A stretch of DNA of 32,776 bases from Candidatus Gastranaerophilales bacterium (lineage in GTDB: Bacteria; Cyanobacteriota; Vampirovibrionia; Gastranaerophilales; Gastranaerophilaceae): assembly GCA_944325825.1 (NCBI GenBank), contig CALVBP010000022.1, positions 1 through 32,776 on the forward strand, read 5' to 3'. The translations under genes and the position numbers were made by a program. Under the pieces are notes generated by a model that ran no database searches, was not told the DNA's origin, and saw nothing but the letters and a program-made list of their open reading frames with translations. Shown piece by piece: positions 1 to 32,776 of this stretch (positions are counted from its first letter, which is position 1; each line of letters opens with the position of its first letter).

Positions 1-73
1 ATCGGTAGACGCGTTGGACTTAAAATCCAATCGGGGTTCACCCTCGGTGCCAGTTCAAGTCTGGCCAAGGGCA
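1..73 (+). tRNA. tRNA-Leu (UAA), 5' end outside window
   Basis: The window opens in the D-loop (GGTAGACGCG). The anticodon stem TTGGA/TCCAA holds loop CTTAAAA, giving anticodon UAA. A long variable arm of the class II type found in Leu, Ser and Tyr tRNAs follows (about 31-46), then T stem GCCAG/CTGGC with loop TTCAAGT, acceptor strand CAAGGGC (66-72) and discriminator A73. CCA is not encoded. Roughly the first 15-20 nt are missing only because the window begins here. Confidence 0.95.
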
Positions 74-148
74 AATTATTAAAAGACTTACAGAAAAGTA
101 GGTCTTTTTTTTTGTACCCTTGTTTGTTCGAGCGAAGCTCTCACAAAG
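54..148 (+). repeat. direct repeat copy 1 (tRNA-Leu T-arm to post-terminator)
   Basis: This 95-bp segment recurs at 260-353 with one T deleted and three substitutions, about 96% identical. It begins inside the T-loop region of the tRNA and runs through the acceptor strand, the terminator and 35 bp beyond it. The offset is 206 bp. A repeat that starts inside a tRNA 3' half is the usual form of an integrase att duplication, but a simple 206-bp tandem duplication would look the same. Confidence 0.9.
81..113 (+). terminator. intrinsic terminator of tRNA-Leu
   Basis: An 11-bp stem (81-91 with 98-108, one G-T pair), loop AGAAAA, then an uninterrupted run of T to 113. It begins 8 nt after the tRNA 3' end. 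Confidence 0.9.
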
Positions 149-259
149 CCAGACGGCGGCTGTGAAATCAAAGATTTCAAACACCGCTGACGTAGAATTC
201 GGGCTCAGTTTGCCGGCTCACCGCCGCCAAATTCGCCCTGCATTCCGAGCAAATGCTGC

Positions 260-353
260 TTCAAGTCTGGCCAAGGGCAAATTATTAAAAGACTTACAGA
301 AAAGTAGGTCTTTTTTTTGTGCCCTTGTTTGTTCGAGCGAAGCTTTTACAAAG
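260..353 (+). repeat. direct repeat copy 2 (tRNA-Leu 3' fragment plus second terminator)
   Basis: Second copy of the repeat. It holds the last 20 nt of the tRNA (T-loop and acceptor strand) without the rest, so it cannot make a tRNA, and a complete second terminator hairpin (287-297 with 304-314, T run to 318). The 111 bp between the copies (149-259) is richer in G and C than its surroundings, with CGGCGG/CCGCCG complementarity and a GAAATC/GATTTC hairpin. I see no gene in 74-451; dnaB starts 99 bp after this copy. Confidence 0.88.
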
Positions 354-451
354 TCGAATCTTAATCTTTATTAACATCCACTTGTTTCAAACTCATTTTG
401 CTGTAACAATATTAAAACATGGAAAGATAATTTTCAGGGAGAACATTTTAG

Positions 452-1852
452 ATGCCGGCAGCATACGCAAGCAGACAAAAAAAATCCAACAGGCAAGAAG
501 AATTAGCTCAGCTTATGCCGCAGAATATTGATGCAGAAGAAGCGATTCTGGGGGCTATATTAGTTAGTCCTGCCTGTATGAACAGAGTCGTTGAGCATCT
601 TAAGCCGGAATCTTTTTACAAACCTGCCCATAGATATGTGTATGAGGCAATGCTCCAGCTTTATAACGGAGAAGATAAAATTGATATTGTTTCAGTATCA
701 GATGTTTTAAATGTTAATCAAAAACTGGAACTTGTCGGCGGGCGTGCTTTTATTAATGATTTGAGCTATAAAACCATTACAACAACTAATGTTGAATATT
801 ATGCAAAAATTGTTCAGGAAAAAGCCATTAAAAGAGCTTTAATAGATGCCGGTTCAGAAATTGTTAATTCCGGTTATGACCTTAATCCTATTGAAGAATC
901 TCTGGAAGTGGCAGAAAAGCTTATCTTTGACATTGCTTCTCAAAAAGCATCAAAAGCTCTGAGCCCCATTAAAGATCTTGTATATGATACCTATGCAAAA
1001 ATTGAAGAAAGATACAATAATAAAGATACCTTAACAGGTGTTCCGACTGCATTTTATGATTTGGATACAATAACCAACGGTCTGCAAAAATCAGATTTAA
1101 TAATACTTGCAGCTCGTCCGGCAATGGGTAAAACTTCATTTGCTCTTAATATTGCGCAAAATGTTGCACTGAAAGCTAATGTTCCGGTTGCAATATTTTC
1201 TCTTGAAATGTCAAAAGAACAGCTAGTTCAAAGGCTTCTTTGTTCGGAAGCTGAAGTTGATACCCAGAGACTAAAAACCGGCAATATGCAATCAAAAGAC
1301 TGGGAAAAACTCGCTGTTGCAATGGATAAGTTCTCGCAAGCTCCTATTTACATTGATGATACAGCCGGTGTAACCATAACCGATTTGAGAGCAAAATGCA
1401 GACGGCTAGCCATGGCAGAAAAAAAGCTCGGACTAATTGTAATAGACTATCTGCAGCTTATTGAAGGTACCGGAAGAGAAGACCGCATGCAGCAAATCTC
1501 AAGTATTTCAAGAGGTTTAAAAATTCTTGCCAAAGAACTTAATGTTCCGATTATAGCGCTTTCTCAGCTTTCACGTGCGGTCGAAGGCAGAACTGACAAA
1601 CGTCCTATGCTTTCAGATTTGAGAGAATCAGGCTCTATTGAGCAAGATGCTGATATTGTAGTGTTTATCTACCGTGATGAATACTATAGAAATACAAACG
1701 ACGAAGAAGAAATGTCTGAAAAAGCTGCAAATAAAGGGGAAGCGGAAATAATTATCGCAAAACACAGAAACGGTCCGGTCGGAACTGTTAAGCTTCTGTT
1801 CCAGAGCAATATTACAAAATTCAAAAACCCTATTAAAACTGATGTATTTTAG
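452..1852 (+). CDS. dnaB: replicative DNA helicase DnaB
   Basis: Hexameric 5'-3' helicase that unwinds DNA ahead of the replication fork and recruits primase. The N-terminal DnaB domain begins at PQNIDAEEAILGAIL. The RecA-like ATPase domain carries Walker A AARPAMGKTS (about residues 220-229), Walker B with LIVIDYLQLI, and the late motif LRESGSIEQDAD. At 466 aa it has the usual length, with no intein. The ATG at 452 follows an AGGGAG ribosome site about 10 nt upstream. It sits downstream of the tRNA-Leu repeats rather than beside rplI as in many bacteria. mntP starts 8 bp after its stop, so the two are probably cotranscribed. Confidence 0.97.
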   Translation: MPAAYASRQKKSNRQEELAQLMPQNIDAEEAILGAILVSPACMNRVVEHLKPESFYKPAHRYVYEAMLQLYNGEDKIDIVSVSDVLNVNQKLELVGGRAFINDLSYKTITTTNVEYYAKIVQEKAIKRALIDAGSEIVNSGYDLNPIEESLEVAEKLIFDIASQKASKALSPIKDLVYDTYAKIEERYNNKDTLTGVPTAFYDLDTITNGLQKSDLIILAARPAMGKTSFALNIAQNVALKANVPVAIFSLEMSKEQLVQRLLCSEAEVDTQRLKTGNMQSKDWEKLAVAMDKFSQAPIYIDDTAGVTITDLRAKCRRLAMAEKKLGLIVIDYLQLIEGTGREDRMQQISSISRGLKILAKELNVPIIALSQLSRAVEGRTDKRPMLSDLRESGSIEQDADIVVFIYRDEYYRNTNDEEEMSEKAANKGEAEIIIAKHRNGPVGTVKLLFQSNITKFKNPIKTDVF

Positions 1853-1860
1853 AGGTTTAA

Positions 1861-2403
1861 ATGTCCTATATTGAAATAATACTTTTAGCTTTGGCCTTAT
1901 CTGTTGATGCTTGCATTGTCTCTTTTTCTTACGGACTTGTTTCGCACAATGTACGGGCAAAAAATTCAATGCTTTTAGCATTGTTTACAGGTGTGTTTCA
2001 AGGAATAATGCCGGTGCTCGGATATTTTCTTACTGGTTTTGTTAAATCTTATATTGAACCGTACTCGGGAATCCTTATTCTGATGATTTTTTCTTATCTC
2101 GGAATAAAATTTATAAAAGAGGCTTTTGAGACCAAAAAACTTCAAAATCCGTCTTGCCTCGCAATAAGCTGCCTGTTGCTTGTCGGAATAGCTACAAGTA
2201 TTGATGCATTTTCTGCCGGAATTACTCTTTCTCTTATGGGTAATAAGATTTTAAAACCGGTCTTGCTGATAGCCGCAGTAACTTTTATAAATTCACATAT
2301 GGGGTTTTGGCTCGGCGGTAAATTTAAAAACAACCCTTCACGATGGCTTGAGGTTAGTGCCGGGATAATTCTTATCGGATTGGGAATAAAAGCTGTATTA
2401 TGA
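1861..2403 (+). CDS. mntP: MntP-family manganese efflux pump
   Basis: Small integral membrane protein (180 aa) of the MntP/DUF204 family, which exports Mn(II). The two MntP half-repeats are visible: the N-terminal helix LALALSVDACIVSFSYG with the family's intramembrane Asp, and the second-half match ATSIDAFSAGITLS. About six hydrophobic segments fill the length. Its ribosome site (AGAGGT) overlaps the dnaB stop region, and its stop overlaps the next start in ATGA, indicating translational coupling. I see no yybP-ykoY-type leader in the 8-bp gap. The family call is firm; the metal is inferred from family knowledge. Confidence 0.9.
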   Translation: MSYIEIILLALALSVDACIVSFSYGLVSHNVRAKNSMLLALFTGVFQGIMPVLGYFLTGFVKSYIEPYSGILILMIFSYLGIKFIKEAFETKKLQNPSCLAISCLLLVGIATSIDAFSAGITLSLMGNKILKPVLLIAAVTFINSHMGFWLGGKFKNNPSRWLEVSAGIILIGLGIKAVL

Positions 2404-3905
2404 TGAGTTATGTTGAACAAAAATTAAACAGGCAGTTAAACGATTTTGAAAGATCTCTTTTTAGTGCAACTTATTCCGAGCATTGCGGATACTTGCATTC
2501 TAAAGGATTATTAAGCACGCTTTGCAGGGAAGGGGCTGTTTATTATAAAGAAAATGCCGGTGGTTTTAAGATGGGGAGACATGCAATACTTTTTAAGATG
2601 GAATCACATAATCATCCTTGTGCAGTTGAGCCATTTAACGGTGCTGCAACAGGAATCGGCGGTATTGTCAGAGATGTTCTTGCAATGAATGCAGAGCCTA
2701 TTGCACTATGTAACTCTTTGAAATTTGGAGATAATGAAAGAATTAAAAAGGGTGTAGTAGAGGGTATTTCATTTTACGGAAACTGTATCGGACTGCCGAC
2801 TGTTTCTACGGAAGTATTATATGATAAATCATATACATACACTCCTCTGGTTAACGTAACAGCAATAGGTTTAGCAAAATATGAAGATATAGTAACGTCA
2901 TCTTGTGCCCGCCCCGGTCAAAAATTACTCCTGGCAGGTTCTGCGACTATGAAGGACGGAATGGGCGGTGCTGCATTTGCATCTAAATCCCTCGGAAACC
3001 AAAAAGAGGATAAACTCTCAATACAAATAGCAAATCCTTTTATGAAAAAGAGACTTATTGAAGCAACTCTTGAAATTTTTAAGAAAAAACTTGTTCGCTG
3101 TGCACAGGATTGCGGAGCTGCAGGAATACTTTCTTCAACGAGTGAAGTCGCTTTTAAAAGCGGAGTCGGGGTAAAATTGGAACTGGACAAAGTCCATACG
3201 GCGGATTCTTTTATTACACCTTCGGAAATTATGCTCTCGGAATCCCAAGAAAGAATGCTCTTTGTTTTAGATGAAAAACGAATCAAAAGTGTTAAACAGA
3301 TTTTGGATAAGTACAGAATAGAATATTCTATAATTGGTGAGGTCATCCGGCAAAAGCTATACGAAGTTTATTATAAAGGAAAACCAATAGGTTCTATTCC
3401 GTCTGAAATTCTTGTAACACCTCCGGAAATAAAGATAGATTTTTCCGGTAATTTGAAAGAGTTTTCGGGTGAAAAGATTAAAGATATAAACTGTAAAGAA
3501 ATCTTTGAGCAATATGATTCCACGGTTGGGGCAAGAACTATGCTTGAACCTTATGAAAATCCGAGTTATAACGAACTTATTATAAGGGAAGAAAATACTC
3601 CGATTTGTATTTATACTTTTTCGGCAATAAATGGCGGTACGTATGAAACATTAAAAGAAAGCGTAAATTATATCAGCCGGAGAGGTTATACGCCAAAAGG
3701 GATTACTAATTGTCTCAATTTCCCTAATCCTGAACATGCACCGGTTATGCTTCAATTTAAAAAAACTATTGATGATATAAATAAAGCATGCAGAGAATTT
3801 AATTTTCCGGTATGCTCCGGAAATGTATCTTTTTATAACGAAACCGGGAATTATAAAATAAAACCGGCAGCTTCTTTTACTCTAATTGGAGTCCGAAAAA
3901 CTTAA
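2400..3905 (+). CDS. purL: PurL-like phosphoribosylformylglycinamidine synthase, C-terminally shortened
   Basis: PurL makes FGAM from FGAR, glutamine-derived ammonia and ATP in purine synthesis. The first AIRS-type half is intact: YSEHCGY (about residues 25-31), MESHNHP (67-73), GAATGIGGIVRD, QDCGAAGILSSTSE and MLSESQERM. The second half is cut short. After CLNFPNPEHAP and GNVSFYNETG the protein ends at 501 aa, whereas small PurL enzymes run to about 740, so the final AIRS C-terminal domain (roughly 160-170 residues) is absent. The start of the second AIRS domain is also divergent. The reading frame is otherwise clean, with no frameshift remnant in the 75 bp of AT-rich DNA that follows. It could be a divergent paralogue with a reduced role. 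ATG at 2400 or 2403; coupled to mntP. The symbol reflects homology only. Confidence 0.8.
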   Translation: MMSYVEQKLNRQLNDFERSLFSATYSEHCGYLHSKGLLSTLCREGAVYYKENAGGFKMGRHAILFKMESHNHPCAVEPFNGAATGIGGIVRDVLAMNAEPIALCNSLKFGDNERIKKGVVEGISFYGNCIGLPTVSTEVLYDKSYTYTPLVNVTAIGLAKYEDIVTSSCARPGQKLLLAGSATMKDGMGGAAFASKSLGNQKEDKLSIQIANPFMKKRLIEATLEIFKKKLVRCAQDCGAAGILSSTSEVAFKSGVGVKLELDKVHTADSFITPSEIMLSESQERMLFVLDEKRIKSVKQILDKYRIEYSIIGEVIRQKLYEVYYKGKPIGSIPSEILVTPPEIKIDFSGNLKEFSGEKIKDINCKEIFEQYDSTVGARTMLEPYENPSYNELIIREENTPICIYTFSAINGGTYETLKESVNYISRRGYTPKGITNCLNFPNPEHAPVMLQFKKTIDDINKACREFNFPVCSGNVSFYNETGNYKIKPAASFTLIGVRKT

Positions 3906-3936
3906 ATAAAAAATTAAAAATTGCCCGATAAACTTA

Positions 3937-3965
3937 TTGCAAAAAAAAATCGAATATGATAAAAT
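3937..3965 (+). promoter_or_regulatory. sigma70-type promoter of the 3987-ribF-formyltransferase operon
   Basis: TTGCAA (3937-3942), a 17-bp A-rich spacer and TAAAAT (3960-3965). The predicted start near 3972 leaves a short leader that is mostly the ribosome site AGGAAAGGGG. Confidence 0.6.
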
Positions 3966-3986
3966 TTTCTCAGGAAAGGGGTGACT

Positions 3987-4205
3987 ATGCTAGTTTCTGC
4001 AATATCTGCTAACAGAGTTCAAGCAGTTAATTTAAACACTAAAGGAATGGATAATGTTGGCGATACTGTATTTAATTCTTTAAGCTCCTATTCTAAAAAA
4101 GCATCCGGAAAAAATAATACGCAGATGGTGTTTGATTCTATTAATCAGTGGAAGCATTTCTGTGAAAGAAAAGTTCTCGGAGAAAATCTTAACGTTTTAG
4201 CATAG
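3987..4205 (+). CDS. small protein of unknown function (72 aa)
   Basis: I do not recognise this protein. It begins MLVSAISANRVQAVN, is rich in Asn, Ser and Lys, and has no signal peptide, membrane segment or cysteine pair. The ATG at 3987 is preferred over the in-frame GTG at 3981 because the strong AGGAAAGGGG ribosome site ends 5 nt before it. A good promoter lies immediately upstream and ribF begins 7 bp after its stop, so it is the first gene of the ribF operon. The dedicated ribosome site and promoter argue for a real gene. Confidence 0.65.
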   Translation: MLVSAISANRVQAVNLNTKGMDNVGDTVFNSLSSYSKKASGKNNTQMVFDSINQWKHFCERKVLGENLNVLA

Positions 4206-4212
4206 TTTTGTT

Positions 4213-5067
4213 ATGAAGAGAGTTTGTTTAATCCTTGGCTTTTTTGACGGTATTCATAAAGGACACAGGAATGTTATTAAATCGGCAGTTGATTTTGCAA
4301 GAGATAATAATTCCAGGGCCGTTTTAATAACTTTTAAAAACTCTCCTGTAGAGTATTTTTACAATCAAGCAGAGTACATTTATCCGAGGGAATTGTCATA
4401 TAAAATTGTGCAAGAGTCAGGTGTTGATGAAATAATTAAGCGGGATTTTTCTGAACTTGTTAATATTTCAGCAGAAGAATATTTAAAGGCTCTTATAAAA
4501 GATTTTTCCCCGATATCCATTTCTACAGGTTTTAATCATACTTTCGGGTATAAAAAAGTCGGAACTCCGGATTTTTTGGAGAAAATGCAGAAAATTTACG
4601 GGTATAAATACTTTTGCGCACCGGCATGTTATTTTGAAAATGAGCTGGTTTCTTCTACAGCTATCAAGAAGTATCTGAAAGAGGGAAATCTCTATAAAGC
4701 AAATAATATGCTTTCTGCACCTTATACAATAGAATCGAAGGTTATACAAGGCAATGAACTGGGCAGAAAAATTGGTTTCCCGACTGCTAACATGATTTAC
4801 CCTGAAGATTGTGTAAAACTTCCGCACGGGGTCTATATTTCAGAAACTTCCAACGGCAGAGGAGTTTTAAACTGGGGCACAAAACCAACGGTTGATGGTG
4901 TATCAGAAGTTTTAGAGGTTCATATTCCGGGGTTTAGCGGAAATCTTTACGGTAAAACTCTAAGAATAAAAATTCTTAAAAAAATAAGAGATGAAAAAAA
5001 GTTTAATTCAATTGATGAATTGAAATCTCAAATAGCGAAGGATACTGAAGAATGCTTAAAGTTATAA
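4213..5067 (+). CDS. ribF: bifunctional riboflavin kinase / FAD synthetase
   Basis: Converts riboflavin to FMN and then FAD. The N-terminal FMN adenylyltransferase domain shows LGFFDGIHKGH (residues 8-18), the nucleotidyltransferase HxGH signature, and STGFNHTFGYKKVGT. The C-terminal riboflavin kinase domain shows GNELGRKIGFPTANM and LPHGVYIS. At 284 aa it is slightly shorter than the common 300-320. No Shine-Dalgarno precedes the ATG, and the start lies 7 nt after the previous stop, so expression probably depends on coupling. Its end overlaps the next gene by 16 bp. Confidence 0.93.
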   Translation: MKRVCLILGFFDGIHKGHRNVIKSAVDFARDNNSRAVLITFKNSPVEYFYNQAEYIYPRELSYKIVQESGVDEIIKRDFSELVNISAEEYLKALIKDFSPISISTGFNHTFGYKKVGTPDFLEKMQKIYGYKYFCAPACYFENELVSSTAIKKYLKEGNLYKANNMLSAPYTIESKVIQGNELGRKIGFPTANMIYPEDCVKLPHGVYISETSNGRGVLNWGTKPTVDGVSEVLEVHIPGFSGNLYGKTLRIKILKKIRDEKKFNSIDELKSQIAKDTEECLKL

Positions 5068-6011
5068 TTATAGGTTACGGTGAAATGTTTACCAATCTTA
5101 TTGCGGCAGCCCTGGATGCCGAATGTAAAATTGTCGGTGTTCTGAGAAATGAGACGGTTAAATATTCTCCATTTATAAGAAAAATTAAAGACATTCTTTG
5201 CCCTTCTCTGGAATATAATTATATAAAAAGTTACAATTTACCGGAGATTTATACTTACCGGGGAGTAAACAGCAAAGAATTCAAGAGATTAATGCTTAAA
5301 CTCAATCCGGATATAATATTAGTCGGCTCATGGGGTGAAAAAATAAATAAAGAAATTTACGACATTCCTAAAATTGCATCTATAAATGCGCATCCTTCCC
5401 TGCTTCCAAAATATAGAGGTCCTAATCCCTATTTCTGGGTCATAAAAAATCAGGAAAATGTAACAGGTGTAACCTTTCATCTTATAGACAGCGGATATGA
5501 TACCGGGGCAATTCTGGCTCAGGAAGAAGTTAAAATTTATCCGTCTGATACCGGCGAAACCCTTAAAAAAAGAGTTGTGCTGACTGCCAGAGGAGTCTGC
5601 TGTGAGCTTCTAAAAGCATTAAGTGAGGATATAATTATACCTCTTCAGCAGCGAGAGGACAGAGCCAGCTACTATTCTTATCCGGAAGGTCTTGAGCTTG
5701 ATTTTAATAAAACAGCAGAAGAAAATGATGCAACAATAAGAGCTATCCACCCCTGGGGCAGGGCATATTTTTTCCATAAAAACACTCCGTTCGCACCCAA
5801 AGCCGGTTTTACTTTTATTGAAGAAAATACTTCCCTATACACCAAAAGCGGAACAATTACGGAAGTAAACTCAAAAAACAGAACTATCGCCGTTCTTTGC
5901 GGTAATAATAAGATTTTAAAAATGGTTAATGTAGACCTTTATAACACACATGACAGACCTTTTACAAAAAATTATATAAAACTTGAAGTCAGACGGGGTG
6001 AGGAGATTTAA
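5052..6011 (+). CDS. formyltransferase-family protein, Fmt-like
   Basis: The folate-dependent formyltransferase fold is recognisable. SINAHPSLLPKYRGPNPYFW supplies the catalytic Asn and His, and HLIDSGYDTGAIL the catalytic Asp, matching the Asn-His-Asp triad of Fmt and GARFT enzymes. At 319 aa it is the size of methionyl-tRNA formyltransferase, with a C-terminal domain of about 110 residues. The segment SWGEKI replaces the usual Fmt strand, and the N-terminal region is divergent. It could be the organism's Fmt or a formyltransferase with another acceptor, such as a sugar or amino-acid amine. It overlaps ribF by 16 bp, and its stop overlaps the convergent aroB stop. Confidence 0.75.
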   Translation: MLKVIIIGYGEMFTNLIAAALDAECKIVGVLRNETVKYSPFIRKIKDILCPSLEYNYIKSYNLPEIYTYRGVNSKEFKRLMLKLNPDIILVGSWGEKINKEIYDIPKIASINAHPSLLPKYRGPNPYFWVIKNQENVTGVTFHLIDSGYDTGAILAQEEVKIYPSDTGETLKKRVVLTARGVCCELLKALSEDIIIPLQQREDRASYYSYPEGLELDFNKTAEENDATIRAIHPWGRAYFFHKNTPFAPKAGFTFIEENTSLYTKSGTITEVNSKNRTIAVLCGNNKILKMVNVDLYNTHDRPFTKNYIKLEVRRGEEI

Positions 6012-7078
6012 AACATTTTAACAACGTCATCTTCCGTAAATTTAACTTCTTTAACCCGCTTTTTGTCACACGGTACTATAAAGGTAATTTTACCGTCAGC
6101 CGCTTTTTTATCTTTTTTCATAATTGAAATCAGTTCTTCCGGTGTATATTTAAATTCTTCTTCTTTAAATCCGTATTTTGTTAGAAGTTCATGAGAAAGT
6201 CTAAAATATGAATATGTTATCATTTCCTGTTTGTAAGCCCATTTAAGTATAAAAAATATTCCCTGAATAACAGCTTCTCCGTGGGTATATTTTTTATACT
6301 TTGAAGCTGTTTCAAGCGCATGGGCTAAAGTGTGCCCGAGGTTTAAGATTTTCCTTAATCCTGATTCTTTTTCATCCTGAGAAATAACCGAAATCTTTAA
6401 ATTCAGGCAGTACTCAATTATTCTCATTATGGTCAAAGGTTCTTTATCAAAAACTTTTTCGCAGCCGAGCGTTAAGTATTCAAATAAGAAGAGTGAATGT
6501 TTGTACATACAATTATCTTCTATAAAGGCATATTTTAATATTTCTCCGAGACCTGATTGGAACTGCCTTTTATCAAGAGTCTTAAGAAAATTAATATTAA
6601 TAAAAACTGCTTTTGGCTGGTAAAATGTACCTATAAGATTTTTAGCGTCTTTTAAATCTATAGCAGTTTTTCCTCCGACAGATGAATCTACCATCGAAAG
6701 AAGAGTCGTAGGAATCTGAATATAATCAATTCCTCTCATATATGTTGAAGCAGCAAAGCCTGCAATATCACCAATCACACCGCCCCCGAGAGCAATAATG
6801 ACATCTTTTCTTGTAAGTCCTGTTTCTTCAGCCTTTTCAATAATTTTAAGATAGTTTTTAAAATTCTTTTCCTTTTCTCCGTCATTAAGGACAAGAGTAT
6901 TTTCATTATTAAGATTCAAACTTTCGGCATATAGTTTGTAAACTTTTTTTGAGATAACAAAAAGCCTTTTCTGCCCTTTTGTTTCGATATCAATAAAATC
7001 TTTGAGGACTGAAAACTTTTCATCAGATATTATAATATTATATTCTTTATCAAGTTGGACTTTGAGAGTTTGTCTCAT
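6008..7078 (-). CDS. aroB: 3-dehydroquinate synthase
   Basis: Second step of the shikimate pathway: NAD- and metal-dependent conversion of DAHP to 3-dehydroquinate. Visible are the nucleotide-binding GGGVIGDIAGFAAS, IPTTLLSMVDSSVGGKTAID, and metal ligands in GLGEILKYAFIED, LNLGHTLAHALE and HGEAVIQG. At 356 aa it has the normal length. It is the last gene of the aroC-aroK-aroB operon, overlapping aroK by 29 bp. Its TAA shares bases with the stop of the convergent formyltransferase gene, leaving no room for a terminator between them. Confidence 0.96.
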   Translation of the reverse strand: MRQTLKVQLDKEYNIIISDEKFSVLKDFIDIETKGQKRLFVISKKVYKLYAESLNLNNENTLVLNDGEKEKNFKNYLKIIEKAEETGLTRKDVIIALGGGVIGDIAGFAASTYMRGIDYIQIPTTLLSMVDSSVGGKTAIDLKDAKNLIGTFYQPKAVFININFLKTLDKRQFQSGLGEILKYAFIEDNCMYKHSLFLFEYLTLGCEKVFDKEPLTIMRIIEYCLNLKISVISQDEKESGLRKILNLGHTLAHALETASKYKKYTHGEAVIQGIFFILKWAYKQEMITYSYFRLSHELLTKYGFKEEEFKYTPEELISIMKKDKKAADGKITFIVPCDKKRVKEVKFTEDDVVKMF

Positions 7079-7580
7079 TAATACTTCCTAAAATCAAATT
7101 TACTGTATCTTCTTCGCTCAAACTGCTTGTATCAATAATAAAATGAGCTTTTTGATAATTCTCCTCTCTCTTTTTCAACAGGTTATCAAGAACCTTCTTC
7201 GGATTATCCGTTTGTAAAAGAGGTCGGGTGGAATCTTGCGATATTCTATAATATAATACATCAAGGTCAGATTTCAAATAAAAAACGCATCCAAAATTCA
7301 GAAGAGAACTTCTGTTATCCGGATTTTCAAATGCGCCTCCTCCAATGGATATAATCTTATTTTGCCCGCAGCAGACCAGTTTTATTGTATCATATTCAAG
7401 CTTTCTGAAATAATCTTCCGAGTATTTAGCAAATATTTCATAAATTTTTAATCCTGTAGTTTTTTCAATAACGGCATCTGTATCAATCAATGTATATTCA
7501 GGAAGCTTTTTAGAAAGCATTTCACCTATTGTTGTTTTACCGCTTGCAGGCATTCCGACAAGGATTATATTAGGCTTCAT
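7050..7580 (-). CDS. aroK: shikimate kinase
   Basis: Phosphorylates shikimate at the 3-OH with ATP. Walker A GMPASGKTTIG (residues 8-18), shikimate-binding DTDAVIEKTTGLKIYEIF, FRKLE, the GGGAF segment of the substrate pocket and the lid motif STRPLL are present. At 176 aa it has the usual length. It overlaps aroC by 11 bp and aroB by 29 bp, so the three genes are a tightly coupled unit. Confidence 0.96.
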   Translation of the reverse strand: MKPNIILVGMPASGKTTIGEMLSKKLPEYTLIDTDAVIEKTTGLKIYEIFAKYSEDYFRKLEYDTIKLVCCGQNKIISIGGGAFENPDNRSSLLNFGCVFYLKSDLDVLYYRISQDSTRPLLQTDNPKKVLDNLLKKREENYQKAHFIIDTSSLSEEDTVNLILGSINETNSQSPT

Positions 7581-8739
7581 AATGAGCTCTCATTTCTACG
7601 TAACTGTCTCCGCCTAACTTTGCAAGCAATTCATCAGCTAGAATAATTGCAACTCTTGCTTCTGCCACAACAGAGCAAGCCGGAACCGCACAAACATCCG
7701 AGCGTTCAAAGTGAGCACTTGCAGGCTGCATATCTTTTAAATCAACTGTTGCAAGAGCTTTTCTCATTGTAGGAATAGGTTTCATTGTCCCTTTTACAAT
7801 CAAAGTCTCTCCGTTAGTTATTCCGCCCTCAATACCTCCGGCATTATTTGTCTTACGGTAAATTTCCTTGTTTTTTACAAAAATTTCATCATGCATTCTA
7901 GAACCCGGAAGTGAGGCAGCATCAACTCCGGCTCCGATTTCTACGGCTTTAACCCCGGGAATGCTCATGACAGCCTGAGCGAGTCTTCCATCAAGAGCCA
8001 TATCCCAGTGAACATAGGAGCCTAATCCGATAGGAAGATTTCCGAAAATAACTTCAAATTTTCCGCCTAAAGTATCTCCGGCTTGTGCGGCTTCATCAAT
8101 AGCATTTCGCATCCTGTCTGCAGTTAAGTCATCAGAACATCTAACGTCTGATTTTTCAGCCTTTTCCTTAATAAGAGTGTATGTTTTAGGGTAAAAATCC
8201 AGCTTAACTCTTCCTATTTGTACAACATGTGAAAAACCCATAATACCAAAAGCTTTTAATATCTGTTTTGCAATTGAACCCACAGCAACTTCTATAGCGG
8301 TTTTTCTTGCGCTTGAGCGTTCCAGAACATCTCTTAAATCGGAGAGGTTGTATTTAACAGAACCTGCGTAATCAGCATGTCCGGGACGAACTTTTGTAAA
8401 AGATTTTTCTTCAATCTTTCTAATCATATCCTCGGTAGGATATTCGTATGATTCTGTTGACATCGCATCCTGCCAGTTTATGTAGTCGTTATTTTTAATT
8501 TCAAGACAAATTGGTCCGCCTGTTGTTTTTCCGAATCTTATGCCGGACTTTATCTCAACGGTGTCTTTTTCAATTTGCATCCTGCCGCCTCTTCCGTAAC
8601 CGACTTGACGACGGGCAAGATCTTTATTTATTATATCTGTTTTTATTCTTATCCCGGCAGGGATTCCTTCAATAATGGCATTTAAACATTTGCCATGACT
8701 CTCCCCGGAAGTTAAAAATCTAAATCTTTTCATAGTCAT
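7570..8739 (-). CDS. aroC: chorismate synthase
   Basis: Final shikimate-pathway enzyme: converts EPSP to chorismate using reduced FMN. Signature motifs are TSGESHGKCLNAIIEGIPAG, RPGHADYAGSVKY, LERSSARKTAIEVA and MRKALATVDL. At 389 aa it has the expected length. Two in-frame ATGs (8739 and 8733) lack any ribosome site. A consensus promoter places the predicted transcription start at the first ATG, so the message is probably leaderless. It is the first gene of the aroC-aroK-aroB operon. The FMN it needs is a product of RibF, encoded nearby. Confidence 0.96.
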   Translation of the reverse strand: MTMKRFRFLTSGESHGKCLNAIIEGIPAGIRIKTDIINKDLARRQVGYGRGGRMQIEKDTVEIKSGIRFGKTTGGPICLEIKNNDYINWQDAMSTESYEYPTEDMIRKIEEKSFTKVRPGHADYAGSVKYNLSDLRDVLERSSARKTAIEVAVGSIAKQILKAFGIMGFSHVVQIGRVKLDFYPKTYTLIKEKAEKSDVRCSDDLTADRMRNAIDEAAQAGDTLGGKFEVIFGNLPIGLGSYVHWDMALDGRLAQAVMSIPGVKAVEIGAGVDAASLPGSRMHDEIFVKNKEIYRKTNNAGGIEGGITNGETLIVKGTMKPIPTMRKALATVDLKDMQPASAHFERSDVCAVPACSVVAEARVAIILADELLAKLGGDSYVEMRAHYEA

Positions 8740-8745
8740 AACAGT

Positions 8746-8774
8746 ATTATATAAAATAAAAAGTTTTTATACAA
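8746..8774 (-). promoter_or_regulatory. promoter of aroC-aroK-aroB (leaderless architecture)
   Basis: On the minus strand: TTGTAT (8769-8774), a 17-bp spacer and TATAAT (8746-8751), then 6 nt (ACTGTT) and the aroC ATG. The predicted start base coincides with the ATG. Two bases of the -35 lie in the base of the upstream hairpin at 8773-8807. Confidence 0.7.
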
Positions 8775-8807
8775 CAAGGGCGCCGGCTAAAAGCCGGCGC
8801 CCTTGTT
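8773..8807 (-). terminator. perfect 16-bp GC-rich hairpin, probable 3' end of ispG operon
   Basis: 8773-8788 pairs with 8792-8807 around loop AAA, with no mismatch. It lies 12 bp past the stop of the small exported-protein gene, where a terminator is expected, but neither strand has a U-tract right after the stem. It may terminate without one or block 3' exonucleases. Confidence 0.6.
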
Positions 8808-8818
8808 AAACTTTAAAA

Positions 8819-9142
8819 TTACAAATCAGAGAATGAAGGTGACGGTTTTATATCATGATGGATTCTGTCAACTTCATCAATTGACGGGTCAAGATATGCA
8901 TAGAATTGCCTGCAAGCTTTTATGAACTTATTCTGATTTTTTTCATATAAAGGTTCAATAGGCTTACCGTTAGCTCTGTTCTTTTGCATAAAAACATCTT
9001 CCGCAGTTAGCTGTGAATAACCGCTGTTTATCAAAAATTCCGGATCAGTGGTTTGTTCAGTTGTTACTGCAGCATATGCTGAACCTGACAAAAAGGCAAT
9101 AACTGCCAAACTAAATAATAAATTTCTTCTCATAGCACCCAT
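8819..9142 (-). CDS. small exported protein of unknown function
   Basis: 107 aa from the ATG at 9142, or 104 aa from the ATG at 9133 (MRRNLLF). A clear Sec signal peptide is present: basic MRRN, hydrophobic LLFSLAVIAFLSG, cleavage after SAYA. The mature part of about 80 residues is polar, with one cysteine, no repeat and no family I recognise. It starts 2 nt after the ispG stop, so it is cotranscribed with ispG. No good ribosome site precedes either ATG, which suggests coupling. The second ATG gives the more typical signal peptide. Probably periplasmic or secreted. Confidence 0.75.
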   Translation of the reverse strand: MGAMRRNLLFSLAVIAFLSGSAYAAVTTEQTTDPEFLINSGYSQLTAEDVFMQKNRANGKPIEPLYEKNQNKFIKACRQFYAYLDPSIDEVDRIHHDIKPSPSFSDL

Positions 9143-9144
9143 TC

Positions 9145-10218
9145 TTATTTAACTTTCATAATATCACTGTATGATTCCATTATAATCTTTTCTAAATAAT
9201 TAATCAAGTCTGATTCGGGAACTCTTGCTATAATTTCACCTTTTTTAAAAATATATCCTTCACCTATAGCGCCCGCTATTCCAAAATCTGCATGTTTGGC
9301 TTCTCCCGGACCGTTAACCGGACAGCCCATGACTGCAATTGTTATAGGTAAATCAAGATTTTTGAACTTTTCTTCCACTTTTTTAGCAAGACCTATTAAG
9401 TCTATTTGGGTTCTGCCGCAAGTCGGACAGGAAATAAAATTAATACCTTTTTCTCTAAGGTTTAATGCTTTTAAAATTCCAAACCCGGCTTCTACCTCTT
9501 CAACAGGATTTTCTGTAAGAGATACTCTTATCGTATCTCCTATTCCTTCGCTTAGGAGAGTCCCTAAACCAATTGAGGATTTTATTAATCCCATTTTTAG
9601 GGTTCCGGCTTCTGTCACCCCCAAATGCAATGGATAGTCAATTATTTTTGATATTTTTCTGTAAGCTTCTATTGTAGTCGGTACATCGGAAGATTTTAAA
9701 GACAGCTTAATATCATAGAAATTTAAGTCTTCAAGAATTTCAATATGCCGCATTGCACTTTTAATCATTTTATCCTCAAGCGGAATATCAAGAGAGGCAA
9801 ACTCTTTTTCAAGTGAGCCTGCGTTAATGCCTATTCTTATCGGGACATTGTGAGCTTTAGCTGCCTCAACAACTTTTTGAGTATGTTCTTTTTTACCGAT
9901 ATTGCCGGGGTTAATTCTCAGAGCATGTATACCATTTTCTATGCATTGAATTGCCAGTCTGTAGTCAAAATGAATATCTGCGACTAACGGTACTTGTGAT
10001 TTTTTTACAATATCTTTTATAGCAGAGGCTGCATCCTTATTGAGGACTGCCAGTCTTACTATTTCACATCCGGCTGATGCCAGTTCATTAATCTGGCTTA
10101 GAGTCGTTTCAACGTCTCTTGTGTCGGTGTTGCACATAGACTGGACGCTGATTGGTGCGTCTCCGCCGATTTTTACATTACCTATAGATATTTGTTTAGA
10201 TTTTCTTCTGTTTATCAT
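9145..10218 (-). CDS. ispG: 4-hydroxy-3-methylbut-2-enyl diphosphate synthase IspG
   Basis: Penultimate MEP-pathway step: makes HMBPP from MEcPP with a [4Fe-4S] cluster. The TIM-barrel half opens with VKIGGDAPISVQSMCNTDTRDVE. Cluster cysteines sit in FISCPTCGRTQ and VMGCPVNGPGEA, whose Asn-Gly-Pro-Gly-Glu supplies the conserved Glu. At 357 aa it is the short bacterial form without an insert domain. There is no ribosome site. A TACAAT hexamer lies exactly 6 nt before the ATG, another predicted leaderless start. It is divergent from the metallophosphoesterase gene. The next enzyme, IspH, is encoded about 0.9 kb away on the other strand. Confidence 0.96.
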   Translation of the reverse strand: MINRRKSKQISIGNVKIGGDAPISVQSMCNTDTRDVETTLSQINELASAGCEIVRLAVLNKDAASAIKDIVKKSQVPLVADIHFDYRLAIQCIENGIHALRINPGNIGKKEHTQKVVEAAKAHNVPIRIGINAGSLEKEFASLDIPLEDKMIKSAMRHIEILEDLNFYDIKLSLKSSDVPTTIEAYRKISKIIDYPLHLGVTEAGTLKMGLIKSSIGLGTLLSEGIGDTIRVSLTENPVEEVEAGFGILKALNLREKGINFISCPTCGRTQIDLIGLAKKVEEKFKNLDLPITIAVMGCPVNGPGEAKHADFGIAGAIGEGYIFKKGEIIARVPESDLINYLEKIIMESYSDIMKVK

Positions 10219-10224
10219 AAAATT

Positions 10225-10230
10225 ATTGTA
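10225..10230 (-). promoter_or_regulatory. candidate -10 of ispG
   Basis: TACAAT on the minus strand, then AATTTT and the ATG. No convincing -35 is found 17 bp upstream, so support rests on the 6-nt spacing shared with aroC, ruvC and the 13797 gene. Confidence 0.4.
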
Positions 10231-10259
10231 CTACTAAAAATTTTTTAAGGAGAGAAAAT

Positions 10260-11003
10260 ATGAAAATAGCGGTAATTTCTGATATTCATGGAAATATGGA
10301 AGCTCTTGAAGCGGTCATGGAAGATATAAAATCATGCGGATGCGAAAAGATATTTGTACTCGGAGATTACGCAATGGCGGGCCCTGAACCATATGAGGCT
10401 ATTGATTATTTTGCAAAATACCAGCTTGATTCCAATTACAAAATGATTCAGGGGAATACTGATTTAATGATAGCAAACTATTCCGATGATGATTATGAGT
10501 ATTTGAAAAAGAAAGCTCCTGTTATGGCAGAGGCTATGAAACACGATTTCTTCGGAATTAATCATATACAAAGAAGTTTTTTAAAGAATCTTCCTATACA
10601 GCTTGAGGTTGAAGAAGACGGGGTAAAAATCTTGCTAGTACATGGATCTCCCAGAAGAAATAATGAGGATATTCTTCCGGATACTCCGATAGAAGAAGTT
10701 GAAAAAATGCTTGTTAATGTGGATGCGGATGTTGTGCTGTGCGGACATACTCATATTCCCTGCGGATTTCAGACCAGAAATAAAAAAACCGTGGTTAATG
10801 CCGGCAGTGTTGGCAGGCCATTTACTCCGGAACCGAAGGCTTGTTATCTTATTATGACAATTGAACATGGAAGATACGCATTTGAACACAGGTTTGTTAA
10901 ATATGATAAGGAAAAAGCTGCACAAAAATTGAGAAAAAGAGGGTTTGAAGGTTCGGATAAACTTGCGGCTACGCTTTTAAATCCAAAAGAAAGGCATTTT
11001 TAG
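10260..11003 (+). CDS. metallophosphoesterase (YfcE/calcineurin-like)
   Basis: Two-metal phosphoesterase, 247 aa. The motifs in order are DIHGN (residues 7-11), GDYAMAGPEP, GNTD, LVHGSP, CGHTHIP and VNAGSVGRP, the complete calcineurin-like metal-binding set. The substrate cannot be read from the sequence; relatives are phosphodiesterases or protein phosphatases. There is no signal peptide, so it is cytoplasmic. The start is fixed by AAGGAGAG about 8 nt before the ATG. It is divergent from ispG across a 41-bp gap and 105 bp upstream of ispH. Confidence 0.9.
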   Translation: MKIAVISDIHGNMEALEAVMEDIKSCGCEKIFVLGDYAMAGPEPYEAIDYFAKYQLDSNYKMIQGNTDLMIANYSDDDYEYLKKKAPVMAEAMKHDFFGINHIQRSFLKNLPIQLEVEEDGVKILLVHGSPRRNNEDILPDTPIEEVEKMLVNVDADVVLCGHTHIPCGFQTRNKKTVVNAGSVGRPFTPEPKACYLIMTIEHGRYAFEHRFVKYDKEKAAQKLRKRGFEGSDKLAATLLNPKERHF

Positions 11004-11025
11004 GAGCAATGTTCCCAGGAAGAAC

Positions 11026-11054
11026 TTTACTTTTTTTCTTGTTTACTATTTAAT
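11026..11054 (+). promoter_or_regulatory. candidate promoter of ispH-rpsA
   Basis: TTTACT (11026-11031), 17 bp, TTTAAT (11049-11054). This predicts a leader of roughly 48 nt that contains a small CACTT/AAGTG hairpin close to the start codon. Confidence 0.4.
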
Positions 11055-11108
11055 AATCTTACGGGGGAATTTTCCTCTAGTCCACTTAAGAAAGTGATTT
11101 AAAAATTT

Positions 11109-11981
11109 TTGAATAATCCGAATATTAAACTAGCCAAATTTGCAGGATTTTGTTACGGAGTAAAAAGAGCCGTAGAAACTGCTAAAAAATTAAAGAAGGA
11201 AAATCCTGATAAAAACATTTATATTCTGGGTGAACTCATTCATAACACTGATGTTATTAATGAGCTTGAAAGTCTTGGAATAAAAACCATCTACGAAATT
11301 CCTGAAAAAGGGAATGGCATTTGTATTATAAGAAGTCATGGCGAAGCTCCGGAGGTATTTGAAAGGATTAAAAATGCCGGTTTTGAAGTTGTTGATTTAA
11401 CTTGTCCTGATGTAAAGAAAGTTCAGCAAAGGGCAATTGAACTTGCTCAAAATGACTACTTTGTAGTTGTTGTTGGTAAGTCTAATCATCCCGAAGTTCT
11501 TGCAATAAAGGCTAATGCGGATTTGTACTCCAAAAATGTTGTGGTAGCGACTACTATTGAAGAGCTTGAAAAATATGAAGCTGCAATAAAATCTCACAGA
11601 AAGGTCGGGGTTGTTGTCCAAACTACTCAGATGGTTTCATCTCTTAATTTGATTGTAAGCTATCTAAATACTTTAGCAAAAGAGGTTCTTATTTATAATA
11701 CTATTTGCCAGTCAACGGCAATGAGGCAGAAAGAAGCTAAAGAGCTCGCAAAAGAAAGTGATTTAATGGTGGTTGTAGGTTCCAAAAAAAGTGCAAATAC
11801 AACTCACCTGGCTGAGATTTTAAAAGATTTTACTAAAACTATTCATATAGAAAATCATACAGAACTGGAAGAATACAAAGATTTATTTAAAAGCGCAAAT
11901 AACGTAGGAATTACAGCGGGAGCTTCAACCCCGCAGATAATTATTGATAAGGTCATAGAAAAAATAAAAGGAGGAATATAA
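11109..11981 (+). CDS. ispH: 4-hydroxy-3-methylbut-2-enyl diphosphate reductase IspH
   Basis: Last MEP-pathway enzyme: reduces HMBPP to IPP and DMAPP. The three [4Fe-4S] cysteines are visible in FAGFCYGVKRAVETA, VVDLTCPDVKKV and NTICQSTAMRQKEA. HxE-type substrate motifs (ELIHNTDV, RSHGEAP, GKSNHPEV) are intact. At 290 aa it has the usual length. The frame is closed by a stop at 11100, and the only usable start is TTG at 11109 with no Shine-Dalgarno, so initiation may be weak or regulated. rpsA follows after 1 nt. The ispH-rpsA pairing is also seen in Clostridia, sometimes as a fusion. Confidence 0.94.
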   Translation: MNNPNIKLAKFAGFCYGVKRAVETAKKLKKENPDKNIYILGELIHNTDVINELESLGIKTIYEIPEKGNGICIIRSHGEAPEVFERIKNAGFEVVDLTCPDVKKVQQRAIELAQNDYFVVVVGKSNHPEVLAIKANADLYSKNVVVATTIEELEKYEAAIKSHRKVGVVVQTTQMVSSLNLIVSYLNTLAKEVLIYNTICQSTAMRQKEAKELAKESDLMVVVGSKKSANTTHLAEILKDFTKTIHIENHTELEEYKDLFKSANNVGITAGASTPQIIIDKVIEKIKGGI

Positions 11982-11982
11982 T

Positions 11983-13038
11983 ATGACAACAGCAGAAAAA
12001 ACTCGTGACGAGTTTGAACAATTACTGGAAGAAAGTTTCGCTAAATCTAACAGTGTCGCAGATATCGTTGAAGGTACTGTTATAAAGAAAGAATCAGATG
12101 GATACCTGGTAAGCGTAAAAGGTGCTAAAATGGAAGCTTTCTTGTCCAACAAAGAACTTTCAAGCGATGTAGCTGAGCTTGAAATCGGTGATACAAGAGA
12201 ATTCTATGTATTAAAAGAAGAAAATAACGAAGATGCTATGCAGTTATCACTTAAGAGAATTGCATTTGCTCAGGCATGGGCACAATTAAATGATGCAAAA
12301 ATTCAGGGTGATACAATCCTTGCAAAGGTTGTTTCAACTGTTAAAGGCGGTGTGCTTGTTGACGTTGCAGACTTGAAAGGTTTCATACCGTCATCACAAT
12401 TAAGAACAGGAACCCCTTTTGACGGTCTTATTGACCAGAAAATTGAGGTTAAGGTTCTTGAAGCAGATCCTAAGAAAAACAAGCTTATTCTTTCTCAGAG
12501 ACAAGCTGTTGCCGAACAAAGAGATCAGGTTGTTGATAATGTTCTTTCTTCTCTTGAAGAAGGTCAGGTTGTTTCAGGTAATGTAGTAAGAATTACAGAT
12601 TTCGGCGCATTCGTTGATATCAATGGTATTGACGGTCTTCTTCCGATTTCTGAAATCTCTTGGCAGAGAATAAAACACCCTTCTGATGTGTTAACTCTCG
12701 GTGACACAATTGAAGTTAAAATTATTAAAATTGACCATGAACTCAAGAGAATTTCATTATCTCTCAAAAGAATGGGAGAAAATCCTTGGCAGCAAATCGA
12801 AGGACAGTTTGAAGAAGGTCAGGTCGTAAAAGGTACTGTAAATAAAGTTACTACTTTTGGTGCTTTCATTAATATTTTCCCGGGAGTTGAGGCTCTTCTT
12901 CCTGTTTCGGAAATGTCTGACGAGAATGTTAATCCGTTTAACATGTTTAAAGTCGGTTCAGAAGTTGATGTATTAATCAAGAAGTTCACTCCGAAAGAAC
13001 ATAGAATAGCATTGTCTATAAAAGATATCCAAAAATAG
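11983..13038 (+). CDS. rpsA: 30S ribosomal protein S1 (four S1 domains)
   Basis: RNA-binding ribosomal protein that helps dock mRNA on the 30S subunit. Four S1 (OB-fold) repeats are visible, starting near TVIKKESDGYLVSVKG, KVVSTVKGGVLVDV, GNVVRITDFGAFVDINGIDG and GTVNKVTTFGAFINI. The last two carry the classic FGAF and SLKR/SIKD signatures. At 351 aa it is the short four-domain form rather than the six-domain E. coli type. A strong AGGAGG site overlaps the ispH stop. With some messages here apparently leaderless and others with strong ribosome sites, its contribution may differ between mRNAs (inference). Confidence 0.94.
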   Translation: MTTAEKTRDEFEQLLEESFAKSNSVADIVEGTVIKKESDGYLVSVKGAKMEAFLSNKELSSDVAELEIGDTREFYVLKEENNEDAMQLSLKRIAFAQAWAQLNDAKIQGDTILAKVVSTVKGGVLVDVADLKGFIPSSQLRTGTPFDGLIDQKIEVKVLEADPKKNKLILSQRQAVAEQRDQVVDNVLSSLEEGQVVSGNVVRITDFGAFVDINGIDGLLPISEISWQRIKHPSDVLTLGDTIEVKIIKIDHELKRISLSLKRMGENPWQQIEGQFEEGQVVKGTVNKVTTFGAFINIFPGVEALLPVSEMSDENVNPFNMFKVGSEVDVLIKKFTPKEHRIALSIKDIQK

Positions 13039-13067
13039 GTTCCTGTTACGGGAAAAATAAATAATCA

Positions 13068-13099
13068 GAAGGCGGGTTTTGAAAACAAAACCCGCCTTC
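13068..13099. terminator. 14-bp hairpin between convergent rpsA and the P-loop gene
   Basis: 13068-13081 pairs perfectly with 13086-13099 around loop AAAA. It lies 29 bp after the rpsA stop and 17 bp before the end of the opposing gene, so it can serve both. No clean U-tract follows on either strand. Confidence 0.65.
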
Positions 13100-13116
13100 A
13101 GTATTTTATATGAAAC

Positions 13117-13797
13117 TTACCATAAAGCTTTCGGCATCATCCTGTCATAGACCCAGATATCAACTCCATCATACTTGTTTTCAAATTCCGACTTAAGCTT
13201 TTTATCTATTCCTATTGCTATAATTGGCAAACCTGCTTCGTCAGCGGCACCTTTTAGTTTTTTGTATCCTTTTATTATATCTTCAGCGGTTGTCTCATCT
13301 CCCAAATGAGTGTTTGAAATTATTCCGGAAAACTTTTTCCACTCTTTTTGAATACTGCCTTTTGAAAAATCAAGATACTCAAGGATACTCTCTTTATCGG
13401 AAGTTTCAAATTTTGCCGTATTGATAACTATGTATATTTTTAAATTTTTTTCTTGCTCAATTCCGGTTATAATATCAAGAATATCCAGTCCGCCAGCTCC
13501 GTATCCTACGTCGATAATTATGTTTCCGTCTGTAGAAAGACAATTCATTTGCATCGGAGTAATATAGCTTGCTGCCTCCCCGAGTCCAAAACTGTCTGGC
13601 TGGGTTATGACATTAATACCTCGATTTCCCAGCTCAGATGAAATTGGTCTCAGGGTGTAAGCAGGTTCAACCGTATCTAAATCAACCAGAGTAATTTTTT
13701 CGCCCTTGTTAGCAAATTGTAAAGCTCTGTTTAAAGCTGTCTCGGATTTTCCGCTTGCATATGCGCCTGCATATACTTCTACAAATCTTTTATCCAT
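13117..13797 (-). CDS. MinD/CobQ-like P-loop ATPase of unknown role
   Basis: 226 aa. The deviant Walker A AGAYASGKSETALN (residues 10-23), LVDLDTVEPAYTLR and NIIIDVGYGAGGLDI resemble the MinD/CobQ/ParA-type nucleotide-binding fold in which strand 2 reads VDLD. Mid-protein hydrophobic strands (IYIVINTA, SGIISNTHL, LPIIAIG) complete the alternating pattern. There is no membrane segment. Function is not deducible; relatives sit beside redox enzymes or act in partitioning and metallocluster maturation. It is monocistronic and convergent with rpsA. No ribosome site; a promoter -10 lies exactly 6 nt upstream of the ATG. Confidence 0.75.
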   Translation of the reverse strand: MDKRFVEVYAGAYASGKSETALNRALQFANKGEKITLVDLDTVEPAYTLRPISSELGNRGINVITQPDSFGLGEAASYITPMQMNCLSTDGNIIIDVGYGAGGLDILDIITGIEQEKNLKIYIVINTAKFETSDKESILEYLDFSKGSIQKEWKKFSGIISNTHLGDETTAEDIIKGYKKLKGAADEAGLPIIAIGIDKKLKSEFENKYDGVDIWVYDRMMPKALW

Positions 13798-13803
13798 GCC
13801 GTA

Positions 13804-13832
13804 ATTATATCAGGAAAAGGGAATATTTTCAG
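13804..13832 (-). promoter_or_regulatory. promoter of the P-loop ATPase gene, with palindrome at -35
   Basis: On the minus strand: CTGAAA (13827-13832), 17 bp, TATAAT (13804-13809), then TACGGC and the ATG. A perfect 10-bp palindrome CAGCATGCTG (13830-13839) overlaps the -35 and could be an operator. Confidence 0.55.
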
Positions 13833-13925
13833 CATGCTGCCTTTAAAGCTTCTAAAATCCGTTATTACGCCAAATAATTCCTGCATATTTAGTCCTGTAT
13901 GCGTATTCTTTCCCTGCCCCCCCTC

Positions 13926-13953
13926 TTGATAAATTTCTAAATTGTATTATAAT
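13926..13953 (+). promoter_or_regulatory. promoter of the 14069-rimM-trmD operon
   Basis: TTGATA (13926-13931), 16 bp, TATAAT (13948-13953). Transcription is expected to start near 13960, giving a leader of about 109 nt in which I see no clear structure. The rest of 13840-13925 shows nothing I can name. Confidence 0.7.
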
Positions 13954-14068
13954 ATATATGTTCGGTTGTATTGGCCGTTAATTTTGATTAAATCTCATAT
14001 TATTACTTTATTTGATAGGATATTTAAGACTTAGTGAAATTTTTTATTGTGGTTAAGAGGCTTTTATT

Positions 14069-15016
14069 ATGTATGTAAACAAGTGCATTAAATGTGGTGC
14101 AGAGTTTGAAACAAAGAACCCCAAAAGAGTAATTTGTCCGAATTGTCTTTATGCAGACAAGGGAAATGAAGGTGCGGAAGAAAAACCGTTGCAGAGTTAC
14201 AGTTCATATAGCTCATATTCCGCAGACCCCAAACCAAGAAGTTACGACAGGCCGGCACAAGGCGGGTACAGAAACAATTACCAGCGTGATAACAGAGGTC
14301 AGCAAGGCGGCGGGTATCAACGAAGAGACAATAACCGTAATAATAATTTCCAGAGGAGACAGGACGGAAACAGAGGTTTCAAAAATAATTATGCAAGCGG
14401 CGGTTCTAAGGGAGGTTTTCAGCAAAAACGTAATCCGAATAGACGCCCGAAACCGCAAAAAGCTGCTAAACCATTGTTAATCAGTAAAGAACAATTGGAA
14501 CAAATAGAAGTTTTATATAAAGCCATGTTGCCGCTTCCTAACCCTGATGCACATGAAGTAATCGGGGCAAAATTAGGTATTGAACCGCAAAAAGTATTTT
14601 TCGGAATAAATTTAGTGCGTCAAAAAATGATGCTGCCTAAACTTCCGTTCCCGAAACGCAAATTGGCTATTTCTCCGGATCAGTTAATGGCAATTAAAAG
14701 TTTGTATGAGCCACTGCTTCCGCTTCCGCCGATTGGCTGCCACAAAATTATTGCAGCCCAGCTTAAAATGGACGAGTGGCGTGTCCATGTGGGTATCAAG
14801 CTTGTTCGTGCACAGCTTGGACTTGAAAGATGGAACGAAGACCGTGCAGACAAACCGGCTGATTATATGGTGGCAAAGCATGAAAAGCAGGAAAAACTGC
14901 CCGAAACTAAAACCGATTCTCCTGAGACAGCAGCTCCGGCAGAAGTTGAAGAAGCTGTAGAAGAAGAAAAGCCTAAACGTGGAAGAAAACCTAAGAAGAA
15001 AGAAGATGAAGAATAA
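14069..15016 (+). CDS. zinc-ribbon / RG-rich / tandem-domain protein, probable RNA- or DNA-binding
   Basis: I do not recognise a family. The 315 residues split clearly. A zinc-ribbon-like head has Cys6, Cys9, Cys23 and Cys26. Residues about 40-135 are a low-complexity stretch rich in Arg, Gly, Asn, Gln and Tyr (GGYQRR, NRGFKNN). Two homologous repeats of about 57 residues follow (136-192 and 199-255), sharing S..QL..I..LY....LPLP and V..GI.LVR. The acidic-basic tail contains KRGRKPKKK (303-311), like an AT-hook. The RG-rich and basic parts suggest nucleic-acid binding. It heads an operon with rimM (11-bp overlap) and trmD, where rpsP and KH-domain genes are common, so a ribosome or tRNA role is a reasonable inference. 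Start supported by AGAGG about 9 nt upstream. Confidence 0.8.
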   Translation: MYVNKCIKCGAEFETKNPKRVICPNCLYADKGNEGAEEKPLQSYSSYSSYSADPKPRSYDRPAQGGYRNNYQRDNRGQQGGGYQRRDNNRNNNFQRRQDGNRGFKNNYASGGSKGGFQQKRNPNRRPKPQKAAKPLLISKEQLEQIEVLYKAMLPLPNPDAHEVIGAKLGIEPQKVFFGINLVRQKMMLPKLPFPKRKLAISPDQLMAIKSLYEPLLPLPPIGCHKIIAAQLKMDEWRVHVGIKLVRAQLGLERWNEDRADKPADYMVAKHEKQEKLPETKTDSPETAAPAEVEEAVEEEKPKRGRKPKKKEDEE

Positions 15017-15518
15017 CTTTATTTCCGCAGGAAAGATTCTAAACTTCCATGGTGTGCGTGGTGAAGCCAAGCTGGGGTATTCTAAAAACAGGGAAGATTT
15101 TTTATCCAGATTAAATGTTGTTTATATTCAGGATGGTTCTGAGTATAAGCCTCTTGAAATTGAAAATCTCAGGTTTACTCCAAAATGTGCCATTATAAAA
15201 TTTAAGGGTATTGACAGCCTGAATGATATTTTGGAATACAAAGGCAAACTCCTTTTTGTGCCGGAGGATTTTGCAAGAGAATTTCTTGATGAAGATGAAT
15301 TCTTAATAGATGAACTGGTGGGGCTTGATGTTTATGACGGAGATAAGCATGTCGGTTCTGTGGTAGGAGTTTCAAATAACGGGGCAAGCGACCTTTTATC
15401 CGTAAAAACATTGACTAAAAACATTTGTCTGGTTCCTTTTGTAAAAGCAATTGTGCTTTCGGTTGATATAAAATCAAGAAGAATACAAATAAATAATATT
15501 GAGGGATTGCTTCAATGA
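15006..15518 (+). CDS. rimM: 16S rRNA processing protein RimM
   Basis: Assembly factor for the 30S head, binding S19. The N-terminal beta-barrel starts AGKILNFHGVRGEAKLGYS, and the PRC-barrel half contains DEFLIDELVGLDVYDGD with LLSVKT and the VPFV strand. The ATG at 15006 is chosen over the upstream in-frame ATG at 14979 because RimM proteins begin a few residues before the AGKI segment and an AAGAAAG site precedes it. The resulting 170 aa is typical. It overlaps the preceding gene by 11 bp and trmD by 4 bp (ATGA). Confidence 0.92.
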   Translation: MKNNFISAGKILNFHGVRGEAKLGYSKNREDFLSRLNVVYIQDGSEYKPLEIENLRFTPKCAIIKFKGIDSLNDILEYKGKLLFVPEDFAREFLDEDEFLIDELVGLDVYDGDKHVGSVVGVSNNGASDLLSVKTLTKNICLVPFVKAIVLSVDIKSRRIQINNIEGLLQ

Positions 15519-16207
15519 GATTTGATGTATTAACACTGTTTCCGGAGCTTATTGAATCTCATATGGATTTTAGTATAATGAAACGTGCTTCTGATGGCGG
15601 GGTGATTGATGTTCACACAATTAATCCCCGGGATTATTCTCACGATAAACATAAGAAAGTAGACGATACCCCTTATGGAGGCGGAGCTGGTATGGTATTA
15701 GCTCCTCAACCTTATGTAGAAGCCTACGAAGATGTTGAAAAACTTGAGAATTCAATCACTCTTATGATGACTCCACAGGGTGAACCTTTTACGGATAGTA
15801 TTTCTAACGAACTCGCCGGGTATGAACAAATAATAATCCTTTGCGGACACTATGAAGGTTTTGATGAAAGAATTCGGGATATAATTAAGCCGAGGGAGAT
15901 ATCAATCGGAGATTTTGTCTTGACAGGCGGAGAACTTCCGGCTCTTTGCGTAATAGATAGTGTTTCAAGAAAAATTGAAGGAACTCTTGGGAAAATAGAA
16001 TCTGCCCATGATGACAGCTTTTCTGACGGACTTTTAGAATATCCTCAATATACAAAACCCAGAGAATACAGAGGGTTAAAGGTTCCGGAGGTTTTATTAA
16101 ACGGTAATCATAAATTAATTGAAGAATACAGATTAGCACAAAAAATTGAAAGAACGAAAAAGAAACGTCCTGACTTGTGGGTAAAATACCAAAAGGAAAA
16201 TTTTTAG
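15515..16207 (+). CDS. trmD: tRNA (guanine37-N1)-methyltransferase
   Basis: SAM-dependent enzyme making m1G37, which prevents +1 frameshifting. SPOUT trefoil-knot signatures: DDTPYGGGAGMV, LCGHYEGFDERI, ISIGDFVLTGGELPAL and LLEYPQYTKPREYRG, followed by VLLNGNH. At 230 aa it has the standard length. It is coupled to rimM by an ATGA overlap. Its TAG shares bases with the stop of the convergent uridine-kinase-like gene, and there is no terminator between them. The 16S processing and tRNA modification pairing is conserved widely. Confidence 0.96.
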   Translation: MRFDVLTLFPELIESHMDFSIMKRASDGGVIDVHTINPRDYSHDKHKKVDDTPYGGGAGMVLAPQPYVEAYEDVEKLENSITLMMTPQGEPFTDSISNELAGYEQIIILCGHYEGFDERIRDIIKPREISIGDFVLTGGELPALCVIDSVSRKIEGTLGKIESAHDDSFSDGLLEYPQYTKPREYRGLKVPEVLLNGNHKLIEEYRLAQKIERTKKKRPDLWVKYQKENF

Positions 16208-17058
16208 AAATATATTTCCTGAATAATACCTATAATTTTATTTAAGAAGTTTTTGTATTTGATTCTGTCAGCATACCCTGATAAAACGATATCCGCATGT
16301 GCCTTGCAGGGTCTTATATGCACTTCGGCTTTTTTGTTCGCGTTTTCGTAGATGAAATCTGCAGAATCTCCTAAATCACGCTCTGCTGCTCTTATATAGA
16401 ATCGCTCTCTTTTAATATCTTCCGGAATGTCAACATAGATTTTAAAGTTGAATGCATCTTTTACTTTTGGAGTCAGAGTAAATAATCCTTCCGAAATTAT
16501 AACCTTGGATGGTTTTGCAAGTGTGTGGTTGTCATAACGTATTGCTGTTCCGCTCATATCATATTTAGGGAGATAAGTCTGTTTCCCTGCAAGCAATTCT
16601 TTTATATGTTTGCTCATAAGTTCAAGTTCAAGAGCTTCCGGACTGTCTAAGTCATAGTGTTTTGCAAACTCCGAAAAACTTCCGGCAGCTTTAACCATTT
16701 CTGAACGGTCATAATAATAATCATCTGTATTAACCCGGGTTATGACATCTTCTATTCCGAATTCTGCGGCAAAAGATTCAATAGTATCAATTAAATCCAT
16801 TGTAATTGTGGATTTCCCGCTGGCGGTTTCACCCGCTATGCCGATAGAGGCGGGCATTTGAATCTTACCGGAAATATATGCAGCAATCTTTTTAATTACA
16901 AATGGATTATAGGCCAATAAAACAGATTCCGGTGTATGAAGCTCTTTTTCAAAGATTCTGTTTAAATAAAGCTCAATCTCATCACATTTTGATGAAGGTT
17001 TTGTTATGTATTGTGATTTAGTTGATATATTTGATTTGTTAATTATATTCTGAAGCAT
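16204..17058 (-). CDS. uridine kinase-like (PRK/URK family) P-loop kinase
   Basis: 284 aa. The phosphoribulokinase/uridine kinase fold is shown by Walker A GIAGETASGKST, the NTDDYYYDR acceptor-loop Asp residues, LPKYDMSGTAIRYDN and PSKVIISEGLFTL. About 70 extra N-terminal residues precede the P-loop, longer than standard Udk (about 210 aa), so the substrate may not be uridine. A final IKYKNFLNKIIGIIQ helix closes the protein. It is convergent with trmD, overlapping by 4 bp. An AAGGAAAA site lies farther than usual (about 15 nt) from the ATG. Confidence 0.8.
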   Translation of the reverse strand: MLQNIINKSNISTKSQYITKPSSKCDEIELYLNRIFEKELHTPESVLLAYNPFVIKKIAAYISGKIQMPASIGIAGETASGKSTITMDLIDTIESFAAEFGIEDVITRVNTDDYYYDRSEMVKAAGSFSEFAKHYDLDSPEALELELMSKHIKELLAGKQTYLPKYDMSGTAIRYDNHTLAKPSKVIISEGLFTLTPKVKDAFNFKIYVDIPEDIKRERFYIRAAERDLGDSADFIYENANKKAEVHIRPCKAHADIVLSGYADRIKYKNFLNKIIGIIQEIYF

Positions 17059-17087
17059 AAAAACTATTCTCAGTTTTCCTTTGTTTT

Positions 17088-17093
17088 ATTATA
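17088..17093 (-). promoter_or_regulatory. candidate -10 of the uridine-kinase-like gene
   Basis: TATAAT on the minus strand, about 30 nt before the ATG. No good -35 at 17 bp; the upstream DNA is a run of A and T. The rest of 17094-17242 shows an A9-G-T8 tract and nothing else recognisable. Confidence 0.35.
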
Positions 17094-17242
17094 CACTATT
17101 CAACACAAAAAAAAAGTTTTTTTTGCGGGGGTAAGTGTAATCTTTACAATTGGAAATAATTATTCAAAAGAACGGCGGAGATTACGAAAAACAAAGAGTT
17201 AAACGAAATATAAATAATTTTTTACAATTATCCCAACTGCTT

Positions 17243-18028
17243 CTACAGTATTTTTCTGAGATTTTCTACCATTCTTGCCGCTGTCGGAACCCGTTTAGGA
17301 ACTTCGCCAACAGCCAGAGTTTTTACATCCGCTTCAAAACCATCAGGAAGAAATCTGCAATTTTTTAGTGCAAACGTTACAAGCTTTTTTTCTCCCGGGT
17401 TAAGCAGGCGATTTTTAGCAAAAATAGTGTCAAAATAACTGGCAAGAAAAGCTGCACATCTGTGATTTACGCTGACAAAATCATTCCTTTCCACTGCAGA
17501 GGCGAGCTGGTCATAGAAAGAAAACATTGCATCTTTAAGATAATTGAAGTTTTTTTTAATTATATTCTCTGCAAGCTTTTCGGGATATGGAGTGCTAATT
17601 CTGTCCTGCATTTTTTTAAGCCATCCGTTTTTATCATAAAGGATTTCTGTTTTTTTAATATTATCTATAAAGCAGGTCGTATAACCTAAAGAGGCATGAC
17701 ACTCTTCCCAGACCCATTTTATATTATTTTCTATAAAATCAGGATGTCTGTACATTATATCAATAGGCTTGCCTGTTTCTTTCAGGTAAAAAACATCACC
17801 GGTTTCAAAGTTATGGTTATCTATTTCCATTGTATCGGCATATTTTTGAGTAATTTTTCTTCGCTTTTCAACGGGCGGTTCAGATTTTCCGTAAATATAA
17901 ATGTCGTAATCAGACGTACTATCAGCAGAATTAGCGGTTGAAGAGCCGCTAAGCCCTATAGATTCTATTTCTTTTAAAGACTTGTAATCCCTTACCATCT
18001 CCAATAATATGCCATAATTGTTAACCAT
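17243..18028 (-). CDS. nucleotidyltransferase-domain protein (DUF4037-like)
   Basis: 261 aa. The N-terminus carries the minimal nucleotidyltransferase motif GLSGSSTANSADSTSDYDIYIY (GS followed by DxD), with the third carboxylate likely in KPIDIMYR. The C-terminal half is helical with conserved aromatic residues, like the DUF4037 region of stand-alone nucleotidyltransferases. Substrate unknown; relatives modify antibiotics, RNA or proteins. There is no membrane segment. The start is fixed by AGGGGG about 8 nt upstream. It is divergent from polA over 70 bp. Confidence 0.75.
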   Translation of the reverse strand: MVNNYGILLEMVRDYKSLKEIESIGLSGSSTANSADSTSDYDIYIYGKSEPPVEKRRKITQKYADTMEIDNHNFETGDVFYLKETGKPIDIMYRHPDFIENNIKWVWEECHASLGYTTCFIDNIKKTEILYDKNGWLKKMQDRISTPYPEKLAENIIKKNFNYLKDAMFSFYDQLASAVERNDFVSVNHRCAAFLASYFDTIFAKNRLLNPGEKKLVTFALKNCRFLPDGFEADVKTLAVGEVPKRVPTAARMVENLRKIL

Positions 18029-18069
18029 ATATTATCCCCCTGGAATTTTATTGTAGCACGAATTTATGA

Positions 18070-18075
18070 TATAAT
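18070..18075 (+). promoter_or_regulatory. candidate -10 of polA
   Basis: TATAAT at 18070-18075 with a weak TTTATT 17 bp upstream. It lies 23 nt before the polA ATG, leaving room for the GGGAG ribosome site. Confidence 0.45.
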
Positions 18076-18098
18076 AATCAAATAAACGGGAGTATAAA

Positions 18099-20786
18099 AT
18101 GTCGGATAAAAAGACTTTGGTATTAATTGACGGACATGCGCTTGCTTATCGTCAGTATTTTGCACTTGAAAGAACTGCGATGAAAAATTCTGAAAATCAG
18201 CCGACCTGGGCGGTGTATGGCTTTTTTAAAGCAGTGTTTGACATGCTTTCTAAGATAAAACCCGATTTTATCGCAGTAGCTTTTGATGTAGGCAGGCATA
18301 CTTTCAGAGTAGATAAGTTTGAAGATTATAAGGCAAACCGCGAAGCTATGCCGGATACTCTAAGGTGCCAAATATCCACAATTGTAGAAGGTTTAGAAGC
18401 TTTTGATATTCCTATTTATACAAAAGAAGGCTTTGAGGCGGATGATATTATCGGAACCATTTCGAGAATTGCATCCGAAAGCGGAAATAAAACCCTTATT
18501 CTTACGGGAGATCAGGACAGTTTTCAGCTTATTGATAAAAGCGGACTTGTAAAAGTACTTATTCCGTCTAAAGGAGAGCTTGTTGAATACGATTGGGAAA
18601 AAGTTTATGAAAAATTGGGAGTTTATCCAAATCAAGTTACGGATTATAAAGGTTTAAGGGGTGATACTTCGGATAATATTCCCGGAATAAGAGGTATCGG
18701 GGAAAAAACTGCTCAAAAACTTTTAAGCAGATATCCGCATCTGGAAGAGCTTCTTGCAGATTGCGATAATATTCCGGAAAAGGCAGTAAAAGAAAAAATT
18801 TGTACCCAGAAAGAAATAGCAATTTTATCAAAAGAGCTGGCTACTATTATAAGAAATGTAGATATAAATTTCGATATTAATACAGCAAGTGTTACATTGC
18901 CAACGATGGCTAAAGTGTCTGCTTTTTTAAGAAAAATGCAGTTCTATACTTTTATAAAAAATATTGATAAAATACTGTCATCTTTTAATTCTGAGGCTGT
19001 ATCAACAGGTGAAAATTTAAGTCTTTTTGCGCCTCAAAAGCCTATAAGCGGAAATTCTGTTCAGCAAAATATTTTTACTCAGGCAATCAAAGAAACTGTT
19101 CAAGATAGTGATTTGGAATATGAAATTGTAAATGAACAACTATTTAATTCTGCTCAAGAAGATATTAAGAGAGCAAAAAGAATAGGGATTAGATATTATT
19201 CAAAGGACGGAATTATTGAGAGTATTGCTATAGCTTCAGAAAAAAATTATTTCTTTTCTAAAGAACATATTGAGAAATTAAAACCGGTTATTGAAGATAA
19301 GAATATTAAAAAAGTAACTTACGACGCAAAATCAGAGTATCACATATTGTTAAACAATGGTTTTTCTCCGAAAGGACTTGAATATGATGTGCTTCTTGCA
19401 AGTTATGTGAAAGACCCCAATAGAAAACATACGATTGAGGCTCAGGCTCTGGATTTTTTAAATCATATACTTTCACAACCGGATGAAGGAGAAAAGTTCT
19501 GCTGCGACGAGGCTTATACTGTCTTAAAATTGTATGATTACTGGATAAATAATCTGGATGAAAAAGAAAAAAAACTTGTATCCGATATAGAGCTTCCGCT
19601 TACTGTAGTTCTTGCAAAAATGGAGCACACGGGGGTTGCTATTGATGTTGAATACTTAAAAGAATTGTCTTCTTTTATGACCGAAAAACTTGCAGAACTT
19701 GAAGATATAATTTATCAACTTGCGGGGGAACCTTTTAATATTAATTCTCCAAAACAAGTAGCAGAAGTACTTTTTGATAAACTGGAGCTAAAATCAAAAA
19801 AGAAAAAATCACGCTCAACCAGTGCTGATGTATTAGAGGAGCTGGCTTCCGAATATGAAATTTGTGATTATATACTTCAGCACAGAAAATTTTCAAAGCT
19901 TAAATCCACTTATACAGATGCTTTGCCTGCTCTTATCAGCAAGCGTGACGGAAGAATTCATACAACTTATAACCAGGCACTTACCGTTACAGGACGATTA
20001 TCTTCTTCCAATCCAAACCTGCAAAATATTCCTATAAGAACGGAGGAAGGAAATAAGATTCGTGCTGCGTTCTGTGCAAAAGACAAAGAAAATTATCTTA
20101 TTTTATCAGCCGATTATTCTCAGATAGAATTGAGATTGTTGGCGCATGTCTCGGGAGACGAAAACTTAATTCATGCCTTTACCTCCGGGGAGGATGTACA
20201 TACTATGACAGCTTCCAAAGTATTTGGTGTTCCTTTAAATGAAGTAACAAAAGAAATGAGAAGGAAAGCAAAAGCGGTCAATTTCGGAATAGTATATGGA
20301 CAGTCAAAATACGGTCTTGCCAAAAATATAGGAATTTCTAATGATGAAGCACAGCAATTTATAGATAAATATTTTGAACACTATCCGGGTGTTAAGGATT
20401 ATATGAACTATGAAAAAGATTTTGTAAATAAACACGGATATGTGGAAACTATTTTTGGAAGAAAACGGTATTTGGCATCAGAACTTCAGAGTCCAAATTT
20501 TCAAATAAGAGAGTTTGCGCAAAGAGCTGCTATTAACCAGCCTCTTCAAGGAACGGCGGCAGATTTAATAAAAATGGCCATGATAGAAGTTGAGCGCCGT
20601 TTGGAAGAGAAAAATTTGAAAACTAAGATGATAATGCAGGTTCATGATGAACTTGTATTTGAAGTAGCAAAAGAAGAACTTGAAGAAGTTAAGACTATTG
20701 TAAAAGATTCAATGGAATTAAACCAGCCTCTTAAAGTTCCTTTGGTTCTTGATTTTAACAGTGGAGAGTCCTGGAAAGAAAATTAA
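18099..20786 (+). CDS. polA: DNA polymerase I
   Basis: Repair and Okazaki-fragment polymerase, 895 aa. The 5' nuclease domain (residues 1-290) has VLIDGHALAYR, EADDIIGT, LTGDQDSFQL and GDTSDNIPGIRGIGEKTA. The middle 3'-5' exonuclease region keeps the fold but has lost catalytic acidic residues: IGIRYYSKD stands where DxE is expected, and TYDAKSEYHIL replaces the second Asp motif. Proofreading is therefore probably absent, as in Bacillus and Thermus Pol I. The polymerase domain is complete: DYSQIELRLLAH, RRKAKAVNFGIVYGQS and VHDELVFEV. GGGAG precedes the ATG. Confidence 0.97.
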   Translation: MSDKKTLVLIDGHALAYRQYFALERTAMKNSENQPTWAVYGFFKAVFDMLSKIKPDFIAVAFDVGRHTFRVDKFEDYKANREAMPDTLRCQISTIVEGLEAFDIPIYTKEGFEADDIIGTISRIASESGNKTLILTGDQDSFQLIDKSGLVKVLIPSKGELVEYDWEKVYEKLGVYPNQVTDYKGLRGDTSDNIPGIRGIGEKTAQKLLSRYPHLEELLADCDNIPEKAVKEKICTQKEIAILSKELATIIRNVDINFDINTASVTLPTMAKVSAFLRKMQFYTFIKNIDKILSSFNSEAVSTGENLSLFAPQKPISGNSVQQNIFTQAIKETVQDSDLEYEIVNEQLFNSAQEDIKRAKRIGIRYYSKDGIIESIAIASEKNYFFSKEHIEKLKPVIEDKNIKKVTYDAKSEYHILLNNGFSPKGLEYDVLLASYVKDPNRKHTIEAQALDFLNHILSQPDEGEKFCCDEAYTVLKLYDYWINNLDEKEKKLVSDIELPLTVVLAKMEHTGVAIDVEYLKELSSFMTEKLAELEDIIYQLAGEPFNINSPKQVAEVLFDKLELKSKKKKSRSTSADVLEELASEYEICDYILQHRKFSKLKSTYTDALPALISKRDGRIHTTYNQALTVTGRLSSSNPNLQNIPIRTEEGNKIRAAFCAKDKENYLILSADYSQIELRLLAHVSGDENLIHAFTSGEDVHTMTASKVFGVPLNEVTKEMRRKAKAVNFGIVYGQSKYGLAKNIGISNDEAQQFIDKYFEHYPGVKDYMNYEKDFVNKHGYVETIFGRKRYLASELQSPNFQIREFAQRAAINQPLQGTAADLIKMAMIEVERRLEEKNLKTKMIMQVHDELVFEVAKEELEEVKTIVKDSMELNQPLKVPLVLDFNSGESWKEN

Positions 20787-20876
20787 AACTTTGTAACAGT
20801 TTTGTAATAAACTATCAATTATTCTGAAAATAAATACTTAATATTATTGTGTGTACTAGAAGAAAGAAGGTTGTTT

Positions 20877-21116
20877 ATGACACAGATTAATCCGGCATTT
20901 AAAGGAAGTTACACGGTATCTATCCAAGAATTAAAGAAACAGGACCCGAAAGCTCTTGAGCAATACGGATACGATACTGCCAAAATTGTAATGGATGGCG
21001 GTAATATAGCACAAACAAACGACGGAGTAAAAGTAACTGTTCCGTTTGAAAAAGAACAAGCTTATGAAGCTTTGCTTGCAAAATATAATATTCAAGCTCA
21101 AAAATCTTCTAATTAG
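20877..21116 (+). CDS. small protein of unknown function (79 aa)
   Basis: Not recognised. It begins MTQINPAFKGSYTVSIQELKK, is soluble and charged, and has no cysteine, signal peptide or membrane segment. The strand-helix pattern (VKVTVPFEKEQAYEALLAKY) suggests a small folded domain. The ATG at 20877 is supported by AGAAAGAAGG ending 6 nt before it; the in-frame TTG farther upstream has no such support. It lies 90 bp after polA with no hairpin between, so cotranscription is possible. Its TAG shares bases with the stop of the convergent TPR gene. Confidence 0.7.
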   Translation: MTQINPAFKGSYTVSIQELKKQDPKALEQYGYDTAKIVMDGGNIAQTNDGVKVTVPFEKEQAYEALLAKYNIQAQKSSN

Positions 21117-21868
21117 CTTGCTTTGAATATTCTCATAAGGCTGTTGTATTCTTCCATATTGTTTTCTTTTCGGTAGAGTTCAGCAGCTTTTCTGAAATAT
21201 TCTAACGCTTTATCATTATTCCCCATAACTTCATATGCTATTGCAAGATATTTATATGCTTCTCCGGACTCGTGTCCTGCCTTAAAATAGCTCTCATAGT
21301 CGGCTATTGCTTTTTCGGGGTTTGAATTTGCGAGGTACGCATAAGCTCGGTCTTTATAATAAATAGAATTTTTTTTGTCTTTAAGTGCAATTGTATAATC
21401 TTCAATTGCTGCATTATAATTCTTTAAAAGCAATTCAAAAGATGCCCTGTTTAAGGCTCCGATTACATCATTCGGTGCAATTTCTTTCAAATCAAGCAGT
21501 ATTTCAAGCCCCTTATCGATTTCTCCGGTTTTCATATACACGGTAGCTAAGCCGTTATACGGTGCTGTTGATTTCGGGTTAATATTAATAGACTTTTGAT
21601 AATCCAGGGCAGCTTCATTAAATTTCCCCAATTCCATTAATATATTTCCACGGTTATTATACAGATTGGCATCCTTCGGATTTTCCGCAACACATGCATT
21701 GAGCAGATTCAAGGCTTTCTTATAATCCTTATTATTAATATATTCCATGGTTGACTGCCTTAACGTCTGCATATTACATTTTGCCGGCTCGGCATAACTG
21801 TTAAGCTGAATAACTCCAAGTGCTGCGATTATTAAAGCAATGCTGATACATGTAATTTTTTTATTCAT
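21113..21868 (-). CDS. exported TPR-repeat protein
   Basis: 251 aa. An N-terminal signal sequence (MNKKITCISIALIIAALGVI, cleavage likely after SYA) is followed by about five tetratricopeptide repeats, seen as recurrent YNNRGNILMELGKFNEAALDYQ, NPKSTAPYNGLATVYMKTG, YKDRAYAYLANSNPEKAIADYE and YKYLAIAYEVMGNNDKALEYF. TPR arrays are protein-protein scaffolds. It follows the MacB-like permease gene by 17 bp in the same operon, so it may be a periplasmic partner (inference). A GAGAGAGG site precedes the ATG. Confidence 0.85.
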   Translation of the reverse strand: MNKKITCISIALIIAALGVIQLNSYAEPAKCNMQTLRQSTMEYINNKDYKKALNLLNACVAENPKDANLYNNRGNILMELGKFNEAALDYQKSININPKSTAPYNGLATVYMKTGEIDKGLEILLDLKEIAPNDVIGALNRASFELLLKNYNAAIEDYTIALKDKKNSIYYKDRAYAYLANSNPEKAIADYESYFKAGHESGEAYKYLAIAYEVMGNNDKALEYFRKAAELYRKENNMEEYNSLMRIFKAS

Positions 21869-21885
21869 AAAAACCTCTCTCTGTC

Positions 21886-23115
21886 TTATTCATATCTTAG
21901 CGCATCAATCGGATTTAGTAAAGAAGCTTTATATGCCGGATAATATCCAAACCCTACTCCGACAAGTCCCGAAAAACCAAGAGATAATATTATTGAAAAA
22001 ATAGAAATTGAAATAGTCATTGTTGGTGCAAAAACAGTGATTAGGTTAGCTCCGATTATTCCAGTTGCAACACCTATAAGTCCGCCTATCATTGAAAGCA
22101 AGAATGACTCAATAAGAAACTGCCAGCGGATATCTTCAACCTGAGCTCCTATTGCCATTCTTATACCAATTTCTTTTGTCCTTTCCGTTACTGATACGAG
22201 CATGATATTCATAATACCGATTCCGCCGACCAGTAAAGATACCGAAGCAATTGATGCTAATAGAATTGCAAATGTTTGAACCGTAGATTTCATTTTTTCC
22301 TGAAATTCTGCGGAATTCCTGATTTCAAAATCGTTTTCCTGATTTTTACCGATATTATGTCTTGTTATCAGAATTTCTGTTATGTCTTCAATTGTTTCAT
22401 TGAGGCTGTCTGAGTCATATCCTTTAACCAAAATCATGTTAACGGTTCCGGGAAAATCTGTCCCGAATACTTTTTTTTGAGCCGTTGTTATCGGAATCAT
22501 AATTAAATCATCCTGATCAAAGGGTCCTGATTGCCCTTTACTTTTTAATGTACCAATTACTTTAAAAGGAATATTCCCGACTCGTATTTGCTTGTTTATC
22601 GGGTCAACATCTCCAAAAAGCTCTGTTGCAACTGTTGAACCAATCAGGGTTACTTTAGCGCTGTTTTGTAAATCTTCAGGTATAAACTTTCTTCCTGATT
22701 CTATTTCATAATTTTTTATATATAAGTAAGCAGGTTCAACCCCGTAAACTGTTGTAGACCAGTTTTGGTTGCCGTAAGTAAGCTGCTGAGTTTCTGAAGA
22801 CGCGGTAGAGATTGCTTCAACCCCTCGAGCCATCTTTTTTATTGCAAGAGCATCTTTAGAGGTCAAAGACGGTTTTGTTCCCATACCCATATGAACGCCG
22901 CCTGATTTTGCCGAGGCCGACCTAATTGTCAGGATATTTGTGCCCATTGATTCCATATTTTTGGTAACCTGTTCGCTGGCGCCCTGACCTACTGCAAGCA
23001 TTATAATAACAGCACTTACGCCTATAATTACGCCGAGGCTTGTCAATGCGGAACGAAGTTTATTTACTCTGAGAGAGTTGATTGCCATTCTCAATGTAGA
23101 TTTAAAATCCATCAT
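21886..23115 (-). CDS. MacB/FtsX-type ABC transporter permease
   Basis: 409 aa with the MacB membrane-subunit plan. An N-terminal membrane helix (LRSALTSLGVIIGVSAVIIMLAVG) is followed by QGASEQVTKNMESMGTNIL. A large extracytoplasmic MacB core domain fills residues about 50-270. Three C-terminal helices with the FtsX signature follow (LVGGIGIMNIMLVSVTERTKEIGIRMAIGA). Such permeases act with a LolD/MacB ATPase and an adaptor to move substrates or transmit force across the envelope. No ATPase or adaptor gene lies in this window. GGAGGAGAG fixes the start at 23115 or 23112. Cotranscribed with the TPR gene downstream. Confidence 0.9.
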   Translation of the reverse strand: MMDFKSTLRMAINSLRVNKLRSALTSLGVIIGVSAVIIMLAVGQGASEQVTKNMESMGTNILTIRSASAKSGGVHMGMGTKPSLTSKDALAIKKMARGVEAISTASSETQQLTYGNQNWSTTVYGVEPAYLYIKNYEIESGRKFIPEDLQNSAKVTLIGSTVATELFGDVDPINKQIRVGNIPFKVIGTLKSKGQSGPFDQDDLIMIPITTAQKKVFGTDFPGTVNMILVKGYDSDSLNETIEDITEILITRHNIGKNQENDFEIRNSAEFQEKMKSTVQTFAILLASIASVSLLVGGIGIMNIMLVSVTERTKEIGIRMAIGAQVEDIRWQFLIESFLLSMIGGLIGVATGIIGANLITVFAPTMTISISIFSIILSLGFSGLVGVGFGYYPAYKASLLNPIDALRYE

Positions 23116-23141
23116 AAATAGCTCTCCTCCGGATTAAGCTG

Positions 23142-24248
23142 CTATTTTACTTTATTTACCCCGGAATCGTCTGCTGCAAGCAGGTTTTCACAAATATTTG
23201 TCTGCGGTACATAATCATATTCCGGCATGGCAATTTTGTTAATAATTTTTGAACGTTTCTTCCTGAAAAGCATATCAATAAACGCTTCTAGCCTTGTTAC
23301 AAATCCTGCTTCTCCCGTATGTTCATCAATAGTAAGAGATAAAAGCGGTTTGCCGGCTTCTTTAGCCTTTCTTGTTATGCGTTCAATCATAAGAGAATCA
23401 GGTCCGCAACCGAATGCATTTAATGTAATAATACCGTCAATTTTATTATCTTTAAGATAGTGCCCTGCTGTACCTGTCATTTCATATTCATTGGCCCAGT
23501 ATCTATGCTGACCGAGAGATGCAATACCTTCTTCCATCTGCTCATCAGTTAATTGGAGGGATGTAAATACTTTTACTTCCATTTTTTCGAGCTTATCAAA
23601 TATCTTCATACACGCTCTGTCATCATAAATATTATATCCGTGAGAGACCAGTGCAACATTGATGGGTGCAGTATTTGACTGGCTTTCTATAAAGACTTTT
23701 CCCTGAAGAGCATAGTTAATAGCTTTTTTATAACTCATTCCGGCTCTCATCATAACAAGAAAGTTATTATAGACTTTCCATCCTTGTTTTGAAGCTTTTT
23801 TTATAGCTTCAAAATCAGTTATCCCGAAAGGTCTGACAGCTTCTTGCAGAAAAGAATACAGCCCCTGATTTTTTGCGGACTTATCTAAAGTTGCTTCTAT
23901 TATTCTAAAATCACCTTTTACGACATTTCTAACCAAATCCGGCAGCCCTCTGATTTTAGAACAGTTATATATTTTAGGGGCAACAGACTGAAGAGATGGT
24001 ACAAAAATATTTTTAACCCCTTTTTTAATAAGATTAAGAATATGCCCGAGGTAAATTTTTATAGGCAGGCATGTTTCTGTAACAACAAGAGCAGAACCTT
24101 CTGACATAGTTTGCTTTGTAGTAGGATCAGAAAGTATAATCTTAAATCCCAGACTGCTGAAAAATCCATACCAGAATGGATAATGATTATAAAAAGACAT
24201 TCCTCTCGGAATCCCGATAACCAGTTCTTGTGTATTTTCTGCTGACAT
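23142..24248 (-). CDS. DUF2229-type protein, acyl-CoA dehydratase activase-related
   Basis: 369 aa from the ATG at 24248, chosen because AAGGAAA lies about 9 nt upstream and the conserved region IGIPRGMSFYNHYPFWYGFF starts soon after; an extra 16 in-frame residues upstream lack support. Conserved cysteines sit in TETCLPIKIYLGHI and AFGCGPDSL, and the C-terminus has LTIDEHTGEAGFVTRLEAFID. This is the DUF2229/2-hydroxyacyl-CoA dehydratase-activator-associated family, whose fused forms join an HSP70-like ATPase. No ATPase is nearby. The gene at 28526-29653 is a paralogue. It starts the operon with the permease and TPR genes. Confidence 0.82.
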   Translation of the reverse strand: MSAENTQELVIGIPRGMSFYNHYPFWYGFFSSLGFKIILSDPTTKQTMSEGSALVVTETCLPIKIYLGHILNLIKKGVKNIFVPSLQSVAPKIYNCSKIRGLPDLVRNVVKGDFRIIEATLDKSAKNQGLYSFLQEAVRPFGITDFEAIKKASKQGWKVYNNFLVMMRAGMSYKKAINYALQGKVFIESQSNTAPINVALVSHGYNIYDDRACMKIFDKLEKMEVKVFTSLQLTDEQMEEGIASLGQHRYWANEYEMTGTAGHYLKDNKIDGIITLNAFGCGPDSLMIERITRKAKEAGKPLLSLTIDEHTGEAGFVTRLEAFIDMLFRKKRSKIINKIAMPEYDYVPQTNICENLLAADDSGVNKVK

Positions 24249-24319
24249 ATGTAAATATTTCCTTAAAATTTTAACACAACCCATATAGTACCCCAAAAGA
24301 ATAATTTTGTCACGACAAA

Positions 24320-24348
24320 TTGCAAAAATGTTAAGCAGCTGTTATAAT
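24320..24348 (+). promoter_or_regulatory. promoter of ruvC (leaderless architecture)
   Basis: TTGCAA (24320-24325), 17 bp, TATAAT (24343-24348), then TGGGTT and the ATG at 24355. The predicted transcription start falls on the start codon. Confidence 0.7.
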
Positions 24349-24354
24349 TGGGTT

Positions 24355-24828
24355 ATGAAAATTCTTGGAATCGACCCCGGCATGGCAATTGTAGGTTATG
24401 GAATGATAGAAATTAATGCCGGCAGTGAAGAGATAAAGTTAGCAGCATCGGGTTCTATTCAGACGGATAAGAGTCTTTCTGATTCAAAGCGTTTGTTAGA
24501 GATATCAAGTGATTTGGCACAAATATTAGAGTTGTACAATCCTGATTGTGCGTCTGTTGAAAAATTATTTTTCTTTAAGAATCAAAAAACCGTAATACCG
24601 GTTGCGGAAGCAAGAGGTGTAATATTGGCTGTGTTGGAAAAGTATAATATCCCAACGTATGAATACACGCCGATGGAAGTCAAGCAGGTTCTTACAGGGT
24701 ACGGACGGGCAGAAAAGAGAGAAGTTGACAGGATGGTAAGACTTGCTTTAAATACAGAGACCCTGCCTAAACTTGACGATACGGTGGACGCTATCGCTAT
24801 TGCAATTTGCCATTCAAGAAGTATTTAA
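24355..24828 (+). CDS. ruvC: Holliday junction resolvase RuvC
   Basis: Endonuclease that resolves Holliday junctions with RuvAB. The four catalytic acidic positions are visible: the Asp in ILGIDPGMAIVGYG, the Glu in ASVEKLFFFKN, and the late acidic pair in LDDTVDAIAIAICH. EARGVILAVLEKY and VKQVLTGYGRAEK are also typical. The start is set at the ATG at 24355 (MKILGIDPG, 157 aa), because RuvC begins just before the first Asp. The longer in-frame extension to 24307 would include the promoter. No ribosome site. Confidence 0.95.
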   Translation: MKILGIDPGMAIVGYGMIEINAGSEEIKLAASGSIQTDKSLSDSKRLLEISSDLAQILELYNPDCASVEKLFFFKNQKTVIPVAEARGVILAVLEKYNIPTYEYTPMEVKQVLTGYGRAEKREVDRMVRLALNTETLPKLDDTVDAIAIAICHSRSI

Positions 24829-24838
24829 TTTTATAGAA

Positions 24839-24877
24839 TAAGCGGGTGCGTGTTGTTTCACAACACGCACCCGCTTA
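24839..24877 (+). terminator. 17-bp GC-rich hairpin after ruvC
   Basis: 24839-24855 pairs perfectly with 24861-24877 around loop TTTCA, 10 bp after the ruvC stop. No U-tract follows on the plus strand, as with the hairpins at 8773 and 32416. Confidence 0.6.
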
Positions 24878-25021
24878 AATTCAATAGAGTTCTGTATTTT
24901 CTACGTACATAGCTTGGAAGGACTGTTTTAACTTGGAATTTTACCAAAAGGCGACTTATAGATTTTATTCAATCTTATAGTTTTTACCTCTTAGCCGAGC
25001 CCTTACCTACGTACGTAGTAC
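24878..25021. other. intergenic DNA with paired CTACGTAC(A/G)TAG palindromes
   Basis: Two 12-bp near-identical palindromes, at 24901-24912 and 25007-25018, are 106 bp apart. The second lies directly beside the fba stop. Between them are two CTTGGAA copies and a weak hairpin near 24950-24980 followed by TTTTT on the plus strand. No coding potential seen. Confidence 0.4.
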
Positions 25022-25981
25022 CTAGTCGTCAGCGTGACCTGCAGTACCTAATACATCTCTCATTTTGTGCATAACCATTTCTTTAACAGCGGTTCTGCCC
25101 GGTCCCATGTATTCACGAGGGTCGAATTTTTCAGGGTGTTCAATAAAGAACTCTCTGATAGTAGCAGTCATAGCTAATCTCAAGTCAGTATCGATATTGA
25201 TTTTAGCAACACCGTGTTTAGAAGCGTAGTTAAGCATTTCTTCAGGTACACCTTGAGCATCAGGCAATTTACCACCGAATTGATTACATTTAGCAACAAA
25301 TTCTTTAGGAACAGAAGATGAACCGTGAAGAACGAGCGGATAATCATATCCAACAACTTCATTAACAGCTTTCTTAATTTCAGCGAGTCTTTCAAAATCC
25401 AGTTTAGCTTCGCCTTTAAATTTGTAAGCACCGTGTGAAGTACCGATAGCAACTGCTAAAGAATCACAACCGGTTTCTCTGACGAATCTTGCAGCTTCTG
25501 CAGGATCTGTATAAGTTGAATCTTTAGCATGGACTTTAACATCGTCTTCAACACCTGCTAATTTACCTAATTCAGCTTCAACTGAAACCCCTCTGGCGTG
25601 AGCATAGTCTACAACCTGTTTAGTAAGAGCGATGTTTTCTTCAAGCGGGAATCTGCTTCCATCAATCATAACAGAAGAGAAACCGCCATCGATACATGCT
25701 TTACAAATTTCAAAATCAGCACCGTGGTCTAAGTGAAGAGCGATAGGTACGGTAGTAGTAGCCAAAGCAGCTTCAACGAGCTTGATTAAATAAGTTTGGT
25801 TAGCATATTTTCTAGCACCTGCTGAAACCTGTAAGATAATAGGTGATCTTGTTTCTTCAGCAGCTTCTGCGATAGCCTGAAGGATTTCCATGTTGTTAAC
25901 ATTGTAAGCACCAATAGCGTATCCGCCGGCTAAAGCTTTTTTGAACATCTCTTGTGTTCCAACTAATTTTCTTTCACTCAT
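25022..25981 (-). CDS. fba: class II fructose-bisphosphate aldolase
   Basis: Zinc-dependent aldolase that splits FBP into DHAP and G3P. Visible are GYAIGAYNVNNMEILQA, zinc ligands in ALHLDHGADFE, EAELGKLAGVEDD, AVAIGTSHGAYKFKG and LHGSSSVP, then KINIDTDLRLA. At 319 aa it has the normal length. AGGAGAAC precedes the ATG. Codon choice is smoother than in its neighbours (GTAGCAACT-type codons, few rare ones), consistent with high expression. It is divergent from the ROK kinase across 195 bp, pairing two sugar-catabolic genes. Confidence 0.96.
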   Translation of the reverse strand: MSERKLVGTQEMFKKALAGGYAIGAYNVNNMEILQAIAEAAEETRSPIILQVSAGARKYANQTYLIKLVEAALATTTVPIALHLDHGADFEICKACIDGGFSSVMIDGSRFPLEENIALTKQVVDYAHARGVSVEAELGKLAGVEDDVKVHAKDSTYTDPAEAARFVRETGCDSLAVAIGTSHGAYKFKGEAKLDFERLAEIKKAVNEVVGYDYPLVLHGSSSVPKEFVAKCNQFGGKLPDAQGVPEEMLNYASKHGVAKINIDTDLRLAMTATIREFFIEHPEKFDPREYMGPGRTAVKEMVMHKMRDVLGTAGHADD

Positions 25982-26176
25982 GTGAGTTCTCCTTCTTTTT
26001 ATGTAAAAAATCTTTTACGCTATAAAATTACATCAAAAATAAGATATTTTCAAGAGCGGGGGTGGGAAATATGGGGAGAGGAGAAAAGGAAGAGATTAAA
26101 AGTTCATCCGTACAATATAATCATTTTATCTTGTTTATGTTACTATTTGAATAAGAATAGGAAGGAGAAAGTATAA

Positions 26177-27124
26177 ATGGCACAGAGAATAGGTATTGAT
26201 GTCGGCGGAACCAACGTTAAGATAGCGCTTGTCGGTGATGATGGCAAAATAATTTATTCTAATTCTATCCCGACTCGTGCTGAGATGGGTTATGAATATA
26301 CTATTAACAGTATGAAAGAAGCAATCAAGGATTTATTGAAGGAAACAAAACTTCAGGCTTCTGATATAGAAGGAATGGGTTTTGGTTTCCCCGGACAAAT
26401 AGATTGCCAAAACGGAATAGTAAGACTTGCACCTAATATTCCGGGCTGGGTAAATGTTCCGATTGCTAAAATCATGGAAGAAGAGTTTTCAATTCCAACA
26501 AGGGTAGATAATGATGTAAGAACTGCTGCCCTTGGAGAATTAAACTACGGTGCAGGTGTAGGCTGTCAGAATCTGGTATGTATAACAGTTGGAACGGGCA
26601 TAGGCTCCGGTCTTGTTATTAACGGGAAACTGGTAAGAGGAGCTTCTAATGCAGCAGGAGAACTAGGGCATATAAAACTCAATATGGAAGGCGGTCCTCT
26701 TTGCGGGTGCGGAGATAGAGGCTGTTTGGAAGCTTATGCATCAGGACCTTCTATTGTTGCTATGGCTGAAGAATATATAAAAGGCGGAAAATCTACTAAA
26801 TATAGAGAATTGGCTAATCCGGAAATAACTCCTTATATTGTAGCCGTAGCTGCAAAAGAAGGAGATCCGGTTGCTAAGCAGATTTTTAGAATAATGGGCG
26901 AATATATAGGTATAGGTTTGACCAGTGTCATAAATCTGTTGAATCCTGAAAAAGTTATTATAGGCGGTGGCGTTGCTGCCGCAGGTGATATTCTTTTTGA
27001 GCCGATAAAAGAAACCATTGCAAAGCGTGCAATGACTATCCAAAAAGAAGCTGTAGAAATTGTACCGGCACAACTCGGTAATACAGCAGGTGTAATTGGT
27101 GCAAGTTTGTTAATTAATTCATAA
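26177..27124 (+). CDS. ROK-family glucokinase
   Basis: Phosphorylates glucose at entry to glycolysis. The ATP-binding GIDVGGTNVKIALV, FGFPGQID, active-site DNDVRTAALGE, TVGTGIGSGLVINGKL, and the ROK zinc site GHIKLNMEGGPLCGCGDRGCLEAY are complete. At 315 aa it has the typical length. An AAGGAGAAAG site precedes the ATG. The upstream 195 bp, shared with fba, is purine-rich near 26050-26095 and holds an isolated TATAAT but no -35 I would defend. Glucose is the likely substrate, but ROK kinases also include fructokinases and mannokinases. Confidence 0.9.
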   Translation: MAQRIGIDVGGTNVKIALVGDDGKIIYSNSIPTRAEMGYEYTINSMKEAIKDLLKETKLQASDIEGMGFGFPGQIDCQNGIVRLAPNIPGWVNVPIAKIMEEEFSIPTRVDNDVRTAALGELNYGAGVGCQNLVCITVGTGIGSGLVINGKLVRGASNAAGELGHIKLNMEGGPLCGCGDRGCLEAYASGPSIVAMAEEYIKGGKSTKYRELANPEITPYIVAVAAKEGDPVAKQIFRIMGEYIGIGLTSVINLLNPEKVIIGGGVAAAGDILFEPIKETIAKRAMTIQKEAVEIVPAQLGNTAGVIGASLLINS

Positions 27125-27135
27125 AAATTCAGATA

Positions 27136-27167
27136 AAAAAAGACCCGTTATTAAACGGGTCTTTTTT
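27136..27167. terminator. bidirectional intrinsic terminator
   Basis: 27136-27149 pairs with 27154-27167 around loop ATTA. A-runs and T-runs on both sides give a U-tract in each direction. It serves the glucokinase gene (plus) and the lytic transglycosylase gene (minus). Confidence 0.9.
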
Positions 27168-27179
27168 ATTATTAAATTC

Positions 27180-27791
27180 TTAAAGAATTTCCATAACCGG
27201 ATCTGATTGTTTTACTTCCGGAATTTCTTTTAGATTAGGCAGTTCAATCTCTTTTGGTGCATTTTGCATCTCGGTTGTTTTATCCGGAGCAACTGCTTTT
27301 TTCTGAGTATATTTTGCTATAACTGGATCAGGATTAAGTTGTTGTTCTTTATAATCTTTCATTATCTGAGATACAAATCTTTTTGTCTCACTGTAAGGGG
27401 GAATTGTTCCGTATTTTTTAACATTTCCCGGACCGGCATTGTATGCTGCAAGAGCAAGTTCTGTAGAGCCGAACATTTTGTACATCATTTTATAGTAGGT
27501 TAATCCGGCTTTAATATTTTCACTCAAATAGTACGGATTGAATCCCATCTTGTGAGCCGTGGATGGTAGTAACTGAAATACCCCGACTGCACCATGCGGA
27601 CTTTTAAGTTCATGTTTAAATCCGGATTCTTTTTTTGCGATGCTTAAAGCTAAAGCAGGGTCAACATCCATTTCGATAGAATGTTTGACAATGGTTTCCT
27701 TAATAACACTCTCAGGTGTTGTTGCCGCCCGGGCGTTCAAGGTTAGGAATGATACCAATGCAATAGCAGTTAAGATTATCTTTCTTACCAT
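27180..27791 (-). CDS. exported lytic transglycosylase (SLT domain)
   Basis: Cleaves peptidoglycan to 1,6-anhydro-muropeptides. Signal peptide MVRKIILTAIALVSFLTLNARA is followed by an SLT/lysozyme-like fold: catalytic Glu in LSIAKKESGFKHE, HGAVGVFQLLPSTA, and ALAAYNAGPGNVKKYG. About 65 residues of Pro/Lys/Glu-rich tail follow the domain (203 aa total). The start is supported by GAGGAT. Unlike the short or absent leaders of most genes here, it has a leader of about 200 nt with extensive potential base pairing, so expression is probably controlled at the RNA level. Confidence 0.92.
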   Translation of the reverse strand: MVRKIILTAIALVSFLTLNARAATTPESVIKETIVKHSIEMDVDPALALSIAKKESGFKHELKSPHGAVGVFQLLPSTAHKMGFNPYYLSENIKAGLTYYKMMYKMFGSTELALAAYNAGPGNVKKYGTIPPYSETKRFVSQIMKDYKEQQLNPDPVIAKYTQKKAVAPDKTTEMQNAPKEIELPNLKEIPEVKQSDPVMEIL

Positions 27792-27993
27792 AGAAATCCT
27801 CGTTTATTGTAAATTGGATTCTGTATACTATCTCGTAAATCCTCCCTACGGTTTCGCTATGTTCTCGTTTAGTTCCTATCGGGATGTCTTTCCTAAATTT
27901 TTATAACCAATGCCACATAAAAACTTGTTAGGCGACTCTTCCCGTTATTCCCCGCACTCCGGCTTGGATAAATAACTATACAGAAATTGTATT
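27792..27993 (-). promoter_or_regulatory. long structured 5' leader of the lytic transglycosylase gene, riboswitch candidate
   Basis: Given as plus-strand positions of the minus-strand RNA. A 9-bp perfect helix joins the two ends of the leader (27977-27985 with 27819-27827). Directly abutting it is a 6-bp helix (27971-27976 with 27944-27949). Next come a 4-5-bp CGGGA/TCCCG helix (27940-27944 with 27880-27884) and, inside it, a 10-bp hairpin (27917-27926 with 27895-27904, loop 27905-27916). A CGTA/TACG hairpin (27847-27850 with 27834-27837) is also possible. The closing helix ends about 27 nt before the ATG. I could not match it to TPP, FMN, SAM, cobalamin, lysine, c-di-GMP or c-di-AMP consensus sequences from memory. 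Confidence 0.6.
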
Positions 27994-27999
27994 ACATGC

Positions 28000-28028
28000 A
28001 TTATAGACTAAACATTTTTATTTTTCAA
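28000..28028 (-). promoter_or_regulatory. promoter of the lytic transglycosylase leader
   Basis: On the minus strand: TTGAAA (28023-28028), exactly 17 bp, TATAAT (28000-28005). Predicted start near 27993. It lies between the STAS-like gene and the leader, so the transglycosylase has its own transcript. Confidence 0.75.
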
Positions 28029-28069
28029 CATGTAAAAGCGAACTTTGCGAGTTGTATAGTTTTGACCGG

Positions 28070-28405
28070 TTATACAAAAGAAAATTTGCGATGAATTAAT
28101 CTTCTTGAATTTTCTTCAAAATCCAGCTCGCTGACAAAGAGGTTTGTGCACTTATCAATATTCATTATATTAAATAGAGCAAAAATATCTGATGGGATAT
28201 TAAATATTCCGATATTTTTCTCTTTTGCAACTTCTGTCAAAGCCTCACAAAAATCTATAGTGCAATCTTGTACATAACTCAAATCCAGCCCAATTTGTTT
28301 TTGTTCATTCGAAAGTTTTGAAAACAGTCTGATACAAGTTCTTTTATCAAGTTTTGCACTTAAAGGGGCAAATATACAAACTTTATTGTCATAACGAATT
28401 TCCAT
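28070..28405 (-). CDS. STAS-like (anti-anti-sigma factor fold) protein
   Basis: 111 aa. The pattern IGLDLSYVQDCTIDFCEALTEVAKEK, IGIFNIPSDIFALFNIMNIDKCTNLF matches the beta-alpha layout of STAS domains, including the loop before helix 2 where SpoIIAA-type proteins carry the phosphorylated Ser in DSSG. Here that loop reads DFCEA, so the usual phospho-Ser is absent. It may be a non-phosphorylated scaffold or binding subunit rather than a partner-switching regulator. No anti-sigma kinase is nearby. No ribosome site; TATTAT lies 6 nt before the ATG. Fold call moderately sure, function unknown. Confidence 0.6.
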   Translation of the reverse strand: MEIRYDNKVCIFAPLSAKLDKRTCIRLFSKLSNEQKQIGLDLSYVQDCTIDFCEALTEVAKEKNIGIFNIPSDIFALFNIMNIDKCTNLFVSELDFEENSRRLIHRKFSFV

Positions 28406-28411
28406 AATTTT

Positions 28412-28417
28412 ATAATA
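28412..28417 (-). promoter_or_regulatory. candidate -10 of the STAS-like gene
   Basis: TATTAT on the minus strand, then AAAATT and the ATG, matching the 6-nt spacing of the other leaderless candidates. Only a weak TTACAA at the -35 position. Confidence 0.4.
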
Positions 28418-28456
28418 CTTTTTATTTACCGAAATTGTAATTATAATAAATTATGA

Positions 28457-28490
28457 AAAATCTCTACCAAAAGGCGGAGATTTTCTTTTT
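28457..28490 (+). terminator. intrinsic terminator or attenuator ahead of the DUF2229-type gene
   Basis: 28457-28468 pairs with 28473-28484 (one mismatch, one G-T), loop AAAA, followed by CTTTTT. It lies between two divergent genes, 36 bp before the plus-strand gene, where no upstream plus-strand gene needs terminating. A TATAAT at 28442-28447 could transcribe through it, and another TATAAT (28495-28500) lies just after it. Confidence 0.55.
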
Positions 28491-28525
28491 GTTATATAAT
28501 TGATAAAAGAAAAGGACATAAGAAT

Positions 28526-29653
28526 ATGGCAAAAAGTAAAAAGATTAAAGTAGCATTCCCTCATATGGGGACGATTTCAATAGCCTGGGCTGCCGGTTTA
28601 AGAAAAATCGGTGTAGAACCCTATGTGCCTCCTTATACAAGTAAAAAAACCTTATCTTACGGAACTAAAAATTCACCTGAGGCAATTTGCTTACCATATA
28701 AGTTAATTCTCGGGAATTTTATTGAAGCTATAGATGGCGGTGCTGATTATGTTGCAATGATTACATCACCAGGAATCTGCCGTCTTGGAGAATATGGAAC
28801 AAATATTTATAATACGTTAAAGGATTTAGGGTATAAGGCTAATTATATTGAACTTTCTTTATATGATGGGATAAAGGGTTTGTACAAATTTCTTTCGGAG
28901 ATTTCAGGTAAGAATGACCCTATTTTAATACTAAGGGCAATAAATATTACAATGCGTAAGATTTTTGCTATTGATGATTTGGACAGAGCATTGTCTTATT
29001 ACAGAGCAAGGGAGATTAGATACGGAGAGGCTGAGAAAAATTACAAAAAAGCTTTGAGAATGATTGACAAAGCTAATTCTACAAGAGAACTTCATAAAGC
29101 TTACGACATGGCTTTAAAAGAAATTGAAAAAACAGAAATAGACCCGAACAGAGAAATTTTAAACGTTGATATTACGGGAGAAATTTATCTTGTTAATGAT
29201 GAATTTTCAAATCAGAATATTGAACGAGAACTCGGCAGAATGGGAGTTCAAACAAGACGAAGTTTAACTGTAGGAAGTTTTTTAAAGGATGCAATTATAC
29301 CAAAAGCATTCAGAGGCCCTGAGACACATCTTCAAAGAGCTGAAAGAATGGCCAAACCTTATCTAATGCGAGATATAGGCGGAGATGCTCTGGAATGCGT
29401 ATCAGATGTTGTTTTTGCGGATGAGAAAGGAAAAGATGGTATAATTCACATTTCACCTTTTACCTGTATGCCGGAAATTATGTCTCAAAATATTTTTCCG
29501 ACAATGAGAGGGGAACATGAGATTCCGATATTGACTCTTATTATGGATGAACAAACCGGGAAAGCCGGTTATATAACGAGATTGGAAGCTTTTGTCGATT
29601 TGATGAGAAGAAAAAAACGTGCAAAAGCTGCAAAGAATAAAACAAGAGTATAA
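28526..29653 (+). CDS. DUF2229-related / CoA-dehydratase activase-associated protein (paralogue of 23142-24248)
   Basis: 375 aa. The opening VAFPHMGTISIAWAAGLRKIGVEPYVPP, the cysteines in SPEAICLPYKLILGNFIEAI, TSPGICRLGEYG and SPFTCMPEIM, and the closing LIMDEQTGKAGYITRLEAFVDL parallel the protein at 23142-24248, and the C-termini are clearly homologous. A helical, charged insert (about residues 165-215) lies in the middle. Such cysteines could bind an iron-sulfur cluster as in 2-hydroxyacyl-CoA dehydratase components (inference). AAAAGGA precedes the ATG. It is monocistronic, with a terminator 6 bp after the stop. Confidence 0.8.
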   Translation: MAKSKKIKVAFPHMGTISIAWAAGLRKIGVEPYVPPYTSKKTLSYGTKNSPEAICLPYKLILGNFIEAIDGGADYVAMITSPGICRLGEYGTNIYNTLKDLGYKANYIELSLYDGIKGLYKFLSEISGKNDPILILRAINITMRKIFAIDDLDRALSYYRAREIRYGEAEKNYKKALRMIDKANSTRELHKAYDMALKEIEKTEIDPNREILNVDITGEIYLVNDEFSNQNIERELGRMGVQTRRSLTVGSFLKDAIIPKAFRGPETHLQRAERMAKPYLMRDIGGDALECVSDVVFADEKGKDGIIHISPFTCMPEIMSQNIFPTMRGEHEIPILTLIMDEQTGKAGYITRLEAFVDLMRRKKRAKAAKNKTRV

Positions 29654-29658
29654 ATATT

Positions 29659-29694
29659 AAAGAGCCGGAACATATATGTTCCGGCTCTTTTGTT
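29659..29694. terminator. bidirectional intrinsic terminator
   Basis: 29659-29672 pairs perfectly with 29677-29690 (AAAGAGCCGGAACA stem), with T-runs on the plus strand after it. It separates the DUF2229-type gene from the convergent OadG-like gene. Confidence 0.9.
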
Positions 29695-29705
29695 ATTATT
29701 TTTAA

Positions 29706-29957
29706 TTAAGCGGCAGCTTTACCCGCTTTTTTAATAGCACAGGCAACAGCAGCAGCAACTTCAGAATCATTGGATTCAGCTTTCTTAGCAGCTGCTTTTT
29801 CTACAGGAACTTCTTCCGGGAAATATTTGTTGATAATATTTTTTAACACAATAGAGTTAACATACATGGTTAAAACCATAAGTGTAAGAAATGTAAAAAC
29901 GGTTCCCATACCGATAATCATAACAAAGAGACCGTTCTCTAACAATGTAATATTCAT
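29706..29957 (-). CDS. OadG-like small membrane subunit (decarboxylase sodium pump gamma chain)
   Basis: 83 aa. One membrane helix (GLFVMIIGMGTVFTFLTLMVLTMYV) is followed by NSIVLKNIINKYFP, a Glu/Ala/Lys-rich linker and a terminal SNDSEVAAAVACAIKKA segment. This is the layout of the gamma subunit of sodium-pumping oxaloacetate and methylmalonyl-CoA decarboxylases, which anchors and assembles the alpha and beta subunits. Those partners are not in the window, so the gene stands alone here. AAGGAGA precedes the ATG. Confidence 0.75.
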   Translation of the reverse strand: MNITLLENGLFVMIIGMGTVFTFLTLMVLTMYVNSIVLKNIINKYFPEEVPVEKAAAKKAESNDSEVAAAVACAIKKAGKAAA

Positions 29958-30089
29958 AAAATATATCTCCTTTTACTATTAGAATATAAAATCTTTTCTC
30001 TTCACATTTTTATTTTACTATAAAAAGAAAAATTCAATCATAAAAATTTATATTATCTTAAAATACTGCTATTACTGGATATTAGCATC

Positions 30090-30117
30090 TTGAAAAAATA
30101 ATTGTTAATAGTACAAT
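30090..30117 (+). promoter_or_regulatory. candidate promoter of pgi
   Basis: TTGAAA (30090-30095), 16 bp, TACAAT (30112-30117). This predicts a leader of about 200 nt that includes all three leader repeats. The rest of 29958-30089 is AT-rich, with the ribosome site of the OadG-like gene and nothing else I can name. Confidence 0.5.
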
Positions 30118-30170
30118 TGATTTAGAGGGATTATACTAAAATAACTATCGCAAATTAATATAGGAATCAT

Positions 30171-30336
30171 GTTACATTAGCAGATTTAATATAAACCGGT
30201 AAGAAAGGTTGAAAAATGAACAAACGTTACATTGGTAGATTTAATATAAGCCAGTAAGAAAGGTTGAAAAAGGAATAAACGTTACATTGGTAGATTTAAT
30301 ATAAACTAGTAAGAAAGGTTAAAAAAATGATTAAAC
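30171..30336 (+). repeat. tandem triplication of the pgi leader and start region (55-bp unit)
   Basis: Copies at 30171-30225, 30226-30280 and 30281-30336, about 88-89% identical between neighbours. Each has GTTACATT, TTTAATATAA, the ribosome site TAAGAAAGGTT and a start-codon region. Copy 3 is the real pgi start (ATGATTAAAC). Copy 1 keeps an ATG (ATGAACAAAC). Copy 2 has lost it (AGGAATAAAC). The unit thus includes the first codons of the gene. Confidence 0.92.
30216..30257 (+). CDS. possible 13-codon upstream ORF in the pgi leader
   Basis: Starts at the ATG of leader copy 1, behind its own AAGAAAGG site, and encodes MNKRYIGRFNISQ before TAA. It ends 69 nt before the pgi ATG. It is a product of the duplication; it may be translated and may influence pgi, but the peptide itself has no evident function. 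Confidence 0.35.
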   Translation: MNKRYIGRFNISQ

Positions 30337-31715
30337 TCAATTACAGAAACACTGATGCAATGGTAATCGGTAAAGAAAACGGCCTGAATATTCAGGAAGA
30401 GTTTGCTCAATACAAAGAAACCATTACAAAAATAATTGCGAGCTTAAATCAGAGAAAGGATAAACCCGGACAGTGGCTTCAGTGGATGAATTTAGGGTAC
30501 AACGAAGAAACCGTATGGTATGTAAAAGAATTTGCATCTATGGTAAAAGGCAGATTTGATAATATACTTGTGCTTGGTATTGGTGGTTCTGCATTGGGCG
30601 GTATAGCTGTAACGGAAGCTTTACTAAAACCTTACTGGAATTTATTAACTCCTGAACAAAGAAACGGGCTTCCGAGAATATTTTTCTTAGATAATATTGA
30701 CCCTGATACAATTAACGGGCTTTTACAAGTTCTTGATTTAAAAAGAACCCTGGTTAATGTTATTACAAAATCAGGCTCTACGGCTGAGACAATGTCACAG
30801 TATATGATTATAAAAGATCTTTTGGAAAAAGAGCTTGGTGACGAATACAGAAAAAATATAGTTGCAACAACTGATAAAAAAGTCGGAGTTTTAAGACAGC
30901 TTGCAGATCAGGAAGGATATAAGACTTTTGTGGTTCCGGATGACGTAGGCGGGAGATTCTCTGTATTTTCTGCAGTAGGTCTTGTTCCGTTTGCACTTGT
31001 AGGTCTTGATATTGACCAGATTATGAACGGTATTAAGGATATGGATCTGGCACTTAAAAATACTGATATCAATGAAAATATTGCAGCTCAGGGAGCTTTA
31101 ATTCAATATTTAATGGATACAAAAATGGGTAAAAACTTATCAGTTATGATGCCGTATTCAAGCAGATTAAAATATGTTTCAGACTGGTATGTTCAATTAT
31201 GGGCAGAGTCTTTAGGAAAAGAAGTTAATAATAACGGAGAAAAAGTCAATGTAGGACCTACTCCGATTAAAGCTCTTGGTGCAACAGATCAGCACTCACA
31301 GATTCAACTTTATAATGAAGGACCTAATGATAAAATTATTACTTTCATTCGCGTCGAAAACTTTGACACAACTCTTGAAATTCCTAGAATATTTGAATAC
31401 ACAGGTATTGGATACCTCGGAGGAAAAACTATCAATGATTTAATTAATGCCGAAGCTGATTCTACAAGAGTTGCTTTAGCGGATTATTCCCGCCCTACAA
31501 TGACAATTTCATTGGAAAGAATTGATGAATACAACGTAGCACAACTGCTTTATATGTTAGAAGTTCAAACCGCTATCGCAGGAGAACTTTATAACATTAA
31601 TACCTTCAATCAACCGGGTGTTGAACAGGCTAAAAATTATACATATGCATTAATGGGAAGAGCAGGATACGAAGAATCCGCTCAAACATTACAGTCAAAA
31701 ATGATTTCAGTGTAA
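30327..31715 (+). CDS. pgi: glucose-6-phosphate isomerase
   Basis: Interconverts G6P and F6P between glucokinase and fructose-bisphosphate aldolase, both also encoded here. Signatures: LGIGGSALGGIAVTEAL, TKSGSTAETMSQY, VPDDVGGRFSVFSAVGLVPFAL, ATDQHSQIQLY and FNQPGVEQAKNYTY, with the catalytic base Glu in the SLGKEVNN region. At 462 aa it is the short bacterial form. The ribosome site AAGAAAGG lies in copy 3 of the leader repeat. The repeated leader suggests expression has been tuned by duplication. Confidence 0.96.
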   Translation: MIKLNYRNTDAMVIGKENGLNIQEEFAQYKETITKIIASLNQRKDKPGQWLQWMNLGYNEETVWYVKEFASMVKGRFDNILVLGIGGSALGGIAVTEALLKPYWNLLTPEQRNGLPRIFFLDNIDPDTINGLLQVLDLKRTLVNVITKSGSTAETMSQYMIIKDLLEKELGDEYRKNIVATTDKKVGVLRQLADQEGYKTFVVPDDVGGRFSVFSAVGLVPFALVGLDIDQIMNGIKDMDLALKNTDINENIAAQGALIQYLMDTKMGKNLSVMMPYSSRLKYVSDWYVQLWAESLGKEVNNNGEKVNVGPTPIKALGATDQHSQIQLYNEGPNDKIITFIRVENFDTTLEIPRIFEYTGIGYLGGKTINDLINAEADSTRVALADYSRPTMTISLERIDEYNVAQLLYMLEVQTAIAGELYNINTFNQPGVEQAKNYTYALMGRAGYEESAQTLQSKMISV

Positions 31716-31738
31716 GAAAAAGTTGACTAACAATATTC

Positions 31739-31776
31739 AACGAGGGCGCAAATTTTTTTAAATTTACGCCCTCGTT
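31739..31776 (+). terminator. terminator hairpin after pgi
   Basis: 31739-31755 pairs with 31760-31776 with one C-A mismatch, loop TTTT. It lies 23 bp after the pgi stop. Only a weak TTATAT follows. Confidence 0.7.
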
Positions 31777-31828
31777 TATATAGCAAAAATATTTTTCAGA
31801 AGTATTAATATAGAAAAGGAGAACTAAA

Positions 31829-32398
31829 ATGTTAAAAGTTTTACCAAAAACCTTAAAAACAGCTGTATTAGCAGGAACTATGAGCCTTGCTACGTTGTCT
31901 TGCATCCCTAACCACAATATTGAAGAAACTAATACCAACGGTCCCAAAGAACAGATTGAAAATTTAGAAAAGAGTAGTTCTGATTCTTTAGATTTTTCAA
32001 AACCAAATCTGCCGCAGATTACACAGGATAATATTTTTTACAGAAATTCAGAAGGTAAACTGGTAACTGTTAATAACAATACAAAATACGGCTGTCCCGT
32101 TCAGTCTCTGTATTCAGCTATTGCAAAAATGTCCACTCCCGAAAAGCCTAATATTGAAGATACAGATAAGTTTTTTGTTGAAGTTGAAAAAAATATAAAA
32201 AAATCTCCAATCGGGGAAGCACAGTGTTACGACTTATTAAATATACAGATGGCACTAAACAACACTCAAGCATCAGATTTATTTAACAGACTTTTTAATA
32301 TGTTTACAACTCCGGATAGTGATGGCGGGAAAACAATAACAGTAAAAGAATACACATATATGATGGATGCCTGGAGTTCAACTCAGATGGAAAAATAA
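31829..32398 (+). CDS. probable lipoprotein of unknown function
   Basis: 189 aa. The basic start MLKVLPKTLK, a hydrophobic stretch AVLAGTMSLATLSC and Cys25 fit a lipobox (ATLS-C, at the permissive end of the motif), followed by an Asn/Thr/Glu-rich flexible linker. The mature domain (about residues 65-189) has two further cysteines (YGCPVQ, EAQCYD) and a helical C-terminus ending with PDSDGGKTITVKEY, which resembles a degenerate EF-hand-like loop. I do not recognise a family. AAGGAGAAC precedes the ATG. Flanked by hairpins on both sides, so probably monocistronic. Confidence 0.75.
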   Translation: MLKVLPKTLKTAVLAGTMSLATLSCIPNHNIEETNTNGPKEQIENLEKSSSDSLDFSKPNLPQITQDNIFYRNSEGKLVTVNNNTKYGCPVQSLYSAIAKMSTPEKPNIEDTDKFFVEVEKNIKKSPIGEAQCYDLLNIQMALNNTQASDLFNRLFNMFTTPDSDGGKTITVKEYTYMMDAWSSTQMEK

Positions 32399-32415
32399 TT
32401 TTAAATTTATTTAAT

Positions 32416-32447
32416 ACCGGCGGATTGCTTATTAGCAATCCGCCGGT
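32416..32447. terminator. 14-bp GC-rich hairpin between the lipoprotein gene and rnpB
   Basis: 32416-32429 pairs perfectly with 32434-32447 around loop TATT. It sits between convergent transcripts and has no clean U-tract on either side. Confidence 0.6.
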
Positions 32448-32465
32448 TCATTGTTATAAAAATAA

Positions 32466-32776
32466 AGCAGCTCATAAGCCGTGTTCTGTTTTTAGATAAT
32501 CATCTGTCTGGTACTAAGATTGCTCTTAGTCTCAAGCGATTTTTTCCAAGCTGGGCGGACACCTCATAGCGCTTGACTCAATCTTGCATCCGACCGGGGG
32601 TTGCCTAGCCGGTATTTCTCAATACCGCTGGTGAAGCTCTTAACTCACCGTTGCACCATCGCTCCTGCTTATAAAGCGGTTAGCAGTATATTTTCTGTGG
32701 TCCTATCCGCCAGCTCACGCTGCCCGGAGTTTCTCCGGCGGTCTGTCCTTGGATGCACGGACTTTCCTCACCTTTT
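32466..32776 (-). ncRNA. rnpB: RNase P RNA, 5' end outside window
   Basis: Catalytic RNA that matures tRNA 5' ends. On the minus strand the conserved GAGGAAAGTCCG core (32758-32769) opens the visible part. Further on come GGTGCAACGGTGAG, AGATGATTATC and the 3' ACAGAACACGGCTTATGAG (32471-32489). The layout looks like the ancestral A type rather than the Bacillus B type. The 3' boundary is set near the GCTGC before a T-rich tail and is approximate. Only the few bases of the 5' strand of helix P1 are cut off. Confidence 0.95.

Follow-up and report, generated by a model that had tools for sequence, protein, structure and literature searches.

Gastranaerophilales are gut bacteria related to cyanobacteria, and in the stretch of DNA analyzed here (the window, 32,776 nt) a leader of about 200 nt precedes, on the minus strand, a gene for an SLT-domain lytic transglycosylase, which raises the question of whether this leader forms a regulatory RNA structure and how it might act on the message behind it. 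The gene (27180..27791, minus strand) encodes 203 aa with a match to PF01464 (E 5.6e-20) and an N-terminal signal-like segment, and its product is predicted to be a secreted enzyme; SLT relatives with solved structures include Slt70. A sigma-70-type promoter (TTGAAA-17-TATAAT, 11 of 12 consensus letters) was found on the minus strand at 28000..28028, read from 28028 to 28000, where the preliminary description had placed one, and the leader of about 200 nt that it had proposed was located at 27792 to approximately 27994. The number of promoter-like sites in the region proves nothing alone, as it was close to that of shuffled sequence (11 vs. 9.3); the TTGAAA box was kept in essentially all aligned leaders of the genus that reach that far upstream. 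Transcription would be expected to start near 27992-27994, about 8 nt before the first helix of the leader, P1.

When folded as a single sequence, the leader was not remarkable (z -1.11; 32 of 200 shuffles folded as well), and a structure that such a fold would not have revealed was instead proven by comparison. A DNA search of 65 genomes from the window's genus recovered a homologue of the leader in 60 of them, normally as one copy, with two genomes carrying it in two pieces, apparently at contig breaks. At each of the 30 loci initially examined, the SLT gene lies directly downstream. The five leaderless genomes of the genus yielded nothing closer than distant SLT proteins or fragments, with at most 58% identity, and the large leader was absent at the SLT loci inspected among them.

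The supported fold of the whole element (model R1, 167 nt, 27819..27985, minus strand) is one long, unbranched, irregular rod of 45 pairs, P1-P2-P2b-P3, with all of its parts on the minus strand. P1 is formed by the 5′ strand UUCUGUAUAGUUAU (27972..27985, the G at 27976 bulging out in this lineage) and the 3′ strand AUAGUAUACAGAA (27819..27831), so that the 9-bp helix 27977-27985/27819-27827, already noticed in the single sequence, extends via the bulge to 27972/27831 and reaches 13 pairs; among 56 leaders fitted to the model, 7 of these 13 pairs showed double changes and 91% were paired. In P2, AUCC..C CGG (27959..27969) pairs with CCG.UA.G..GGAU (27839..27851); its C-G pair 27962/27846 is replaced by U-A in nine of the 56 species, and the remaining pairs are nearly invariant. 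Double changes were found in all four pairs of P2b (27952..27957 with 27867..27872), which was paired in 98.7% of cases and accumulated 16 compensatory events on the tree, while the single-stranded GAGAACAUAGCGAAA (27852..27866) is among the most conserved stretches. P3 (27940..27946 with 27878..27884) includes the CGGGA/TCCCG helix of the preliminary description and has double changes in 7 of 7 pairs across the 56 model-fitted leaders. The upper P3 stem has a 5′ side made up of GUC, an invariant CCUAA, a CAA bulge and GUUUU (27920..27936), and a 3′ side made up of AAAAU, UUAGG, AAA and GAC (27886..27901). Its CCUAA/UUAGG helix showed no variation in 56 species, and one upper pair (columns 65-87 of the alignment used to test all column pairs) was U-A in 33 species and C-G in 23. 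This stem corresponds to a hairpin originally given as 10 bp, of which five pairs are conserved and the rest are variable. The apical loop (27902..27919) is variable, and some species carry up to about 45 nt of inserted sequence there.

Two elements of the architecture first suggested were not borne out by comparison. A second helix, 27971-27976/27944-27949, thought to abut P1, competes with it instead, with at least one mismatched pair in about half of the sequences and 0 compensatory against 24 breaking events on the tree, and the proposed multi-way junction is replaced by a fold that has no branch point. Two RNAalifold hairpins (TCC/GGA and GCG/CGU) were likewise dropped, being mostly invariant or one-sided and competing with P2, one pair of which covaries.

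Compensatory change in homologous SLT leaders, proposed at the outset as a check on the structure, was found by several routes. RNAalifold on the first alignment gave 35 pairs, 16 of them with double changes, and the 45-pair nested structure was obtained from a pair scan of the alignment followed by inspection. On a MAFFT alignment made without structure, 93.5% of the cells of these 45 pairs could pair and 20 pairs had double changes, a result that none of 500 shuffles equalled; the 56 model-fitted leaders, whose alignment leans towards the model to which it was fitted, gave 94.2% standard pair cells and double changes in 24 of 45 pairs (0 of 500 shuffles as high), and slid controls failed. 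Within the limit that both of the following tests used a tree built from the same short leader alignment, the sequence-only alignment yielded 46 compensatory branch events over 21 pairs, compared with 2.05 on average and 15 at most under a partner-shuffle null (n = 500) and 0-6 for slid partners, and a test of all column pairs (approximately 13,000) placed its top four covarying pairs within the structure, two of them passing E < 0.05 under a home-made tree-based null. Covariation, conservation and linkage to the gene thus give good support for a structured leader that acts in cis on the transglycosylase gene and is absent from Rfam; this adds such an RNA to gut Vampirovibrionia.

The rate at which the leader evolves bears on what it may recognize. 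On the same tree, changes per column were 3.3 in the leader, 15.4 at four-fold sites of the SLT gene and 2.3 at its codon positions 1+2, so that the leader evolves about five times more slowly than four-fold degenerate positions in the gene behind it. Invariant columns amounted to 47 of 168, many of them unpaired, including most of GAGAACA, parts of AUAGCGAAA and the CAA bulge. The near-invariant unpaired bases (GAGAACA, AG.GAAA and the CAA bulge), set between helices that change freely, are what a new riboswitch class would show if these internal-loop bases lined a pocket whose ligand, a metabolite or second messenger, altered the accessibility of the ribosome site on binding; the position ahead of a cell-wall hydrolase gene agrees with this, as does a conserved structure with covariation support in a 5′ UTR. 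A riboswitch function is possible on these sequence patterns, yet the full reading is unlikely to be the correct one, being weakened by the presence of the element on one gene per genome only and by an interior that is not conserved between genera, whereas known riboswitch aptamers are usually conserved even between distant relatives. The invariance of CCUAA/UUAGG, in turn, exceeds what pairing alone requires. A base-paired block unchanged in 56 species implies sequence-specific recognition beyond pairing, as by a regulatory protein that recognizes the rod (for instance at the invariant CCUAA-CAA-GUU / AAUUUAGG-AAA) and controls how the message is translated or decays; a protein that co-evolves with its site would fit both the use on a single gene and the interiors peculiar to each clade. 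Invariant paired bases may equally come from tertiary contacts, and we regard a protein-binding leader as rather doubtful.

In relation to known RNAs, no Rfam 15 family was found at or near gathering score over the leader in the window, and none over related leaders either; at permissive thresholds a single chance match to U4 (E 6.1) overlapped it. The leader is therefore new to Rfam, a possibility that the preliminary description had left to such a search, and the lack of a match to any known class also counts against a riboswitch. Cell-wall hydrolases are among the targets of the c-di-AMP riboswitch (ydaO-yuaA), which makes RF00379 the obvious comparison. Neither the window nor any of the 63 genus genomes searched gave a covariance match to it, whereas the B. 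subtilis and C. glutamicum controls did, in agreement with the preliminary description, which saw no match to this motif. The leader is not the known c-di-AMP riboswitch: it shares with RF00379 a long structured leader, a cell-wall hydrolase target and a cyclase in the genus, but it is an unbranched rod with other conserved bases. The lack of a diadenylate cyclase in the window's incomplete assembly seemed to refute any c-di-AMP connection; this argument was rejected because the cyclase (PF02457) is encoded in 60 of 63 genus genomes and its absence is probably an assembly gap. The cyclase, along with seven GGDEF matches over cut-off in the window's genome, counts in favor of the riboswitch reading.

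Among the closest known systems is the YjbJ motif (WRC-39-1), published as a weak riboswitch candidate from Streptococcus, where it occupies the 5′ UTR of a gene predicted to encode a lytic transglycosylase (PMC11109978). That motif consists of two hairpins with 40 representatives, covaries, is known from one genus only and lies about 30 nt before the SD and start codon (PMC11109978). Both are covarying 5′ UTR RNAs of a lytic transglycosylase restricted to one genus, but the present leader is one 167-nt rod in another phylum, and the two differ in outline. In the literature search, no paper combined Gastranaerophilales with riboswitch and none named Vampirovibrionia with noncoding RNA, and those naming both Melainabacteria and riboswitches had, judged by their titles, other subjects.

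The arrangement between the rod and the gene indicates at which level control may be exerted. The linker UCCAAUUUACAAUAAAC (27802..27818, minus strand) runs from P1 to the ribosome site, whose Shine-Dalgarno sequence GAGG (27798..27801, minus strand) was invariant in the first genus leader alignment, and across 55 species the distance from P1 to the SD is nearly fixed at 17-21 nt. As no conserved terminator was seen from P1 to the SLT gene, control is likely exerted on translation or stability and is unlikely to be transcriptional. Taken with the strict linkage to the SLT gene and the lack of an Rfam 6S match, these features also make it highly improbable that the rod is an independent small RNA, 6S-like or trans-acting, located ahead of the gene by chance, even though a long unbranched rod recalls some small regulatory RNAs in outline. 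As for an RNA thermometer, no covariation-supported helix was found over the SD, P1 ending at the distance given above.

The explanation we favor, and hold to be probable, is that the leader serves a single message as a structured cis-regulatory RNA, most likely acting on translation by way of P1 and the ribosome site next to it. With the rod folded and held by an effector, P1 would be closed and the adjacent linker would leave the ribosome site open; if the end of P1 opened, its 3′ end and the next bases (GAAUCC) could pair with GGAUUUC around the SD, and translation would be lowered. Translational control, this exchange between P1 and an anti-SD pairing and the direction of the exchange are inferred. 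Predicted folds left the SD about 40-50% unpaired on average, and a 4-bp AUCC/GGAU-type hairpin at the SD, weak on average, appeared in some of them (leaders L001, L014 and L022); the linker UCC (27816-27818) could pair with GGA of the ribosome site. The proposed anti-SD pairing draws on energy models and near-invariant bases, and lies beyond the reach of covariation because those bases hardly vary. Control of this kind would place at the RNA level the restraint of a peptidoglycan-cutting enzyme, an activity that bacteria must restrain.

Among 286 genomes of the order, the large form R1 was found confidently in the window's genus only, three matches outside it (E 0.2-0.44) being treated as chance, and 240 class genomes outside the genus gave 0 matches. 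In other genera the same SLT gene carries a shorter leader, mostly of 80-90 nt, with the same promoter type, a P1 hairpin, the nearly invariant linker CAAUUUACAA and ribosome site GAGGAUU, and then an apparent UUG start; CAAUUUAC of the window's linker is also present in these leaders. A short-leader model matched 117 of 276 order genomes at E 0.01, and when 20 weaker matches were fetched, 17 lay before an SLT gene and three were false, these three having no SLT gene downstream and looking like coding sequence. Double changes occurred in 9 of 10 pairs of the short-leader P1 (in an alignment fitted to P1). The interiors differ between genera, largely tracking the SLT protein tree, in which the proteins of the large form make up one clade whose neighbor (support 0.68) is a group including SLT genes without P1. 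A related clade (L141, L145, L146, L149 and L152) has a short leader only, without P1, and the leader element is thus dispensable there.

Structured 5′ stabilizers and ribosome stand-by leaders occur on bacterial mRNAs, and what is constant across genera (promoter, P1, linker and SD only, with interiors that turn over) would suit a passive element of this type, in which a 5′ hairpin protects the message and a single-stranded A/U-rich linker loads the ribosome with no signal involved. P1 beginning about 8 nt from the expected start agrees with it, as does the stem near the 5′ end with a single-stranded linker before the SD; a 167-nt rod with so many invariant columns, many of them unpaired, far exceeds that need, and the large invariant unpaired core kept genus-wide is unlike such leaders. 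We consider a purely passive role possible, though improbable. A more speculative reading, which we advance with considerable reserve, is that of a riboswitch-like class in which the frame (promoter, P1, linker and ribosome site) is constant family-wide and the sensing interior is replaced by lineage, the large rod of the window's genus being one of these sensors, which might respond to a cell-wall or cyclic-dinucleotide signal. With its constant frame and changing interior, the family-wide series of leaders lends itself naturally to testing how domains of regulatory RNAs are acquired and replaced.

Several minor observations were made on the short leaders. In L125-L155 and L186-L202, an inner helix covaries within one genus (GATCT/GGGTC, GACTT/GAGTC, GATTT/GAATC). 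In L199 (g24) and in L126 and L130-L132 (S2 type), complementary strands are repeated, allowing the exclusive pairings GGAAGU-ACUUCC or ACUUCC-GGAGGU, which resemble attenuator-like switches. The apparent UUG start of the SLT gene (GAGGAUUACAUUUUG) is unusual and kept across the genera of L125-L155; the window's genus has AUG. L197 and L198 (g26) contain a purine-rich SD-like stretch and an AUG inside the leader, and the frame opened there continues in register into the SLT coding sequence, so that it may serve as an alternative start. Elsewhere in the window's genome, the linker motif fell within coding sequence, apparently secA, and in two viral contigs that matched a short pattern the element was absent.

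Around the locus, a 111-residue protein without a Pfam match is encoded upstream in the same direction (28070-28405, minus strand), and a relative of it was present in 34 of 44 genus loci examined. The protein at 28526-29653 (plus strand) matches DUF2229 (CoA enzyme activase domain), and the one at 23142-24296 (minus strand) is similar to it by eye. A class A RNase P RNA lies at 32459-32776 (minus strand), cut by the window end.
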